The position numbers and the translations under genes are program-made. From Psychrobacter sp. 72-O-c (GTDB taxonomy: Bacteria; Pseudomonadota; Gammaproteobacteria; Pseudomonadales; Moraxellaceae), in NCBI RefSeq assembly GCF_904846605.1, contig NZ_CAJHBI010000019.1, positions 1 through 64,000 on the forward strand: a stretch of DNA of 64,000 bases, in the 5' to 3' direction. Under the pieces are notes generated by a model. The model searched no databases, had not been told where the DNA came from, and saw only the letters and a list, made by a program, of their open reading frames with translations. This document shows, piece by piece, positions 1-64,000 of this stretch; within the stretch, counting starts at the first letter, position 1, and each line of letters starts with the position of its first letter.

Positions 1-134
1 TTCTGAATCAGCAAAAATCCACACAAGTTGTTCTTTAGTTATGCTTTTAAATAGTGTTATTCACTGTCGTCCAGTAAATAATGTTTCTGCTATTCGATTA
101 AAGCGATTTGCTTGTCTCGTTTAGCGAGCTGACT
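1..134 (-). other. Probable rRNA operon leader, running off the left edge
   Basis: No open frame of interest lies here. Read on the minus strand, the segment follows two tandem strong promoters and ends with an AAAGAACAACTTGTGTGG-like stretch that resembles the leader found between boxA and 16S rRNA in gammaproteobacteria. The assignment is by resemblance from memory and by promoter context; no rRNA sequence is inside the window. Confidence 0.5.
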
Positions 135-162
135 AGTATAGCATCGTTTGATACCCTGTCAA
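135..162 (-). promoter_or_regulatory. Sigma70 promoter, rrn P2-like
   Basis: On the minus strand a perfect -35 TTGACA (157-162) is followed after 16 bases by TATACT (135-140). It lies about 110 bases downstream of a second strong promoter of the same orientation, as in tandem P1/P2 rRNA promoters. It fires to the left, out of the window. Confidence 0.65.
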
Positions 163-245
163 CCCTTTGTTCTATTTCGTTTCAGTAAGTTTGTCAGAGT
201 ATAAGTAATTTACTTATGTCGCTGGCTTCCCTTGCTGAGGGGCGT

Positions 246-273
246 ATTATATAGAATCTGTTGCTGGTGTCAA
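246..273 (-). promoter_or_regulatory. Sigma70 promoter, rrn P1-like
   Basis: On the minus strand, consensus TTGACA (268-273), a 16-base spacer and consensus TATAAT (246-251) are followed by a GC-rich discriminator (ACGCCCC). An AT-rich block with A/T runs lies upstream, as an UP element would. Perfect -35 and -10 boxes with a GC-rich discriminator are typical of stringently controlled rRNA P1 promoters. The rRNA genes themselves are inferred to lie left of the window. Confidence 0.7.
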
Positions 274-931
274 GGGTCTTTTTTAAGATATTTGCATTTA
301 GTTGCTAATGACCTTATATAAGGTAACTTAGACGCCTTTATTATCCCTTTATTATAAAGATAGCCATCAAAGCCTGTTTGTCAGCTTCAACTAATTTGCT
401 GTTTATCTTATATACCCTACTTCATTTAATAATTTAGCTTTTTCTATAGTTATCTAGTGTACATGACATTAATATAATGTGCATTACCTTATCGGCTATA
501 GTCGGTGTCCATTACAGACCTTCTTATATGTGACTTATATCATGGTACGGTTAACTCACCTATCATATGATTATTACCTTACTAATAGCGCGTTTTGACT
601 TTTACTACTTAGATTCTACAGTTTGGGGGATGCTTATCCCTTACTGTCTAGTGTTTATAGACAGTTTTTGCTATAATAGCCGCTTTTATAGCATGACTCA
701 ATGGCACTGCCAGTTAACTGTATTTAAAGGGTGGGTCGCTGTGTTTGATACTTTGGTAGTTGTTTATAATTAAGACGAGTAACTATCTATAGTATCCATT
801 AAACACATTTAAGTCATGCTATTGGCTCACAACATACCGCGATGAGTGGTTATAATTGATGCGGTCTTACGGTCATATGATTGATGGTTGCAATCATCAC
901 TGCCAACAGACTCAAAATAGGTGTATAGATT
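274..931. other. Long intergenic region upstream of thrS
   Basis: No convincing gene. It separates the leftward rrn-like promoters from rightward thrS. It contains a 15-base palindrome ACATTAATATAATGT (466-480) of unknown role and an extended -10 element for thrS (listed separately). An open frame at 567-773 has no ribosome binding site and overlaps the promoter, so I do not call it. Confidence 0.6.
669..677 (+). promoter_or_regulatory. Extended -10 promoter candidate for thrS-infC
   Basis: TG at 669-670, one base, then consensus TATAAT (672-677): a TGN-TATAAT extended -10. No good -35 box lies 16-18 bases upstream, which is acceptable for this promoter class. It would give thrS a leader of about 250 bases, leaving room for the translational autocontrol known for thrS in enterobacteria. 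I cannot recognise that structure here. Confidence 0.45.
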
Positions 932-2866
932 ATGGTAGCGATTACTTTACCCGATGGTAGCGTAAAAGAATTCGAAGGCAACACTACGGTCATGGAAGTG
1001 GCGCAAAGTATTGGAGCAGGACTTGCTAAAGCAACAGTCGCTGGTCGCGTAGATGGGCATTTAGTGGATGCATCTGATCCTATTATTGCTGATGCCAAGG
1101 TTGAAATCGTTACTGCAAAAGACGATGATGGTGTTGATATTATTCGTCACTCCTGTGCGCACCTACTGGGTCATGCTGTCAAACAGCTGTATCCTGAGGT
1201 AAAAATGGTTATCGGTCCGGTAATTGATGATGGTTTTTACTATGACATTTATAGTGAAACCCCATTTACCCCTGAACACATGGAAGCTATCGAGAAGCGT
1301 ATGATGGCGCTGATCAAACAAGACTATGATGTTATTAAGAAAATAACCCCACGTGATGAGGTTATTGAGATATTCAAAGCACGCGGCGAAGACTATAAGC
1401 TCAAGCTGATTAATGACATGCCTGGCGAAGATGCCTTTGGGTTATATTATCATCAAGAATATGTCGATATGTGCCGTGGCCCCCACGTACCGAATACTCG
1501 GTTTTTGAAAGTCTTTAAACTGACCAAAATGTCAGGTGCCTATTGGCGCGGTGATGCCAAAAACGAGCAATTACAGCGTATTTATGGCACAGCTTGGGCA
1601 GATAAAAAACAATTAAAAGCTTATATCCAGCGTATCGAAGAAGCAGAGAAACGCGATCACCGTAAAATTGGTAAAGCGTTAAACCTATTCCATATGCAAG
1701 AACAAGCGCCAGGTATGGTGTTTTGGCATCCGAATGGTTGGACAATTTATCAAGTACTTGAGCAATATATGCGCAAAGTACAAAATGATAACGGCTATGA
1801 AGAAATTAAAACGCCACAAATCGTGGATCGTAGCTTGTGGGAGCGTTCTGGTCATTGGGGCAACTATGCGACCAATATGTTTACCACTTCTAGTGAGAGC
1901 CGTGATTATGCGGTGAAGCCAATGAACTGCCCTTGTCACGTGCAAGTATTTAATCAAGGTTTAAAATCTTATCGTGATCTACCACTACGGATGGCCGAAT
2001 TTGGTTCCTGTCACCGTAATGAACCGTCAGGCTCGTTACATGGTTTGATGCGGGTACGTGGTTTTACTCAAGATGATGCGCATATTTTTTGTACTCAAGC
2101 GCAAATTCAACAAGAAGTGGCTGACTTTATTAAGCTGACTCTTGATGTTTATGATGATTTTGGTTTTAAAGACATTATTATGAAGCTGTCTACCCGCCCT
2201 GAAAAACGTGTGGGTAGCGAAGAAGCTTGGGACTTTGCTGAAAAAGCCCTTGCTGATGCTTTAGACAATTCAGGACTAGATTGGGAATATCTGCCCGGTG
2301 AAGGCGCCTTTTATGGTCCTAAGATTGAATTTAGTCTTAAAGATTGCTTAGGTCGAGTATGGCAGTGCGGTACGATTCAGGTCGATCCTAATATGCCTGA
2401 GCGCCTTGATGCCGAGTTCGTTAATGAGCATGGCGAGCGTGAAGTACCTATTATGTTGCACCGTGCTATTTTAGGATCGTTCGAGCGTTTCATTGGTATG
2501 CTCATCGAACACTATGCCGGCTGGATGCCTGTATGGCTTGCGCCGCAGCAAGTGGTGGTAATGAATATCACTGATAAACAAGCCGAAAGCTGTGAAAATG
2601 TTGTTAATGAGTTAAAAAAAGCAGGTTTACGGGCCATTAGCGACTTGCGTAACGAAAAGATTGGATTTAAGATACGAGAGAAAACATTAGAACGTATTCC
2701 CTATATGCTAGTATTAGGGGATAAAGAAGTCGAATCAGGCAGCGTTAACGTCCGAACCCGCGAAGGTGAAAACCTAGGCGTTATGAGCGTTGCTGAGTTT
2801 ATTACATTAGTAGAGACAGCCGTCGCCGAAAAAGGCCGACACAATCAAAAAACAGCTCAGGAGTAA
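932..2866 (+). CDS. thrS: Threonine--tRNA ligase
   Basis: Cytoplasmic class II aminoacyl-tRNA synthetase that charges tRNA-Thr with threonine. The 644-residue length is close to the usual 642. An N-terminal TGS domain (about residues 1-60) is followed by the editing domain with the HxxxH motif (HSCAHLLGH, near residue 73), the catalytic core and a C-terminal anticodon-binding domain. The zinc ligands are visible as Cys333 (MNCPCH), His384 (DDAHIF) and His510 (MLHRAI). They are offset by one from E. coli Cys334/His385/His511, which supports the start at 932. AGGTG lies 8 bases before the ATG. infC follows 5 bases after the stop, so the two are co-transcribed. Confidence 0.97.
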
Positions 2867-2871
2867 TACCT

Positions 2872-3393
2872 ATTAAACAGTCAAACCGTTTGAACATCAA
2901 CGAAGATATTAGCGTCAAAGAAGTCCGTCTGGTTAAAGAAGATGGCGAACAAATGGGCGTGGTCGATATCGATACCGCGATGAAAGCGGCCCGTGAAGAC
3001 AATCTAGATTTGGTCGAGTTAGTCCCTGATGCCAAGCCACCAGTATGCAAAATCATGGATTATAAACATTTCCTCTATGATCAAAAGCAAAAGGCTAAAG
3101 AAGCTAAGAAGAACCAAAAGCAAACTCAGCTCAAAGAGATGAAACTGCGTCCTAGTACTGAAGAAGCCGATTATCAGGTCAAACTGAAAAAAATCGTCAG
3201 TTTCTTAGTAGACCAAGACAAAGTTAAAATTAGCATCCGCTTCCGTGGTCGTGAGATGGCACATCAAGATATCGGTCGTAAGCAGCTCGATCGCATCATT
3301 GAAGACACCGCTGATATCTCAAACGTCGAACAATACCCAAAAATGGAAGGTCGACAAATGGGTATGCTACTAGGACCTACGAAGAAAAAATAG
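2872..3393 (+). CDS. infC: Translation initiation factor IF-3 (AUU start)
   Basis: IF-3 binds the 30S subunit, blocks subunit joining and proofreads the start codon and initiator tRNA. The protein runs from an N-terminal domain ([17 protein letters not shown]) through PPVCKIMDY and a lysine-rich linker to the C-terminal domain ([21 protein letters not shown]) and the GPTKKK tail. I place the start at an ATT codon, 2872-2874, preceded by AGGAG with an 8-base spacer (2859-2863). This gives 173 residues beginning M-K-Q-S-N-R. The next in-frame candidate, a TTG at 2890, has no Shine-Dalgarno sequence. An AUU start is the known basis of infC autoregulation: excess IF-3 rejects its own start codon. 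Confidence 0.93.
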
Positions 3394-3440
3394 GCAGACG
3401 GTAAATTTCAGCCGCAACAACAACGTATTTGTATTTTTTG

Positions 3441-3476
3441 ACCATCAATATGCTGCGGGATATTGATGGTTTTTTG
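3441..3476 (+). terminator. Rho-independent terminator of thrS-infC
   Basis: A perfect 10-bp stem, ACCATCAATA (3441-3450) with TATTGATGGT (3461-3470), has a 10-base loop and a run of T directly after it. It lies 48 bases after the infC stop. Confidence 0.85.
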
Positions 3477-3712
3477 CCATCTGGCTTGTACTAAGCGTTT
3501 TTAATTCTTGTACAACCTTTATCTAGCATTACTTTTATCCAGCATTGCTTTACAAAACCAACCTTCATTAGCATCTAAGAACACGATAATCTTAATCATT
3601 GCTTAGTATTCATCTACTACTATTAAACTGACGGTCACCGTATTCCGTTTGAGTCGTTCAGTTTAAATCAATTGTTTGCTTAGATTAATACCATATATTA
3701 AATCGATAATCC

Positions 3713-3743
3713 TTTGCTCTCAGTATTTTGCTCTCAGTATAAA
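3713..3743 (+). repeat. Tandem 14-bp direct repeat and putative promoter
   Basis: TTTGCTCTCAGTAT occurs twice back to back (3713-3726 and 3727-3740). The end of the second copy gives TATAAA (3738-3743), and TTGCTC in the first copy (3714-3719) lies 18 bases upstream of it. The repeat may therefore be both promoter and regulator site for the gene starting at 3827. Confidence 0.5.
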
Positions 3744-3826
3744 AGTACCTTCAATAAAAACAAACACAATAAGCATTCGTAAAATCAAAAAAAACAGCCA
3801 AAATTTCAATAACTATAGGAAAGTTT

Positions 3827-5071
3827 ATGCAAGAGCTGACCCCACCAGAAAACGCCAGTGTCCCAAGCATTTCATTAACACCTCCAGCTGCAGTAAAAGA
3901 AGTACAAAAAAGTGAGGCGGACCAGATGGTCACGTTAGATAAAAGCCAAATTCCAGAGCTCGATGCTAAAGTTGATGCTTTTGTAGATCATGTCCTTACC
4001 AGCTCTGTTCACAGTCCTGAATTTAAAGAAAACGTGCAGTCTATCCATAATTTAGGTAATAAAGAAATACGTGAATCCGCGCAAATCTCCAATCGGATGT
4101 TAGAGCTACCGGCTAAAAGCCTTAATGATAGCTTGTTTGATAACTCGCCAATTGCAAAGTCGCTGACTGAACTGCGTGGTATCGTCGATGACTTAGACCC
4201 TAGTAAAAAAGAATTGACCAGCTCACGCAAATTGTTTGGTTTGATTCCTTATGGCAATAAAGTACAGGATTACTTTCGCCAATATGAATCAGCACAATCA
4301 CACATCAATGCGGTAGTGACCAGTTTATATAACGGTAAAGATGAGCTACTCAAAGACAATGCGATGATTGAGCAAGAAAAAGTCAATATGTGGGATTTGA
4401 TGCAGTCTATTCGTCAATATATCTACGTTGGCAAAAAAATTGATGAGCAGCTTGAACAAAAAATTTATGCGATTGAAGACACTGATCCTGAAAAAGCGCG
4501 TATCATTAAAGAAGAAATGCTGTTTTATGTACGCCAAAAAAACACAGACTTTTTGACCCAATTAGCAGTCAATGTGCAGGGCTATCTAGCCCTTGATACG
4601 ATTCGCAGAAATAACTTAGAGTTGATTAAAGGGGTGGATCGAGCCACCACTACCACTGTCTCAGCTTTACGTACAGCGGTCATCGTGGCTCAAGCAATGA
4701 CCAATCAAAAGCTGGTGCTTGATCAAATTACAGCGTTGAATAAAACCACCAGCAGCTTGATTGAGTCTACTTCTGCGATGCTCAAGCGTCAGTCGGGTGA
4801 GATTCATGAGCAAGCAACTAGCAGTACGATTGAGCTTGATAAATTACAAAATGCCTTCAATAACGTCTATGACACTATGGATATGATTAGTAACTATAAG
4901 ATTGAAGCGCTAGAAAATATGAAGCAAACCGTCAATACTTTGACCACAGAAGTGGATAAAGCGCAAAAATATTTAGATAAATCGAACCAGACTACGGTGC
5001 TTGAAGTCTCGAAAGAATTGGACAGTAAAAAGGTAACTGATAAGTCCAGTTCTGGTAATATTGATATTTAA
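3827..5071 (+). CDS. TelA/KlaA-family toxic anion resistance protein
   Basis: 414-residue cytoplasmic protein of the TelA (PF05816) type, recognised from the central region (LFGLIPYGNKVQDYF, then long helical segments through LAVNVQGYLALDTIRRNN and TTTVSALRTAVIVAQAM). There is no signal peptide or membrane segment. The second half is predicted to be almost all alpha-helical coiled coil. The name comes from plasmid tellurite-resistance operons. Chromosomal members are widespread, and their native role is more often linked to envelope stress than proven to be tellurite resistance. AGGAAAG precedes the ATG. It stands alone between infC and rnr. Family call good, function uncertain. Confidence 0.85.
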   Translation: MQELTPPENASVPSISLTPPAAVKEVQKSEADQMVTLDKSQIPELDAKVDAFVDHVLTSSVHSPEFKENVQSIHNLGNKEIRESAQISNRMLELPAKSLNDSLFDNSPIAKSLTELRGIVDDLDPSKKELTSSRKLFGLIPYGNKVQDYFRQYESAQSHINAVVTSLYNGKDELLKDNAMIEQEKVNMWDLMQSIRQYIYVGKKIDEQLEQKIYAIEDTDPEKARIIKEEMLFYVRQKNTDFLTQLAVNVQGYLALDTIRRNNLELIKGVDRATTTTVSALRTAVIVAQAMTNQKLVLDQITALNKTTSSLIESTSAMLKRQSGEIHEQATSSTIELDKLQNAFNNVYDTMDMISNYKIEALENMKQTVNTLTTEVDKAQKYLDKSNQTTVLEVSKELDSKKVTDKSSSGNIDI

Positions 5072-5231
5072 AGTGCTTTTATAGTAGTTGTTGAACGAAC
5101 AATATAGTATATGTCAACGGATGCCTATAAGTCCTTTGACGCAAGATATTGCTGCGGCATTCGTGTCAAATTACGTTGTTCGTGTTAAGATAGTCCCTAT
5201 TAATAATTTTAAAAAACAGATACGGTATTTT

Positions 5232-7487
5232 ATGAGTTGGAATGATCCAAACGCCTCGGCTGAAGCACAAAAATATGACAACCCTGTCCCCAGTCGCGAG
5301 CTGATATTAAGCACGATTAACGAACAGGGTGAACTCACACATCAACAGCTGGCAAAAGCTTTTAACATCGATGATCCTGATCAGTTCGATGCTTTAGGCA
5401 ATCGTCTAAAAGCTATGGCTCGTGATGGCCAAGTTAATCGCGACGGTCGTCCTTATCGCTATCGCACAGTGACGCAACAGGATGTTGTCAGCGGCACAGT
5501 GTCCGCCCATGCTAAAGGCTTTGGCTTTGTACTGTTAAGTGATATGCCTGACTTATTCTTGCATGAAAAGCAAATGCGCTGGGTATTTAATGGTGATAAG
5601 GTCAATGCTATTGGCACGTCGACTGACAATCGCGGACGTACCGAAGGGCGTATCGTTGAGGTTACTGAGCGTCACCAAAACCAGTTTATTGGTACGCTTG
5701 CTCAAGACGAAGATGGTTATTGCGTCGAGCTGGGTAGCCCTAACAATCATCAGCCGATTACGGTTACTGATGACAGTGTACAAGCATTGGGAGCTAAGCT
5801 TGGTGATCCAGTTAAAGTCGATGTGATCGATTGGCCCAATCAGCATGAGTTTGCCACCGGCAAAATCACTGAATTGCTCAATGATGACAATGACCGTGAA
5901 TTAATTATTGAGACTACTCTACTCAACTACGATATTCCTTCTGAGTTTAGCGAAGCGGTACTCAAGCAAGCCAATGACTATAAAGAGCCAACCGAAAAAG
6001 ACTTAAAAGGTCGTACTGATTTACGTGAATTGCCGCTAGTTACTATTGATGGTGCAGATGCACGTGACTTTGATGATGCGGTATTCGCTGAAAAACGCAG
6101 TGGTGGTAACTATCGCGTATTAGTCGCTATTGCTGATGTTAGCTATTATGTGACGCCAAACTCTGCGCTCGATCAAGAAGCTTATGAGCGTGGTACATCA
6201 GTATACTTCCCGCATCGCGTAATCCCGATGCTACCTGAAGTATTGTCAAATGGTCTGTGTTCATTGAACCCTGACGTTGATCGTTTGTGTATGGTTGCGG
6301 ATATTAAAGTATCACGCGCTGGTAAAGTCACTGGTTATGAGTTCTATCCAGCGGTTATGAATTCACAAGCGCGTCTAACTTATGACCAAGTGAATGATTA
6401 TTTTACCAATCCAAAAGATGACAGCATTCCTAAGTCGTTGACTGATAATAAAGCGGTCAAGAAATCTGTCGATACTTTGCATCAACTATATGATCTTCTC
6501 CTCAAAAAACGCGAAGAACGTCATGCGATGGAATTTGAGACCGTTGAAACTTATATCGAGTTCAACGAAAAAGGCGGTATCGCAGCGATCCTGCCGCGTA
6601 CTCGTGGTGATGCACATAAGCTTATTGAAGAGTGCATGCTGCTTGCTAATACTTGTGCGGCAAACTTTGCGCTCAAACATGAGCTACCCGTCCTATATCG
6701 TAACCATGATAAACCTGACGGCGAAAAGTCAATGCGTATTCATGAATTCGCGAAGAACTTTGGCCTAAGCTTTCCAGAAGAAAATCCAACCCAAGCAGAC
6801 TATCAGCGCATTATTGAAGCCACTAAAGACCGTCCTGATGCCATCAGTGTTCATAGTATGCTGCTGCGTTCTATGATGCAGGCCAAATATGCACCAGATA
6901 ATATCGGTCACTTTGGTTTGGCATATGATGAGTACAGTCACTTTACCTCACCGATTCGCCGCTATCCTGACTTAATGTTACACCGTGCTCTTAAAGCCAA
7001 AGTGACTAATAGTAAGCAGCCGGAAATGGAGTTCTCTCTTGAAGGTGCTGGCACGCAAACGTCAGATACCGAGCGACGCGCTGAAAAAGCTTCACGCTAT
7101 GTAGAATCATGGCTCAAATCTCATTACATGAAAGACCATGTTGGCGAAGAGTTCGAGGGTGTGGTCACAACTGTGACTAACTTTGGCCTATTTGTGACTT
7201 TAAAAGACCTCTATATTGATGGTTTAGTTCACATATCTAATGTTGGTGATGACTTCTTTGTCTATGACGAAAGACAACAACAGCTAGTCGGTAAAGATAA
7301 AGGTACACTATTTGGGCTTGGTGACTCTGTACGAGTTAAAGTCGCTGGTGTTAATATGGACTTGCTACAGATTGACTTTGATCTGAAAGCTAAGCTGCAA
7401 TCTAGTGAGATGAACCAAACCGAAGCTAGCCCAGCTAAGAAAAAACGTCGCCGCAGTAACAGCAACGGTAATAGCAAAAAAGACTAA
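5232..7487 (+). CDS. rnr: Ribonuclease R
   Basis: 3'-5' hydrolytic exoribonuclease that degrades structured RNA, including rRNA fragments and mRNA, and takes part in trans-translation quality control. Order: N-terminal helix-turn-helix-like region (LTHQQLAKAFNI), cold-shock domains, RNB catalytic domain with the metal-binding motif DGADARDFDDAV near residues 272-283, a C-terminal S1 domain (GVVTTVTNFGLFV), and a basic tail ending KKKRRRSNSNGNSKKD. The open frame extends upstream to 5088, but the family start MSWNDPNAS at 5232 gives 751 residues, and the upstream part is not conserved-looking. The ribosome binding site is weak. Confidence 0.93.
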   Translation: MSWNDPNASAEAQKYDNPVPSRELILSTINEQGELTHQQLAKAFNIDDPDQFDALGNRLKAMARDGQVNRDGRPYRYRTVTQQDVVSGTVSAHAKGFGFVLLSDMPDLFLHEKQMRWVFNGDKVNAIGTSTDNRGRTEGRIVEVTERHQNQFIGTLAQDEDGYCVELGSPNNHQPITVTDDSVQALGAKLGDPVKVDVIDWPNQHEFATGKITELLNDDNDRELIIETTLLNYDIPSEFSEAVLKQANDYKEPTEKDLKGRTDLRELPLVTIDGADARDFDDAVFAEKRSGGNYRVLVAIADVSYYVTPNSALDQEAYERGTSVYFPHRVIPMLPEVLSNGLCSLNPDVDRLCMVADIKVSRAGKVTGYEFYPAVMNSQARLTYDQVNDYFTNPKDDSIPKSLTDNKAVKKSVDTLHQLYDLLLKKREERHAMEFETVETYIEFNEKGGIAAILPRTRGDAHKLIEECMLLANTCAANFALKHELPVLYRNHDKPDGEKSMRIHEFAKNFGLSFPEENPTQADYQRIIEATKDRPDAISVHSMLLRSMMQAKYAPDNIGHFGLAYDEYSHFTSPIRRYPDLMLHRALKAKVTNSKQPEMEFSLEGAGTQTSDTERRAEKASRYVESWLKSHYMKDHVGEEFEGVVTTVTNFGLFVTLKDLYIDGLVHISNVGDDFFVYDERQQQLVGKDKGTLFGLGDSVRVKVAGVNMDLLQIDFDLKAKLQSSEMNQTEASPAKKKRRRSNSNGNSKKD

Positions 7488-7512
7488 CGCAATTTGAGTA
7501 CTAGAATGTAAT

Positions 7513-7546
7513 AAAAAAGGCTGACGTTATCGTTAGCCTTTTTTTG
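7513..7546 (+). terminator. Bidirectional terminator after rnr
   Basis: A stem of about 10 bp, AAGGCTGACG/CGTTAGCCTT with a TTAT loop, is flanked by an A-run on the left and eight T on the right. It can therefore end rnr and also the convergent small gene at 7604-7906. Confidence 0.85.
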
Positions 7547-7603
7547 TGCGCCTGATTATATGTGTTTGGTATTGTGCTTCTAACTTTGTATAAACTGAAC
7601 TCA

Positions 7604-7906
7604 CTATTGCGCGCTGTCCATTTGCTCAAGACGTTCTTTATCAACTTGCTGGGCTCGATCTATCTGGGTAGTTACATTGTCGATTATGGCTTTAGGTTGC
7701 TCACCCAAAGGCTTGCTGGCTACATCTACCGACTGATTTGAACTGATATCAGGCTCATTTACAGCAGCGTCGGTAGACTGTTCTGGCAGGTCATTATTAA
7801 CCGCAACCGCTATATTTTGCTCATGACGACTGCCATTAATCATATTAAAACCCAATAACAAGACTATGCCCGCTAATGCGAAGACAATCAGATGTTTTAC
7901 TTGCAT
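7604..7906 (-). CDS. Hypothetical small membrane-anchored protein
   Basis: 100 residues. Residues 5-22 (HLIVFALAGIVLLLGFNM) form one hydrophobic segment, either an N-terminal anchor or an uncleaved signal. The rest is acidic and polar, without cysteine and probably periplasmic. A GAGAGAG ribosome binding site precedes the ATG. It lies downstream of the MscS-like gene on the same strand with an 88-base gap, so the two may be co-transcribed. I do not recognise a family. Its coding status rests on the ribosome binding site, sensible protein composition and the shared terminator at 7513-7546. Confidence 0.65.
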   Translation of the reverse strand: MQVKHLIVFALAGIVLLLGFNMINGSRHEQNIAVAVNNDLPEQSTDAAVNEPDISSNQSVDVASKPLGEQPKAIIDNVTTQIDRAQQVDKERLEQMDSAQ

Positions 7907-7994
7907 AGTGACTCTCTCTAATGTTTGAGACTATTATTTCCAAGATTATTCTTGAATATTGAGTGCTATGCTAAGTTCGCTGCATTTTTCATGC

Positions 7995-9680
7995 CTACTC
8001 TTGCGGACTGTTTTTATCCAATAAATCAGTCTCATCAGAATTTTCAGCAATCTCTTGTTCAACTTTCTCCATCAGCTTTTCATCGGGACGCGCATCAAGT
8101 ACGTCATCGGCATCACGCCCTTGTAAGATATGTTTCGCGCGCGCTTTGGCCTGCTTTTTATCGTTATCATCCACTGTGTTCTCATTATGTGCCTCATCCA
8201 CCTGTTCAGGTGTAGCCGATGTAACAGTGATTTCAGAACTGGCCTTACCCGTACTATTACTATTTTGCATATGCTCAAAGGCTTTTTCTAACTTATGATT
8301 AAAGCGTAGTCGGTAAATAGGTTCAGGTAAGCTAAAGCCTTCATTCTCTAAAGCGTGCTTAGTTTCACGAATGGCAATACTGCGGGCTTTCAAAAAATCG
8401 GTCTCTGATTGGTCGACCCACACTTGAAATTCAAGAACAATGTTGGAGTCGCCAACCTCAGTAATGATCGCAATAGCCTTGGGCTTCGCTAAGACAAAAT
8501 CTAACGTACCTATTGCATCAAGGCCAACTTTGATAGCTGCAAGTGGATCATCATTAGCATCCACGCCCAACTCAAAAGTAAAGCGGCGTTCAGGGTTTTT
8601 GGTATAATTTAATATCGTACCTTTAAAAACTTCAGCGTTAGGTATACGTAGCTGGTTACCATCTAAGGTCATTAAAATCGTTGCCCTTGAAGTCAAGCGT
8701 ACAACAATACCTTCTTGCCCATTAATCACGATTTGATCACGCGCGCGGAACGGCTGACGGATACTGAGCATCAAGGAGGCAATGTAGTTTTCAATAGTAT
8801 CTTTTACCGCAAAACCGACGGCGATACCAATGACGCCAGCACCGCCAAGTAGTGTTCCCAAAATGGTTTCTGCGCCAATCAGACTTAAAGCTAAGATTAA
8901 ACCGAAAATAATAAATATTACTTTAACCGTTTGTGACAATAGTTCAGCGACGAATGGATTGGGTGTCAGGTGCTGCCACATTTTTTTTCGATTGGACAAC
9001 CAACTGCCGAACCAGGTAACCATACCGAAAATGATGATGCCGACAAAAAGCAATGGCAAGGCTTTGATTAGCGTTTTACCCTGATTTTTTAGACCTTGAT
9101 ATACAGTGGTAACATTGTCTTGTACATCTAGAGTACGATCGATTTTGTCATCTACAGTAACGACGTCAGTCAAACGATTCGTAAGATTAATAGCCTGTTG
9201 AGCTTTTTTCTCGTTTGGTGTCTCGCCAGTCAAAGTCACCACGCCTTGAGTGACGCTGACATTAACAGTTTTTAAACCTTCAATTTCAGAAAAAATACCA
9301 CTGATACGTTGACGAATGTCATCGTCTTTTTGCAGCGTGGGTGTGGTCTCAATTTGGGCGTTATTGGTGCTCTCACCACTTATGCTGGGCGGCGGCGTAG
9401 TTGGCGCAGGAGATGTGGGTAATGCGCTGCTATCTGAAACATTATTAGTAGTAGGGTCTCCACTAGAAGAGCTATTAGCCGAATCGTTAGAAACACTAGG
9501 TGAGGTGGTTGGCTCAGCAGTTAATTGGGTACTTTCTATCTCCAATACGTTTGCTACGCCTGCCAGCTCCTCACCCGCTGCGTGAACTGGCAGTCCATAA
9601 AAGAAGCTTATAAGCAACAAACATTGACCGCACGCGAGCATCTGCCTGCGTATAGAGTGGTGGTCAAAATAAGCGGTCAT
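7995..9680 (-). CDS. MscS-family mechanosensitive channel with BON domain
   Basis: Inner-membrane small-conductance mechanosensitive channel that releases solutes on hypo-osmotic shock. Order: signal peptide ending near PVHAA, a Ser/Thr/Pro-rich linker, a BON domain (RISGIFSEIEG through VVTLTGETPN to VDDKID, about residues 130-190) that would sit in the periplasm, then three membrane segments. The pore-lining helix shows the Gly/Ala pattern (GTLLGGAGVIGIAVGFAVKD), and the MscS beta domain follows (RPFRARDQIVINGQEG). The C-terminal 90 residues are charged and acidic. An ATG at 9686 is also in frame, but AAGG abuts it directly, while the ATG at 9680 has proper spacing, giving 561 residues. Confidence 0.9.
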   Translation of the reverse strand: MTAYFDHHSIRRQMLACGQCLLLISFFYGLPVHAAGEELAGVANVLEIESTQLTAEPTTSPSVSNDSANSSSSGDPTTNNVSDSSALPTSPAPTTPPPSISGESTNNAQIETTPTLQKDDDIRQRISGIFSEIEGLKTVNVSVTQGVVTLTGETPNEKKAQQAINLTNRLTDVVTVDDKIDRTLDVQDNVTTVYQGLKNQGKTLIKALPLLFVGIIIFGMVTWFGSWLSNRKKMWQHLTPNPFVAELLSQTVKVIFIIFGLILALSLIGAETILGTLLGGAGVIGIAVGFAVKDTIENYIASLMLSIRQPFRARDQIVINGQEGIVVRLTSRATILMTLDGNQLRIPNAEVFKGTILNYTKNPERRFTFELGVDANDDPLAAIKVGLDAIGTLDFVLAKPKAIAIITEVGDSNIVLEFQVWVDQSETDFLKARSIAIRETKHALENEGFSLPEPIYRLRFNHKLEKAFEHMQNSNSTGKASSEITVTSATPEQVDEAHNENTVDDNDKKQAKARAKHILQGRDADDVLDARPDEKLMEKVEQEIAENSDETDLLDKNSPQE

Positions 9681-9732
9681 AAGCATCCTTTATTAAGCGC
9701 TATTGAATGATAAGCTGGGTCAACTTACCTAT

Positions 9733-10476
9733 CTATTTGTGACTGTCCAAATAGCTTTGTGCCTCACCGAGATCTAACGTGCCCTCATAAATGGCACGAC
9801 CAGTGATAATACCTTCGATGCAGTCGCCATAAGGCTTAAGTAATTTGATATCTTGCATATCAGTGACGCCACCTGAGGCAATGACGGGTAGACCACCTTC
9901 ACGCGCTAGAGTAACTGTTTGCTCAACATTGACGCCTTGCATCATGCCATCACGAGCAATATCAGTATAGACGATTGAAGACACGCCAACATCAGCAAAG
10001 CGCTTGGCAAGCTCTGTTGCCTTAGTATCGGTGACATTTGCCCAACCATGAGTGGCCACCATGCCGTCTTTGGCATCGATACCAACGATGATATGCCCGG
10101 CAAATTCCCGGCAAGCCTCAGCAACGAACGCAGGATCTTCGACCGCCTTAGTACCGATAATAATATAGGTCAAACCAGCGGTAATATACTGCTCAATGGT
10201 ATGCATATTACGGACACCACCACCAAGCTGGATAGGCAGCTTAGGAAAAGCTTTGGCAATATCATGAACCACATTTTTATGAACCGGTACACCATCAAAT
10301 GCACCATTTAAATCAACCAAATGTAGCCGCCGTGCGCCTTCTTTTACCCAACGCGCTGCTATAGCTACTGGGTCATCAGAAAAAACCGTATCATCTTCCA
10401 TACGGCCTTGTTTTAATCTCACACACTTACCATCTTTTAGATCAATAGCCGGAATAATGACAGGCACAGCACACAT
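9733..10476 (-). CDS. hisA: HisA: ProFAR isomerase (histidine biosynthesis)
   Basis: Converts ProFAR to PRFAR in histidine biosynthesis. It is a TIM barrel of 247 residues, the usual size. Visible motifs are [16 protein letters not shown] with the catalytic Asp near the N-terminus, [15 protein letters not shown] with the second catalytic Asp, [11 protein letters not shown] and ASGGVTD, the last belonging to the phosphate-binding loops. The open frame continues upstream to 10557, but TAAGGAG lies 6-7 bases before the ATG at 10476, and [12 protein letters not shown] matches the family start. Its pathway partners hisB and hisH lie 19 kb to the right, so the his genes are dispersed. Confidence 0.95.
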
Positions 10477-10546
10477 ATAGCACTCCTTATAAAACGAAAC
10501 ATTAGAAACAGTTGTAACAATAAGTTTGACAATAAAACAATGATTG

Positions 10547-10569
10547 AAAAATACCACTCGAAAAGTGGT
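10547..10569 (-). terminator. Terminator- or attenuator-like hairpin upstream of hisA
   Basis: Read on the minus strand, ACCACT pairs with AGTGGT across a 5-base loop (10553-10569) and is followed by ATTTTT. No minus-strand gene that it could terminate is visible to its right. It may be an attenuator in the hisA leader. I see no run of histidine codons, so classical his attenuation is not supported. Confidence 0.35.
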
Positions 10570-11194
10570 TTAACCTATAAAAGCGGTCAAAAATTAGAGA
10601 GAAGCTTTGGCTAGTACATTTGATCGATACTTAGCGCTAATAGTCTTAAAACCAGACACTCATAACTATAAGTTTTAACATCTAAGATCACCACTAATAT
10701 TAGGTAAATTCACTTACTGACTGGCAATTTTAGGTTAATTTAGCGTATAATCCTAGGTAAATTTGTATTTGTTTCTATGTGATAACACTCGACCGTTCTG
10801 TATCTACAGATGGTTTAACGATGTTTTGTAGTTAGAATATGGTAAATAACAGGGCTGTATTGGTCGTCATGTTACTTATTTTTTTGACAAATGGATGACC
10901 TCAAGTGCTCACATGTGAGGTATTTATAGATGCTATCATAGGTCACTAAATTGCGCTTAGATACCTTTTCATAAGGCATCAACAAGCCATCCACCACTCA
11001 CTTAATTAATTTGTCGTTTTACCAATTTATTACCTATTTAGACGGGTAACTACTTGGTTCTACTAACATTTAACCCCATATCAATTTTACTGAATAGCTC
11101 TAATTAAATCACACTGGTATTACAATTCTTGTATTTGTTATAGAAGGTATGATGGGACTAACTTCTACTATAGTTAATAGCTTTTAATTTTGAC

Positions 11195-11200
11195 TATAAT
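11195..11200 (+). promoter_or_regulatory. Possible -10 box for the nqr operon
   Basis: Consensus TATAAT within TTTTGACTATAATTAG, about 265 bases before nqrA. No good -35 box lies at the expected distance, so this is only a candidate. Confidence 0.25.
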
Positions 11201-11463
11201 TAGAGAGTTTTATCATGCATCCTGGTAGCCAGTCGCCACTTTGGTAATTCGAATAAGACATTAACGTGTTGTTAAGGAGTCTAAGGTCAGCGTTAATACT
11301 CTTACTTGCAGTCATGATCAAGCATTGTGTTTAAAAGTCGTTACTCTTGCCCTTCTATGGGCAATAGAGGGTTAAGTACTTTTACTAATGCTGATATCCA
11401 TGCTGCCGATATACCAAACAGGACGTCTGGTATCGTTTTAGACTATGGACTAAGTTTTCGCTT

Positions 11464-12816
11464 ATGATTACCATCAAAAAAGGTTTGGATTTGCCCATCG
11501 CTGGCGAGCCCTCCCGCGAGATAACTGAGCACAGACCCGCACATGTGGCACTTATTGGCTACGATTATGTGGGAATGAAACCCACGATGAACATCAAAGA
11601 AGGTGACATCGTAGCCAAAGGTCAGCCCGTTTTTGAAGATAAAAAACGAGTGGGCGTTATCTATACTGCTCCTGCTGCTGGCAAAATCGTCGCGCTCAAA
11701 CGCGGCGAACGTCGTGTGTTCGAAAGTCTGGTGATTCAGGTTGACCCAAACGGTGAAGAAATAGATTTTCAACGCTATGACTCCCAGCAACTTGCTGACT
11801 TAGACTCTGAAATCGTTGAAACCCAACTGCTTGCCTCTGGTGAGTGGACCGCATTTCGCACGCGTCCCTTTAGCCGCTCCCCTGATATCGGTGCCCGTCC
11901 ACACGCTATCTTTGTCACCGCTATGGATACCAATCCATTAGCGTTCGATCCTATGCTGCTAATTAATGAGCAGATAGAAGCGTTCAATGACGGCTTAGCC
12001 GTACTATCAACCTTAAGTCCAAAGACCTTTGTTTGCCATCATGGTGATGCTCAGCTGACGCCAGTACCGAAGACAGCTACTAATAATGTCACTGAGTATC
12101 ATAGCTTTACTGGTAAGCATCCAGCAGGTCTAGCGGGCACGCATATTCACTTTTTGCATCCTATTGCTCGTGGTGTAAGCGTCTGGACGATCGGCTATCA
12201 GGATGTAATTGCTATTGGTAAATTGTTTACCACGGGTCATTTATATACGCGCCGCCTACTAAGTTTGGCAGGCCCTGCTGTCAAGAACCCACATCTGATT
12301 GCCACCGAACGCGGTGCTGATATTACAGCTTTGACCAAAGGTCAGTTGCTCGAAGGCGAGAACCGTATCATTTCAGGTTCGGTACTATCGGGCCGTAAAG
12401 TATTTGACAACATCTCCTATCTTGGCCGTTTTCATGATCAAATCAGTGTGTTATCTGAAGGACATGAGCGTCCCGCATTTCATTTCTTAAGAGCCGGTAA
12501 AAACCGTTTCTCTAAACTGCCTATTTATATCTCCCATTTCTTTAGTAGTAAAAAGTATGACTTTACTACGACTACTAATGGCTCACCGCGCGCTATGGTA
12601 CCGATTGGGGTTTATGAAAAGATTATGCCGCAAGATTATCTACCAACGCAGCTTTTGCGTGCACTAATTATCGAAGACATTATCACCGCGGTTGACTTAG
12701 GTGTCCTTGAACTGGACGAAGAAGATTTAGCCTTGTGTACCTTCGTTTCTCCTGGCAAATATGAATACAGTGATATTTTGCGTGATAACTTAACGCGTAT
12801 CGAACTGGAGGGCTAA
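11464..12816 (+). CDS. nqrA: Na+-translocating NADH:quinone reductase subunit A
   Basis: Peripheral cytoplasmic-side subunit of the six-subunit Na+-NQR, which passes electrons from NADH to ubiquinone and pumps Na+ out. 450 residues, the family length. Recognisable segments include [64 protein letters not shown] and the C-terminal [19 protein letters not shown]. It is the first gene of nqrABCDEF, 5 bases ahead of nqrB. The ribosome binding site is weak. Confidence 0.97.
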
Positions 12817-12821
12817 CCACG

Positions 12822-14057
12822 ATGAAATTTTTACATAACATGTTCGATCGTATGGAGCCGTCCTTTACTAAGGGTGGCAAGCACGAAAAATATTATGCTC
12901 TCTTTGAGATGTTTGATACTTTTTTACGTCAACCAAGCTCAACGACTTTTACTTCATCACACGTACGTGATGGTATCGACCTTAAGCGTATTATGATCAC
13001 CGTATGGATGTGTACCTTCCCAGCCATGTTTTGGGGTATGTACAACGTCGGTCATCAAGCATTGACTGCCATAGCAGAGCTAGGTCTACAAGCTGATGGC
13101 TGGCGTACTATCGTCACCGGTATGGCAGGCTATAATCCAGATAGCATTTGGGCTTGCTTTGTCTATGGGGCCATGCAATTTTTACCGATTTATATCGTCA
13201 CTTTTGCAGTAGGTATTACATGTGAAATTATCTTTGCCGTGGTTCGCGGTCATGAAGTGAACGAAGGTTTCTTTGTAACCTCGGTACTGTATGCGTTGAT
13301 TATGCCGCCAGATATTCCATTATGGCAAGTCGCCTTGGGTATTATCTTCGGGGTAGTTGTGGCCAAAGAAGTCTTTGGCGGTACCGGTAAAAACTTCCTG
13401 AATCCTGCCCTATCGGGTCGTGCGTTCCTATATTTTGCCTATCCTGCCTATATCTCAGGTGACTCAGTATGGACCGCCGTTGATGGCTTCTCAGGAGCCA
13501 CGCCACTTGGCTTAGCTGCTCTTGGGGTGACACCAGAGAATTTTACTAATATCTATGGTCAAGCCATTACTTGGAGCGATGCCTTTTTTGGCAATATCCA
13601 AGGGAGTATTGGTGAAGTATCGACTTTTGCTATTTTATTTGGTGCCGCTGTTCTACTGTGGACGCGTATTGCCTCTTGGCGCATCATGTCAGGTTGTGTT
13701 ATTGGTCTGATTGCTACTTCACTTATCTTTAATATGATTGGTTCTGAAGACAACCTTATGATGAATCTGCCGTTCTATTGGCACTTGGTCATTGGTGGTT
13801 TTGCGTTTGGTGCGGTGTTTATGGCAACCGACCCTGTATCAGCTGCTCATACCAATAAAGGCCGCTGGGCTTATGGTATTTTGATCGGCTTTATGACCGT
13901 ATTAATTCGAGTAGTCAACCCAGCATTCCCAGAAGGCATCATGCTCGCTATTCTTTTTGCCAACTTATTTGCCCCCTTGTTTGACTATTTTGTCACCCAA
14001 GCAAATATCAAACGCCAAACTGCACGGAGGGTTCGCTATGTCCAAGCCCAAAAGTAA
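12822..14057 (+). CDS. nqrB: Na+-translocating NADH:quinone reductase subunit B
   Basis: Multi-spanning subunit carrying a covalent FMN, a riboflavin site and part of the Na+ path. 411 residues. The flavinylation motif SGAT is visible in [10 protein letters not shown] with the acceptor threonine at residue 227; ApbE (encoded downstream) attaches FMN there. Many hydrophobic helices run from about residue 55 to 400. The conserved [14 protein letters not shown] and [17 protein letters not shown] segments are present. Its last 20 bases overlap the start of nqrC, so translation is probably coupled. Confidence 0.97.
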
Positions 14058-14991
14058 TAATACGAAAACCATCAGCGTGGCGTTGACGCTATGCTTGGTG
14101 TGTTCCGTATTGGTTTCAGCAGCAGCCGTCGGTCTCAAGCCGGCGCAAGTCGAGAATGCTCGATTGGATCGTAACAAGAATATCTTAGTCGCCGCTGGCA
14201 TGTTTGATCCTGCTTCTGATACCAATGAAGATGTGGCTGAGCGTTTTAAAGATTTCGATGTAGAAATTGTTGACTTAAACGCTGGTAACTATTTAGATGA
14301 TGACGCCCTAAGCGCCGTTGGTATTGCCGATCGTAATACTTATGATGCCAGTCAGGCGACTAAAAATCAGGCGCTAAGTGAAGATTTAGGGGATAACGAC
14401 CCTGCTAGTATCGGTCGTAAACCTAAATACGCTAAAGTTTACGTAAAAAATGACGATGCTGGTAAACCTGAAATGGTGGTGCTTCCGATTCAAGGCTACG
14501 GCCTATGGGGTACTATCTATGGTTTCTTGACACTTGAAGGCGATATGAATACTATTAAAGGTATTAGCTTTTATGAGCATAAAGAAACCCCAGGCTTAGG
14601 GGCTCGTATTGAAGAGCCAAAATGGCGTGCAATGTGGACGGGTATCCACTCTTATGATGAGAGCGGCGATGTTGCCACCGGTGTGTCTACTTCAGGTTCA
14701 AAAGAAAATTGGGTTGATGGTATCAGTGGTGCCACTTTGACCAGCCGCGGCGTCAGTAACATGATTCAGTTTTGGTTGGGTGAGCAAGGTTACAAGCCTT
14801 ATTTAGATCATGTGCGTGAAGAAAGCGGTCGGACGATTGATAATAGTGACGTACAAGCAAAGCAAGTCTCATATAAAAAGCTAGGTCAAAGCTCACATCA
14901 AAACCTCGCTCAAAATTCTGCTCAACAACAGGCGCATCCCGTAACCGAGCTGGCATCTATAGCACCAGCAGCAAACGGCAAGGAGGCTTAA
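14038..14991 (+). CDS. nqrC: Na+-translocating NADH:quinone reductase subunit C
   Basis: Membrane-anchored subunit with one N-terminal helix (about residues 12-32) and a periplasmic FMN domain. The flavinylation motif is GISGATLTS with the acceptor near Thr233. The reading frame is open further upstream inside nqrB, but GGAGGG lies just before the ATG at 14038, and [11 protein letters not shown] fits the family. It has 317 residues, against about 260 for Vibrio NqrC: the C-terminal ~45 residues form a Gln/Ala/Ser-rich tail ([14 protein letters not shown]) after the conserved domain. nqrD follows after one base. Confidence 0.96.
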
Positions 14992-14992
14992 C

Positions 14993-15664
14993 GTGGCTGA
15001 TACAAAAAGTATTTTAGTTTCACCCATTTTTGACAACAACCCTATTGGCTTGCAAATACTAGGTATTTGTTCGGCTTTAGCCGTTACTACTACTGTATCT
15101 AACGCGTTGGTCATGAGTGTGGCGTTGACCTTAGTAACTGCATTTTCGAGCTTCTTTATCTCGATTATCCGTAAACAAATTCCATCAAGCATCCGTATTA
15201 TTGTGCAGATGACTATTATTGCCTCCTTGGTTATTTTGGTCGATCAGGTATTAAAAGCGGTCGCTTATGATGTGAGTAAAGGATTGTCGGTATTCGTAGG
15301 TTTGATCATCACTAACTGTATCGTGATGGGCCGTGCAGAAGCTTTTGCTATGAGCAATCCACCAGTACCCAGCTTTTTGGATGGTATTGGTAACGGCCTT
15401 GGCTACTCTGCAGTACTATTATTCGTTGCTACTATCCGTGAAATCTTAGGCTCAGGCAGCTGGTTTGGTATGACGTTATTACAGCCGGCTACTGATGGCG
15501 GTTGGTATGTACCCAATGGCTTATTATTATTGCCACCTTCAGCATTCTTTATTATTGCGTTGTTTATCGTCGTTGTGCGTATTTGGAAACCTGAACAGGT
15601 TGAAGATGCTGAGTTCGTAATGAAGCCACAATCTAAAGGCATGGCACATGGAGGCGGACACTAA
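14993..15664 (+). CDS. nqrD: Na+-translocating NADH:quinone reductase subunit D
   Basis: Integral-membrane subunit, homologous to NqrE and RnfE, that forms part of the Na+ channel with a buried Fe-S centre shared with NqrE. 223 residues with six hydrophobic helices; the typical segments [40 protein letters not shown] and [16 protein letters not shown] are present, with the conserved cysteine in ITNCIVMG. It starts with GTG, supported by a perfect AGGAGG six bases upstream (14981-14986). Its stop overlaps the nqrE start (TAATG). Confidence 0.97.
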
Positions 15665-16272
15665 TGGGACATTATGTTAGTTTATTTATAACCTCAGTCT
15701 TTATCGAAAATATGGCGCTGGCCTACTTCTTAGGCATGTGTACCTTTTTAGCGGTATCGAAAAAAGTTTCCACAGCTATTGGCCTTGGGGTCGCAGTGAT
15801 CTTTGTTCTGGGTATCACCGTACCGCTGAACAATCTATTGTTCCAGTTCATCCTCAAAGATGGCGCGCTGGCGTGGGCCGGTTTTCCTGATATCGATTTA
15901 AGCTTTTTAGGCTTGCTCAGTTACATCGGTCTCATTGCTGCCGTTGTCCAGATTTTAGAGATGTTCTTAGATAAGTTCGTCCCGAGTCTTTACAACGCCC
16001 TTGGGGTGTTCTTGCCGCTGATTACCGTTAACTGTGCCATTTTAGGTGGTGTGCTATTTATGGTTGAGCGTGACTATAACTTTAGTGAGTCTATGGTATA
16101 TGGCGTAGGTGCTGGTTTTGGTTGGGCGCTTGCCATCACCGTATTGGCTGGTATCCGTGAAAAACTTAAATACTCAGACATTCCAGCCCCGCTGCGTGGT
16201 CTGGGTATTACCTTTATTACGGTTGGCCTCATGTCACTGGGCTTTATGTCGTTCGGTGGTATGTCAATTTAG
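15664..16272 (+). CDS. nqrE: Na+-translocating NADH:quinone reductase subunit E
   Basis: Integral-membrane partner of NqrD, 202 residues, six helices. Motifs: [22 protein letters not shown] near the N-terminus and [15 protein letters not shown], whose cysteine pairs with that of NqrD to hold the iron centre. The ATG overlaps the nqrD stop by one base, so translation is coupled. A 118-base spacer without a clear terminator separates it from nqrF. Confidence 0.97.
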
Positions 16273-16390
16273 GCCGCTTTGCTCAAAACCATACTCAGTT
16301 ATTTGACCTAATTAATTCATTTATTCGGTAGAGGTTCGGGACCATTTATATTAACCCGCACCCCTACCCCATAGATTAAGGATATCTATC

Positions 16391-17626
16391 ATGGATTATG
16401 CTACAGCGATTGGTGGCGTTGCTATGTTTACCTTGATCATCATGGGCTTAGTTGCCATTATTTTGGCGGCGCGCTCAAGACTGGTCAGTTCAGGCGATGT
16501 TACCATTCATATCAATGATAATCCCGACAACGATGTGGTGACGCCAGCAGGCGGTAAGCTACTACAAACTCTTGCAGGTGAAGGTATCTTCTTATCTTCA
16601 GCTTGTGGTGGTGGTGGTACCTGTGCCCAGTGTCGCTGCCGTGTTATTGAAGGTGGTGGTTCTATTTTACCCACCGAAGAAGGCTATTTTACTCAAGGTG
16701 AAATTCGCAATCATATGCGCCTCGCGTGCCAGGTTTCTGTCAAGCAAGACATGAAAATTGAGATTGAACCTGAATTCTTTGATGTACAAAAATGGGAATG
16801 TGAAGTTGTCTCTAATGATAACGTCGCCACCTTCATTAAAGAGTTGGTACTCAAAATTCCAGATGGTGAAGAAGTCAACTTCCGCGCGGGTGGTTACGTG
16901 CAGTTAGAAGCGCCACCGCACGAAGTACACTATAAAGATTTTGATATCGATGAAGAATACCGAGAAGATTGGGATAAGTTTGGCATTTTTGATTATGTCT
17001 CAAAAGTTGATGAGGAGGTCATTCGTGCCTACTCAATGGCCAACTATCCAGAAGAAAAAGGCTTAATTAAGTTTAATATTCGTATTGCTTCTCCTCCACC
17101 GCGCGGCCCTGACGGTATTCCACCGGGTAAAATGTCTTCGTGGACGTTTAGCTTGAAGCCTGGTGACAAAGTCACAGTATCTGGCCCTTATGGTGAGTTC
17201 TTCGCCAAAGAAACCGAAGCTGAAATGATCTTTGTCGGTGGTGGTGCTGGTATGGCACCGATGCGCTCACATATTTTCGATCAGCTTAAACGCTTAAACA
17301 CGGATCGTAAAATCACTTTTTGGTACGGTGCACGTTCTATTCGCGAGATGTTCTACGTGGAAGATTATGACCAGCTCCAAGAAAACTTTTCTAACTTCAA
17401 ATGGCATGTGGCCTTATCGGATCCATTACCAGAAGACAATTGGGATGGCTACACCGGCTTTATCCATAATGTCTTGTTAGAAGAGTATCTAAAAGACCAT
17501 CCAAACCCAGAAGACTGTGAGTATTACATGTGCGGGCCACCGATGATGAACGCGGCAGTAATCGATATGTTACATAGCTTAGGCGTAGAAGACGAAAATA
17601 TCGCGCTTGATGACTTTGGTGGTTAA
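16391..17626 (+). CDS. nqrF: Na+-translocating NADH:quinone reductase subunit F
   Basis: NADH-oxidising subunit. Residues 5-27 form a membrane anchor. A 2Fe-2S ferredoxin domain follows with Cys72, Cys78, Cys81 ([12 protein letters not shown]) and Cys113 (LACQ), then an FAD domain ([11 protein letters not shown]) and an NADH domain ([30 protein letters not shown]), ending in the conserved DDFGG. 411 residues. It is the last gene of the operon, with a terminator about 60 bases downstream. Confidence 0.97.
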
Positions 17627-17687
17627 GTCGGCTAGTTAATTATGTGGCTAAGCAAATACTATAAGTTCGATAATATATGTTAAATTA

Positions 17688-17713
17688 AGGGTCTCAACTG
17701 AGGCTCTTTTTTT
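17688..17713 (+). terminator. Terminator of the nqr operon
   Basis: Stem AGGGTCTC/GAGGCTCT (8 pairs, two of them G-T) with an AACT loop, followed by a run of seven T. Confidence 0.8.
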
Positions 17714-17824
17714 ATGATTCTAATTCAACACTAACTTTAAATCCTAGAATTATAAATCTGAAGAATAATTTAATTCCTCGTCTCCTATATTGTTAATTAC
17801 CTATTGCTTAAAGAAAGGACTCTT

Positions 17825-18625
17825 ATGAAGACTAAATTTAAAGACCTCACCATTTGGATAACCGGCGCCTCCAGTGGCATTGGTGAAGCTCTATCCGTTG
17901 AGTTTGCCAAACAAGGTGCCAGAATTATTTTGAGTGGCCGTAATAGTGAAAAACTAGAAGCGGTTAAGAAACAGTGCAAACAATCAAAAAAACATATAGT
18001 TGTGCCTTTTGATATCAGTGATACCGACCAAGCAAAAGAGGCTTATCGCTCTGTGAAAACGCAAGCAGGAAAAATCGATTGGTTAATTAATAATGCTGGC
18101 GTCAGTCAACGTTCGTTAATCATGGAAACAACCGAGGAAGTTGAGCGTCAATTAATGGAGATCGATTACTTTGCGCAAACTCGTCTGACAAGATTGGTGT
18201 TGCCAGATATGATTGCTCAAGGACAGGGCAAAGTGGTGATGGTATCCAGTATAGCTGGCATGATCGGTACCCAATACCGCGGAGGATATGGAGCAGCCAA
18301 AGCTGCTATCCACATGTGGGCAGACAGTCTACGTGCTGAATTACACGATCAAGGGATAGAGGTGGCAAATATATTCCCAGGGTTTATCCAAACCAATGTA
18401 TCCATCAATGCCTTAACGGGGGATGGTACGGCGCAAGGCACTATGGATGACGCTACCAATAAGGGCTTAACCGCTAAGGCCTTTGCTAAGCAAGTCAGAA
18501 AAGCATTAATTAAAGGTGAAGAATATATTGTTGTCGCAGGTAGAAAAGAAAAGCTAGCTATGAGGATTAATCGAGTTTCGCCGCCAAAGCTTTATAAACT
18601 GATTCGCCGCTCTCAAGTCAAATAA
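17825..18625 (+). CDS. SDR-family short-chain oxidoreductase
   Basis: NAD(P)-dependent short-chain dehydrogenase of unknown substrate, 266 residues. The Rossmann dinucleotide motif TGASSGIGEA lies near the N-terminus, then NNAG in the middle, the catalytic serine (MVSSIAGMIG) and the YGAAK active-site Tyr/Lys pair about residue 154. The open frame continues to 17804, but AAAGGA precedes the ATG at 17825. The C-terminal part (MRINRVSPPKLYKLIRRS) resembles the DHRS7-like group that has a membrane-associated basic tail. It stands between the nqr operon and apbE without an obvious functional link. Confidence 0.88.
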   Translation: MKTKFKDLTIWITGASSGIGEALSVEFAKQGARIILSGRNSEKLEAVKKQCKQSKKHIVVPFDISDTDQAKEAYRSVKTQAGKIDWLINNAGVSQRSLIMETTEEVERQLMEIDYFAQTRLTRLVLPDMIAQGQGKVVMVSSIAGMIGTQYRGGYGAAKAAIHMWADSLRAELHDQGIEVANIFPGFIQTNVSINALTGDGTAQGTMDDATNKGLTAKAFAKQVRKALIKGEEYIVVAGRKEKLAMRINRVSPPKLYKLIRRSQVK

Positions 18626-18765
18626 TTAAGTTAAATAACCAAGTTAAATCATTGAAATAATCAATCTGCGACGAGCTTATTGCGATTAGGGCGTGTAAGA
18701 TAAGCAGGATACATTTGCAATAACACTCCTTATTTTATACCTCCTACTTTACATCAATAGTACTT

Positions 18766-19926
18766 ATGATAAATTTAACGAAGTTTTCACACGATAATAC
18801 GCTTAGTAGCACAATCAATCACACAAGCAGTAAGAAAGCCATTTTTGCTGCTATTGGTGTTGCTTGTCTTTTGAGCCTTAGCGCTTGCCAGCAACCTCCT
18901 GATTACAATTACCTGAATGGTGAGACCATGGGCACTAGCTACCATATTAGTTATCAGTTGCCAGAAGACGCTGACGAAGACGCTATACAAGCCTCGATAG
19001 ATGAGCGCTTAAAACAAATCAATGACAGTATGTCGACTTATCAGGCCGATTCGACCATCTCGAAATTTAATCAGTTAGGAAAAGATACGCCGATCACTAT
19101 TGATGTTGACTTTAGTCATGTACTGAGTGTCTCTCGGCAAGTTTATGAGCAATCAGATGGCGCATTTGATCCAACCGTTATGCCCTTAGTTGATACTTGG
19201 GGCTTTGGTAGCACCATGACGGTTGAACGTCTACAAAGTCCGCCAAGCACTGCTGAAATAGCTCAAGCACTTGCTTTAGTAGATTTTGGAGGCGTGGTAC
19301 AAAACGATACAACTATCCATAAAACCAAAGACGGCATCGGGCTTGATTTTTCGGCAGTCGCCAAAGGTTATGGCGTCGATGTCATTGCAAATGTGCTCAA
19401 AGATCGCTACCAAATTCGTAATTATATGGTGGAGATTGGCGGTGAGGTAGCAACATCAGGGGTTAGTAGTCAACAGCAACCGTGGCAAATCGCTATCGAT
19501 GCCCCGATTGAAGGTAGTACGGTTAGTGCGCGCCAAACAATCGCTGCTATTCGTCAACCTATGAATAATGGCAACCAGATGCATCTGGCAACCTCAGGCA
19601 ATTATCGCAACTCTATTATGTTCGATGGTAAGCGCTATAGTCACACTCTTGATCCCTCAACTGGTGAGCCTATCGTTGGCGGTGCACCATCAGTAACCGT
19701 TGCTGCGGATTCAGTGGCAGTCGCTGATGCTTGGGCTACTGCATTGACCGCCATGCCTTATAGTAAAGCCTTAGCGACCGCTAAACAGCAAAAACTGGCG
19801 GCGATGTTTGTCATATTGGCTGATGATGTCAAGCTAAGTGCACCTGCTGACGATTTAGAGGACTGGATAATCATCCAGACCCCTGCGATGCAAGACCTAC
19901 GGGCAGATAAAAAGCCTTCAGTGTAA
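18766..19926 (+). CDS. apbE: FAD:protein FMN transferase (lipoprotein)
   Basis: Transfers FMN from FAD onto threonines of SGAT-type motifs in NqrB and NqrC. The N-terminus is a lipoprotein signal with lipobox LSAC, Cys41, so the enzyme sits on the periplasmic face where those motifs are exposed. Motifs: GETMGTSYHISY, MSTYQADSTISKFN, GLDFSAVAKGYGVD, MVEIGGEVATSG and YSHTLDPSTGEPIVGG. The nqr operon is just upstream and nqrM just downstream, so the full maturation set is clustered. The ribosome binding site is poor. Confidence 0.95.
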   Translation: MINLTKFSHDNTLSSTINHTSSKKAIFAAIGVACLLSLSACQQPPDYNYLNGETMGTSYHISYQLPEDADEDAIQASIDERLKQINDSMSTYQADSTISKFNQLGKDTPITIDVDFSHVLSVSRQVYEQSDGAFDPTVMPLVDTWGFGSTMTVERLQSPPSTAEIAQALALVDFGGVVQNDTTIHKTKDGIGLDFSAVAKGYGVDVIANVLKDRYQIRNYMVEIGGEVATSGVSSQQQPWQIAIDAPIEGSTVSARQTIAAIRQPMNNGNQMHLATSGNYRNSIMFDGKRYSHTLDPSTGEPIVGGAPSVTVAADSVAVADAWATALTAMPYSKALATAKQQKLAAMFVILADDVKLSAPADDLEDWIIIQTPAMQDLRADKKPSV

Positions 19927-19976
19927 ATAGTAGGCTACTGATAACAAACCGTTTGAACAAACGGGCAGGTCAAAAT

Positions 19977-19988
19977 TTTGTTATACTA
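19977..19988 (+). promoter_or_regulatory. Extended -10 promoter (TTTGTTATACTA) ahead of nqrM
   Basis: TG (19979-19980), one base, then TATACT (19982-19987). The same 12-mer occurs ahead of avtA and hemN. Transcription would begin about 19994, right at the hairpin described next. Confidence 0.5.
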
Positions 19989-19989
19989 T

Positions 19990-20027
19990 GAGAGAGTCAT
20001 TGTTATTAGTGACTGTCTCATTTTTTT
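19990..20027 (+). terminator. Terminator-like hairpin between apbE and nqrM
   Basis: Stem of 9 pairs out of 10, GAGAGAGTCA (19990-19999) with TGACTGTCTC (20010-20019), a 10-base loop, then seven T (20021-20027). It can end apbE transcripts. It also lies immediately downstream of the extended -10 at 19977, so nqrM transcripts would carry it at their very 5' end. Confidence 0.75.
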
Positions 20028-20043
20028 AAAACGAGGTCGCGCC

Positions 20044-20292
20044 ATGTTTAGCCAATTACTTCCCATGCTTGCCATTACCTTTACCGTATTCGTACTATTT
20101 TTTATCTTTATGGGTATTGGTTATATGTTCAAAAAACAACCGCTTAGAGGCTCCTGCGGTGGTGTTGCCAAACTAATGGGCAACGAAAAATGCTCTTATT
20201 GTGGCGATGACCCCAATAAGTGTGAGTCTACAGTTGCTGATCAGCAGATAGATGCTATTAAAGCAGCTCAATTGGGCAAATCTGCACTATAG
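20044..20292 (+). CDS. nqrM: Na+-NQR maturation protein NqrM
   Basis: Small membrane protein (DUF539 family) needed to deliver iron to the NqrD/NqrE centre. 82 residues: a hydrophobic helix at about residues 8-29, then four conserved cysteines, Cys38, Cys50, Cys53 and Cys60, in the patterns GSCGGVA and KCSYCGDDPNKC. A longer frame from 19978 would start inside the terminator hairpin. The ATG at 20044 with GAGG upstream is the better start and matches the family length. Confidence 0.93.
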   Translation: MFSQLLPMLAITFTVFVLFFIFMGIGYMFKKQPLRGSCGGVAKLMGNEKCSYCGDDPNKCESTVADQQIDAIKAAQLGKSAL

Positions 20293-20780
20293 TTTTTTGT
20301 TGTTCAGTAATTACTGACTTATAAGTCCAATCAAATACTTTTCAAAGGTGTTCTCTTATAGCCAAAAATGCTTTCTTATAGCACCTTTGAGAATTCTATA
20401 GTTTGTCCGTAGTGGCCGTTGGTTACCATACGCTGGTAGTACTCGTCTGCTGTTTGCTTTTATAATAGCGTTAATTGTTATCCAATCCCTATTTAGATTA
20501 GATAAACCTCAGGTGCTTTCTGCGCCAGTTATCTACATAAAATGCTTTACCCTATTTATAAAATATTTTTTTATAAATACAAGTATCGAATAGATTTATT
20601 CAAAAATTTTATTCAGTCTTTTATTATCCGTTTTCTACAAGCTCCACACGTTTTTTCTAATTCTGAATAAACTGTCAGTCACCTCTTGGGTGAAATTTTA
20701 TTGGTGTTATTTTATGAGTGGCGGTTCTCCAGCGCTCTCTAATGATGTGTCCTTTTTCTTATTTTAATAGTCGTGCTGCT
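20293..20780. other. AT-rich intergenic region between nqrM and the MFS gene
   Basis: No gene supported. A 9-bp perfect inverted repeat TCAAAGGTG/CACCTTTGA (20342-20350, 20382-20390) spans a 31-base loop that itself holds a direct repeat TCTTATAGC. No T-run follows, so it is a poor terminator. Near 20553-20580 there is a strongly AT-rich palindromic stretch (TTTATAAA repeated around a T-run). Confidence 0.5.
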
Positions 20781-22037
20781 ATGTCCACCCCTTCTGATTT
20801 GCATTCCAAGCCCCGCTCGGATGCGGCTCAACCGCTCAACCTCCCTTCCTCTAAGTTTACTTTTTGGCTCGTGTTATGTGCCATGATTTTACTGGCCACC
20901 AATATGCGCGCGCCCATCGTCGCGCTCGGTTCTATTGCGCCAGTAGTTCAAGAGGCCCTCAATATCTCTGAAACCCAAATCGGTTGGCTGGGTGCGGTAC
21001 CAATGCTAACCTTTGCGGTTGGTGCGCTTATTGCCCCAACGATTGGTAAGCGTTTTGGTCTTGAGAATACCTTGATTGCGATGATTGCACTCCTAACTTT
21101 TGGTATGGTTATCCGTACGCTCATTCCGACTTGGATTGGGTTTTTGGGTGGTACGGTGCTGTTGACCTTAGCCATCGGTTTTGCCAATACCTTAGCTGCG
21201 CCAGTGATTAAGCAGCGTACGCCTAATCATATTCCGCTAATTACAGGTCTGTTCAGTCTGACCATGACGGTAAGCGCAGGTATAGTCGCCGGCGTGGTAT
21301 TGCCGCTATCTGAATATATTGGCTGGCAGTGGGCACTGGGTGGTTGGTCATTCTTAGGACTCTTTGCGATTATTATTTGGGTATTTTTACGCCTGCGTTT
21401 GGGTTCGTCCAATAATCAGGCCGCCATCCCTATTCCGTCAGGATCTTCAAATATCTCAATGTGGCGGACGCCATTTGCTTGGCAGATTGCTATTTTTATG
21501 GGCTTGCAGTCGTTGCTATTCTATACCGTAGCCAGTTTTTTACCGTCTATTTGGCTGAGTAAAGGCCTATCTGCGGTTACCGCTGGGCAAATGGCTTCGG
21601 TGTTTCAATTTATGGCGCCAGTAGCTATTTTAAGCTTAACTTGGCTGGTCAATCGTGGTCGTCCTATTCAAGCCTTAGCGGTATTCGCAGCTGTTTTGAA
21701 CGTTGTTGGCGTATTGGGCATTACCTATCTGTCTGCTGATTTGGCATGGTTATGGTCAGGAATCATGGGCATTGGCTGTTCTGCGATTTTTACTTTGAGT
21801 ATGATGCTATTTTCACTACGCACTTATACGGCCAATCAGGCCAGCGAGTTATCGGGTATGGCGCAAGCAGTCGGTTACATCATTGCATTTTTTGGCCCAC
21901 TCGGCACCGGTTGGCTACATGAAGCAACTGGCAATTGGGACTTACCGCTATTGATCATGTTAGTTTTGATGATTGGTAACGTTGCTATTGCATGGATGGT
22001 TAGTCGTCCGGTTATGGTCGATGGTAAGCGAATATAA
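20781..22037 (+). CDS. MFS transporter, CynX/NimT family
   Basis: Major facilitator of the cyanate/nitroimidazole transporter group, about 12 membrane helices, 418 residues from this start. The first helix (FWLVLCAMILLATNMRAPIVALGSIAPVV) is typical of the family, which is named for E. coli CynX and YeaN/NimT. The substrate cannot be read from the sequence. Start codon uncertain: the frame is open to a GTG at 20718, with two ATGs at 20742-20747. None has a clear Shine-Dalgarno sequence, and I chose the ATG that leaves a short cytoplasmic N-terminus. Confidence 0.82.
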   Translation: MSTPSDLHSKPRSDAAQPLNLPSSKFTFWLVLCAMILLATNMRAPIVALGSIAPVVQEALNISETQIGWLGAVPMLTFAVGALIAPTIGKRFGLENTLIAMIALLTFGMVIRTLIPTWIGFLGGTVLLTLAIGFANTLAAPVIKQRTPNHIPLITGLFSLTMTVSAGIVAGVVLPLSEYIGWQWALGGWSFLGLFAIIIWVFLRLRLGSSNNQAAIPIPSGSSNISMWRTPFAWQIAIFMGLQSLLFYTVASFLPSIWLSKGLSAVTAGQMASVFQFMAPVAILSLTWLVNRGRPIQALAVFAAVLNVVGVLGITYLSADLAWLWSGIMGIGCSAIFTLSMMLFSLRTYTANQASELSGMAQAVGYIIAFFGPLGTGWLHEATGNWDLPLLIMLVLMIGNVAIAWMVSRPVMVDGKRI

Positions 22038-22175
22038 GATATATAGAGTTGTGACACATACGCTGATGTTAGTTGCAACAGACTAACTATTTACCTGTAC
22101 TATCGGTCATCAATATTCGCTAAGATTGGGCTTTGATTGAACAGCGCATTGTTTGTTACCCCAAAGCTTGTTAAA

Positions 22176-22229
22176 TAAGGCGCGTTAAACACTCACAAAT
22201 AGACTTTGTTGAATGCTTAACGTGCCTTA
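22176..22229. repeat. Long imperfect hairpin between the MFS and esterase genes
   Basis: 13-base arms TAAGGCGCGTTAA (22176-22188) and TTAACGTGCCTTA (22217-22229) pair fully if one G-T is allowed, and a small inner hairpin (CAAA/TTTG) sits in the loop. Only a weak T-rich tail follows on either side. It could be an inefficient terminator of the MFS gene or a repeat element. Confidence 0.6.
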
Positions 22230-22272
22230 ATATTTGCTACACTGGACTGCTTGTATATAGGACAAAATAACC

Positions 22273-23133
22273 ATGATAAATCTCTTCCCTAGTTCAGCTA
22301 AGCGCTCGGCTATACAACGCTCTTATCACTATGTAGCGGTGGCGTTGCTGATGATAACAATGACGCTGAGCGGTTGCCAAAAACAACCTGAATCAACTAA
22401 CGCAACTGACAATCAAACTACCAATACTCAAGTTACGGTCAATCAACCGACGACTGAGACTTCGACTCAAACTGGCCAGCAAGAAAGCAGTGAGTCGCTG
22501 ACCATATTGGCATTAGGAGATTCACTTACCGAAGGTCTTGGGGTGGCGAAAGAGGGTAACTATCCTGCTCAGCTACAAGCGCGTTTGCAAGAGTTGGGCT
22601 ATAAAAATATTGAGGTTATCAATTCAGGCCTAAGTGGTGAGACCAGTACTGGTTTGGTTAATCGTTTGGACTGGGTATTACAGACTAAGCCTGATATTAC
22701 CATTTTAACAATCGGCGCTAATGATGGCATTCGTGGTATTGACGTGGCAACTGTCGAAGCTAATATTCGCACCGCCGTTAAGCGTTTACAGGATAATGGC
22801 AGTCAAGTAATTCTAGGCGGTATGCAGATTTATGACAACTTAGGTAATGATTACGTCAACTCATTCGCAGCGATGTATCCGAGAATAGCCGAAGATATGA
22901 ACGTAACGCTCATTCCGTTTGTATTAGAAGGCGTGGCCGCTGATCCAAATCTCAATCAAGCCGATGCTATTCATCCGACTGCCGAGGGCTACACTATTAT
23001 CGTTAATGATAATATCTTACCAATATTAAAACCCGAGCTTGAGAAAATAAAAGCGAATCAACAAGATTTATCCGTGCCAGTAGACACATCAGAAAACACA
23101 AAAATAGCCACGCCAACTGAGACCACACAATGA
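22273..23133 (+). CDS. tesA: SGNH arylesterase/lysophospholipase lipoprotein, TesA-like
   Basis: SGNH-fold hydrolase of the TesA group (thioesterase/lysophospholipase/arylesterase). It has a lipoprotein signal with lipobox LSGC (Cys35), a Thr/Gln-rich linker, then the catalytic domain. Block I is LALGDSLTEG with nucleophile Ser84; the block III Asn lies in IGANDGIRG; block V is DAIHP with Asp231 and His234. 286 residues, longer than E. coli TesA (periplasmic, 208) because of the lipoprotein linker. It overlaps the following ABC ATPase gene by 4 bases (ATGA). This esterase-ATPase-permease order is the same as tesA-ybbA-ybbP of E. coli. Confidence 0.9.
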   Translation: MINLFPSSAKRSAIQRSYHYVAVALLMITMTLSGCQKQPESTNATDNQTTNTQVTVNQPTTETSTQTGQQESSESLTILALGDSLTEGLGVAKEGNYPAQLQARLQELGYKNIEVINSGLSGETSTGLVNRLDWVLQTKPDITILTIGANDGIRGIDVATVEANIRTAVKRLQDNGSQVILGGMQIYDNLGNDYVNSFAAMYPRIAEDMNVTLIPFVLEGVAADPNLNQADAIHPTAEGYTIIVNDNILPILKPELEKIKANQQDLSVPVDTSENTKIATPTETTQ

Positions 23134-23855
23134 CCTCATTAGACTTAACCACTGCATCAGAAGCAGAATTAAACTCAGCATCAACTGGCAATGAAGCACT
23201 GCTTACCGCCTCACAATTAAATAAAACCGTCCATGTTGGTGAGCAAACGCTGTCCATTATCAAAGACGTGGACATTTATGTGAATGCTGGTGAGTTCGTG
23301 GTCATTATGGGTAAGTCAGGCTCGGGGAAATCTACTTTGCTAGGATTGCTAGCAGCTTTAGATTATCCTGATAGCGGAACAGTGATGTTAGTCGATCAAG
23401 CATTAAACACCTTAGACGAAGATGCCTTGGCTGTTATCCGTCAGCGTGATATGGGGTTTGTCTTTCAGTCGTTTCATTTATTGCCCACATTAACAGTAGC
23501 TGAAAACATTGCTTTCCCGCTTGATATTGCCCGCCGCCCTGATAAATTACGAGTGACTGAATTGATTGAAGCGGTTGGACTGGGTGATAGGCGTAACAGC
23601 TTGCCCAGCCAATTATCAGGTGGTGAACAGCAACGTACCGCAGTAGCGCGAGCACTAGTATCACGTCCAAAGATTGTATTTGCTGATGAGCCTACCGGTA
23701 ATTTAGATGAACAAAATGCCAATCAGGTCATGCAATTATTATTAGATTTGAGGGAACAAGTTGGCTCCGCACTGGTAGTAGTGACTCATGATGCGACACT
23801 GGCTAAAATGGCCGATCGCGTGATTACCATGCATGATGGACGGATTCTAGACTAA
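23130..23855 (+). CDS. ABC transporter ATP-binding protein, YbbA-like
   Basis: ATPase of a MacB/LolD-type exporter or extractor. 241 residues with Walker [10 protein letters not shown] (61-69), Q-loop (FVFQSF), signature LSGGEQQR and Walker [10 protein letters not shown]. It pairs with the large FtsX-type permease that overlaps its stop by one base. By gene order it is the YbbA partner of the upstream TesA-like esterase. The exact substrate is not known; YbbAP-TesA is proposed to handle hydrophobic compounds or membrane lipids. Confidence 0.92.
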
Positions 23856-26503
23856 TGGATAATAAGTTAATGGACAGTCGTCCACAAAAGCGGTCAGCAA
23901 ATCAGTCACCAGAGCCTTCATCAAATGACAGTAGCGTTATTAACCGATTATTTGGTAGCACCTTAGGATCGCAGGCGCTAAGCCGCAGTTGGTGGCGACG
24001 TTGGGTCTATCCAGTACTGTTCTTAATCACCCTAACGCTATCGCTGGCCACTTATCTAACCCTCGACTCCATCCAACAGTCGGTGAATACTTATATCAAC
24101 GACAATCAGCGCGCGCTAGTTGGCGGTGATTTGATATTGTCTAGTAATCAAGACTGGCCAGCAGAAGTATTAACGCAAGTACAAACGGTCGCTGATACCC
24201 AAACGGTCTACGACTATCAGTTTAATGCGATGATAGTGACTGATGAGCAGACCTTACTTGCGCGCGTTAAGGCCGTATCAGTTGCTTATCCATTATATGG
24301 AGAGGTAGAGCTGGCTTCCGGTCAACCGTTATGGCAACAGCTGACTAAAGACAGCGTGGTGGTAGCCCCTGAAGTTCTTAGCAGTTTAAACGTAAGCGTC
24401 GGGGATCGTATTACGATTGGCGAGGCGCAATTTACGATTAGCGACGTGCTGACCAAAGAGCCAGACCGTCCGTTGACCGCGTTTGGATTTGGCGGTCGCG
24501 TGCTGATGCAACAAGACGCGCTTGCCGCTACCAACCTATTAGGTCAGCGTAGCCGTATTAGCTATCGTATTGAGCTGGCAGGTGACCCAGAGCTGATGGC
24601 GACCCAGCGTGATCAATTGACGCAGATAATCACTAACTATCCCGATATTGAGCTTTCCGATGCCGAGTCAGCAGATACCTCGGTCTCGCGCATCTCCGAC
24701 AATGTATTGATGTTTTTAAAGCTATTAGTCATTGCCGTCTTGCTGTTGTCTGCTGTCGCTATGTATGGTGTGATTACTGCTTTTGTCACCAAGCAACAGT
24801 CCAATAATGCGATTCGCCTAGCTTTAGGTGAGCCTATCGGGTCACTTAAACGTAGCTATTATCGCCTATTGATGGGAACGGCTGTCATTGCTTGCATCGT
24901 AGCGGTAATACTTAGTCTCGCCCTACTCAAGGTCGGTCAGCCCTATCTTGTTGCTATTTTGCCGGCAGATATTGGCTTGGTAGTTAAGCCAATCAGCGCG
25001 ATTAAAACCTTTGTGATCGCGTTAGTGCTCACTTTATTAATCACTCAACGCGGTCTTAGCGCGCTTAATGATACTAGGCCTGCGACCTTGCTCAACCAAG
25101 GTGTCAGTCAACAAGCGCGCGAGCTGCCATGGTATCGACGCCTACCGTTATTGTGGTATGGGCTGATGTTAACAGGGCTGTATGCGTTTTTTGCCTACGA
25201 AGTTGGCTCCTGGGTACTCGGTGCACAGTTACTTATCGGCTTAGTGGTATTCATTGCCATATTTTGGGCATTGGCACGCGGTTGGTTGTGGCTACTTTCG
25301 CGCGTTGCAACGGTCTCAAAGATAAGCTGGATGCAGCGTATTGCTATCCATAATCTTGCCCGTAAAGGCAATCAGTCTGCGTTATTCTTCGTTACTTTAT
25401 CGCTATCGGTAGCGGTATTGACCCTGATTACCACCCTTAACCACAGCATCAACGCGCAGTTTGTGAATGCTTATCCTGAGGATGCGCCTAACTTATTTTT
25501 GCTCGATATCCAAAGTGATCAACACGACGCCATTGATGCCATAATTGATGCCCCTGTCAGCTACTATCCAGTCATCCGTGCGCGTGTTGTGACCGCTAAC
25601 GACGTCCCCGCGCAAGATATTGAGCCTGCTGAGGGCTTTGATGATCCTACGCGAGTATTTAACTTAAGTTATGCAGATACGGTAATGGAGACCGAATTTA
25701 TTACTTCTGCGGTGCAAGATGACTCGCTTTATGCGCCTATTAATGAACAAGTCCAGCAAAAAGATCAACAACAAAGCCAGCAACAAGTACAGCCTCTATC
25801 TATCTTAGATACAGCAGCAAGTATGCTCAACGTAGAGATGGGCGATCAGGTGCGCTTTAATATTCAAGGTATTGAGATTGTCGGGCAAATTACCAGTATC
25901 CGCTCGCGCTATGAGCGTGGTCCAAATCCTTATTTTTACTTCTTATTTGAACCGTCAGTGTTGTCTACTGCGCCGCAGATTCAATTTGCTACCACTCACG
26001 TGCCAGCAGATAGCATTCCCGACCTGCAAGGCAAGCTGGTACGTCAATTCCCTGCTGTCACCACTATTGACGGCACTGCCATTGCAGAGCAAATCCAAGG
26101 GTTGGTCACGCAAATGAGTCGTTTGGTTTATGTCTTTACCTTGTTGGCATTATTAACTGGCATTATGGTATTGATCAGCTCATTGTTATCTACTTCGCAA
26201 GATAGGATGCAAGAAAGTGCGTCGTTCCGTCTGTTAGGGATGCAAAAGCGCGACTTATATATGCTCAATATTCTAGAGATCGGACTATTAGGGGTTAGCG
26301 CTGCGGTGTTCGCCATCACAATTGCCAGCCTTGGCGCTTGGGCAGTGATTACCTACTGGTTTAATCTACAGTTTAGTATGCCGTGGGCGAGCATAGGTAT
26401 TGGTTCGCTAGTATTACTTGCCTTGTTATTTAGCATATCCATTGTTTATGTACGCTTAGTCATTGGGCGCGGGATTATGGCACGGGTACGAGCGATGATT
26501 TAA
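23855..26503 (+). CDS. ABC transporter permease, YbbP-like (FtsX superfamily)
   Basis: 882-residue inner-membrane permease with two FtsX repeats. One N-terminal helix (about residues 50-70) is followed by a large periplasmic domain. A first membrane block (about 290-420) and two further helices come next, then a second periplasmic domain with a Gln-rich low-complexity insertion (QQKDQQQSQQQVQ), and a last three-helix block near the C-terminus. The architecture and the esterase-ATPase neighbours match E. coli YbbP. An ATG five codons downstream is an alternative start. A strong terminator lies 86 bases downstream. Confidence 0.9.
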   Translation: MDNKLMDSRPQKRSANQSPEPSSNDSSVINRLFGSTLGSQALSRSWWRRWVYPVLFLITLTLSLATYLTLDSIQQSVNTYINDNQRALVGGDLILSSNQDWPAEVLTQVQTVADTQTVYDYQFNAMIVTDEQTLLARVKAVSVAYPLYGEVELASGQPLWQQLTKDSVVVAPEVLSSLNVSVGDRITIGEAQFTISDVLTKEPDRPLTAFGFGGRVLMQQDALAATNLLGQRSRISYRIELAGDPELMATQRDQLTQIITNYPDIELSDAESADTSVSRISDNVLMFLKLLVIAVLLLSAVAMYGVITAFVTKQQSNNAIRLALGEPIGSLKRSYYRLLMGTAVIACIVAVILSLALLKVGQPYLVAILPADIGLVVKPISAIKTFVIALVLTLLITQRGLSALNDTRPATLLNQGVSQQARELPWYRRLPLLWYGLMLTGLYAFFAYEVGSWVLGAQLLIGLVVFIAIFWALARGWLWLLSRVATVSKISWMQRIAIHNLARKGNQSALFFVTLSLSVAVLTLITTLNHSINAQFVNAYPEDAPNLFLLDIQSDQHDAIDAIIDAPVSYYPVIRARVVTANDVPAQDIEPAEGFDDPTRVFNLSYADTVMETEFITSAVQDDSLYAPINEQVQQKDQQQSQQQVQPLSILDTAASMLNVEMGDQVRFNIQGIEIVGQITSIRSRYERGPNPYFYFLFEPSVLSTAPQIQFATTHVPADSIPDLQGKLVRQFPAVTTIDGTAIAEQIQGLVTQMSRLVYVFTLLALLTGIMVLISSLLSTSQDRMQESASFRLLGMQKRDLYMLNILEIGLLGVSAAVFAITIASLGAWAVITYWFNLQFSMPWASIGIGSLVLLALLFSISIVYVRLVIGRGIMARVRAMI

Positions 26504-26589
26504 CGTTTTGATAGTATTGCCAAAAACTTAAAGCTAACTTGCAGCCAGTTTATAGATAACGATCAAGACCTGTATTAAGCTACCAAGTT

Positions 26590-26634
26590 CTACGATTGTT
26601 AGGCTCCAAAAATCTAATAATCGTAGCTTTTTTT
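26590..26634 (+). terminator. Terminator of the tesA-ybbA-ybbP-like operon
   Basis: 13-base arms CTACGATTGTTAG (26590-26602) and CTAATAATCGTAG (26614-26626) pair with one mismatch around an 11-base loop, followed by CTTTTTTT. Confidence 0.9.
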
Positions 26635-26666
26635 AGGATTGGTATAGGCTTACTTAAAGTTTGCTA

Positions 26667-26678
26667 TTTGTTATACTA
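26667..26678 (+). promoter_or_regulatory. Extended -10 promoter (TTTGTTATACTA) ahead of avtA
   Basis: TG-N-TATACT extended -10 (TG 26669-26670, TATACT 26672-26677), 50 bases before the ATG. Identical to the 12-mers ahead of nqrM and hemN. Confidence 0.55.
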
Positions 26679-26727
26679 ACGTCTAAATGATTTATTTTAT
26701 ATCACTTTACAACAGTACGGTAACCTT

Positions 26728-28059
26728 ATGAATTTTTCAAAATTTGGCCAAAAATTTACCCAGCCAACAGGTATTTCGCAACTCATGGATGACTTAGGCG
26801 ATGCGTTAAAAAGCGATCAGCCAGTCAATATGCTGGGCGGTGGTAATCCTGCCAAAATTGAGGCCGTCAATGAGCTATTTTTAGAGACTTATAAAGCGCT
26901 TGGCAATGATAACGATACGGGTGAATCCAATAGCAGCGCTATTATTAGCATGGCGAATTACTCCAATCCGCAAGGTGATGCTGCCTTTATCGATGCGTTA
27001 GTTGGCTTCTTCAATCGTCATTATGATTGGAATCTGACGGCAGAAAATATCGCTCTGACCAATGGCTCACAGAACGCCTTTTTCTACTTGTTCAATTTAT
27101 TTGGCGGGGCATTTACAGATGAGCACAGTCAAGATAAAGGAAGCCAGTCCGTAGACAAGTCTATCCTACTGCCATTAGCGCCTGAATATATCGGTTATGG
27201 TGATGTGCATATTGATGGTCAGCACTTTACTGCGGTATTACCGCATATCGATGAGGTGACTCATGATGGCGAGGAAGGATTCTTTAAATATCGGGTAGAC
27301 TTTGAGGCGCTTGAACAATTACCTGCGCTCGTTGAAGGTCGTATTGGAGCGATTTGCTGTTCACGTCCGACCAACCCAACCGGCAATGTGTTGACCGATG
27401 AAGAAATGGCGCATTTAGCCGAGATTGCCAAACGTTATGACATACCGCTTATCATCGATAACGCCTACGGTATGCCGTTTCCCAATATCATTTATTCTGA
27501 TGCGCATTTAACTTGGGATGACAATACGATTTTATGTTTTAGCCTCTCCAAAATCGGCTTGCCGGGCGTACGTACTGGTATTGTCGTTGCTCACCCTGAA
27601 GTAATCTCTGCCGTTAGCGCAATGAATGCGGTGGTGAACTTAGCCCCTACTCGCTTTGGTGCTGCGATTGCCACGCCATTAGTAAAAGATGACCGTATTA
27701 AGCAGTTATCAGACAATGAGATTAAGCCATTTTATCAGCAGCAAGCAAATACAGCAGTACGTTTATTAAAAGAAGCATTGGGTGATTACCCATTATCGAT
27801 TCATAAACCGGAAGGTGCGATATTCTTGTGGCTATGGTTTAAAGACTTGCCTATTACTACCGTCGAGCTGTATGAGATTCTCAAAGAAAAAGGTACTTTG
27901 ATTGTTCCAAGTAAACACTTCTTTCCTGGTGTCGATGTAGACAACTATAAGCATGCGCATGAGTGTATTCGTATGAGCATCGCGGCTGATGAGCAAACGC
28001 TGATTGATGGTATTAAGGTCATTGGAGATGTGGTAAGAGAGCTGTATGATAATAAGTAG
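26728..28059 (+). CDS. avtA: Valine--pyruvate aminotransferase, AvtA-like
   Basis: PLP-dependent fold-type I aminotransferase converting pyruvate plus valine to alanine plus 2-oxoisovalerate. 443 residues. Features: LGGGNPAKI near the N-terminus, NGSQNAFFYLFNL, the SRPTNPTGNVLTDEE loop, DNAYGMPFPN, and the PLP lysine in CFSLSKIGLPGVRTG. The length and the LGGGNPA motif match AvtA better than generic aspartate aminotransferases. Monocistronic, with its own promoter. Confidence 0.88.
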   Translation: MNFSKFGQKFTQPTGISQLMDDLGDALKSDQPVNMLGGGNPAKIEAVNELFLETYKALGNDNDTGESNSSAIISMANYSNPQGDAAFIDALVGFFNRHYDWNLTAENIALTNGSQNAFFYLFNLFGGAFTDEHSQDKGSQSVDKSILLPLAPEYIGYGDVHIDGQHFTAVLPHIDEVTHDGEEGFFKYRVDFEALEQLPALVEGRIGAICCSRPTNPTGNVLTDEEMAHLAEIAKRYDIPLIIDNAYGMPFPNIIYSDAHLTWDDNTILCFSLSKIGLPGVRTGIVVAHPEVISAVSAMNAVVNLAPTRFGAAIATPLVKDDRIKQLSDNEIKPFYQQQANTAVRLLKEALGDYPLSIHKPEGAIFLWLWFKDLPITTVELYEILKEKGTLIVPSKHFFPGVDVDNYKHAHECIRMSIAADEQTLIDGIKVIGDVVRELYDNK

Positions 28060-28117
28060 GTTAGTACTAGTAACAGCCTATCCTACTTAAACTCATCTCA
28101 AAATAGACTAACCCAGT

Positions 28118-28591
28118 CTATGATCTTTGTTTTAATAATCTGGTTGGTTTCGTAACTGATTGGAAAGTCTTTGTCCATAGGGTGAGCGCATAGAGTACGT
28201 AAGAGAGCAGGCAAGTATTGATTAGGTCATGGATGCTTGCTCTTAGTTCTGCGCTTCCTATCCCTGAGATACCTAGCTCTGCAATAGTATGGCGGTTATC
28301 CAAATACTCGCCTAATAAGGCGATACCCGTCACCATGATTAAAGCGATAAATGACCTGATACTATATTTTCTGAAAATTGGACGAAGTAGGATTAAACTC
28401 AATAGATAAACGCTGATGCCCACATAAATATGTAGGGCATCTTTTTCTAGTCCTGTGGCATTCATGATGCCTATCTTAAAGATATAAAAATCCACTGTGT
28501 TTTCCACATATAAGGGAATAGGAAATAACCAATAATAAAATAAGAATAAAAAAGAGTTTGCGACAATGCAAATTCTCTTGCGTGAGGGCAA
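28118..28591 (-). CDS. Hypothetical membrane protein, possibly four helices
   Basis: 157 residues, with hydrophobic segments about residues 8-28, 52-70, 78-95 and 125-145. I recognise no family. The best start is a TTG at 28591, because no ATG lies near the N-terminus. GGAG lies about 12 bases upstream, rather far. A perfect 17-base palindrome (28588-28604) covers the start codon and could hide it in a hairpin. It lies downstream of hisH on the same strand. Confidence 0.6.
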   Translation of the reverse strand: MPSRKRICIVANSFLFLFYYWLFPIPLYVENTVDFYIFKIGIMNATGLEKDALHIYVGISVYLLSLILLRPIFRKYSIRSFIALIMVTGIALLGEYLDNRHTIAELGISGIGSAELRASIHDLINTCLLSYVLYALTLWTKTFQSVTKPTRLLKQRS

Positions 28592-28675
28592 AGCAGTGCT
28601 TTGCTCCTTCCTCGCTCAGGTTACACATTTGCTAACCTACCCCAATCCTAAAACAAATATTTAACCCTCGTTTAT

Positions 28676-29320
28676 CTAAATATCCCAATCCACAAAGTTC
28701 TTTAACAACTGCAGCCCTGCGGTATGGCTTTTTTCGGGATGGAACTGAGTGGCAAATAAGTTATCTTGCAAAATACTAGCACAAAACGGCTGCCCATAAT
28801 CACAAACAGCGGCTACTTGTGTGCTGTTTGCTGGCTCGCAATAATAGCTGTGCACAAAGTAAAAGTGCGAGTTGTCTTCAATGCCATGCCACAGTGGATG
28901 ATCAAAATCCATACCGTTAATGGTATTCCAGCCCATATGTGGTACTTTGATTTGGGCACCTTGTTCATCTTTCCATGCTGGATCAAAAGCAGGCACTACC
29001 CCGTCTAGAATACCCAGACACGGTGTGCCGCCATTTTCAGCAGACTGCTCAAATAACGCCTGCATACCCACACAGATGGCCATCACTGGCTTGTTAAACA
29101 CCGCGTGACGTATCACCTCATCAATACCTGCATCAACCATGCCAGCGATACAATCACGCATAGCACCGACACCCGGGAAAAAAATCTTATCGGCAGCAGC
29201 GACGACTTTTGGGTCATTGGTAATAAAGACTTCCGCACCAACTGCTGATAGTGCTTTACTAGCAGAGTGCAAATTTCCCATACCATAATCTAGTAACGCA
29301 ATTTTGGTTACTTTGCTCAT
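28676..29320 (-). CDS. hisH: Imidazole glycerol phosphate synthase subunit HisH
   Basis: Glutamine amidotransferase subunit that supplies ammonia to HisF to make IGP and AICAR from PRFAR. 214 residues. The nucleophile elbow is [11 protein letters not shown] (Cys about 83), and the partner His/Glu pair is in QFHPEKS near the C-terminus. [11 protein letters not shown] and [11 protein letters not shown] are typical. The ATG abuts the hisB stop directly (TAGATG), with GAGG inside the end of hisB, so the two are translationally coupled. hisF is not in the window. Confidence 0.96.
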
Positions 29321-29986
29321 CTAGAACGCCTCTTTAGTCGATGGCAAGGTATTTAACGCCCGCTCATCATACTCGCATGCCATACGTAGCGCTCGTGCAA
29401 AGGCTTTAAAGGTACTCTCGATTTGATGATGGCTGTTTTTACCTTTTAGATTGTCCAAATGCACCGTCATCCAGCTATGGTTCACAAAACCATAGAAAAA
29501 TTCGCTGAATAAATCCACATCAAACCTGCCCACATGCGAGCGGGTAAAGGGAACGTCCATATGTAGGCCAGGACGACCAGAAAGATCGACGACCGCACGG
29601 CTTAAGGCTTCGTCTAATGGTGCATAGAAGTGTCCATAACGACGAATACCTTTTTTGTCGCCTAGCGCTTTAGCAAAAGCTTGGCCAAGAGTAATACCCG
29701 TATCTTCAACACTATGGTGATCGTCAAGGAAAGTATCGCCGGTGCACTTAATCTCCAAATCAAAAAGACCATGACGCTTAATTTGATCGATCATATGGTC
29801 TAAGAACGGCACACCGGTATCTACAGTACCTTGACCCGTACCATCAAGATTGACCGTACAGATCACTTGGGTCTCGGCAGTGATACGCTCAACGGTTGCA
29901 GTACGTGCAGCACGACCATGTAGGTTGTGGCCTGATGATGAAGCGGTACTTTGATCTTGAGCTTGTGAAGTAGAATTGGCTGTCAT
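29321..29986 (-). CDS. hisB: Imidazoleglycerol-phosphate dehydratase
   Basis: Mn-dependent dehydratase of histidine biosynthesis, monofunctional: the phosphatase domain of the enterobacterial fusion is absent. 221 residues, about 25 longer at the N-terminus than the usual ~197 ([18 protein letters not shown] is low complexity). Metal-binding His/Glu motifs: [28 protein letters not shown] and [19 protein letters not shown] precedes the ATG. It is the first gene of hisB-hisH. Confidence 0.96.
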
Positions 29987-30313
29987 GGCTATCCTCTGTT
30001 AAGTATAAAAACATTCAATAGAGATGGGGCTAAGAGTAAGCCCCTAATATAAAAATAATAAATAGTAATTAGTGAAAACGGGTCAAAATCGTTCTATCCT
30101 ATCTAAGAATATCGGAATTGAGATTAAGATAGGCTGATCATTATCTATCTTCATCATAGCAAACCCTAGGATTTACTGCCACGACCAAGCAGTAAACTGC
30201 ACGCAAATTTGTGCCATTCTGCTAAAATAATGTATTGAGTATTATTAATCATTGCCTCACACTCATTATCTTTCGTTATGCCACACCAAATGAGCAAAGA
30301 ATAGGAACCAACT

Positions 30314-30736
30314 ATGCCTTTAGAAGCGATTGCGATCAACGACTTGGATGCGCCACTCATCAAAAAACCTGCCCGCGAACATGAATTATCGGAGCGCTTG
30401 CACGCACTATATGATGCCGATGATAGCCAACCTGACGGCGCAGAAGTGTTGAGCATCATTGAACAAGGTTTTAAACGGGGACAATACTTGTATGTCGGTA
30501 TGTTCAATGACAAACCTATCGCAGCCGTATGCTGTTTTGATGATGGGCAAACGGATGCCAAGCGCTTGCAATACTTAACAGTACATCCAGAAAACCGCAA
30601 TCGCGCGATTGATGCTAAGTTTATCAAGCTGGTTTATGATGCTGAAATCAAAAAAGGGGTACGTGAGTTCGTGCCTGTTGATCCTGATATTCATCACATT
30701 ATGACTGAATACGAGCTATTGCGGGTTAAAGACTAA
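30314..30736 (+). CDS. GNAT-like protein, PanZ/PanM-type candidate
   Basis: 140 residues with a GNAT-like core: YLYVGMFNDKPIAAVCCF (strands), RLQYLTVHPENRNRAI (acetyl-CoA loop, though the RxxGxG is not canonical) and a following helix. In order and size it resembles PanZ, the acetyl-CoA sensor that triggers maturation and inhibition of aspartate decarboxylase PanD. The resemblance is from memory and moderate; a generic acetyltransferase is the alternative. AGGAA precedes the ATG. tRNA-Phe follows 140 bases downstream with its own promoter. Confidence 0.55.
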   Translation: MPLEAIAINDLDAPLIKKPAREHELSERLHALYDADDSQPDGAEVLSIIEQGFKRGQYLYVGMFNDKPIAAVCCFDDGQTDAKRLQYLTVHPENRNRAIDAKFIKLVYDAEIKKGVREFVPVDPDIHHIMTEYELLRVKD

Positions 30737-30830
30737 TAGCGCTTGTTTTAAATAACAGATAAGAATGTTTTGAACTATAATTCTATAACAGGCTATTTCT
30801 TGTCTTTTATACAAATAAAGAAAAAATAAC

Positions 30831-30859
30831 TTGACAGTAGCGCCTATATTTAGTTTAAT
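30831..30859 (+). promoter_or_regulatory. Promoter of tRNA-Phe
   Basis: Consensus TTGACA (30831-30836), a 17-base spacer and TTTAAT (30854-30859), with a GC-rich GCGTCC discriminator. It ends 18 bases before the mature tRNA. Confidence 0.8.
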
Positions 30860-30877
30860 AGCGTCCTCAACGAAGAC

Positions 30878-30953
30878 GGCTCGATAGCTCAGTCGGTAGA
30901 GCAACGGATTGAAAATCCGTGTGTCGGCAGTTCGAACCTGCCTCGAGCCACCA
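30878..30953 (+). tRNA. tRNA-Phe (GAA)
   Basis: 76 bases with an encoded CCA end. The acceptor stem GGCTCGA pairs with TCGAGCC; the D-arm is GCTC..GAGC. The anticodon stem ACGGA/TCCGT encloses the loop TTGAAAA with anticodon GAA. The T-arm contains GTTCGAACC. Reads phenylalanine codons UUU/UUC. It has its own promoter and terminator, so it is a single-gene transcript. Confidence 0.98.
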
Positions 30954-30972
30954 TCTCGTTATTAGAATTCTA

Positions 30973-31005
30973 AAAACCCCGAACAGTAATGTTTGGGGTT
31001 TTTTT
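30973..31005 (+). terminator. Terminator of tRNA-Phe
   Basis: Stem AAAACCCCGAACA/TGTTTGGGGTTTT (13 pairs, one G-T) with a GTAA loop and a run of T, 20 bases after the tRNA. Confidence 0.9.
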
Positions 31006-31153
31006 ATGTCTATGAATTATGATTTTAACGAACATTGATAACGCCCTACTGTCACCAATTGATAACACTCTTATGCTGTTTTTTACGTCGGCGTACTGAT
31101 TATACTCAAAGTAGAGACAATAAGAAAATATAGCATTCATTAGGTAATAAACT

Positions 31154-31654
31154 ATGAGAGAATTTGATTATGATTTAGATTATAAAAATCTAGATCTGCG
31201 GGCCCAGCCTGAATTATACCGTGTGGGTCGCGGTGAGCAGGGTGTATTATTGGTTGAACCGTATAAATCTGAGATATTGCCGCATTGGCGTTTTGCCACA
31301 CCTGATATCGCAACCGAAAGCAGCGAGACGATTTATCAGATGTTTTTAGATTATCTGGCTGCTGACGACTTTGTTGGTGCTGATATGGCACGCAAATTTA
31401 TCCAAATGGGTTATACGCGAGCGCGACGCTATGCCAATCATAAAGGTGGCAAGAAATATAAAGGCCCAGTCCCTGACGATAAAAAAGGCCAAAGTGGCGC
31501 CCATGGTCGTGAAGAGCTACCGCGCCAAGAGGAAGACCCAATCAAAGCAGAATCCGCGCGAATCTTTAAGGAGACTTGGGATAAATGCCGCGAGAACGAA
31601 GACTATTTAAAGATGAAAGCTGAGCATCGTGAGCGCTATAAAGAAATTGAATGA
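31154..31654 (+). CDS. DUF4385 family protein
   Basis: 166-residue cytoplasmic protein of unknown function. It matches the DUF4385 pattern: FDYDLDYKNLDLRAQPELYRVGRGEQGVLLVEPYK at the N-terminus, HWRFATPDIA, then a basic patch MGYTRARRYANHKGGKKY and a charged helical C-terminus. No signal peptide or membrane segment. Followed 100 bases later by a phosphatase gene on the same strand. Confidence 0.85.
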   Translation: MREFDYDLDYKNLDLRAQPELYRVGRGEQGVLLVEPYKSEILPHWRFATPDIATESSETIYQMFLDYLAADDFVGADMARKFIQMGYTRARRYANHKGGKKYKGPVPDDKKGQSGAHGREELPRQEEDPIKAESARIFKETWDKCRENEDYLKMKAEHRERYKEIE

Positions 31655-31755
31655 AGCTATTAAATAAGTCAAAAAAATTAGAATTAATAGTTTGCTGTGC
31701 TAAGGTAATGGAAGTTAAAAAAAGTATAAAAAACCTAACTAACAGGCGAAAAATA

Positions 31756-32448
31756 ATGAGTGAACGAGTTAATAACAAGCAACTGTTAATATTTGATTTT
31801 GATGGCACTCTGATTGATAGCGTACCAGATTTGGCAGATGCTACTAACAATATGTTGCAGCAGCTTGGCAAGCCAACTTATTCGCTTGATACGATAAAAG
31901 AATGGGTGGGTAATGGCTCAAGATTATTGATAGAAAGAGCTTTGATTGGTAAGACAGCAGTAGAAAAAGGTGAAGTCTCAAAAGAGGAAGCCGACCATGC
32001 CGAGCAAGTATTTTTCGAAGCGTATAGTAATATCAGTCGGAGTAAAACCTTTGCTTATCCTAATGTCGATAAAGGATTGCACCAATTAAAAGAGGCGGGT
32101 TTTACTTTAGCCTTAGTCACTAATAAGCCCATACGCTTTGTACCTAAAATTTTGGAAGGTTTAGGCTGGACGCCATTATTCGATATGGTGTTAGGCGGTG
32201 ATAGTCTGCCTGTCAAAAAACCCGATCCTGCGCCGCTACTACACGTCTGCGAAACGCTTAACTTTAAACCTGCCCAAACCATTATGATTGGAGATTCTAT
32301 CAATGATATCTCAGCGGGCAAGAATGCTGGCATCGATACCATCGGATTATCTTACGGTTATAATTATGGTAAAGATATCCGTGATAGTAAGCCAAATCAA
32401 GCTTTTGATCACTTCAAAGAATTGCTTAGCTATCTTTTAGTAGATTAA
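31756..32448 (+). CDS. gph: HAD phosphatase, phosphoglycolate phosphatase-like
   Basis: HAD-superfamily hydrolase, 230 residues. Motif I is FDFDGTLIDS with catalytic Asp14 and Asp16, motif II TLALVTNKP, motif III KKPDPAPLL and motif IV IMIGDSINDISAGKNAG; the cap domain is helical. The closest role is dephosphorylation of 2-phosphoglycolate from DNA repair, but HAD specificity is hard to read from sequence. The frame is open back to 31651, overlapping the previous gene (ATGA). The ATG at 31756 with AGGCGA upstream fits the family start. Confidence 0.85.
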   Translation: MSERVNNKQLLIFDFDGTLIDSVPDLADATNNMLQQLGKPTYSLDTIKEWVGNGSRLLIERALIGKTAVEKGEVSKEEADHAEQVFFEAYSNISRSKTFAYPNVDKGLHQLKEAGFTLALVTNKPIRFVPKILEGLGWTPLFDMVLGGDSLPVKKPDPAPLLHVCETLNFKPAQTIMIGDSINDISAGKNAGIDTIGLSYGYNYGKDIRDSKPNQAFDHFKELLSYLLVD

Positions 32449-32587
32449 GCAGCTTACAGTCAAAACTCTAACAATCAAAAATTTAAGCCGATAAGTTTTT
32501 ACGTTAGACCCTTATGATGTCATCTCAAAAATTAAAGTAGCGAATTTAACAGCGCTATTTCTTTGTGAGTGCTATAAAATTATAGAG

Positions 32588-34309
32588 ATGTTTGATATGA
32601 CGACCGTACCTAGCGACATAGCCATTGCCCAAAACGCGACCTTACAATCCATCAATAGCATAGCTGCAAAAATTGGCCTATCTACCAATAATATAGAACC
32701 TTATGGGCACTACAAAGCGAAGATAAATTCGAATGATGTTTTTGCTAAGCCTGTTAAAGCCAAGCGTAGTAAATTAATATTGGTCACCGCTATTAACCCA
32801 ACGCCTGCCGGTGAAGGTAAAACCACAGTCACTATTGGTCTAGCGGATGCTTTAAATCGTGTGCATCAACAACAAAAATCTGGCGAGATAACGATGGTTG
32901 CCTTACGTGAGCCCTCGTTAGGTCCAGTATTTGGCATTAAAGGCGGTGCCGCTGGTGGCGGCTATGCGCAAGTGTTACCGATGGAAGATATTAACCTGCA
33001 TTTTACGGGTGATTTTCATGCTATCAGCGCAGCAAATAACTTACTGGCGGCACTATTAGACAATCATATTTATCAAGGTAACGAGCTTAATATCGACCCA
33101 AAACAAGTACTGTGGCGCCGTGCTGTAGATATGAATGATCGTCAACTGCGCAATACTATCAGCGGTATGGGCAAAACTACCGACGGCGTCATGCGTGAAG
33201 ATGGTTTTGATATCACTGTCGCCTCTGAAGTGATGGCTATCTTTTGCTTAGCTACCGATTTGGCTGATTTAAAACAACGTTTGGGTAATATATTAGTTGC
33301 CTATAATCGCGATAAGCAGCCCATTTATGCCAAAGAACTAAAAGCCCAAGGCGCAATGGCTGCTTTACTCAAAGAAGCACTGCAGCCAAATTTGGTACAG
33401 ACTATCGAAGGTACGCCTGCTGTCGTTCATGGTGGTCCCTTTGCCAATATTGCCCACGGCTGTAATTCAGTGATCGCCACCCGTGTTGCTATGCATTTGG
33501 CAGATTACACCCTTACCGAAGCGGGCTTTGGCAGCGATCTTGGTGCGCAAAAGTTTTTTGATATTAAATGTCAATTGTCAGGGCTGACCCCAGATGCCGT
33601 TGTCATGGTAGCAACCATTCGGGCTCTAAAGTACAACGGCGGTATTGCTAAGGATGAGCTGACGACTGAGAATTTGCTAGCGCTTGAGCAAGGTCTACCC
33701 AACTTATTCAAACATATAGAAAATATGCAAAACGTCTATGGCTTGCCGGTGGTGGTCGCTATCAATCACTTCATCAGTGATACCGATGCTGAAGTTGATC
33801 TAATAACACAAGCCTGCAAGGCAAAAGGCATTGAAGTTGCTCTAACGCAAGTATGGGAAAAAGGGGGTGCGGGCGGTGAAGTGTTGGCTGATGCTTTACT
33901 AAAACTACTCGACAACCATGATCCTCTACCTAGCCAATTTCGCTTAGCATACGACAATGATAGCAGTGTTGAGGATAAAATCCGTACGATTGCTCAGCGT
34001 ATTTATGGGGCAAAGGATATAGCAATCAGTAGCCTTGCCCAGTCCAAGATAAATCGGCTAGAGGCACTCAAGTTAGATAAGATGCCTATCTGTATTGCTA
34101 AAACTCAGTACTCGCTCAGCGATAATGCCAAGCTGCTTGGGCGACCTACTGGCTTTGATATCCATGTACACGATATTAGCATCTCTACTGGCGCAGGGTT
34201 TATTATAGTGATTTGCGGCTCTATTATGAAAATGCCAGGTCTGCCTAAACATCCTTCAGCCGAACGTATTGATGTGGACGACGTTGGCAATATCACAGGC
34301 TTGTTTTAG
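32588..34309 (+). CDS. fhs: Formate--tetrahydrofolate ligase
   Basis: ATP-dependent enzyme making 10-formyl-THF from formate and THF, feeding purine synthesis and one-carbon metabolism. 573 residues against about 556 usually. P-loop [14 protein letters not shown] about residues 72-85. Typical segments: [49 protein letters not shown] and the C-terminal [21 protein letters not shown]. Start at the ATG 32588, or three codons later; the ribosome binding site is weak (AGAG). Convergent with comM. Confidence 0.96.
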
Positions 34310-34353
34310 TTTGCTTTTAAAAAATGAATTAAAGCTATTTATTATAGTTGCTA

Positions 34354-35883
34354 TCACTTACTCCGATAGCTAAGTGCCTCAGACACATGAGCACTGGTAA
34401 TATCAAGACTGTCTGCCAAATCAGCAATGGTACGCGCTACTCGCAAGACGCGATGATATCCTCGCGCCGATAGATTGAGACGCTGTTGTGCTAATTGCAG
34501 TAGCTGCTGTTCGCCCTCGCCTAACTGAACGTACTCATCGATTTCACTGGGGCTAAGCTCGTTATTCACTTTTTGTTGCCGCTTCAATTGCTGTTTATGT
34601 GCAGTTGAAACCCTACTTCTTACCTTCTCCGATGTTTCACCGGCCGAGCTGTTTTGTAGATCCGCAATTGGTAATGCTGGTACAGTAATATGAAGATCAA
34701 TGCGATCGAGTAGCGGTCCCGACAGCTTATCTTGATAGCGTTTAATTTGCTCAGGACGGCAACGACAACGTCCTGATGCGTCACCATCGTAACCACACGG
34801 GCAAGGATTCATCGCGGCGACTAATTGAAAGTTTGCAGGAAAGGTCATTTGGGAGTTAGCACGGCTGATAGTAATCTGCTTCGCTTCTAATGGCTGACGT
34901 AGCACCTCTAGTACACTTCGATCAAACTCAGGAAGCTCATCTAAGAACAGCACACCTTTATTAGCCAAAGTAATCTCGCCAGGTTTTGGACGTGAGCCAC
35001 CGCCGACTAGTGCAACTGCCGATATCGTGTGATGAACTTGTCTAAACGGCCTTGTGCCATAATCATAATCGCTATCGGCTACTGAATAAGTGCTGGCAAC
35101 TTCTAACGCATCTTCAGCGCTCAGATCCGGCAAGATAGTCGGCAGCCGTGATGCCATTAGTGTCTTACCCGAACCTGGAGGCCCTGTGAATAACAACGAA
35201 TGCCCGCCTGCTGCCGCAATCTCTAACGCACGCCGTGCATGATGTTGACCTTTAACATCGGCTAAGTCTACTTGATAGCTGGCATGTTGCGGCGCTGGGC
35301 TTGGCGGTACGATATCCAAACGCCTATCCGTCGCATTAAGGTCTGCTAACGATTGCAGATGGTCGCAAACTGCTTTTAAGCTTTGAGCGGCTAATATTGT
35401 CACGCCTTCAACGCGGCTGGCCTCTGCACCGTTATTAGCAGGTACTATTAATTGCCGAGACTGTTGTTCAGATTTTAATTCTAACACCTCAGCCTTTATC
35501 GCCCGTGCTACTGCTAAGCTACCTGTTACTTGCCTAAGTTCCCCATTCAAAGCCAATTCCCCAATAAACTCAAATGCCGATAGCACATCCGGCTCAAGCT
35601 GATCACTGGCTGCCAAAATACCAATTGCGATAGGCAAATCAAGCCGCGCCCCGTCTTTAGGTAAATCAGCTGGGGCTAAATTGATGGTTAAGCGGCGATT
35701 AGGAAATTGAAAACCAGAATTAAGAATGGCAGAGCGTACCCGATCTTTGCTTTCTCGTACTGCCGCTTCGGGTAAGCCAACAATCGTCAATGCTGGCAAG
35801 CCTTGAGATAGATGTACTTCAATAATAACCTGCGGCGCGTGCAAGCCAACGACTGAGCGGGTGTAGACTTGAGCGAACGACAT
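34354..35883 (-). CDS. comM: ComM/YifB-family Mg-chelatase-like AAA+ ATPase
   Basis: Hexameric helicase that drives branch migration during natural transformation. 509 residues: an N-terminal Lon-protease-like domain (VEVHLSQGLPALTIVGLPEAAVRESKDRV), then the AAA+ domain with Walker A GPPGSGKTLMASRL, Walker B GVLFLDELPEF and an inserted four-Cys patch (CPCGYDGDASGRCRC) that probably binds zinc, and the C-terminal Mg-chelatase-like domain. With dprA elsewhere in the window, it fits a naturally competent lineage. Confidence 0.95.
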   Translation of the reverse strand: MSFAQVYTRSVVGLHAPQVIIEVHLSQGLPALTIVGLPEAAVRESKDRVRSAILNSGFQFPNRRLTINLAPADLPKDGARLDLPIAIGILAASDQLEPDVLSAFEFIGELALNGELRQVTGSLAVARAIKAEVLELKSEQQSRQLIVPANNGAEASRVEGVTILAAQSLKAVCDHLQSLADLNATDRRLDIVPPSPAPQHASYQVDLADVKGQHHARRALEIAAAGGHSLLFTGPPGSGKTLMASRLPTILPDLSAEDALEVASTYSVADSDYDYGTRPFRQVHHTISAVALVGGGSRPKPGEITLANKGVLFLDELPEFDRSVLEVLRQPLEAKQITISRANSQMTFPANFQLVAAMNPCPCGYDGDASGRCRCRPEQIKRYQDKLSGPLLDRIDLHITVPALPIADLQNSSAGETSEKVRSRVSTAHKQQLKRQQKVNNELSPSEIDEYVQLGEGEQQLLQLAQQRLNLSARGYHRVLRVARTIADLADSLDITSAHVSEALSYRSK

Positions 35884-36046
35884 GAGATATACCTATCATA
35901 GCTGATATAGAGTGCTATTGATGATAGAGCATTATCTATCTACACGCAAATGTCGTGTCTTGTTATTGAAGAGCGTGTTGGGCTCAGATTGTTTATTTCC
36001 ATGGACACAGAAGAAAACTCGCCGACCACCCCACTATAAGCAAGGA

Positions 36047-36062
36047 TTTGTTATACTATAAT
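36047..36062 (+). promoter_or_regulatory. Extended -10 promoter ahead of hemN
   Basis: TTTGTTATACTA with TG-N-TATACT (36049-36057), and an overlapping TATAAT (36057-36062). 115-130 bases before the ATG. The third copy of this 12-mer in the window. Confidence 0.5.
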
Positions 36063-36175
36063 TATCTATTAAGCCAAAAAGATCACTATAAAAGTGCTTA
36101 TAACCTACTTTAAAATTGCTAGCAAAGGGTAGTCCATTCATTGGGTAGCAATAGCGCTAGTATAAGGAAAACTGC

Positions 36176-37714
36176 ATGTCAAAATCTGATAACATCCCAC
36201 CACAGCCTTATAATAATTCAAACGAACAACCCACCACTGACCGCCCTGTTGTTCAAGCAACTAGCCCTTACACTAGTCTACGAGGCACTAGTGGCAGTAA
36301 GCAGCTGCCAGCATTCGACGAAGCGCTTGTCAATAAATACAATCGTTCAGGGCCGCGCTATACCTCCTACCCGACCGCTTTAGAATTTTTGCCGATAGCT
36401 GATGATCTGGAGACCAAAATTTTGCAGAATCGGGAAGCGTACGCGCCGCTATCTTTATATTTTCACATTCCATTTTGCCGACATCTTTGCTACTACTGCG
36501 CTTGTAATAAAATTATTACCAAGAAAAATAGCGACTCAGGCGATTATCTGCAATATCTTATCGCTGAGATTAAGCACAAACGCAGCCTATTATCCATACC
36601 AAAGGACAGCACCAAACCCCTAGTCAAGCAGCTCCATTTAGGCGGTGGTACGCCAACATTTTTGCGGGATGAAGAGCTGGTGCAGCTTTGGGAGTTCTTA
36701 CAAACGCAGTTTGAATTTTTGCCAGAAGATGAAGGCGATTATTCTATTGAAATCGACCCACGCGAGCTGGGGGATAATACCTTACAGACGCTACGTAATC
36801 TCGGCTTTAACCGGATTAGTCTCGGGGTGCAAGATCTAGATGAAGCCGTACAGATTGCTGTGAATCGGGTACATTCGGCAGAAATGATTGCTAATATCTT
36901 AAATGAAGCACGTGATTTGGGCTTTCATTCTATCAATATCGACCTGATTTATGGACTGCCGCATCAAACGCCTGCGACCTTGGACAAGACCGTTCGCCGT
37001 ATTATTGAGATGTCACCGGATCGCTTATCAGTGTTTAACTACGCGCATCTACCCGAGCGTTTTAAAGCCCAACGCCAAATTAAAGAGAAAGATTTACCAG
37101 ATCCAGCCGAAAAAATTACCATGCTCGGTAATACTATCAACACTTTAACTGAAGCGGGCTATCAGTTCATTGGTATTGATCACTTTGCTAAGCCTGATGA
37201 TGAGCTGGCAGTGGCACAGCGCGAGGGTAAATTGCATCGTAACTTTCAAGGTTATACCATCATGGGTGACTGCGATTTATTAGGTTTTGGGGTCTCAGCT
37301 ATCAGCCAAATTACCAACGTTAATAGTAGTTATATCTTACAAAACCACACTGACTTGCAAGTGTATCAGGACAATATTAATGCCGCGCGTAATAATTCTA
37401 CTGTCATGCCAGCGGTAAAATATATCAAAACCTCAATCAAAGACCGTTTACGTGAATATGTGATCATGAATTTATTGTGCCATGATTATATTGACTTTAA
37501 AGACGTAAACCAAAAATTTGGTATCGATGCCGTTACTTACTTTATTAATGAAATTCAACAGCTCGGTGAGATGCAAAAAGATAAGCTGGTCGATATGGAT
37601 ATAGCTGGTATTCGTATTTTACCCAAAGGTCGCCTACTAGGCCGTAACGTGGCAATGGTATTCGATGAGTATCTTGAGAAGAAACACAAAAATCGCTTCT
37701 CTAAAGTAATTTAG
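36176..37714 (+). CDS. hemN: Oxygen-independent coproporphyrinogen III oxidase
   Basis: Radical-SAM enzyme that decarboxylates coproporphyrinogen III to protoporphyrinogen IX without oxygen. The [4Fe-4S] motif CX3CX2CXC is visible as Cys101, Cys105, Cys108 and Cys110 (PFCRHLCYYCAC). Others: LGGGTPTFL, EIDPREL, RISLGVQDLD, DLIYGLPHQT, and the HemN-specific IGIDHFAKPDDELAVAQ. 512 residues: about 50 extra polar residues at the N-terminus compared with E. coli HemN (457). AAGGAAAA precedes the ATG. The HFAKP..ELA segment distinguishes it from HemW. Confidence 0.95.
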   Translation: MSKSDNIPPQPYNNSNEQPTTDRPVVQATSPYTSLRGTSGSKQLPAFDEALVNKYNRSGPRYTSYPTALEFLPIADDLETKILQNREAYAPLSLYFHIPFCRHLCYYCACNKIITKKNSDSGDYLQYLIAEIKHKRSLLSIPKDSTKPLVKQLHLGGGTPTFLRDEELVQLWEFLQTQFEFLPEDEGDYSIEIDPRELGDNTLQTLRNLGFNRISLGVQDLDEAVQIAVNRVHSAEMIANILNEARDLGFHSINIDLIYGLPHQTPATLDKTVRRIIEMSPDRLSVFNYAHLPERFKAQRQIKEKDLPDPAEKITMLGNTINTLTEAGYQFIGIDHFAKPDDELAVAQREGKLHRNFQGYTIMGDCDLLGFGVSAISQITNVNSSYILQNHTDLQVYQDNINAARNNSTVMPAVKYIKTSIKDRLREYVIMNLLCHDYIDFKDVNQKFGIDAVTYFINEIQQLGEMQKDKLVDMDIAGIRILPKGRLLGRNVAMVFDEYLEKKHKNRFSKVI

Positions 37715-37733
37715 TCCAAATTTACTAGCAATA

Positions 37734-37768
37734 AAATAGGCGGTTAGTATATTACTAACCGCCTATTT
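37734..37768. terminator. Bidirectional terminator, hemN/SPFH
   Basis: Perfect 16-bp stem (37734-37749 with 37753-37768) and a 3-base loop between two convergent genes. The flanking A/T tracts are short, so it probably acts in both directions with the stem providing most of the stability. Confidence 0.8.
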
Positions 37769-37823
37769 CTGTAGACTTACTTTGATGTATTGAGCTCATA
37801 TAACCAGCTTAAAGCAGCGGCTA

Positions 37824-38705
37824 TTACGCTTTTAATTTATCGCCTACCATCCCTTTAACCGTACTTAAAATATCAGCAGGAATGACCACCATCTTAGAGT
37901 TATCAGACTCAGCCAAATCTTTAATCGCTTTGATATATTGCTCACCGAGTAAGTAGATGATCGGCATGTCTTCCTCTCCTACCGCACCAGTAATGAGGCG
38001 AATTGACTCCTCTGACCCTTTAGCAAGGACTACCTGTGCTTCAGCATCGCGGCGTGAGGCCTCTAAGCGACCATCGGCCTCTAGGATAGCGGCTTGCTTT
38101 TGACCATCAGCACGAGTAACTGTAGCGCGGCGCTGACGTTCGGCTGCAGCTTGTTCTTCCATCGCCATTTGCATAGTCGCTGAGGGGTTAATATCTTGAA
38201 TCTCGACTGTTTTTAAAGTAATACCCCAATCAGCAATATCTTCTGAGATCGCATGTTTGAGCTTGGCTTTAATTTCATCACGGCTAGACAGAGCACTATC
38301 AAGATCCATCTCACCAATGATTGAGCGTAAAGAGGTTTGTACTAGATTGCGAATGCCATATTCATAGTCTTCGATACCATAAACCGCTTTATCAGGACGA
38401 ACGATATTAATATAGGCTACTGCGTTAGCGATAATAACTACGTTATCGCGGGTAATAACCTCTTGCGATGGGATGTCCAACACTATATCTTTGGTGGTGA
38501 CTTTATAAGCAACTTTATCAAGAAAAGGAATAATAAGACTAAACCCTGGCTCTAAAGTTTGCTCATATTTACCAAGACGCTGGACAATCCATTTATAGCC
38601 TTGCGGGACAATGCACACACCTTTGAAAACGGTGAAGACCACTAAGGCGGCTAATACCAACATAACGATACTAACGCTATTCATGCTGTTAATGATGCTG
38701 TTCAT
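37824..38705 (-). CDS. qmcA: SPFH-domain protein, QmcA/paraslipin-like
   Basis: Stomatin/prohibitin-type membrane scaffold protein, 293 residues. The N-terminal helix (about residues 12-32) anchors it. An SPFH domain (VPQGYKWIVQRLGKYEQTLEPGFSLIIPFLDKV) and a long coiled-coil region with alternating Ala/Glu follow. GGGAGAG precedes the ATG. The nfeD-like gene lies just upstream on the same strand (104-base gap); such SPFH-NfeD pairs act together in the inner membrane, as QmcA and YbbJ do in E. coli. Role in membrane protein quality control is inferred from family. Confidence 0.9.
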   Translation of the reverse strand: MNSIINSMNSVSIVMLVLAALVVFTVFKGVCIVPQGYKWIVQRLGKYEQTLEPGFSLIIPFLDKVAYKVTTKDIVLDIPSQEVITRDNVVIIANAVAYINIVRPDKAVYGIEDYEYGIRNLVQTSLRSIIGEMDLDSALSSRDEIKAKLKHAISEDIADWGITLKTVEIQDINPSATMQMAMEEQAAAERQRRATVTRADGQKQAAILEADGRLEASRRDAEAQVVLAKGSEESIRLITGAVGEEDMPIIYLLGEQYIKAIKDLAESDNSKMVVIPADILSTVKGMVGDKLKA

Positions 38706-38809
38706 GACGCTCTCCCTAATCCATTACTATATACGCTGCGGTAGTGTTATATATCTGTTATTCTAAAATGCGGTAATTCTTTGTTATGCTGAACAAGAGC
38801 CTTAATAGC

Positions 38810-39424
38810 TTAGTTGTCAGTAAACTTTTTCTTGAGACGGGTTCTATCAAGACCCGTTTTATTCAGACTCAGTTTACTATGCTTAATTTCATGATAATCA
38901 ACGTCGTTGATCTTAAGTCTATCAATCGAAGGACGATTAGCAATGATAGGTGCTGCAATTCGTTTAGTAAGTGCAACGATAAGTTCATTACCAATAATAT
39001 CGGTTACTACCACACGGTCACCTACTTCAACCTCTTCGTCATTTGTGCGACAAAACCATTCAGCAGCACCTACAATCGGCACACTAAAGCGTACACGCCC
39101 AAGTTCATCTGACTGTGGTTTGAGTACAATCATTCCGGTCTCACCGATAATAACACTACCACCAAGTCCTGCCTTAGTACGATCCACCGACAACGGCTTG
39201 ATGTACTTGACCCAAGCAAACATAAACAACACGGATAGGGCCAACCAAATTAGGACTTGTAACATTAAAGGAATAGGCAGTAACCATGATAAGGCCGCAA
39301 CAATCACCGCAGCGGTACCGAACCAAAGGCTGGCAAAGGTCGGGATAAATATCTCAGCAATCATTAACAAAAATCCCAATACCAACCAATGCCAAGGTTC
39401 AATCATCCAGATAGTCTCAATCAT
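38810..39424 (-). CDS. NfeD-family protein, YbbJ-like
   Basis: 204 residues: membrane helices in the first half (LVLGFLLMIAEIFIPTFASLWFG, then VIVAALSWLLPIPLMLQVLIWLALSVLFMFAW) and a C-terminal OB-fold NfeD domain (LGGSVIIGETGMIVL, GRVRFSVPIVGAAEWFC, EVGDRVVVTDIIGNELIV). The longer frame from 39457 is not used: AGGAGG lies 8 bases before the ATG at 39424. Partner of the SPFH gene downstream. Confidence 0.9.
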   Translation of the reverse strand: MIETIWMIEPWHWLVLGFLLMIAEIFIPTFASLWFGTAAVIVAALSWLLPIPLMLQVLIWLALSVLFMFAWVKYIKPLSVDRTKAGLGGSVIIGETGMIVLKPQSDELGRVRFSVPIVGAAEWFCRTNDEEVEVGDRVVVTDIIGNELIVALTKRIAAPIIANRPSIDRLKINDVDYHEIKHSKLSLNKTGLDRTRLKKKFTDN

Positions 39425-39562
39425 TGCCGTACCCTCCTTTATATTTCTAGCTTTCAATGTAGCATAGTTTTGAGGTTCACATTGCTTTAAAAATCAATCA
39501 TATGCAGTTATCAACGGCTTAATAGAATAAAAAATATGAAAACTATTCGTAGAAGCGAAAAA

Positions 39563-39597
39563 CAAAAAAAACGACCACTTAATAATGATCGTTTTTT
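39563..39597 (-). terminator. Terminator of the outer-membrane protein gene
   Basis: 10-bp stem with two G-T pairs (39570-39579 with 39584-39593), 4-base loop, then a T-run on the minus strand. Also symmetrical enough to work on the plus strand. Confidence 0.85.
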
Positions 39598-39660
39598 GGT
39601 TTCTAAAATCTTATTTATTAAGCAGTATGATTACCTATCAGGTAACCTGTGCTGATAGAC

Positions 39661-40197
39661 TTAGAATTTTAGATGTGCACCAACAGTCATAAGATCTGCG
39701 TCGCTGCCTAACATGTCATACTCAGCTTCGACACTAAAGTCAGGGTTAACTGAGTAACCAAGACCAACACCACCAGCAAGACTGGTATCGCTGTCTGAAC
39801 CATTAAATGCATTTAGAGTAGTATTAGAGGCTTCTACTTCAGTTTTTGCAATACCCAATTTACCTTTGGCGTATAGACCAGTGTTTGGGAAAGCATAACG
39901 GTAGGTACCATAAGCACCATATGTTTTGGCGTCGATGTCACCACCTCTGTAATCAGCGTCATCGGAACCTACGTACTCGACTTCCATACCGAAATTAGGA
40001 TCAAAGTTGTAACCACCGTATATACCGTACGCGGTTGGATCATCGGCGCCGTCTACGTCTAAGTCAAACTGACCGACTTTTACGCCGACATACGGTTGAC
40101 CCGTATAGCCGTTACCATAAGAGACGGCCGCTTGTGCGCTAACACTCAATAAAGAACCAGCTGCTAGTGCGAGTAAAGTTTTTTGTAGAGTTTTCAT
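39661..40197 (-). CDS. Outer-membrane beta-barrel protein
   Basis: 178 residues. The signal peptide (MKTLQKTLLALAAGSLLSVSAQA, cut after AQA) is followed by alternating strands of an eight-stranded barrel: GQPYVGVKVGQFDLD, YGIYGGYNF, MEVEYVGSDD, YGAYGTYRYAF, LYAKGKLGIAK, GVGLGYSV, FSVEAEYDML, and a C-terminal ...HLKF with terminal Phe, the usual assembly signal. Related to the OmpA-barrel/Opa group, with no peptidoglycan domain. AAGGAG six bases before the ATG at 40197 decides the start; the frame is open to 40230. Confidence 0.88.
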   Translation of the reverse strand: MKTLQKTLLALAAGSLLSVSAQAAVSYGNGYTGQPYVGVKVGQFDLDVDGADDPTAYGIYGGYNFDPNFGMEVEYVGSDDADYRGGDIDAKTYGAYGTYRYAFPNTGLYAKGKLGIAKTEVEASNTTLNAFNGSDSDTSLAGGVGLGYSVNPDFSVEAEYDMLGSDADLMTVGAHLKF

Positions 40198-40498
40198 CGT
40201 CATCTCCTTAAAATCAATTTTGACAAACAAGTTATTTATTTATACAGGCTGTTATAGCCATATCGCCTTGTCTGCTAACGATGTATACATAGTAACAAAC
40301 TATTTCGTAAGCTCTGTCAGTGTTTAATAGTATGAGAGTTAACTTTTGAAAGCGTTTATCATCGTTTAAGTTACAAAGGCTTAGATATGAAATCTTTTGT
40401 TACAACCGCCAGATTCGTGTAATACTCTCTATCTATTCAGAGATGTTTTAACGGCTATCAAGTTTGAACATGGAAAAAATATCAAAGGACAACAACAA
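40198..40498. other. Intergenic region between the barrel protein and bioF
   Basis: Divergent promoters expected. A candidate for bioF is TTGTTA (40397-40402), 17 bases, TAATAC (40420-40425). I looked for the TTGTAAACC/GGTTTACAA biotin operator and do not see it. Otherwise nothing recognisable. Confidence 0.4.
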
Positions 40499-41737
40499 AT
40501 GGCCAACATTATCATCACTCGTTTACAAGAAGCGCTTGATTCTCTTAAAGTCTCTCAGCAATACCGCCAGTTACCTAACCTTGACCATCAAGGCCACTAT
40601 GTAACTTATAAAGAAAAAAAACTACTGAACGTTGCCAGTAACGATTATCTAGGATTAGGCGGCGATAGTGAATTGCAACTGGCATTTCTTGCGCAGATAC
40701 AACAGCAGTCAATGCCTAAAATGAGTGCTACTTCTTCGCGGCTACTGACGGGCAACGATAAACAGTTGCAAGCACTTGAGAGCGAGTTGCAACAGTGGTA
40801 TCAGGCAGCAGTAGGCATCCTTAAAGTCGACTTACTCCCAAAATCTGCTCTGGTGGTAAACAGTGGCTATCATGCTAATATTGGTATCTTGCCAGCATTA
40901 ACTGCTTTGCCCGTCAAAACGCTTGTCTTAGCGGATAAGTTAGTGCACGCCAGTATCATAGATGGGATACGTCTCAGCCAAACCAAGCTGTGCACTTATC
41001 GGCGTTATCGACACAATAACTATCAGCACTTGGCGCTTATGATTGAGCAAGCTGAGGCTACCGTTGAGCGCATTATTATCGTGACCGAAAGCATCTTTAG
41101 TATGGATGGTGACCGCGCCGACTTGCATAAATTGGTACAACTAAAAGCCGCAGACAGTCGCATTGAGCTGTATGTGGACGAGGCGCATGCCGTTGGGGTG
41201 TTAGGCAGTCAAGGTTTGGGATTGGCAGAAGAGACCCAAACGCTAACGGATATCGATTACTTGGTCGGCACTTTTGGTAAGGCTTTTGCCTCAGTCGGTG
41301 CTTATATTCTTTGTGACGACGTGGTCAAACAGTGGCTAATTAATCACATGCGCTCGCTTATCTTTAGTACCGCGTTACCACCAATCAATCACGCATGGAC
41401 GCGCTTTATTCTAGCAAAAATGCCACAGTTAAATAATAAACGTGAGCATTTATCTACGCTGACCTTACAGCTTCGACAAGCGATTGATCCACAATACAGG
41501 GTATCGTCAACGATACCCGAAACAACATCACAAATGACTTATAATTCGCCAATTGTGCCCTATATATTGGGTGATAACGCCAGCGCTATTGCCAAAGCAC
41601 AACAGCTGCAAGATGCTGGTTTTTATGCCTTGCCCATTAGACCGCCCACTGTTCCTGCGAACACCGCTCGTATTCGATTGGTGATGAATGCTGCGCTGAC
41701 TACCCAAGACTGCGAGCGTCTAATACAACAGTTATAA
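40499..41737 (+). CDS. bioF: 8-amino-7-oxononanoate synthase
   Basis: PLP enzyme condensing pimeloyl-ACP/CoA with alanine, the first step of the biotin ring pathway. 412 residues. Motifs: NVASNDYLGLGGD, SATSSRLLTGND, ESIFSMDGDRADL, DEAHAVGVLG and the PLP lysine in GTFGKAFASVGAY. An open frame upstream to 40397 has no support; AAGGAC precedes the ATG at 40499. bioC follows at 71 bases, so bioF-bioC form a small biotin operon; bioA, bioB and bioD are not in the window. Confidence 0.95.
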   Translation: MANIIITRLQEALDSLKVSQQYRQLPNLDHQGHYVTYKEKKLLNVASNDYLGLGGDSELQLAFLAQIQQQSMPKMSATSSRLLTGNDKQLQALESELQQWYQAAVGILKVDLLPKSALVVNSGYHANIGILPALTALPVKTLVLADKLVHASIIDGIRLSQTKLCTYRRYRHNNYQHLALMIEQAEATVERIIIVTESIFSMDGDRADLHKLVQLKAADSRIELYVDEAHAVGVLGSQGLGLAEETQTLTDIDYLVGTFGKAFASVGAYILCDDVVKQWLINHMRSLIFSTALPPINHAWTRFILAKMPQLNNKREHLSTLTLQLRQAIDPQYRVSSTIPETTSQMTYNSPIVPYILGDNASAIAKAQQLQDAGFYALPIRPPTVPANTARIRLVMNAALTTQDCERLIQQL

Positions 41738-41808
41738 CTCAACCGCTATAATAGCTACCTCCGTCATATTATTAAGCAATAACAGGCTTACTGGGATTCA
41801 ATAAACCT

Positions 41809-42657
41809 ATGGAAAATCATTCTGCACCGTACGATCTCAGTATTAGAAAACAGACCATCGCTCATCGTTTTTCTCGTGCTAACGATTATGAAAGGCACGC
41901 CGATGTTCAGCAGCAAGTCTGTCAGCTTTTATTAGCCAGTATTGCCCAACATAGCCAAGAAAGTGTGTTAGAGATTGGCGCGGGTACAGGACAGATGACC
42001 CGCTTATTAGCCACCCACCTAGAGAGCAAACGCTGGCTCATTAATGAGCTAGTCACTCAGAAAACAGCGACTCTACAGTCACTATTACCAGCAGCAGAAA
42101 TAACCATTGGCGATGCTGAGACCATGGATTTAGGGGATACACATAGCTTGATCATTAGTGCCAATGCGGTGCAGTGGTTTGATGAACCATTGAGCTTCAT
42201 TCAGCAATCGTATGCGCGCCTGCAATCTGGCGGGCAGCTACTATTTAATACTTTTACTGCCAATAACTTTTTGCAAATTAAAACGCTAACAGAACAAGGG
42301 TTGGCGTATCCCTCTATCGAGGCATGGCAACTGGCATTAAAGCGCGCTGGCTTTGAGAAGATTCAGTTATCGACTCATCGTTTCGATTTGCCATTTGCAC
42401 GTCCCTACGATGTGCTTAAACACATGAAACTGACTGGGGTCTCCACCAATCAAACTCAGACAGCGGTTCAAATACAAAAAAAAACGCAAGACCAATCTAC
42501 ACCAAGATCAAGGACTAAACCTTTTTTTTGGACAAAAACTCGTTTACAACAGTTTGAGACTGCCTATTGGCAGCAATTTGCAGCGCAAGATGCCAATGGT
42601 CAGCCCTGTGTCAATCTGACTTATGAAGTGCTTATGGTCAGTGCTTTTAAGTCATAA
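41809..42657 (+). CDS. bioC: Malonyl-ACP O-methyltransferase
   Basis: SAM-dependent methyltransferase that masks malonyl-ACP so that fatty-acid synthesis can build the pimeloyl chain. 282 residues. Motif I is VLEIGAGTGQMTRLL; GDAETMDL (motif II) and ISANAVQWFD (motif III) are typical of BioC. Near the N-terminus RFSRANDYERHADVQQ matches the family's characteristic FxRAAxxYxxHAxxQ pattern. An unusual Lys/Thr/Gln-rich insertion lies about residues 215-240. The ribosome binding site is weak. Confidence 0.92.
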   Translation: MENHSAPYDLSIRKQTIAHRFSRANDYERHADVQQQVCQLLLASIAQHSQESVLEIGAGTGQMTRLLATHLESKRWLINELVTQKTATLQSLLPAAEITIGDAETMDLGDTHSLIISANAVQWFDEPLSFIQQSYARLQSGGQLLFNTFTANNFLQIKTLTEQGLAYPSIEAWQLALKRAGFEKIQLSTHRFDLPFARPYDVLKHMKLTGVSTNQTQTAVQIQKKTQDQSTPRSRTKPFFWTKTRLQQFETAYWQQFAAQDANGQPCVNLTYEVLMVSAFKS

Positions 42658-42712
42658 AACTATCGCTTTCCGATCTAATGTTTTTAGTTACCGTAAGCCT
42701 TTATCTTAGCCA

Positions 42713-42743
42713 TAAAAAAACGCACCTCGAAAGGTGCGCTTTT
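42713..42743. terminator. Bidirectional terminator, bioC/dnaK
   Basis: Perfect 7-bp stem CGCACCT/AGGTGCG with a CGAA loop (42721-42738), seven A on the left and five T on the right. It ends both converging operons. Confidence 0.92.
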
Positions 42744-42819
42744 TATTCTTAACTATTACCAGCTTTTAGAAACTAAGTTTTTAGAGACTAAGCTTTTAAG
42801 AAATTGCTTTTAAGAAAAA

Positions 42820-44769
42820 CTACTTCTTCTTCTCTTCTTCGTCAACTTCCGTGAACTCAGCATCAACTACGTCATCATCAGCTTGGCTGCTATCAGCTGC
42901 TGCATCCGCGCCGTCTTGGAACTGGCTTGGATCCATACCTTCAGCACCGGCACTCTCATCGCCATAAATCTTTTGGCTAACGGGCAAGAAGGCATTGTCT
43001 AATGCTTCAAGCTTGGCTTTGATGTCGTCATGATCGTCTTCTTTCGCAGCCATTTCAAGCTCAGAGATAGCGGTCTCTACTGTTGATTTTTCATCATCAG
43101 ATACTTTATCTTCCGCATCTTTTAGCGCTTTTTGTACGGCATGAATACGACCGTCCGCTTCGTTACGCACTTGCGCAAGCTCTGCGAATTTTTCATCTTC
43201 AGCAGCGTTGGCTTCAGCGTCTTGTACCATTTGTTCAACTTCTTCGTCCGACAAGCCAGAATCTGCTTTAATCTGGATACTTTGTGCTTTACCAGTACCT
43301 TTATCAGTCGCTGAGATATTCATGATACCGTCAGCGTTGATGTCAAAGGTCACTTCGATTTGCGGCAAACCACGTGGTGCTGGTGGAATGTCAGTTAAGT
43401 CAAAACGGCCAAGCTGTTTATTCTGGTTAGCAATTTTACGCTCACCTTGATAGACCTGAATGGTCACTGCTGGCTGGTTGTCTTCAGCGGTTGAGAATAC
43501 TTGTGATTTCTTGGTAGGAATCATCGTGTTTTTCTCAATAACTGGCGTCATCACACCACCCATGGTTTCGATACCTAGGGTCAACGGCGTCACATCAAGC
43601 AATAGAACGTCAGTTTTGTCGCCAGACAATACTGCACCTTGAATCGCAGCCCCTGCTGCTACGGCTTCGTCAGGGTTCACGTCTTTACGTGGCTCTTGAC
43701 CGAAGAAATCTTGTACTTTTTGCTGTACGAGTGGCATACGAGTCTGACCACCGACTAAGATAACATCATCAATTTCACTGGTTTTTAGACCCGCGTCATC
43801 AATAGCAATCTTACAAGGACCCATAGTACGCTCAACTAGCGCCTCGGTTAGGCTCTCTAATTTTGAGCGGCTAATCGTCACTACTAAATGCTTAGGACCA
43901 TTGCTGTCAGCGGTAATGTATGGCAAGTTGACTTCAGTACTTTGGGCACTTGATAACTCAATTTTAGCTTTTTCTGCGGCTTCTTTGAGACGCTGCATCG
44001 CTAGAGAGTCCCCTTTTAGATTGACGTCTTGGTCTTTTTTGAATTCACTAACCAAGTAATCAATTAAGGCTGAGTCAAAATCTTCGCCACCAAGGAAGGT
44101 ATCACCATTGGTTGCCAATACTTCAAACTGCTGCTCGCCATCAACGTCAGCGATTTCGATGATTGATACGTCAAAAGTACCACCACCTAAGTCATAGACA
44201 GCAATCGTGCGATCGCCTTCTCTTTTATCCATACCGTAGGCAAGAGCAGCGGCAGTTGGTTCGTTGATAATACGTTTTACATCTAGACCAGCAATTTTAC
44301 CCGCATCTTTAGTAGCTTGACGCTGTGAGTCATTAAAGTAAGCAGGAACGGTAACGACTGCTTCAGTAACGGCTTCGCCAAGATAGTCTTCAGCGGTTTT
44401 TTTCATTTTTTTCAAGATTTCAGCAGAAACCTGAGGTGGCGCTAATTTTTTGTCATTAATCTCGACCCAAGCATCACCATTGTCGGCTTTGACAATTTTA
44501 TAAGGAACCATGCCAATATCTTTTTGCACGACTTTGTCATCAAAACGACGACCAATCAAACGCTTAATCGCAAACAAGGTTTTGTTTGGGTTAGTCACGG
44601 CTTGGCGCTTGGCTGACTGACCGACCAGGATCTCATCATCTTTATAAGCGACAATTGATGGTGTGGTACGTGTGCCTTCAGCGTTTTCAATGATTTTGAC
44701 TTTATCGCCTTCCATCACTGCTACACATGAGTTGGTTGTACCTAAATCAATACCTATTACTTTACCCAT
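42820..44769 (-). CDS. dnaK: Chaperone DnaK (Hsp70)
   Basis: ATP-driven Hsp70 chaperone. 649 residues. The nucleotide-binding domain starts [16 protein letters not shown], with [38 protein letters not shown] and VGGQTRMP. The linker [16 protein letters not shown] and the substrate-binding domain follow, and the C-terminal lid ends with the acidic [14 protein letters not shown]. grpE lies upstream with a 318-base spacer that has a heat-shock-like promoter. dnaJ is not in the window. Confidence 0.98.
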
Positions 44770-45087
44770 AATTAATTACTCCAATATGTTCTAAGTTGCT
44801 GTTTATATAAATTACTTTAAAAATACTTTACTTAAGTTGCTGCTATATTGTTTGCTAGCGTTACTCATTTAATCCAATTAGATATAAAACTAGATTATTC
44901 CTATTGAATTAACTGTAATAAGCTAGGCTTATCAGACCATAACTGGTCACTTGTTGCTTTATATCGGTTTGCGTCTGTGTTTTTTCAAGGCATTGGCAGC
45001 GCAAATATTTTCTTTTGTGTGAATTTTTGTGAATATCCTTACTTTTAGTAAGGGCTAGACGTAATAAGCAGTCTGCTGCTTATAATA
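44770..45087. other. grpE-dnaK spacer with promoter and two hairpins
   Basis: On the minus strand, downstream of grpE, two short perfect hairpins occur in succession: TAAGCAG/CTGCTTA (45065-45071, 45076-45082) and CCTTACT/AGTAAGG (45037-45043, 45047-45053). Neither has a T-run. The heat-shock-like promoter follows, then about 190 bases of leader to dnaK. The two genes may be transcribed together and separately. Confidence 0.55.
44961..44989 (-). promoter_or_regulatory. Heat-shock (sigma32-like) promoter of dnaK
   Basis: On the minus strand CTTGAAA (44983-44989) matches the sigma32 -35 box exactly. After 15 bases comes CCGATAT (44961-44967), close to the CCCCATnT -10. The spacing is within the known range. 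The assignment rests on consensus and on the downstream dnaK. Confidence 0.6.
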
Positions 45088-45693
45088 CTACTGACCGACA
45101 CGTACCATAGCAGGACGCAATAGGCGACCATTTAAGCTATAGCCTTTTTGCAAGACTGTACCGACCGTATCCGCTTCAGCGTCTGGGTCGATGCCCACCG
45201 CCTCATGAAAATCTGCGTCGAACTTCTCGCCTTGTGGATCAACCGCCTCTACGCCATTTTTATTGAGTACGCTCAGCAGCGCCTTATGAGTGAGTGTCAC
45301 CCCTTCAGCAACAGGATCATTCGCATCTGCATTCTCAACGGCACGCTCTAGGTTATCCACCACTTCTAGCAGCTCTTTAGCGAATTTTTGCAAGGCGAAT
45401 TTTTTACTTTTATCCGCTTCTTGTTCCATGCGTTTTTGCGCATTATAAGCTTCGGCATTGGCGCGTGCCGTTCCTTCTTTGGCTTGCTTGACTTCGCCTT
45501 CTAGTTCAGCGATACGAGCCGCAAAAGCATCGACATCAATTTCGTTTTCGAGGGTCTTATTCGCGCCTGAGTTGGCTTGTGGGTCGAATTCTTCCAAGGT
45601 TTCTTCTAACACGCTCTCTTCACGGTCGATGTTGCTTTGCGCCGCTTTTGGGTCTTGGGTGTCAAATTCGTGGTTGGGGGCTTGCTCGCTCAT
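45088..45693 (-). CDS. grpE: Nucleotide exchange factor GrpE
   Basis: Dimeric co-chaperone that exchanges ADP on DnaK. 201 residues: an acidic disordered N-terminus (to about residue 50), a long helix (ARIAELEGEVKQAKEGTARANAEAYNAQKRM), the LLEVVDNLERAVE segment and the C-terminal beta domain (FDADFHEAVG, GTVLQKGYSLNGRLLRPAMVRVG). AAGGAG lies before the ATG. First gene of grpE-dnaK. Confidence 0.97.
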   Translation of the reverse strand: MSEQAPNHEFDTQDPKAAQSNIDREESVLEETLEEFDPQANSGANKTLENEIDVDAFAARIAELEGEVKQAKEGTARANAEAYNAQKRMEQEADKSKKFALQKFAKELLEVVDNLERAVENADANDPVAEGVTLTHKALLSVLNKNGVEAVDPQGEKFDADFHEAVGIDPDAEADTVGTVLQKGYSLNGRLLRPAMVRVGQ

Positions 45694-46208
45694 GATAACT
45701 CCTTATGTTTTTTAATAGCTTTTAATGATGTTTCTTAATGGGAATTCTTTAATTTAAAGTCGGACGTAGTATATATTTGTTGACCGTTAAAGCATTTTTG
45801 CAAATGGGTTGCTGCTAGTCCACTTATGTTTTATGGTGACATCTTATGCTTATGTCTTATAAAGAGGACTCGATAGCTGCTTAATAAAGGTGATGAGGGT
45901 AAATTTCAAGCCTAATACGATGAATTTTTTACTTTAGATAAAATAGTTATTCTATTTAAAGTATAAGTAGCCCTGTATCGTTTTTAAATTGAATCGACTA
46001 TAGCTTGGTATCTTGGTTATGGTTTTACCGTCAAGCCGCTCTTAACTTTGTCATGAATAATTTACAATGAATAAACAATGACTAAATGGTGATTAACTTT
46101 TACTATAGTACTCATTACCGATTTGCTAAATCAAATAAGGACTGTTTAATCAAAACCTGTGCTAAAACAGATTGGGTTTTGATTAAACATTAACTAACAA
46201 GGAATGTT
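45694..46208. other. Divergent spacer between grpE and the esterase gene
   Basis: 515 bases, AT-rich, with no gene. It should hold the grpE promoter (no convincing boxes found) and, at its right end, the 14-bp inverted repeat listed next. Confidence 0.5.
46144..46188 (+). promoter_or_regulatory. Perfect 14-bp inverted repeat ahead of the esterase gene
   Basis: GTTTAATCAAAACC (46144-46157) and GGTTTTGATTAAAC (46175-46188) are exact inverse complements around a 17-base loop, ending 20 bases before the ATG and just before the ribosome binding site. No T-run follows, and no plus-strand gene reads into it. An operator or a 5'-leader structure is more likely than a terminator. Confidence 0.75.
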
Positions 46209-47513
46209 ATGCCTATTTTACCAGTGCCCTCGCTCAATACTTTAGTGAAAAAAACAGTTAAGACTGTTAAAACTAAGGTACCTGCAACTGCCTATCAACA
46301 GCATGCCATGCACTATATATTGAAGGGATTGGGTAAGCTACCGACACCAGTGCTTGAACGTCTTAACTACCATCTAAAAGCATCAACTGCTGAACAATAT
46401 CCTCATGCCGATGCCCATTTACGCCTGATACTGGCTATTAGCAACAAGCTCAAGCAGCCTTTAACATTCGAAAAGTTGCCTAAGTTAAGAAGGAAATTTG
46501 GTACTGATGCGGTCTCATTGCAAGCACCTAGCGTCTGGCAAACGTCTGATACTGAATTAGACGTTCAAAAAAACAGAGTCAGCTGGCAAGACAAAACCAT
46601 TGCTGATGCCGATGGCAGTGACATGACCGTTCGCTGTTATCAGGCTGGATCTGACGCTGCCCAGAACCATGAACAGAACCGTCAACACAATCCTGATCAA
46701 ACCGTTATGCTGTTTTTTCATGGTGGTGGTTTTTGTATTGGCGACCTTGATACCCATCATGAATTTTGTCATACGGTATCCGCAAGAACAAACTGGGCGG
46801 TAGTCAGCGTTGATTATCGATTAGCACCTGAACACACAGCACCGACAGCGCTCAAAGACTGCATCGCCGCTTATGCCTGGCTTACTGAGCATTGTCATAC
46901 GCTTGGTACGTTACCATCACGTATTGTATTGTCAGGCGATAGCGCAGGTGGCTGTTTGGCCGCGTTAGTCGCACAGCAAGTTACTGTCCCGAACAAAACC
47001 CAGTGGCAAGGTTCTGGTGAGGATGACCTAGCCGATGATAACTTTATAGATATGTTGCAAGAGTTACCAAGACCATTGGCACAGCTGCCACTCTATCCTG
47101 TTACTGACTATGAAGCCGAATATCCAAGCTGGGCGCTATATGGCCAAGGGTTATTGCTCGACCACGAAGATACTGAAGTATTCAATACCGCCTACATTAA
47201 ACGCAGTGATTTGCCCCAATCACATCCTCTGGTCTCAGCGATTCATGGCAACCATACACAAATGTGTCCGAGCTACGTCGTTGCGGCTGAATTAGATATC
47301 TTGCGAGATGAAGGGTTGGCTTATGCAGAACAGCTACAAGATAATGGCATTAACGTGCGAACTTATACTGTGCTAGGTGCACCGCATGGCTTTATTCATT
47401 TAATGAGCGTTCATCAGGGTATCGGGCGCGAGACTGGTTATATTATCGATGAATTCGCCACGTTTGTCCGGCAGATAATTAGCACAGAAGCGCGTGTGTT
47501 GCCGACCGAATAA
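46209..47513 (+). CDS. Alpha/beta hydrolase, HSL-type esterase
   Basis: Esterase of the hormone-sensitive-lipase group (family IV). 434 residues, about 100 more than usual because of an N-terminal helical extension. The oxyanion-hole motif FFHGGGFCIGD, the nucleophile GDSAGG (Ser about 245) and the catalytic His in GAPHGFIHL are visible. No signal peptide, so cytoplasmic. Substrate unknown, short-chain esters by family. AAGGA precedes the ATG. It stands alone on the plus strand between grpE and the metallophosphoesterases. Confidence 0.88.
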   Translation: MPILPVPSLNTLVKKTVKTVKTKVPATAYQQHAMHYILKGLGKLPTPVLERLNYHLKASTAEQYPHADAHLRLILAISNKLKQPLTFEKLPKLRRKFGTDAVSLQAPSVWQTSDTELDVQKNRVSWQDKTIADADGSDMTVRCYQAGSDAAQNHEQNRQHNPDQTVMLFFHGGGFCIGDLDTHHEFCHTVSARTNWAVVSVDYRLAPEHTAPTALKDCIAAYAWLTEHCHTLGTLPSRIVLSGDSAGGCLAALVAQQVTVPNKTQWQGSGEDDLADDNFIDMLQELPRPLAQLPLYPVTDYEAEYPSWALYGQGLLLDHEDTEVFNTAYIKRSDLPQSHPLVSAIHGNHTQMCPSYVVAAELDILRDEGLAYAEQLQDNGINVRTYTVLGAPHGFIHLMSVHQGIGRETGYIIDEFATFVRQIISTEARVLPTE

Positions 47514-47525
47514 AAAAATAAGAGT

Positions 47526-47586
47526 GAGTATTAAGACAGTTATTAATGGCATTGAGATTTAGCATCTTTAATGCATCTTAATACTC
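47526..47586. repeat. 11-bp inverted repeat between convergent genes
   Basis: GAGTATTAAGA (47526-47536) and TCTTAATACTC (47576-47586) are exact inverse complements across a 39-base loop. The right arm includes the stop codon of the metallophosphoesterase gene. Possibly a weak shared terminator. Confidence 0.55.
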
Positions 47587-48750
47587 TTGGATGCTTGCAG
47601 GCGTAGCTTCTGTACCTGTTAGCGTAATAAACCAAATCTCAGACCTTGATCCTAAGCGAAACGGTATGCCCCAAAATCCGTAGCCAGATGACACTACAAA
47701 ATGTCCACGGCCAATAGCTTCATAACCGTAGCCCAAACGATTGAGGGCTTTGACAATGAAATTGGCTGGAAATATTTGCCCATTGTGCGTGTGTCCTGAG
47801 ACCTGCAAATCAATCGGTAGCTCACTATGCTCAGCAATATCACTAGGTCTATGATCCAACAGTATTACTGGCTCAGCGGTGTTGACTTGCGATAATAGCT
47901 CGGTCGTCGCCACCCGCTGACGTTTGTGGTTATCAAAGCGACCAACCAACCAAATCGCTTGGCCTTGATGCTCTAAGCACATTACCTCGTCATTTAATAA
48001 CTGCACGCCAGCGGCGCGTAAGGACTCACTGATTGGCTGCTCATGACCATATAAGTCGTGATTACCAAGGGTGGCATAGCTACCATATGGCAGACTAGCG
48101 ATTAGATTGGTGAGATTTTCCTGCATATTATAAGCAGTAAACGCTTGCGTATTATCATCCATAATATCACCTGGCATCAGCAGTATATCGGCTTGATGTT
48201 GGGTGACAAGGTTCCGTAGCCTATCGATAGCGCCGCTACCAAATAATCGCCCTAGATGTAAATCACTGGCCACTGCGATACGTAGTTGGCCCTGCATGGG
48301 CTTATAAATGTTGATTGACAATTTTCGCACTACAGGGATATAAGCGCTATATAACGTATAAAAAAATAGCCCCACAAATACTATTACAGCAAATATACGA
48401 ATCCAAAACATGACCATTTCTGAATCATTAATTGAACTACTAAGAAGCGAACTATCAAAAACTGAGGTTACTAGCCAATAACCACCATACAATAGCCAAG
48501 TCGCTACAGCGGTGAGTATTATAAAGTGCATTACCAACATCCAACCGCTTACCCAGCGATAGCTATTTGCAAGTAGCTTACTAACGCTTAGCAATAATAG
48601 GCCGTTAGTGATTACGAATACAGCGACAAATACCACTGTTAATAATATTGACGTTGCCCAAGGCTGTAGCCACCATTGCAAGCTCAGTGCGGCTCCCAAA
48701 CTAAACAGCTGTAACGATAATATAATGACTGTAAAAAATATGTAGCGCAT
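47578..48750 (-). CDS. Membrane metallophosphoesterase, copy 1
   Basis: 390 residues. The N-terminal half has five or so membrane helices; the C-terminal half is a calcineurin-like phosphoesterase with DLHLGR, GDIMDDN, GNHDLYGHE and SGHTHNGQIF supplying the two-metal site, resembling YkuE/YaeI-type enzymes. Substrate unknown; a lipid-linked or cell-envelope substrate is plausible because the catalytic domain is membrane-tethered. The frame is open to 48801, but TAGGACAG precedes the ATG at 48750. It is a diverged paralogue of the next gene. Confidence 0.87.
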   Translation of the reverse strand: MRYIFFTVIILSLQLFSLGAALSLQWWLQPWATSILLTVVFVAVFVITNGLLLLSVSKLLANSYRWVSGWMLVMHFIILTAVATWLLYGGYWLVTSVFDSSLLSSSINDSEMVMFWIRIFAVIVFVGLFFYTLYSAYIPVVRKLSINIYKPMQGQLRIAVASDLHLGRLFGSGAIDRLRNLVTQHQADILLMPGDIMDDNTQAFTAYNMQENLTNLIASLPYGSYATLGNHDLYGHEQPISESLRAAGVQLLNDEVMCLEHQGQAIWLVGRFDNHKRQRVATTELLSQVNTAEPVILLDHRPSDIAEHSELPIDLQVSGHTHNGQIFPANFIVKALNRLGYGYEAIGRGHFVVSSGYGFWGIPFRLGSRSEIWFITLTGTEATPASIQEY

Positions 48751-48924
48751 GGTCTGTCCTACTTTATAGTCACTATTATAACAGTCTCTTGAGACTAACA
48801 ATCACAACGCTACCGCTGTAACAGGATGACTTAACCTTAGCGTTCTTTTATGGAGATTCTACTGCCGTATTCTTACATTTATAAGATTTAGAAGGCTATT
48901 AGATCCTGATTTTTAATCTGCCGA

Positions 48925-50007
48925 CTATAAAGTAGCAGGCTGTAGTGTAATTACCCAAATTTCAGCCCGAGTGCCCAGCCTAAAAGGCACAGCACCAAAC
49001 CCATATCCTGAAGTCACTAGAAACTGTGTATCGTCAATCTGATTGGCACCCTGCACTAATATTTTTCTAACCCACTGCATATAAGTATTCATAGGAAATA
49101 TCTGCCCGCCATGCGTGTGCCCTGATAAATGTAAATCTATTGGTAAAGCACTTATTTCATTCGTTGATGGGAGGCTATGTTCCAAAAATACTATCGGCTT
49201 GTCTGTGTCTACCTGCGCTAATAAATCTACTGCTGGTTGACGATGCCTAGGGTCAGTAATATCCGAGCGCCCCACTAGCCATACAGAGTCATCCAATAAC
49301 ACACTCTGGTTATCAATCACCTTTATCCCAGCACGCGTAACTGCTCGGGCAATCTCTACTTGATTGCCTGAATAATCATGATTGCCCAGTACCGCATAAA
49401 CGCCAAGCGGCGCATCTAATTTTGTCAAGCGCTTATGCATATTGGTTTTGTCATAATAGTCCGTACTGTCGTTCATAATATCGCCTGCCAGCACTACCAC
49501 ATCAGCATTTTGTGCCTTAATGAGACTGACTAATTTATCCAACTGCCGATTGCCAAACCATCTGCCCAAATGCGTATCAGATGCTAACGCTATGGTCATC
49601 GGTTTATCCAGTGGCTTATCCGTAGTTACAGTCAAACGATGGACTACTGGTGAATACGCATTAAACACTGCCAAACCAACGATACCAATAAAACTCACAG
49701 CAGCAATCGCCCGTATAAGCTTGGGACGTGCTTGCTGTTTGAGTACCTGACAATAAAATAGCGCAATAGCTGCAGTTATTAAGGCAGCATAAGCCATAAA
49801 GCCTTGCAAAATACTGACGACTAAATAAACATAGAAGCGGTCGCGCCAAAATTCACTCAGCCCATAAATAAGTGCAATGTTATTAAGGATAAAAACGCTT
49901 AGGATCATGCATGTTTTGTTAACAGGGCGCTTTGGTTGAATCAGCCACCAGAGAATGACGCTGGTCATTAACGCCAATAACTGGGTTAGGATAATAAAGA
50001 GCCACAT
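48925..50007 (-). CDS. Membrane metallophosphoesterase, copy 2
   Basis: 360 residues, with the same architecture as its neighbour: N-terminal helices to about residue 115, then a calcineurin-like domain with DTHLGRWFGNRQLD, GDIMNDST, GNHDYSGNQ and SGHTHGGQIFP. The two proteins share the order and spacing of all motifs and the conserved end (FLVTSGYGFGAVPFRLGTRAEIWVITL against FVVSSGYGFWGIPFRLGSRSEIWFITL), so they arose by an old tandem duplication. The ribosome binding site is weak. Confidence 0.87.
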   Translation of the reverse strand: MWLFIILTQLLALMTSVILWWLIQPKRPVNKTCMILSVFILNNIALIYGLSEFWRDRFYVYLVVSILQGFMAYAALITAAIALFYCQVLKQQARPKLIRAIAAVSFIGIVGLAVFNAYSPVVHRLTVTTDKPLDKPMTIALASDTHLGRWFGNRQLDKLVSLIKAQNADVVVLAGDIMNDSTDYYDKTNMHKRLTKLDAPLGVYAVLGNHDYSGNQVEIARAVTRAGIKVIDNQSVLLDDSVWLVGRSDITDPRHRQPAVDLLAQVDTDKPIVFLEHSLPSTNEISALPIDLHLSGHTHGGQIFPMNTYMQWVRKILVQGANQIDDTQFLVTSGYGFGAVPFRLGTRAEIWVITLQPATL

Positions 50008-50182
50008 AATAAAATCTAATCATATGAAGATAGCGACATCCTAAGCCAAAACCTTGTGGCTCACTATATCAATTAGGTATTTTCATCAATTTTCCACAAG
50101 TCTTAATAATTAACACTGAGTATTATTAACCTGAATAATAACTACTCTGACATTGATAATTGATAAACAAGCCCCTTAGTTA

Positions 50183-50198
50183 TGTTTCACATGAAACA
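50183..50198. promoter_or_regulatory. parS-like site 1 (ParB binding)
   Basis: TGTTTCACATGAAACA, 15 of 16 matches to the canonical parS TGTTTCACGTGAAACA. Intergenic, between the epimerase and metallophosphoesterase genes, which share the minus strand. Confidence 0.8.
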
Positions 50199-50226
50199 AT
50201 GCCTATTTTACTGATTTACCCACTTA

Positions 50227-51207
50227 CTATTTCTGCTCTGCTAACGCTTGCTCAAGCGTTGGTTGCTTAAACTCATAACCAGCATCAAGTAAAGCTTGTG
50301 GCAGTACCTTCTGTCCATCAATTAACAGCGTCGACATCTCACCAAACATCAGCTTGAGTAAAAAATCTGGTAAAGTAAAAAACGTCGGGCGATGCAGCCA
50401 TGACCCAAGCGCTTTGGTGAAAGTACGATTAGTCACAGGATTGGGCGCAGTCAGGTTATACACCACCGCTGGCGTATCATTTTCTGTTATTAAAGTATTG
50501 TCATTAGTACTTGAGCTGCTGATCTTCTGCTCGTTGGTTTCTTCAGCAAGATGCTGCTCAATAATAAAGATAGCTGACCCTACCCAGTCATCACGGCTGA
50601 CCCAGCTCATGATTTGCTTGCCATCACCCAGTTGACCACCAACACCCATCTTAAAAGGCGTTAGAAGTTTACCGAGCATGCCACCGTCTGGATGCATGAC
50701 CACACCGGTACGCACGATAGCAACAGGCACACTATATTCAGTGGCTTTTAGCGCGAGCTGCTCCCACTCCTCACACAACTTGTGTGAAAAATCAGTCTCG
50801 GATTGACTACTTTCAGTTAACGACTTATCACCTTGCGTACCGTACCAACCAATCGCTGATCCACTAACTAATAGCTTAGGCTTAACGCTAGTACGAGCGA
50901 TAAACTCAAGTAGCGACTCTGTAGGCTTGATGCGACTGGCAAGCAGCGCCTCTTTGCGCTCATCGCTCCAACGCGAATCAGCGATACCAGCGCCCGCAAG
51001 ATTTAAGATAACGTCAAAGCTTTTATCCGTTTTTGTCAGCTCATCATACGTCATCATACTAACTGTACTGGGATGCGTCTGACTGCTATCGCGTGTTAGC
51101 CAGGTGATGTGTAAATCCTTATCCTGCGCAAGATAACGTTTTATAAGCTCATCACTGAACGCGCTACCCAAAAACCCGGATCCACCACTGATTAAAATAT
51201 TCATCAT
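50227..51207 (-). CDS. TIGR01777 family epimerase (YfcH/SULA-like)
   Basis: Extended SDR-type NAD(P)-binding protein, 326 residues. It has the ILISGGSGFLGSA dinucleotide motif at the N-terminus, NLAGAGIADSRW, the SGSAIGWYGTQGD active-site region, IVRTGVVM, and the C-terminal DUF1731-type helix domain (LLIDGQKVLPQALLDAGYEFKQPTLEQAL). E. coli YfcH is the namesake; the substrate is unknown. A Ser/Thr/Asn-rich insert lies about residues 225-250. AAGGATAAGAG precedes the two ATGs. Confidence 0.92.
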   Translation of the reverse strand: MMNILISGGSGFLGSAFSDELIKRYLAQDKDLHITWLTRDSSQTHPSTVSMMTYDELTKTDKSFDVILNLAGAGIADSRWSDERKEALLASRIKPTESLLEFIARTSVKPKLLVSGSAIGWYGTQGDKSLTESSQSETDFSHKLCEEWEQLALKATEYSVPVAIVRTGVVMHPDGGMLGKLLTPFKMGVGGQLGDGKQIMSWVSRDDWVGSAIFIIEQHLAEETNEQKISSSSTNDNTLITENDTPAVVYNLTAPNPVTNRTFTKALGSWLHRPTFFTLPDFLLKLMFGEMSTLLIDGQKVLPQALLDAGYEFKQPTLEQALAEQK

Positions 51208-51327
51208 CTCTTATCCTTATATTTTCTAGCGTTATTATATTGAGTGTGACAAAAAACGTGCTATAAAAACAAGAGTACAATTGTAGGGGTTAAAATATAA
51301 AAGAGTATTGGATATTGAAATGAAATG

Positions 51328-51990
51328 CTATCTAATGACTTGTCCCGTAAGCGCATCATGTATTTGGCTAGGTAACTCGTAACCTAACGTATCGCCTTGC
51401 AAATAAGCAACTTGCTGAGCAAACTCACTATTTATAAAATACCCTTGCGCCTGTGCTAACGATAATGCTGGCGGTTGTCCCGAAGGATTACAGCTGGTCG
51501 AAACAATAAAACCATAAGGATTGCTTGCTGAAACCATTTGTGCACACAGCTGTTGAATCAACGGATGAGCGATAACACGTACCGCTACGCTATCATGAGC
51601 ACCGGTAATCCAAGATGGAATCGGCACGCTAAGCGACTGAGATGATTGGGGTTGAGATAAAGGTAATAACCAAGTATGCGCTTGCTGGGCTACAACATTA
51701 GGCGAGATATGCCAACTGTCGAGGACGGTTTGGCGCTGTTCAGCACTTAAGCTCTCTAATAATGGCGCAATACGTGCCGCACTATCGGTCACTACAATCA
51801 TGCCTTTATCCATTGGGCGCTGTTTAATAGCAAGTAGCTGTTGTACTGCTAGCTGATTAAACGGATCACAGCCGATGCCCCACACGCTTTCGGTTGGATA
51901 AGTAAGTAACTGACCTACCTTTAAGCATTGAGTAGCTTGAGTGACAGAATTAGTCGTTAAAGCCGTGACTGGGAGCATGGATGATTTCAT
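51328..51990 (-). CDS. tsaC: L-threonylcarbamoyladenylate synthase, TsaC/YrdC
   Basis: Makes threonylcarbamoyl-AMP from threonine, bicarbonate and ATP for t6A37 in ANN-decoding tRNAs. YrdC domain: LLTYPTESVWGIGCDP, AIKQRPMDKGMIVV, VAVRVIAHPL, and SNPYGFIVSTSCNPSGQPPA, with the conserved K and R in the KxR signature. 220 residues from the ATG at 51990. The frame also offers TTG 52011 and ATG 51978, and none has a good ribosome binding site. The dprA-tsaC neighbourhood is common in gammaproteobacteria. Confidence 0.93.
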   Translation of the reverse strand: MKSSMLPVTALTTNSVTQATQCLKVGQLLTYPTESVWGIGCDPFNQLAVQQLLAIKQRPMDKGMIVVTDSAARIAPLLESLSAEQRQTVLDSWHISPNVVAQQAHTWLLPLSQPQSSQSLSVPIPSWITGAHDSVAVRVIAHPLIQQLCAQMVSASNPYGFIVSTSCNPSGQPPALSLAQAQGYFINSEFAQQVAYLQGDTLGYELPSQIHDALTGQVIR

Positions 51991-52080
51991 AGTGTACGGT
52001 TGAATTTTCAAAGAGAAGAATAAATGACATGTGGCAATAAGACTAAATAAACAAACATAGGAGTTTATTTAAATAGATAA

Positions 52081-53286
52081 CTAAACGCGTAAATAGCGTC
52101 CACCTTGTTCGCTGATAGCACCTAATAATTCAAGCTCCATCAGCTGGCCGATTAATTGCGGTGCCGTTAGTTCTGTGGATACCAGTAAGGCATCTAAATC
52201 TTGTCCGTGCCAATCAAGTTGCTTATAAACGACTTTTAAGTGTTCAGGGATAGCAACCTTAGAGGCGATACTGGTTTTTTGCTTATTGGTAAGCTGCTCA
52301 GTATTAGATTTGGATGAGGTATCTGCTGATTGGTTGAGTTCGATGCTTTTAAGATCGCTAGGATAAATATTAAGTTGTACGTTGACATCATCCAGTACCT
52401 GCTGCGGATGATATATCAAAGTTGCGCCTTCACGTATCAGATGATGACAGCCTTCAGCGTTACTATTATCGATATGGCTTGGGATAGCAAAGACTTGTTT
52501 GCCTTGGTCAGAGGTGAGCCGAGCAGTAATTAACGAGCCGCTTTTGATAGTTGCTTCAGTGACAATCGTTGCCAAACTGAGACCAGCAACCAAGCGGTTA
52601 CGCCGCGGAAAAGTATGCTTATGTGGCTGAGTGTGCGGCAATAGCTCACTGATTAGACAGCCACCTTGCTCAATAATTTGAGTAAATAAATGATCATGAT
52701 GGTTGGGGTAGCAAACATTAATACCGGTGCCCATCACCCCAACGGTGCGACCTTGGTATTCAGGATCAGCTTGAGCTAAAGCGCCGAAATGTGCGCGTTT
52801 ATCCACGCCCATAGCCAAGCCGCTAGTGATAATGTAGCCAGCTTGCGCCAAATACTGTGCTATATCAAAGGTAATTTTTTGCGCATGCGTGCTTGGCTTT
52901 CGGCTGCCAACGATAGCGATTTGCGCTTGATGTAGCAACGCACTATTACCACGATAAAATAGTAGCGGCGGTGGATCATAGATTTGTAGCAACTGCGCAG
53001 GATAGTCAGGCTGATCAGCAAAAAGCAGCTGGTATTTATCAGCTCTTAATGCCTTCTCGATAGTATCGATGCTGGTTAGAGTCTGCTCTTGCTGCTCGTG
53101 ACGCTTAATATGACTAGGATGAATACCCAGTTGTCGCCACGCTTCAACCTTGGCCGTCCATGCTTGCTGCGCGCTACCAAAGGTAGTAACCAGCTTATGG
53201 TAAGCGGATAATGACGCATTCACCTCATGCCACAGCGCCAATACGGCGCGCTGGTTATCGGATATAGGAGTTGAGTTTGCCGTCAT
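52081..53286 (-). CDS. dprA: DNA-processing protein DprA
   Basis: Loads RecA onto incoming single strands in natural transformation. 401 residues: an N-terminal SAM-like domain, the Rossmann fold (IAIVGSRKPSTHAQKI, SGLAMGVDKRAHFGAL, VMGTGINVCYPNHH, FPRRNRLVAGLS, VTEATIKSGSLITA), and a C-terminal winged helix (LLVSTELTAPQLIGQLMELELLGAISEQGGRY). A long polar linker with Ser/Thr/Asn (about residues 320-345) joins them. Together with comM it suggests competence. Confidence 0.95.
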   Translation of the reverse strand: MTANSTPISDNQRAVLALWHEVNASLSAYHKLVTTFGSAQQAWTAKVEAWRQLGIHPSHIKRHEQQEQTLTSIDTIEKALRADKYQLLFADQPDYPAQLLQIYDPPPLLFYRGNSALLHQAQIAIVGSRKPSTHAQKITFDIAQYLAQAGYIITSGLAMGVDKRAHFGALAQADPEYQGRTVGVMGTGINVCYPNHHDHLFTQIIEQGGCLISELLPHTQPHKHTFPRRNRLVAGLSLATIVTEATIKSGSLITARLTSDQGKQVFAIPSHIDNSNAEGCHHLIREGATLIYHPQQVLDDVNVQLNIYPSDLKSIELNQSADTSSKSNTEQLTNKQKTSIASKVAIPEHLKVVYKQLDWHGQDLDALLVSTELTAPQLIGQLMELELLGAISEQGGRYLRV

Positions 53287-53376
53287 AGTTGCTTAGCTCT
53301 CATTGGCTGAATCGTGTTTACTGACTTGTATTGCTTGGCTCTTATTAGTAGCTGGTAGATTAGAGCTTATAAACGC

Positions 53377-54474
53377 CTATAAATAAGGGGGCGGTAGCAG
53401 TTGGTCACCGACATTAAGTGGCAGCTCAGAGTTGAGTACATAAGCATAGCTGATATTATCAAAAGTATTAAATACCATCACCATGCCGCTAGGCTCACTT
53501 GGTAAGCGTACTGGCGTGTCATTATCTAAAATATCGCGTACTAACGGCCCTTTTTGATATACCGTCAACACATCCCCTGGTTTGGCACCGTGACTGCTAC
53601 CTAAATTAATAGCGACCACACCACCACGCGCCGCTGAGCTGATTGAATCCATTACTCGCACAATCATGCCGCCACGATTGACAGTCGCAGGCGTAGGATA
53701 AAATACCGGTGGGATCGAGTTGTCCAGCTCAACAAATACCCGATCACCTTCACGGACTTCTTTGCCATAAGATTCGATGAGCTGTATGCTGGTCACGCCG
53801 TTACTTTCCGTAGAAGTGACCAAGCCAGTCGCCACTTGCGTCACTTCTAAACCGATGACTTCTTTGGTCTTAGGCTCAACGTACATCTCACCTTCACGGT
53901 AGACACCATAACGCTGACCAATGATAAGCGGTACGCCCTTAGCATAGACTTTGTCACCGCTCGCCGTAATCAGATTGCGATTTTTGGAGGCTAAGATATA
54001 AGGCGTGGTATTAAAGTCTTTTGGATTGACAATGATTGTTTTGTCTAACCAATGCCGAATGGCTGACATCGGAATGGCAGGAATACTATTGGCAGTGGAT
54101 GTGACCGTTACGGTGCTGGTGACCACATTACCAATCAGTTGTTTTTCTACCCCTGCGCAGCCTTCTCCCGTATCGACACCGATCAAAGTCTTACCTTGAA
54201 TCACGCATAAGATAAGAATGTCGTTGGGATAAATGAGGTTGGGATTTTTGATTTGTTTATTGGTCGCCCAAATCTCTTTCCAACGCCATGCACTGTCTAA
54301 GTAGCGCCCTGAGATATCCCACAAGGTATCGCCTTTTTTGACAATATAGCGATTGGGAGCATCCGCTTTGATAGTTGGTGACGGATTATTAGCGTAGGCA
54401 GTGGTCAACAGCAGCGCACTACTAAAGGCAGTCATCAGCAGCGCTTTTGCCATGGCGTTTAGACTTATTTTCAT
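53377..54474 (-). CDS. LysM-domain peptidoglycan-binding protein
   Basis: 365 residues from the ATG at 54474. The signal peptide (about residues 1-29, cut after AYA) is followed by a LysM domain, residues about 40-90 (YIVKKGDTLWDISGRYLDSAWRWKEIWATNKQIKNPNLIYPND). A beta-rich domain follows with a GDRVFVELDNSI and GAKPGDVLTVYQKG pattern. Equivalent to the PA0020-type LysM gene near dprA in Pseudomonas. Its role in the envelope is inferred. GGA is one base before the ATG at 54480 and seven before 54474, so I chose the second. Confidence 0.9.
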   Translation of the reverse strand: MKISLNAMAKALLMTAFSSALLLTTAYANNPSPTIKADAPNRYIVKKGDTLWDISGRYLDSAWRWKEIWATNKQIKNPNLIYPNDILILCVIQGKTLIGVDTGEGCAGVEKQLIGNVVTSTVTVTSTANSIPAIPMSAIRHWLDKTIIVNPKDFNTTPYILASKNRNLITASGDKVYAKGVPLIIGQRYGVYREGEMYVEPKTKEVIGLEVTQVATGLVTSTESNGVTSIQLIESYGKEVREGDRVFVELDNSIPPVFYPTPATVNRGGMIVRVMDSISSAARGGVVAINLGSSHGAKPGDVLTVYQKGPLVRDILDNDTPVRLPSEPSGMVMVFNTFDNISYAYVLNSELPLNVGDQLLPPPYL

Positions 54475-54733
54475 TATCATGTCCGTAATGGGTAAGGGTT
54501 AGCACTAGCGCTGTTGGAGTTGATTGTAATCAATCATCATCAACTATTTATAGAACGCTTTTTTTATCTGGACCTGTTCTTACAGCGATATCTGAACCAA
54601 AGTGCCAGCTACTGCTTTTTGAATTTACGATGATATGAACAATAGCACAATATTAAACACTTTTTTACAAAAGCGTAACTTTTATTACAGCAAGTTTTTG
54701 ACCTTAAACTAACTCAGATTAGACCTATTACTT

Positions 54734-54771
54734 AATGAAGACTTAGTTTCACGTGAAACTAAGTCTTCATT
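54734..54771. repeat. Perfect 38-bp palindrome behind thrC
   Basis: The left half (54734-54752) is the exact reverse complement of the right half (54753-54771), with no central spacer. The central 14 bases are the consensus parS GTTTCACGTGAAAC. The outer arms (AATGAAGACTTA and its complement) would give a long hairpin in RNA at the thrC 3' end. No T-run follows, so it is not a classical terminator. Confidence 0.9.
54745..54760. promoter_or_regulatory. parS-like site 2
   Basis: AGTTTCACGTGAAACT, a perfect palindrome with the consensus 14-base parS core, inside the 38-bp palindrome behind thrC. Confidence 0.85.
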
Positions 54772-54791
54772 GTCAGAACAGCTTTTTAACT

Positions 54792-56213
54792 TTAAGCTGG
54801 GTTTGCTTTAACATACTGACGTATTTGCTCAGCGACCAGCTCAGCTTTATTATCTAAAATAACCACGTGCTGAGGCAAATCCTCTAAGCCTTCGGTGTGC
54901 GCTGGACGCGCAATATCCATCGGACCAATAGCTTCAATAATAGTCTCGGCAAATTTAACCGGCAGCGCAGTCTCTGCACAGATAATAATCTCGCCGTCTT
55001 GCTGTAATTCTTTCGCCACTTTAATTCCATCAGCTGTATGTGGATCAACCAGCTCACCATGCTGCTCATAGAGTGCTTTTATAGTTTGTAGACGGTCAGT
55101 ATGGGTAGATTTACCCGCAGCAAAGCCATAACGAGAATTGACCGCTTCCATTAGATCAGACAAATCAAAACCTTGACCTGACTTCACTCCTTCAAATAAC
55201 TCATGAACCCGTGCACTGTCTTTATCTAGCAGTAGATAAACAAAACGCTCAAAGTTGGACGCTTTAGAGATATCCATGGATGGGCTGGAGGTTATATGAG
55301 TTTGATCAGTCGGACGTGGCTGATAGGCCCCTTTATTAAAAAAGTCATTGAGCACATCATTTTCATTGGTAGCGACTATCAAGCGTCCAATCGGCAAGCC
55401 CATTTCGCGGGCAATATGTCCAGCACAAATATTACCAAAGTTACCTGATGGAATGCTAAAACTAACTTGCTCATCATTACTGCTGGTCACTGCAAAATAA
55501 GCTTTAAAGTAGTAAACAATCTGCGCAAGGATGCGTCCCCAGTTAATAGAGTTAACCGTACCTAAATTGTAGGCCGCTTTGAATTCAGCATCTTGCTGCA
55601 AAGCTTTGACAATATCTTGGCAATCATCAAACATGCCGTCAATAGCGATATTATGAATATTATCATCAGTCAGGCTATACATCTGCGCGCGCTGAAACTC
55701 ACTCATCTTGCCATGGGGAGATAGCATAAAAACTTCAATATTGTCTTTACCGCGTAGCGCATATTCCGCCGCACTGCCGGTATCACCACTGGTCGCGCCA
55801 ATAATGGTAATACGCGCCTCTTTTTTCTTCAGCACATATTCAAAGGCATTGCCTAAAAATTGCATTGCGACATCTTTAAACGCTAGCGTTGGCCCATTAG
55901 ATAAGCCTAAAATGTGAATATCATTTTCAAGCTTGCGAACAGGGGTAATCTCAGCGTTGCCAAATACCTCAGTGGTATAAGTACGTTCAATAATATCTTG
56001 TAAATCAGCAGCAGGGATATCAGTGGCAAAGCGTTGCATAATTGCCATCGCTAGCTTTGGATAGCTGAGCGTGCGCCATTCGTCAAGTACAGTCCTATCA
56101 ATATGCGGATAATGCTCAGGCAGCATTAGGCCACCATCGGGTGCAAGCCCCATTAACAGCACATCACTAAAGTCCATTGGCTTAGTTTGACCACGGGTAC
56201 TAATATACTTCAT
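54792..56213 (-). CDS. thrC: Threonine synthase
   Basis: PLP enzyme converting O-phosphohomoserine to threonine. 473 residues, the long class. Segments: MKYISTRGQTKPMDFSDVLLMGLAPDGGLMLPE, the PLP lysine in TLAFKDVAMQFLGNAFEY, GATSGDTGSAAEYAL, HGKMSEFQRAQM, SGNFGNICAGHIAR. The start at 56213 fits the family's usual N-terminus. It stands between rsmB and the LysM gene, all on the minus strand. Confidence 0.96.
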   Translation of the reverse strand: MKYISTRGQTKPMDFSDVLLMGLAPDGGLMLPEHYPHIDRTVLDEWRTLSYPKLAMAIMQRFATDIPAADLQDIIERTYTTEVFGNAEITPVRKLENDIHILGLSNGPTLAFKDVAMQFLGNAFEYVLKKKEARITIIGATSGDTGSAAEYALRGKDNIEVFMLSPHGKMSEFQRAQMYSLTDDNIHNIAIDGMFDDCQDIVKALQQDAEFKAAYNLGTVNSINWGRILAQIVYYFKAYFAVTSSNDEQVSFSIPSGNFGNICAGHIAREMGLPIGRLIVATNENDVLNDFFNKGAYQPRPTDQTHITSSPSMDISKASNFERFVYLLLDKDSARVHELFEGVKSGQGFDLSDLMEAVNSRYGFAAGKSTHTDRLQTIKALYEQHGELVDPHTADGIKVAKELQQDGEIIICAETALPVKFAETIIEAIGPMDIARPAHTEGLEDLPQHVVILDNKAELVAEQIRQYVKANPA

Positions 56214-56262
56214 AGCGCTTCCCTACCTACAATGATTTTATTTTAACGGTATCTTTCTTAAA

Positions 56263-57855
56263 TTAAGCTGTTTTATGTAGCAGCGCATAATAAAAGCCGT
56301 CGCCACTTTCACTGTCTATTGGCAAACATTGACGACCGATTTCTTGAGCAATACCCCAACTACAATCTTCGGTAAATTCGATAGCAGTAGCATCGGTATG
56401 ATGGTTTAAAAATGCTTGCATCTGTTCTACGTTTTCTTGCTTTAATATCGAGCAGGTTACGTAAAGCAAATAACCACCGACTTTCAATTGTGGCCATAGA
56501 TTGTCTAATATCTCTTCCTGTAATGACGCCGTTTGATCCACGTCTTCTTCTGTACGTAAAAGACTGATATCAGGATGGCGACGAATTACGCCAGTAGCGG
56601 TACAAGGTGAATCGAGTAATATAGCGTCAAATACAGGTTCATTTTTATCTACTTTTTGCTTTTTAGATTCCTGGATGCCCTGCCATCTGGTCGCATCAGC
56701 ACAGACGACATTAAGCTTAATTTGCTCAGAGTGTTCTAAATGTAAACGCTCTAGATTTTCATGAATGCGACCAATACGCGGGGCTTCATTATCAATAGCG
56801 GTTAGTTTAATCGCACGACTTTCTACCGAATTATTTATATCACCACTTTCATTTTCACTAGGTTTCACATGAAACAATGAGGACTGCTTGTCTGCATTTA
56901 ACAGCTCTAACCAATGGGCAAGCTTACCACCAGGAGCAGCGCAAGCATCTAAAATATGCAGCTCGGTATTACTGGTTTGGTTGGCATCGCCATTGTTATC
57001 ATTAATAGCATCAGCATTTGCCTTATTGATAAGCGCTTGGTGAATCAGTGGTGCAGCAAGCTGGGCATGCATATCTTGCACACTAGCAGCACCTTCCGCA
57101 AATGAGGGTAGACCACTAACGGCTGTAGTTTGCTCTAAACGTAACGCTTGGGTTGTTATAGTAGTATCCGTTTTATCGGTCAGATTTGGCAGTTGTAAAC
57201 CACTAACCACTTCGACCAATTCGGCTTCAACATCTGCTTGCTCTAGCGCTTGTTGATAGCCGTCCACAGTATTAATAGTGGTATTCACTCGTAAAAACAT
57301 CGGTGCGGGCTGACGTAATCCTTGAGTTAATGCTGAGTATTCCTCACTCCAATCTTGCTTGAGCTGATAGGCGAGCCAATTAGGCAAGCTGTGGTTTTTA
57401 TCGCATTTCTTACGGAATTTGTTAGTGTTCTTAACGACTTTACGTAAAATAGCATTAACTAAGCCGGATGCATGGGCAAAATCAATCTCTTTAACCGCTT
57501 CAACCGTTTCATGAATCGCGGCATGGTCAGCCACTTCCAAATATAACAGCTGGGTTAGCCCCACTTGAATGGTAGTGCGGACTTCAATCTCATCGATATT
57601 GTTATCTGCTAAAGTATCAAGTAGGCGCTCAAGAGCATACCACTGACGCAAAGTAGTCAACAGTAGCGCATGCGCAAAGCCTTTATCACCCTCGTGTAGA
57701 CTGTTTAATAAAGGATCAAGTACACTCGATAACGACTGGCCATTCTGGATGGCAAGTAAGGTACGAATAACGCGCACCCGCACGCTGCCGGTCATTTTAA
57801 GATTACTGGAAGGCTTATTTTTGTTGTTTCTAGACGCGGTTGCGGGTTGTCTCAT
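56263..57855 (-). CDS. rsmB: 16S rRNA (cytosine(967)-C5)-methyltransferase
   Basis: Methylates C967 of 16S rRNA. 530 residues against 429 in E. coli. Order: an N-terminal NusB-like domain (VRVIRTLLAIQNG, GLVNAILRKVVKN), then the Rossmann methyltransferase with DACAAPGGKLAHWLELL (motif I), LDSPCTATGVIRRHPDI (catalytic Cys) and YVTCSILKQENVEQM (second Cys). Extra length comes from inserts: NANDNNGDANQTSN-like before motif I, and about 25 residues between motif I and the next strand that include LFHVKP. The LFHVKP codons are the parS site at 56861-56876. Confidence 0.94.
   Translation of the reverse strand: MRQPATASRNNKNKPSSNLKMTGSVRVRVIRTLLAIQNGQSLSSVLDPLLNSLHEGDKGFAHALLLTTLRQWYALERLLDTLADNNIDEIEVRTTIQVGLTQLLYLEVADHAAIHETVEAVKEIDFAHASGLVNAILRKVVKNTNKFRKKCDKNHSLPNWLAYQLKQDWSEEYSALTQGLRQPAPMFLRVNTTINTVDGYQQALEQADVEAELVEVVSGLQLPNLTDKTDTTITTQALRLEQTTAVSGLPSFAEGAASVQDMHAQLAAPLIHQALINKANADAINDNNGDANQTSNTELHILDACAAPGGKLAHWLELLNADKQSSLFHVKPSENESGDINNSVESRAIKLTAIDNEAPRIGRIHENLERLHLEHSEQIKLNVVCADATRWQGIQESKKQKVDKNEPVFDAILLDSPCTATGVIRRHPDISLLRTEEDVDQTASLQEEILDNLWPQLKVGGYLLYVTCSILKQENVEQMQAFLNHHTDATAIEFTEDCSWGIAQEIGRQCLPIDSESGDGFYYALLHKTA
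56861..56876. promoter_or_regulatory. parS-like site 3, inside rsmB
   Basis: GGTTTCACATGAAACA; the 14-base core differs from consensus parS at one central base. It lies in a non-conserved coding insertion of rsmB (LFHVKP). Confidence 0.75.
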
Positions 57856-57899
57856 ATTAATTAATTTCCTATGCCTATTAAGGCGTCTGTGTTTACTTA

Positions 57900-58982
57900 T
57901 TAGTTTGAATTATTGGTAAATTGATCGTTATCATTAAGCTGATTGCCATGACAAATTTGCTCGGCAGTCACTGGCTTGCTACCGGCAAACTGCAATTTAG
58001 TTATCGCTAAGGTGCTGGCTGGCTGATTTATATTGTCTACTTGCTGTTTGTCTTTACCGCACGCAACCAAAATAGCTTTACGTCCGACACTGATAACGGT
58101 TCCGGCAGGTTTAGTGGTTTGCTGGGTCGTATTGACAGGTAGGCTGGCTAAAATCTTGACGCGCTGTCCCTCTAAAAAGGTATAAGCGCCCGGCCATGGG
58201 GTTAGTCCGCGGATTTGCCTTTCAATTACAGTAGCCGATTGTGACCAGTCAATAGCGCCTTCTGTTTTGATGAGTTTTTCGGCATAATTAGCCTCATTGT
58301 CATCTTGGACTATAGCCCTCGTTTGATAATAATTTAGGTCTTGTAGCACGGTGCTGATAGCAGTCGCGCCTAACTCTGCCAGCTTATCATGGAGACTGGC
58401 TGCGCTGTCGTTAGACTCAATCGCACAGCTGACGTTATAAAGCATGTCACCGGTATCTAACCCTTTATCCATCTGCATAATGGTAATACCCGTCTGAGCG
58501 TCTCCGGCTAATAATGCCCTGTGAATGGGCGCCGCGCCGCGCCAGCGTGGTAATAAGGAAGCGTGAATATTCAAGCAGCCGTAAGTAGGCGTGGTCAAAA
58601 CCCCAATAGGCAATATCAACCCGTAAGCGGCAACGACCATCACGTCCGATTGATAAGTTCTCAAGGTTTGTCTAGCAGCTATGCCTTCGGTCACTGACTT
58701 TTTAAAGGTATCAGGTTGTTCAACAGGAATGTCATGAGCCAGTGCGACTTGCTTAACAGCAGAGGTTGATAGTTTTTGTCCGCGTCCCGCCTTACGATCC
58801 GGCTGGGTATATACTGCCACAATATCTATATTAAGCGCTTCTTGCTGACTGACTAGTGCCTCAAGGCTAGTGGCAGCAAACTCTGGGGTACCCGCAAACA
58901 CCACTCGCAATCGGCTGGTAACTTGCGGGTTCTGAGTAGTGGGGGCAGTAGATAAGTCGGAAGAGGAAGCAATTATAGTCAT
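57900..58982 (-). CDS. fmt: Methionyl-tRNA formyltransferase
   Basis: Formylates Met-tRNAfMet with 10-formyl-THF to make the initiator. 360 residues, against 315 in E. coli; the extra residues are an N-terminal tail of about 25 (TIIASSSDLSTAPTTQN) and a C-terminal tail. Motifs: VVFAGTPEFAATSLEAL, the catalytic NIHASLLPRWRGAAPI with Asn/His, and GLDTGDML with Asp; the C-terminal domain contains GLTPWPGAYTFL. No def gene next to it. It is upstream of rsmB in the same direction, as in other gammaproteobacteria. Confidence 0.95.
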   Translation of the reverse strand: MTIIASSSDLSTAPTTQNPQVTSRLRVVFAGTPEFAATSLEALVSQQEALNIDIVAVYTQPDRKAGRGQKLSTSAVKQVALAHDIPVEQPDTFKKSVTEGIAARQTLRTYQSDVMVVAAYGLILPIGVLTTPTYGCLNIHASLLPRWRGAAPIHRALLAGDAQTGITIMQMDKGLDTGDMLYNVSCAIESNDSAASLHDKLAELGATAISTVLQDLNYYQTRAIVQDDNEANYAEKLIKTEGAIDWSQSATVIERQIRGLTPWPGAYTFLEGQRVKILASLPVNTTQQTTKPAGTVISVGRKAILVACGKDKQQVDNINQPASTLAITKLQFAGSKPVTAEQICHGNQLNDNDQFTNNSN

Positions 58983-59170
58983 AGCAGCGTATTATGTATT
59001 ATTAATCCACCTATTATAGGTGAGTTTACGGCGTTGTGCCATGATTGTAATAGCGCTTGATAGGCGTCAATAATGATAAAGCTTATCTTTATTATAGAAT
59101 AGGTATGAATGATGAGCGCTTTGTAATAAGTTCACTGTATTTTGGTATACCGCTATAGGATCATGCATCC

Positions 59171-62101
59171 ATGCAACAGTTTCAATCTCTACAACGCTTA
59201 CTGTTCTTTTATACCCTGACGCTGATAATCATGTTGTCGTTATACTATGTGGTGATGTTTCTTGACCTCAAAACGCACAGTAAGCAGCATACTACAAGTA
59301 TCTTTAATTCTTTACAGTATGAGCTTATCGAACAGGATGAGCCCACCGATACGGACATTAAGAAAATATTACAGAAGCCTATTTTCCAAGATATCAGTTA
59401 TCAGCTGGTTTTTATGCTGCCATCTGGTCAGACTTACGTCCATCGCTATACCCGTCCTCATGAGGCTGAATTTACTACCGTTAACTTCCCTACCCTTGCT
59501 TCGCCGTTCGTCAATAGTGTCGGCAATAGTAATAGCGCTTATACCCTTACTAACAGTGCTTTAGCAGGCACTATCAAGCTTGAAAGTGGTCATCAAGTAT
59601 ACACAGTACTGCGCCATCAACCGCCTGAAATAAATTGGATCTTTTATCGTTTTTGGCTGCCATTAATGACGGCGATTATACTCTTTATCATCGCACTACT
59701 TTACATGCTCAACCGTCGTACCAATTGGGAACAGCTGTTACTCTATACCGATAACTTGAACAGCGCTGCGAAAAAGGCTTACACACCGCCACCATTTATT
59801 GAAAAAAAAGCGACCACTGAGTTTTTACGCTTGGGGCATGCCCTTAGTCGTATCAGTTATCAGCTACATAATAATAATCGACGCATTAAAACGCTCAACC
59901 ATCGGCTTGAGCGCTTGGTCGATCAAGCACCGCTACCCATGCTGATGGTAATGCGTCACGGGCAGGTCAGCTTTTTTAATCAGCGTTTCGAGCAAGTATT
60001 TGCCACCTCATTCCAGCCTAATGCAAATTATCAACTGACTGACTTTGTCACTGGTAACGATGAATCGACCCAGCTCCTACTACAGGAACTATCTACCCAG
60101 CGCGTCACCCGTACGTTACTGGTCTACGGCATAGCGAACGAGCAAGCCTATCAGCTACATATCACTCCTTGGTTCGGCGAGCATGGGCAAGTTCATGGCT
60201 TTACCGTGCTCCTCAATAGTGTCGACGATTTTGTCAATCAGACTAAGATCTTACAACAACAAAACCAGCAGCTACAACGACAGCTTAGCGAATTTAGCCA
60301 GCTTAGATCCGTCATTGGTCATGAGCTGCGCCCTCCGTTAGATGCCATTATTGGCATACTGGAGCAGATAGATACCGATACTTTATCTGCTAAACAGGAT
60401 GAAGTACTGACCACGTTAACGCAGTCTAGCCATTCTATGCTAGCGATGCTCAATGATATGCTAGATATAGCAAATATAGAGGCAGGAAAAACTCATATTA
60501 TTAATGAGCCTGTAGATATTTTTAAACTTGGACAACATGTTAGTCATTTAATGACAGACAATACACGTCGGCAAGGACTTGAGTTACTGTATTTTTTTGC
60601 ACCCGATTGTCCGCGCTATATTGATACAGATAGCAATCGTTTGCGTCAAATCTTACTTAATTTATTAGATAGCGCCATACAATTTACCACCTCAGGTTAT
60701 GTCGCACTTGTCATCGAACCTGTTACCACTAAAAATCGGACACAAACACAAGAACAAAAAGAGGAAGGCGGATCAACGTTTGGCGCTCATGATATCAAAG
60801 CTCATAATGTCAAAAAAGACAACCCGCAACATTGGGTTCGCTTTAGCATACAAGATACAGGAATAGGTATAGTGCCTGCTAGGCAACAGCAGCTGTTTGA
60901 TTATTTTAATAAAACCAATAACCAAACCAGCCAGCAATTTGCTGATATCGGACTGGCCTTGGCTACTTCTAATAGTTTCGCTCAGTTATTAGGCGGCTTT
61001 ATTGAGCTTGACAGTACCTTTGATAACAACCGCTCTAATGAAGTTAACACCTTTACGCTCTACTTACCCTGTCGCCGTCCCAATTATCAGCCGGTATATC
61101 ATTTCAATACTAACTTAACTCACATTCACCTTATTGCGATCGTCAATCAAACACTTTTCGCCACCAATCTGCGACGTCTGTGTCACTATTTATCAATACC
61201 TGCCACTATTTATACTGCGGCAGACATAGCGAGCAGTCAACAGTTAACAGACCAGCTGGCGCAAAACATACAAACGCTGGCGCCTATATTACTTTTAGAT
61301 TATGAATATTATGAGATCAGCGCCATAGTGTTATCTGAAGGCTCAGAAGATAGCAGTAGTAGTAGTAGTAGTAGTAGTAGGATAACTCCTAAAGAAGTGA
61401 GTCATAAAGAAGTAAATTATAAGAGAACAAATTATAAGAGAACAAATTATAAAAGTACAAGCGACAAAGCAGCGATTAATGCTAATGCCCGGCAAGTGTT
61501 AGACAGTCTATTGAACCGCTCATCGTTACCCAAAATACTCCTTAGCATGAAGCCTGAGCGCAGTATACCTTCTACGCTACTGGATCAGTTTGACGGTTTT
61601 TTAAGCAAGCCCTTAGATAGCGCCTTACTGCTATCCGAGTTGCTGCGCCTAACCCAACCAATAAAACAGAAACAAAATAATCAGGGTGCTGAACCAGCAA
61701 CAGCGCTGAACAGTCCTATAGAAGAAGTATTAGCACCGCTGATTCTAGTAGTAGAGGATAGCCGAACCAATCAAAAAATCACCTGCAAATTATTAAGTAA
61801 ATTAGGCTATCGCAGTATGGTGGCAGAAGATGGTCAGCAAGCTTTAGATCAGCTACAAGTTCAGCGCCAAGAAATTGCACTAATCTTAATGGACTGCCGA
61901 ATGCCCGTTATGGATGGCCTGCAGGCCACCCAAGCTATTCGCGCACAAGGGGATGATATTCCTATCGTGGCGCTCACTGCGAACAACACTGAACAGGATC
62001 GTGAAGATTGTTTTGCGGTAGGAATGGATGAGTTTTTATCCAAACCTATTGATAAAAGTAACCTACAAGCCGTTTTACAACATTTGATTAAAGCTGGTTA
62101 G
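59171..62101 (+). CDS. Hybrid sensor histidine kinase / response regulator
   Basis: Membrane two-component protein of the GacS/BarA type, 976 residues. Membrane helices at about 10-28 and 160-180 flank a periplasmic sensor; a PAS-like region follows (about 245-360), then a phosphoacceptor helix VIGHELRPPLDAIIG with the His. The ATPase domain has an altered N-box (LLDSAIQFT, where Asn is expected at the Ser), DTGIGI intact, and a degenerate G2 box (ADIGLALA). A degenerate receiver-like stretch, a repeat-rich linker (Ser run and NYKRT repeats), then an intact C-terminal receiver (LVVEDSRTN, LMDCRMPVMDG, ALTAN, LSKPI). No HPt domain. AGGAT precedes the ATG. Signal and partner unknown. Confidence 0.9.
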   Translation: MQQFQSLQRLLFFYTLTLIIMLSLYYVVMFLDLKTHSKQHTTSIFNSLQYELIEQDEPTDTDIKKILQKPIFQDISYQLVFMLPSGQTYVHRYTRPHEAEFTTVNFPTLASPFVNSVGNSNSAYTLTNSALAGTIKLESGHQVYTVLRHQPPEINWIFYRFWLPLMTAIILFIIALLYMLNRRTNWEQLLLYTDNLNSAAKKAYTPPPFIEKKATTEFLRLGHALSRISYQLHNNNRRIKTLNHRLERLVDQAPLPMLMVMRHGQVSFFNQRFEQVFATSFQPNANYQLTDFVTGNDESTQLLLQELSTQRVTRTLLVYGIANEQAYQLHITPWFGEHGQVHGFTVLLNSVDDFVNQTKILQQQNQQLQRQLSEFSQLRSVIGHELRPPLDAIIGILEQIDTDTLSAKQDEVLTTLTQSSHSMLAMLNDMLDIANIEAGKTHIINEPVDIFKLGQHVSHLMTDNTRRQGLELLYFFAPDCPRYIDTDSNRLRQILLNLLDSAIQFTTSGYVALVIEPVTTKNRTQTQEQKEEGGSTFGAHDIKAHNVKKDNPQHWVRFSIQDTGIGIVPARQQQLFDYFNKTNNQTSQQFADIGLALATSNSFAQLLGGFIELDSTFDNNRSNEVNTFTLYLPCRRPNYQPVYHFNTNLTHIHLIAIVNQTLFATNLRRLCHYLSIPATIYTAADIASSQQLTDQLAQNIQTLAPILLLDYEYYEISAIVLSEGSEDSSSSSSSSSRITPKEVSHKEVNYKRTNYKRTNYKSTSDKAAINANARQVLDSLLNRSSLPKILLSMKPERSIPSTLLDQFDGFLSKPLDSALLLSELLRLTQPIKQKQNNQGAEPATALNSPIEEVLAPLILVVEDSRTNQKITCKLLSKLGYRSMVAEDGQQALDQLQVQRQEIALILMDCRMPVMDGLQATQAIRAQGDDIPIVALTANNTEQDREDCFAVGMDEFLSKPIDKSNLQAVLQHLIKAG
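61355..61458 (+). repeat. Microsatellite and 15-bp tandem repeats in the kinase linker
   Basis: AGT repeated eight times and a partial unit (61355-61380) encodes a serine run. A 15-bp unit AAATTATAAGAGAAC occurs at 61414-61428 and 61429-61443, with a near copy at 61444-61458, encoding NYKRT repeats. All units are multiples of three, so copy-number change alters linker length but not frame. Confidence 0.9.
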
Positions 62102-62176
62102 CAGCTTATATAATCAGTTCACAATAAACAATAAAAGGGAGTCGTGTATAGCAACGTGCTCCTAGTATAAATTTTT

Positions 62177-62238
62177 CTTGCGTGCTGTTCGCAAGCGGGA
62201 CAGAGGCTGCAAAAATTCATGCCAGTAGCACTGTCTCG
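62177..62238. repeat. Double hairpin element between the kinase and ribE genes
   Basis: CTTGCG/CGCAAG with a 7-base loop (62177-62195) is followed directly by a second palindrome CGGGACAG (62196-62203) with CTGTCTCG (62231-62238), 7 of 8 pairing, around about 27 bases. It lies between convergent genes. Terminator or dispersed palindromic repeat; copies elsewhere in the genome are not tested. Confidence 0.5.
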
Positions 62239-62340
62239 TTTTAAAATAATTTAACCATATTAACAATCTACCCATACTAATAAAGGCTATTATGCCAGCG
62301 GTCTTGTTCACTACTTTATAAAGCTTTTTATTTTATAAAG

Positions 62341-63015
62341 TTACTTCATAAAGCCGTTATCTGCTAAAAAATTCTCGGTAATCTTGCTTTGCGGACTGGG
62401 CGCGTTCATGGTTCCGGTTTGCGATTTATTTAATAGACGCTCTAAGTAGCGTGCCACAATATCTACTTCAATATTAATCTTACTACCTAACAGCCAATGC
62501 TTGGCAATATTGGTAACCTGAGCTGTATGGGGAATAATATTCAAACAGACAATATTGTCCCGTACTAGATTGGTCGTCAGACTAATACCATCGAGTGTGA
62601 TAGATCCTTTAGTCGCAGTATAGTGCGCCAACTCTTGCGGTAATTCGATTTCTATATAAATAGAGCGCGCATCTTTTTCAAGCTTACTCACGACGCCGAC
62701 ACCATCAACATGACCGGCAACAATGTGCCCACCAAAACGGGTAGTCGGTAGCATGGCTTTTTCTAAATTGACCAAATGACCTGATTTTAAGTCCTCTAGT
62801 GCAGTACGAGCGATAGTTTCACGTGAAACATCGACGGCATAATAATTACTACCTAAATCCACGACGGTCAAACAAATACCATTTGAAGCAATAGAGTCGC
62901 CTAATGACACATCGCTAAAGTCCAAATCATCGGATTCAATCGTTAAACGAATATCACCACCAACTGGCTGCATAGCTTTAACTTTGCCCACACTTTCGAT
63001 AATCCCTGTAAACAT
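62341..63015 (-). CDS. ribE: Riboflavin synthase subunit alpha
   Basis: Dismutates two 6,7-dimethyl-8-ribityllumazines to riboflavin. 224 residues with the two internally repeated lumazine-binding barrels: MFTGIIESVGKV ... NGICLTVVDLGSNYYAVDVSRETIARTALEDLKSG, and GGHIVAGHVDGVGVV ... GSITLDGISLTTN ... LNIIPHTAQ. The frame is open to 63054, but AGAGGGTC precedes the ATG at 63015, the universal MFTGI start. The DVSRET codons contain a consensus parS core. Same strand as ribD, which lies upstream across a 573-base DnaA-box spacer. Confidence 0.96.
   Translation of the reverse strand: MFTGIIESVGKVKAMQPVGGDIRLTIESDDLDFSDVSLGDSIASNGICLTVVDLGSNYYAVDVSRETIARTALEDLKSGHLVNLEKAMLPTTRFGGHIVAGHVDGVGVVSKLEKDARSIYIEIELPQELAHYTATKGSITLDGISLTTNLVRDNIVCLNIIPHTAQVTNIAKHWLLGSKINIEVDIVARYLERLLNKSQTGTMNAPSPQSKITENFLADNGFMK
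62815..62830. promoter_or_regulatory. parS-like site 4, inside ribE
   Basis: AGTTTCACGTGAAACA: the 14-base consensus parS core is intact. It lies in the conserved DVSRET codons of ribE. Confidence 0.85.
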
Positions 63016-63248
63016 ATGACCCTCTTTTTCTTGTTTAGTGATAACTATCAACATTTTATAACTGATAATTGGTGTTAACTGCTTATTAGCATAGCACTAG
63101 ATACGTATATCAATAACAAAATCTATCAATCATGACTATTGGCTATCCTAGCAATCTACTGTTGCTAAATTATTTAACTGAGTGAAGTACTATACTCAAT
63201 TGGATTTTACGGCACCTTTCGTTTGATAAGTAGAATATTTGAGATAAG

Positions 63249-63258
63249 TTGTGGATAA
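63249..63258 (-). promoter_or_regulatory. DnaA box (TTATCCACAA)
   Basis: Perfect consensus on the minus strand; first of the cluster. Confidence 0.8.
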
Positions 63259-63308
63259 CTAAGCATTATTTACCCTTTTTCACCTTAAAAATCTTCGTTT
63301 CAATAAAG

Positions 63309-63318
63309 TTATCCACAA
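63309..63318 (+). promoter_or_regulatory. DnaA box (TTATCCACAA)
   Basis: Perfect consensus on the plus strand; a weaker copy (CTATCCACT) follows at 63320. Confidence 0.8.
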
Positions 63319-63424
63319 GCTATCCACTTATTAATACATAAAGGAGTAGATATAGGAATACCTCGTTAAACTAATGATTAATAAAGGATTATTCCAGAAT
63401 AACTTCAATTATCAACTATTTATA

Positions 63425-63440
63425 AGTTTCATGTGAAACA
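63425..63440. promoter_or_regulatory. parS-like site 5
   Basis: AGTTTCATGTGAAACA: the same one-base variant core as sites 1 and 3, in the opposite orientation. Intergenic, in the DnaA-box cluster. Confidence 0.8.
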
Positions 63441-63453
63441 CAGTTATAAAAAG

Positions 63454-63462
63454 TTATACACA
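63454..63462 (+). promoter_or_regulatory. DnaA box (TTATACACA)
   Basis: Fits TTATNCACA. It abuts parS-like site 6. Confidence 0.65.
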
Positions 63463-63477
63463 GTTTCATGTGAAACC
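63462..63477. promoter_or_regulatory. parS-like site 6
   Basis: AGTTTCATGTGAAACC, 21 bases after site 5. The first base is shared with the preceding DnaA box. Confidence 0.75.
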
Positions 63478-63505
63478 TTATTTGAAGTACCCTAAAATGA
63501 CCTAG

Positions 63506-63514
63506 TTATCCACA
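63506..63514 (+). promoter_or_regulatory. DnaA box (TTATCCACA)
   Basis: Perfect consensus, plus strand. Confidence 0.8.
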
Positions 63515-63537
63515 TTTACTATAGAAATTGACGACAC

Positions 63538-63563
63538 TGTGGATAACTAAACACTTATACACA
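63538..63563. promoter_or_regulatory. Pair of DnaA boxes
   Basis: TTATCCACA on the minus strand (63538-63546) and TTATACACA on the plus strand (63555-63563), 8 bases apart, divergently oriented, just after the ribD stop on the minus strand. Confidence 0.75.
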
Positions 63564-63588
63564 GATGATTTTTATATTTTAGAAGTTT

Positions 63589-64000
63589 TTAGAATGGCAG
63601 CAGAGTTAGTTTTAGGTCAGTACCCACTTGCTCGTGGCTATGATAGTCAAAGCGCAACTGCTGTGCTAAAGATAAGGGGTTAAAATCAATCATAGGCCGT
63701 GCTTGTGCCCCCAATAGACAAGGTGCTTGATAGACAATCAATTCATCTACCAGCTGTTGGCTTAAAAAGCTCCCTGCGACGGTAGCTCCAGCTTCTATCA
63801 ACACATCATAGCAATGATGCTCGCTCACCAACGATTTCAGTAACTCGATCAAATCATCGTTACGCCAATAGAGCGTATCTACACGTCGGCATAACTGATA
63901 CGCAGACTGTAAATCATGTGCTAAGCGTGCGCGTCTATCGAGCACCACCACCATAGGGGTAGGAATTTGCTCCAGTTCCACACCTAATTGACTAGAACGC
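63589..64000 (-). CDS. ribD: RibD: riboflavin biosynthesis protein, C-terminal part (5' end cut by window)
   Basis: Bifunctional pyrimidine deaminase/reductase; only the end of the reductase domain is inside the window. The frame stays open to the right edge, reading RSSQLGVELEQIPTPMVVVLDRR, which fits the DDPxLTVR..RxPxxVVLDR pattern of RibD. Then VLIEAGATVAGSFLSQQLVDELIVYQAPCLLGAQARPM, the conserved substrate-binding segment, and a short C-terminus. It precedes ribE across the DnaA-box spacer. Confidence 0.93.
   Translation of the reverse strand, partial: RSSQLGVELEQIPTPMVVVLDRRARLAHDLQSAYQLCRRVDTLYWRNDDLIELLKSLVSEHHCYDVLIEAGATVAGSFLSQQLVDELIVYQAPCLLGAQARPMIDFNPLSLAQQLRFDYHSHEQVGTDLKLTLLPF

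Follow-up and report, generated by a model that had tools for sequence, protein, structure and literature searches.

Six parS-like palindromes crowd towards the right end of a 64,000-bp stretch of Psychrobacter sp. 72-O-c DNA (the window): do they mark the centromere of the chromosome, and what else might this region do?

A parS domain beside the origin

The 14-bp motif GTTTCAYRTGAAAC occurs exactly six times in the window, starting at 50184, 54746, 56862, 62816, 63426 and 63463, and not once in 100 dinucleotide shuffles of it; the preliminary description had all six, but placed each one base too low. It had also called the other 50 kb free of the motif, and a search allowing up to three mismatches bore this out, giving no seventh exact site there and, as the only inexact matches, two with three mismatches (13215 and 14866). 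Published parS, according to PMC7022226, is mainly TGTTNCACGTGAAACA, and two of the six sites match it over 14 bp: these share the published centre (CACGTG), read GTTTCACGTGAAAC, and lie at 54746..54759 (intergenic, downstream of thrC and upstream of a LysM gene) and 62816..62829 (within ribE). The other four have a centre one base off (CACATG/CATGTG), and comprise two copies of GTTTCACATGAAAC (50184..50197, intergenic, and 56862..56875, within rsmB) and two of GTTTCATGTGAAAC (63426..63439 and 63463..63476, both intergenic).

In the whole genome (3.22 Mb, 81 contigs), searched as the preliminary description had advised, there are 16 copies of GTTTCAYRTGAAAC against one of its backward control, and they fall on five contigs: six on C19 (which contains the window), five on C35, three on C42, and one each on C47 and C2. 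The origin itself (rpmH–dnaA) is outside the window, on C35. The order of C19 and C35 is taken from a closed relative, G002 (RibE 97% identical), and from other relatives, the two contigs having no exact overlap of 16–300 bases; by this synteny, the window would end about 6–7 kb to the left of oriC. Five of the six sites have equivalents in G002, 7–16 kb left of dnaA (the site at 50184 has no exact counterpart there), and in the relatives listed all parS-like sites are within about 160 kb of dnaA. An even density along the chromosome, which would have spoken against a segregation centre, was not found: around dnaA, the sites span 2.4–5.8% of the chromosome in three relatives (G028, 2.4%; G002, 4.3%; G035, 5.8%) and 11.1% in a fourth (G124).

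The genes around the sites are largely as first described. From 42.8 kb onwards 13 of 15 point leftward (those of at least 100 aa, a nested reading frame excluded), and the fmt–rsmB–LysM–dprA–tsaC block is present, except that rsmB and the LysM gene are separated by thrC. NCBIfam cut-offs are exceeded by fmt, rsmB, thrC and dprA, and not reached by the LysM and TsaC matches. Further right come ribE, for riboflavin synthase (62341..63054, minus strand; NCBIfam TIGR00187, over cut-off), and ribD (63589..64000, minus strand), which continues beyond the window and is followed on the contig by nrdR. The distance from ribE to dnaA is 7.0–9.4 kb, with ribD, nrdR, mnmE, yidC and rnpA in between. Riboswitches or other RNAs in 42000–64000 were considered and rejected, no Rfam match reaching its gathering score.

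Mean GC skew over 20 stretches (from −9 to +3 kb of dnaA) changes sign solely at rpmH–dnaA, keeping one sign throughout the ribE–ribD region, and so puts oriC proper at rpmH–dnaA, gene orientation being a confounder of such skew. In 19 of 20 genomes, the approximately 505 bp upstream of dnaA contain two to five DnaA boxes, and none of 20 rnpA–dnaA gaps holds a parS-like site. The palindromes look like real docking sites for the chromosome-sorting protein beside the start of replication, clustered around oriC as in a ParABS centromere, and the evidence supports viewing this region as the left arm of a Psychrobacter-like chromosome's parS domain, which stops about 6–7 kb short of oriC. The first reading of the right end, as an origin-proximal segregation centre, was right and ordinary; it was also incomplete, as the origin is on C35, the parAB genes are remote, and an array of DnaA boxes with an IHF-like site had been overlooked.

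This form of parS does not appear to extend through the order. Acinetobacter portensis (G320) has a single copy of GTTTCAYRTGAAAC, about 81 kb from dnaA, and there are none in G066 or Pseudomonas sp. KUIN-1, so the idea of an order-wide motif was rejected; we presume that a GTTCC form of parS may serve these three.

Remote parAB genes

Absence of parA and parB would also have counted against a segregation centre, but both are present: the genome has one ParB_N match, adjoined by ParA and RsmG reading frames (named by eye from their translations). In its parS-like consensus, its several sites around oriC and its parA–parB genes behind rsmG, the system resembles the ParABS centromeres of P. aeruginosa and B. 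subtilis. It differs from them in that one parS abuts a DnaA box, and in that eight genomes, closed or almost so, have parB at 30–47% of the chromosome from oriC (29.9% in G065, 32.2% in G124, 36.8% in G002, 37.6% in G004, 40.6% in G028, 42.0% in G320, 45.5% in G035 and 47.2% in G062; G066, in which dnaA was not located, was left out). In Pseudomonas sp. KUIN-1 the corresponding distance is 0.1%. According to the review PMC7022226, par operons belong to the ori domain (20% around oriC). The remote parB runs against this published rule, which describes what ParABS systems usually show, not what defines them.

A conserved composite element between ribE and ribD

Besides the remote parB, the main addition to the first reading concerns the ribE–ribD gap (63055..63588), where consensus matches and congener alignment point to a composite in which parS sites stand among DnaA boxes and an IHF-like site. 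From left to right, the composite comprises DnaA boxes 1 (63250..63258, minus strand) and 2 (63309..63317, plus), both TTATCCACA and forming an inverted pair 59 bp apart; a site like the IHF consensus of PMC10380432, WATCAANNNNTTR, with one mismatch (63367..63379, minus); the parS-like palindrome at 63426; box 3, TTATACACA (63454..63462, plus), directly abutting and fused to the palindrome at 63463; boxes 4 (63506..63514, plus) and 5 (63538..63546, minus), both exact TTATCCACA; and box 6, an exact TTATACACA (63555..63563, plus). The general form TTATNCACA thus has six exact occurrences within 314 bp (63250–63563) and one elsewhere on the 65-kb contig.

The arrangement is widely kept, in genomes that are related to each other and whose counts are not independent events. 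Thirty congeners were taken without regard to the element: all have the inverted boxes at a distance of 57–59 bp, and 28 have a box abutting parS (the other two being cut by contig ends). Adding 15 genomes, mostly picked for holding the fusion, gives a partly selected set of 45, lacking the majority of the divergent congeners, in which the pair is found in 45 and the abutment in 40; the two parS are 27 bp apart in 35 of these and 37 bp apart in five. At an offset of 54–59 from box 2, 34 of 43 congeners have an IHF-like site with at most one mismatch (0.65 expected), 18 of them an exact one; the site is absent from that offset in nine of the 43 and in all three genus g31 genomes examined. Across 21 genomes the ribE–ribD gap holds three to six exact boxes and two or three parS, compared with means of 0.015–0.125 boxes and no parS in shuffled gaps, and in an alignment of 28 gaps little is kept besides boxes, parS and the IHF-like core, the remaining sequence being mostly scrambled. 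The stretch between box 2 and parS is AT-rich (mean 0.749, against 0.675–0.688 elsewhere in the gap).

The 23-bp box–parS fusion is carried by 98 of 105 congeners, by 10 of 22 g31 genomes and by none of 172 others, its backward control being absent from all 299; in a search allowing one mismatch it was missing from seven congeners and 12 g31 genomes. One of these seven, G028, was examined and, like G035 and G240, has lost the exact abutment while retaining boxes and parS. One g31 genome (G091) has neither parS nor exact TTATNCACA in the 1.4 kb upstream of ribE, and two g28 genomes examined have parS and boxes in a different layout. In G002, at least three TTATCCACA per 400 bp are found only at oriC (four) and in the ribE–ribD gap (three); in G035, three of them also fall inside 230 bp at a third place.

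Possible roles of the element

The presence of two of the six parS in a conserved cluster of DnaA sites suggests that a single DNA switch may couple the copying of the chromosome to its movement. Two known loci offer models. The datA locus of E. coli, where one IHF site accompanies the DnaA boxes (PMC10380432), is likewise intergenic, origin-proximal and outside oriC, a resemblance that for the present element goes by consensus only; here, parS is included, oriC is about 7 kb away and the neighbouring genes are different. At rctA of Vibrio cholerae chromosome II, initiator sites and parS share one origin-flanking locus, and ParB2 acting at parS2-B relieves rctA (PMC3141006). The likeness is again by consensus, and here the initiator would be DnaA rather than RctB, the chromosome is the main one, the function is putative, and parAB is not adjacent, parB being about 1.0–1.4 Mb from dnaA in four congeners.

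We give about an even chance to the element being an origin-flanking, DnaA-regulating site of the datA kind, gated by ParB as at rctA. DnaA would occupy the box that abuts parS as well as the inverted pair; IHF would bend the AT-rich stretch of about 110 bp between them, allowing the DnaA molecules to meet and to be titrated or inactivated, as at datA; and ParB on the two flanking parS would compete with or rearrange the DnaA complex, so that initiation at oriC would hinge on the segregation loading of the origin region, as on Vibrio chromosome II. A bolder proposal, which we put forward tentatively and think rather doubtful, is that in Psychrobacter and some relatives the main chromosome has in this way a dedicated switch that physically couples initiation to segregation: a fused box–parS, lying in a DnaA-regulating site bent by IHF some 7 kb from oriC, would serve both DnaA and ParB. 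Such a switch may substitute for the parAB–oriC linkage that is usual elsewhere, because parAB is in the distal chromosome.

The main rival to a regulatory site is a split origin, of which the array would be the second half, looped by DnaA to rpmH–dnaA or firing independently under some conditions. The array does resemble an oriC in its conserved boxes, its AT-rich stretch and its IHF-like site, and two box clusters near dnaA make up the established bipartite origins of B. subtilis and H. pylori (PMC4285127). However, according to the same source it is mostly dnaA that separates the two clusters, and such an origin measures at most about 2 kb in all, whereas here some 7 kb and five named genes separate the clusters. 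The skew, confounded as it is by gene orientation, flips at only one of them, and dnaA has its own upstream boxes in nearly all genomes. We regard a split origin as unlikely. Less probable still is a reactivating, DARS-like site, raising ATP-DnaA instead of lowering it: DARS2 also pairs DnaA boxes with IHF sites, but DARS requires a three-box core in a specific arrangement (PMC10380432), whereas the boxes here are spread over 314 bp, and our impression is that a box pair near recA resembles the DARS core more closely.

Equally improbable, in our view, is a plain parS cluster in which the boxes merely control transcription of ribE or ribD. The gap immediately precedes ribE, and DnaA is known to regulate transcription (PMC8203912); but the boxes lie anywhere from about 49 to 658 bp from ribE (21 genomes, measured to the start of the ribE match) while keeping their internal spacings, which argues against a role in the ribE promoter, and neither boxes nor parS occur in the 700 bp upstream of any of 75 non-Psychrobacter loci named ribE. 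It is most improbable of all that the palindromes are chance repeats or targets of another regulator. Four of six centres depart from the published core, and the ParB sites here are putative, but against this stand the two full matches, the empty shuffles, the origin-centred distribution in the relatives listed and the presence of genes for ParB and ParA.

On chromosomes driven by DnaA, replication and segregation are described as coupled mainly through the protein contacts Soj–DnaA and ParB–DnaA, the mechanism of the latter being called unclear (PMC7022226). Among the literature matches listed, none dealt with a DnaA-box/parS fusion, or with oriC, parS or DnaA boxes on the chromosomes of Psychrobacter or Moraxella. 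A conserved element fusing DnaA and ParB sites would let point mutations test such coupling directly, and the displaced parAB genes provide a natural case in which to ask why par operons usually stay near oriC.

The parS sites and the replication origin

The palindrome GTTTCAYRTGAAAC, which resembles the ParB-binding site parS, has six exact matches in the window (50184, 54746, 56862, 62816, 63426 and 63463) and none in 100 dinucleotide shuffles of it. All six had been recognized in a preliminary description, although each coordinate given there was one base too low. Two have the published centre CACGTG, the other four the variant CACATG/CATGTG. Contig C19, of which the window covers bases 1 to 64,000, is 65,462 bases long and belongs to a genome of 3.22 Mb and 81 contigs; the five best named relatives by RibE are all Psychrobacter (72–89% identity). 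Genome-wide, there are 16 parS sites on five contigs, against one match for the backward control.

In relatives these sites are grouped around dnaA, so the earlier proposal that they mark an origin-proximal segregation centre at the right end of the window was correct. In the closed congener G002, 16 sites span 4.3% of the chromosome, between −37 and +100 kb relative to dnaA, and five of the six in the window have counterparts there at matching places; the congeners G028 and G035 have, respectively, 13 sites (−20 to +38 kb) and 12 (−68 to +117 kb). The most distant congener site among the matches listed (without those of G004 and part of those of G029) is about 158 kb from dnaA, in G022.

In the genome under study, dnaA is on contig C35. 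Judged by eye from translations, its neighbours are dnaN, recF and gyrB to one side and rnpA, yidC and mnmE to the other. Four exact copies of TTATCCACA lie at C35:26776–27010, where the 4-kb GC skew switches sign. The order ribE–ribD–nrdR–mnmE–yidC–rnpA–(oriC)–dnaA–dnaN, with ribE 7.0–9.4 kb from dnaA, is retained in stretches from 20 relatives, mostly selected for holding the box–parS fusion described below. Their mean GC skew (1-kb bins), partly due to gene orientation, is negative in all bins from −9 to −1 kb of dnaA; the bins that follow, up to +3 kb, are positive, and the next two values are −0.026 and +0.047. This sign pattern places the usual origin at rpmH–dnaA, which the window does not include. 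In one of the 20 (G270, L085) the DnaA alignment covers only 768 bases, the gap from rnpA to the match is 2.2 kb, and the match is unlike those of the other 19; possible causes are an insertion, divergence at the end or an error of assembly.

The end of C19 (L016:3400-3462) is the start of an ORF and that of C35 (L018) the end of one; the split ORF resembles an IS630-type transposase. In this genome nrdR and mnmE are thus probably separated by an insertion element, whereas about 110 bp separate them in G002.

A composite element between ribE and ribD

The parS cluster is in itself ordinary. Within it, the ribE–ribD gap (63055–63588) contains six exact copies of the DnaA box TTATNCACA within 314 bp, the remainder of the 65-kb contig having one. 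Two parS sites lie between the boxes, and one, at 63463, directly adjoins box 3. In G002, at least three copies of TTATCCACA per 400 bp occur at only two places, oriC and this gap; the more distant G035 has one extra such place.

When 28 gaps were aligned, there was little conservation beyond the boxes, parS and a short core. Among 30 congeners (the best 30 of 36 RibE matches within the genus, own genome included, the element being no selection criterion), boxes 1 and 2 form an inverted pair spaced by 57–59 bp in all 30, and box 3 adjoins parS in 28, the other two being interrupted by contig ends. With 15 added genomes, most of them selected for carrying the fusion, these counts become 45/45 and 40/45. 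The two parS sites are 27 bp apart in 35 genomes and 37 bp in five, a difference of about one helical turn. The core matches the IHF consensus given in PMC10380432, WATCAANNNNTTR, at an offset of 54–59 from box 2: exactly in 18 of 43 congeners and with at most one mismatch in 34 (shuffle expectations, 0.02 and 0.65), the copy in the window having one mismatch.

Beside the element, in a mostly leftward block, is a large rightward gene (59171-62101) whose product is like a hybrid sensor histidine kinase; the 25 NCBIfam models listed for it all stayed below their cut-offs.

Taxonomic range

The 23-bp fusion of box and parS, TTATNCACAGTTYCAYRTGRAAC, was found with at most one mismatch in 98 of 105 genomes of the genus, in 10 of 22 of g31 (another genus of the family) and in none of 172 other family genomes, its position being confirmed for 40 congeners and three g31 genomes only; the backward control gave 0/299. 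In three g31 genomes with the fusion the abutment is the same and the pair spacing is 47, 48 and 59, and no IHF-like core was seen at the offset from box 2 in the three examined. Another g31 genome, G091, has neither parS nor exact TTATNCACA in the 1.4 kb upstream of ribE. Among 80 named ribE loci, parS and boxes occur together within 700 bp upstream of ribE in all five from Psychrobacter and in none of the 75 others. Two genomes of a further genus, g28, have both in a different layout. In Acinetobacter (L119-L133) boxes and parS are absent from the 700 bp upstream of ribE; there, ribD starts about 2.4–3.8 kb from ribE, with space for an additional gene between.

Distant parAB genes

The single ParB_N match in the genome is on C1, a contig lacking parS; ParA and RsmG ORFs lie upstream of it (by eye). 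The RsmG, ParA and ParB genes are also together in G002, Acinetobacter portensis and G066. In eight of the genomes measured, parAB are remote from the parS cluster and oriC: parB is separated from dnaA by 36.8% of the chromosome in G002, 40.6% in G028, 45.5% in G035, 37.6% in G004, 29.9% and 32.2% in two g31 genomes, 42.0% in A. portensis and 47.2% in G062 of g28 (here the contig was treated as a circle and the origin placed at its rnpA-bearing end). The distance exceeds 1 Mb in G022, G029 and G031, and in G012 the two genes are on different contigs. For Pseudomonas sp. KUIN-1 the value is 0.1%. In the literature searched, which left most subscription literature outside, we found no description of parAB so distant from parS in Moraxellaceae, or of a conserved main-chromosome element that combines DnaA boxes, an IHF-like site and parS.

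Possible roles of the element

The composite element recalls two known loci. Like datA, in which DnaA boxes accompany one IHF site and bending there is believed to bring the bound DnaA molecules close to each other (PMC10380432), it pairs predicted DnaA boxes with an IHF-like site; and like rctA of Vibrio cholerae chromosome II, an initiator-binding locus containing a parS at which ParB2 relieves the inhibition that the locus exerts on the initiator (PMC3141006), it has parS among predicted initiator sites. We suggest that at the fused site DnaA and ParB would either compete with or assist each other, making titration or inactivation of DnaA dependent on ParB loading. The main rival, a split origin of which the ribE–ribD array would form part, is rated lower, because the spacer is 7 kb long with several genes and the GC skew counts against it. 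That the boxes act in the ribE promoter is unlikely, since their distance from ribE ranges between about 49 and 658 bp, whereas the internal spacings are kept.

Elsewhere in the genome, genes like recA and trmB (by eye) flank a tandem pair of TTATCCACA boxes 12 bp apart (G000:C22:41593-41613; L208:1594-1614) and the similar sequence TATGGGG/AATGGGG that comes after it. Our impression is that it might be a DARS-like core; there are comparable copies in G002 and, twice, in G035 (L209, L210, L211).
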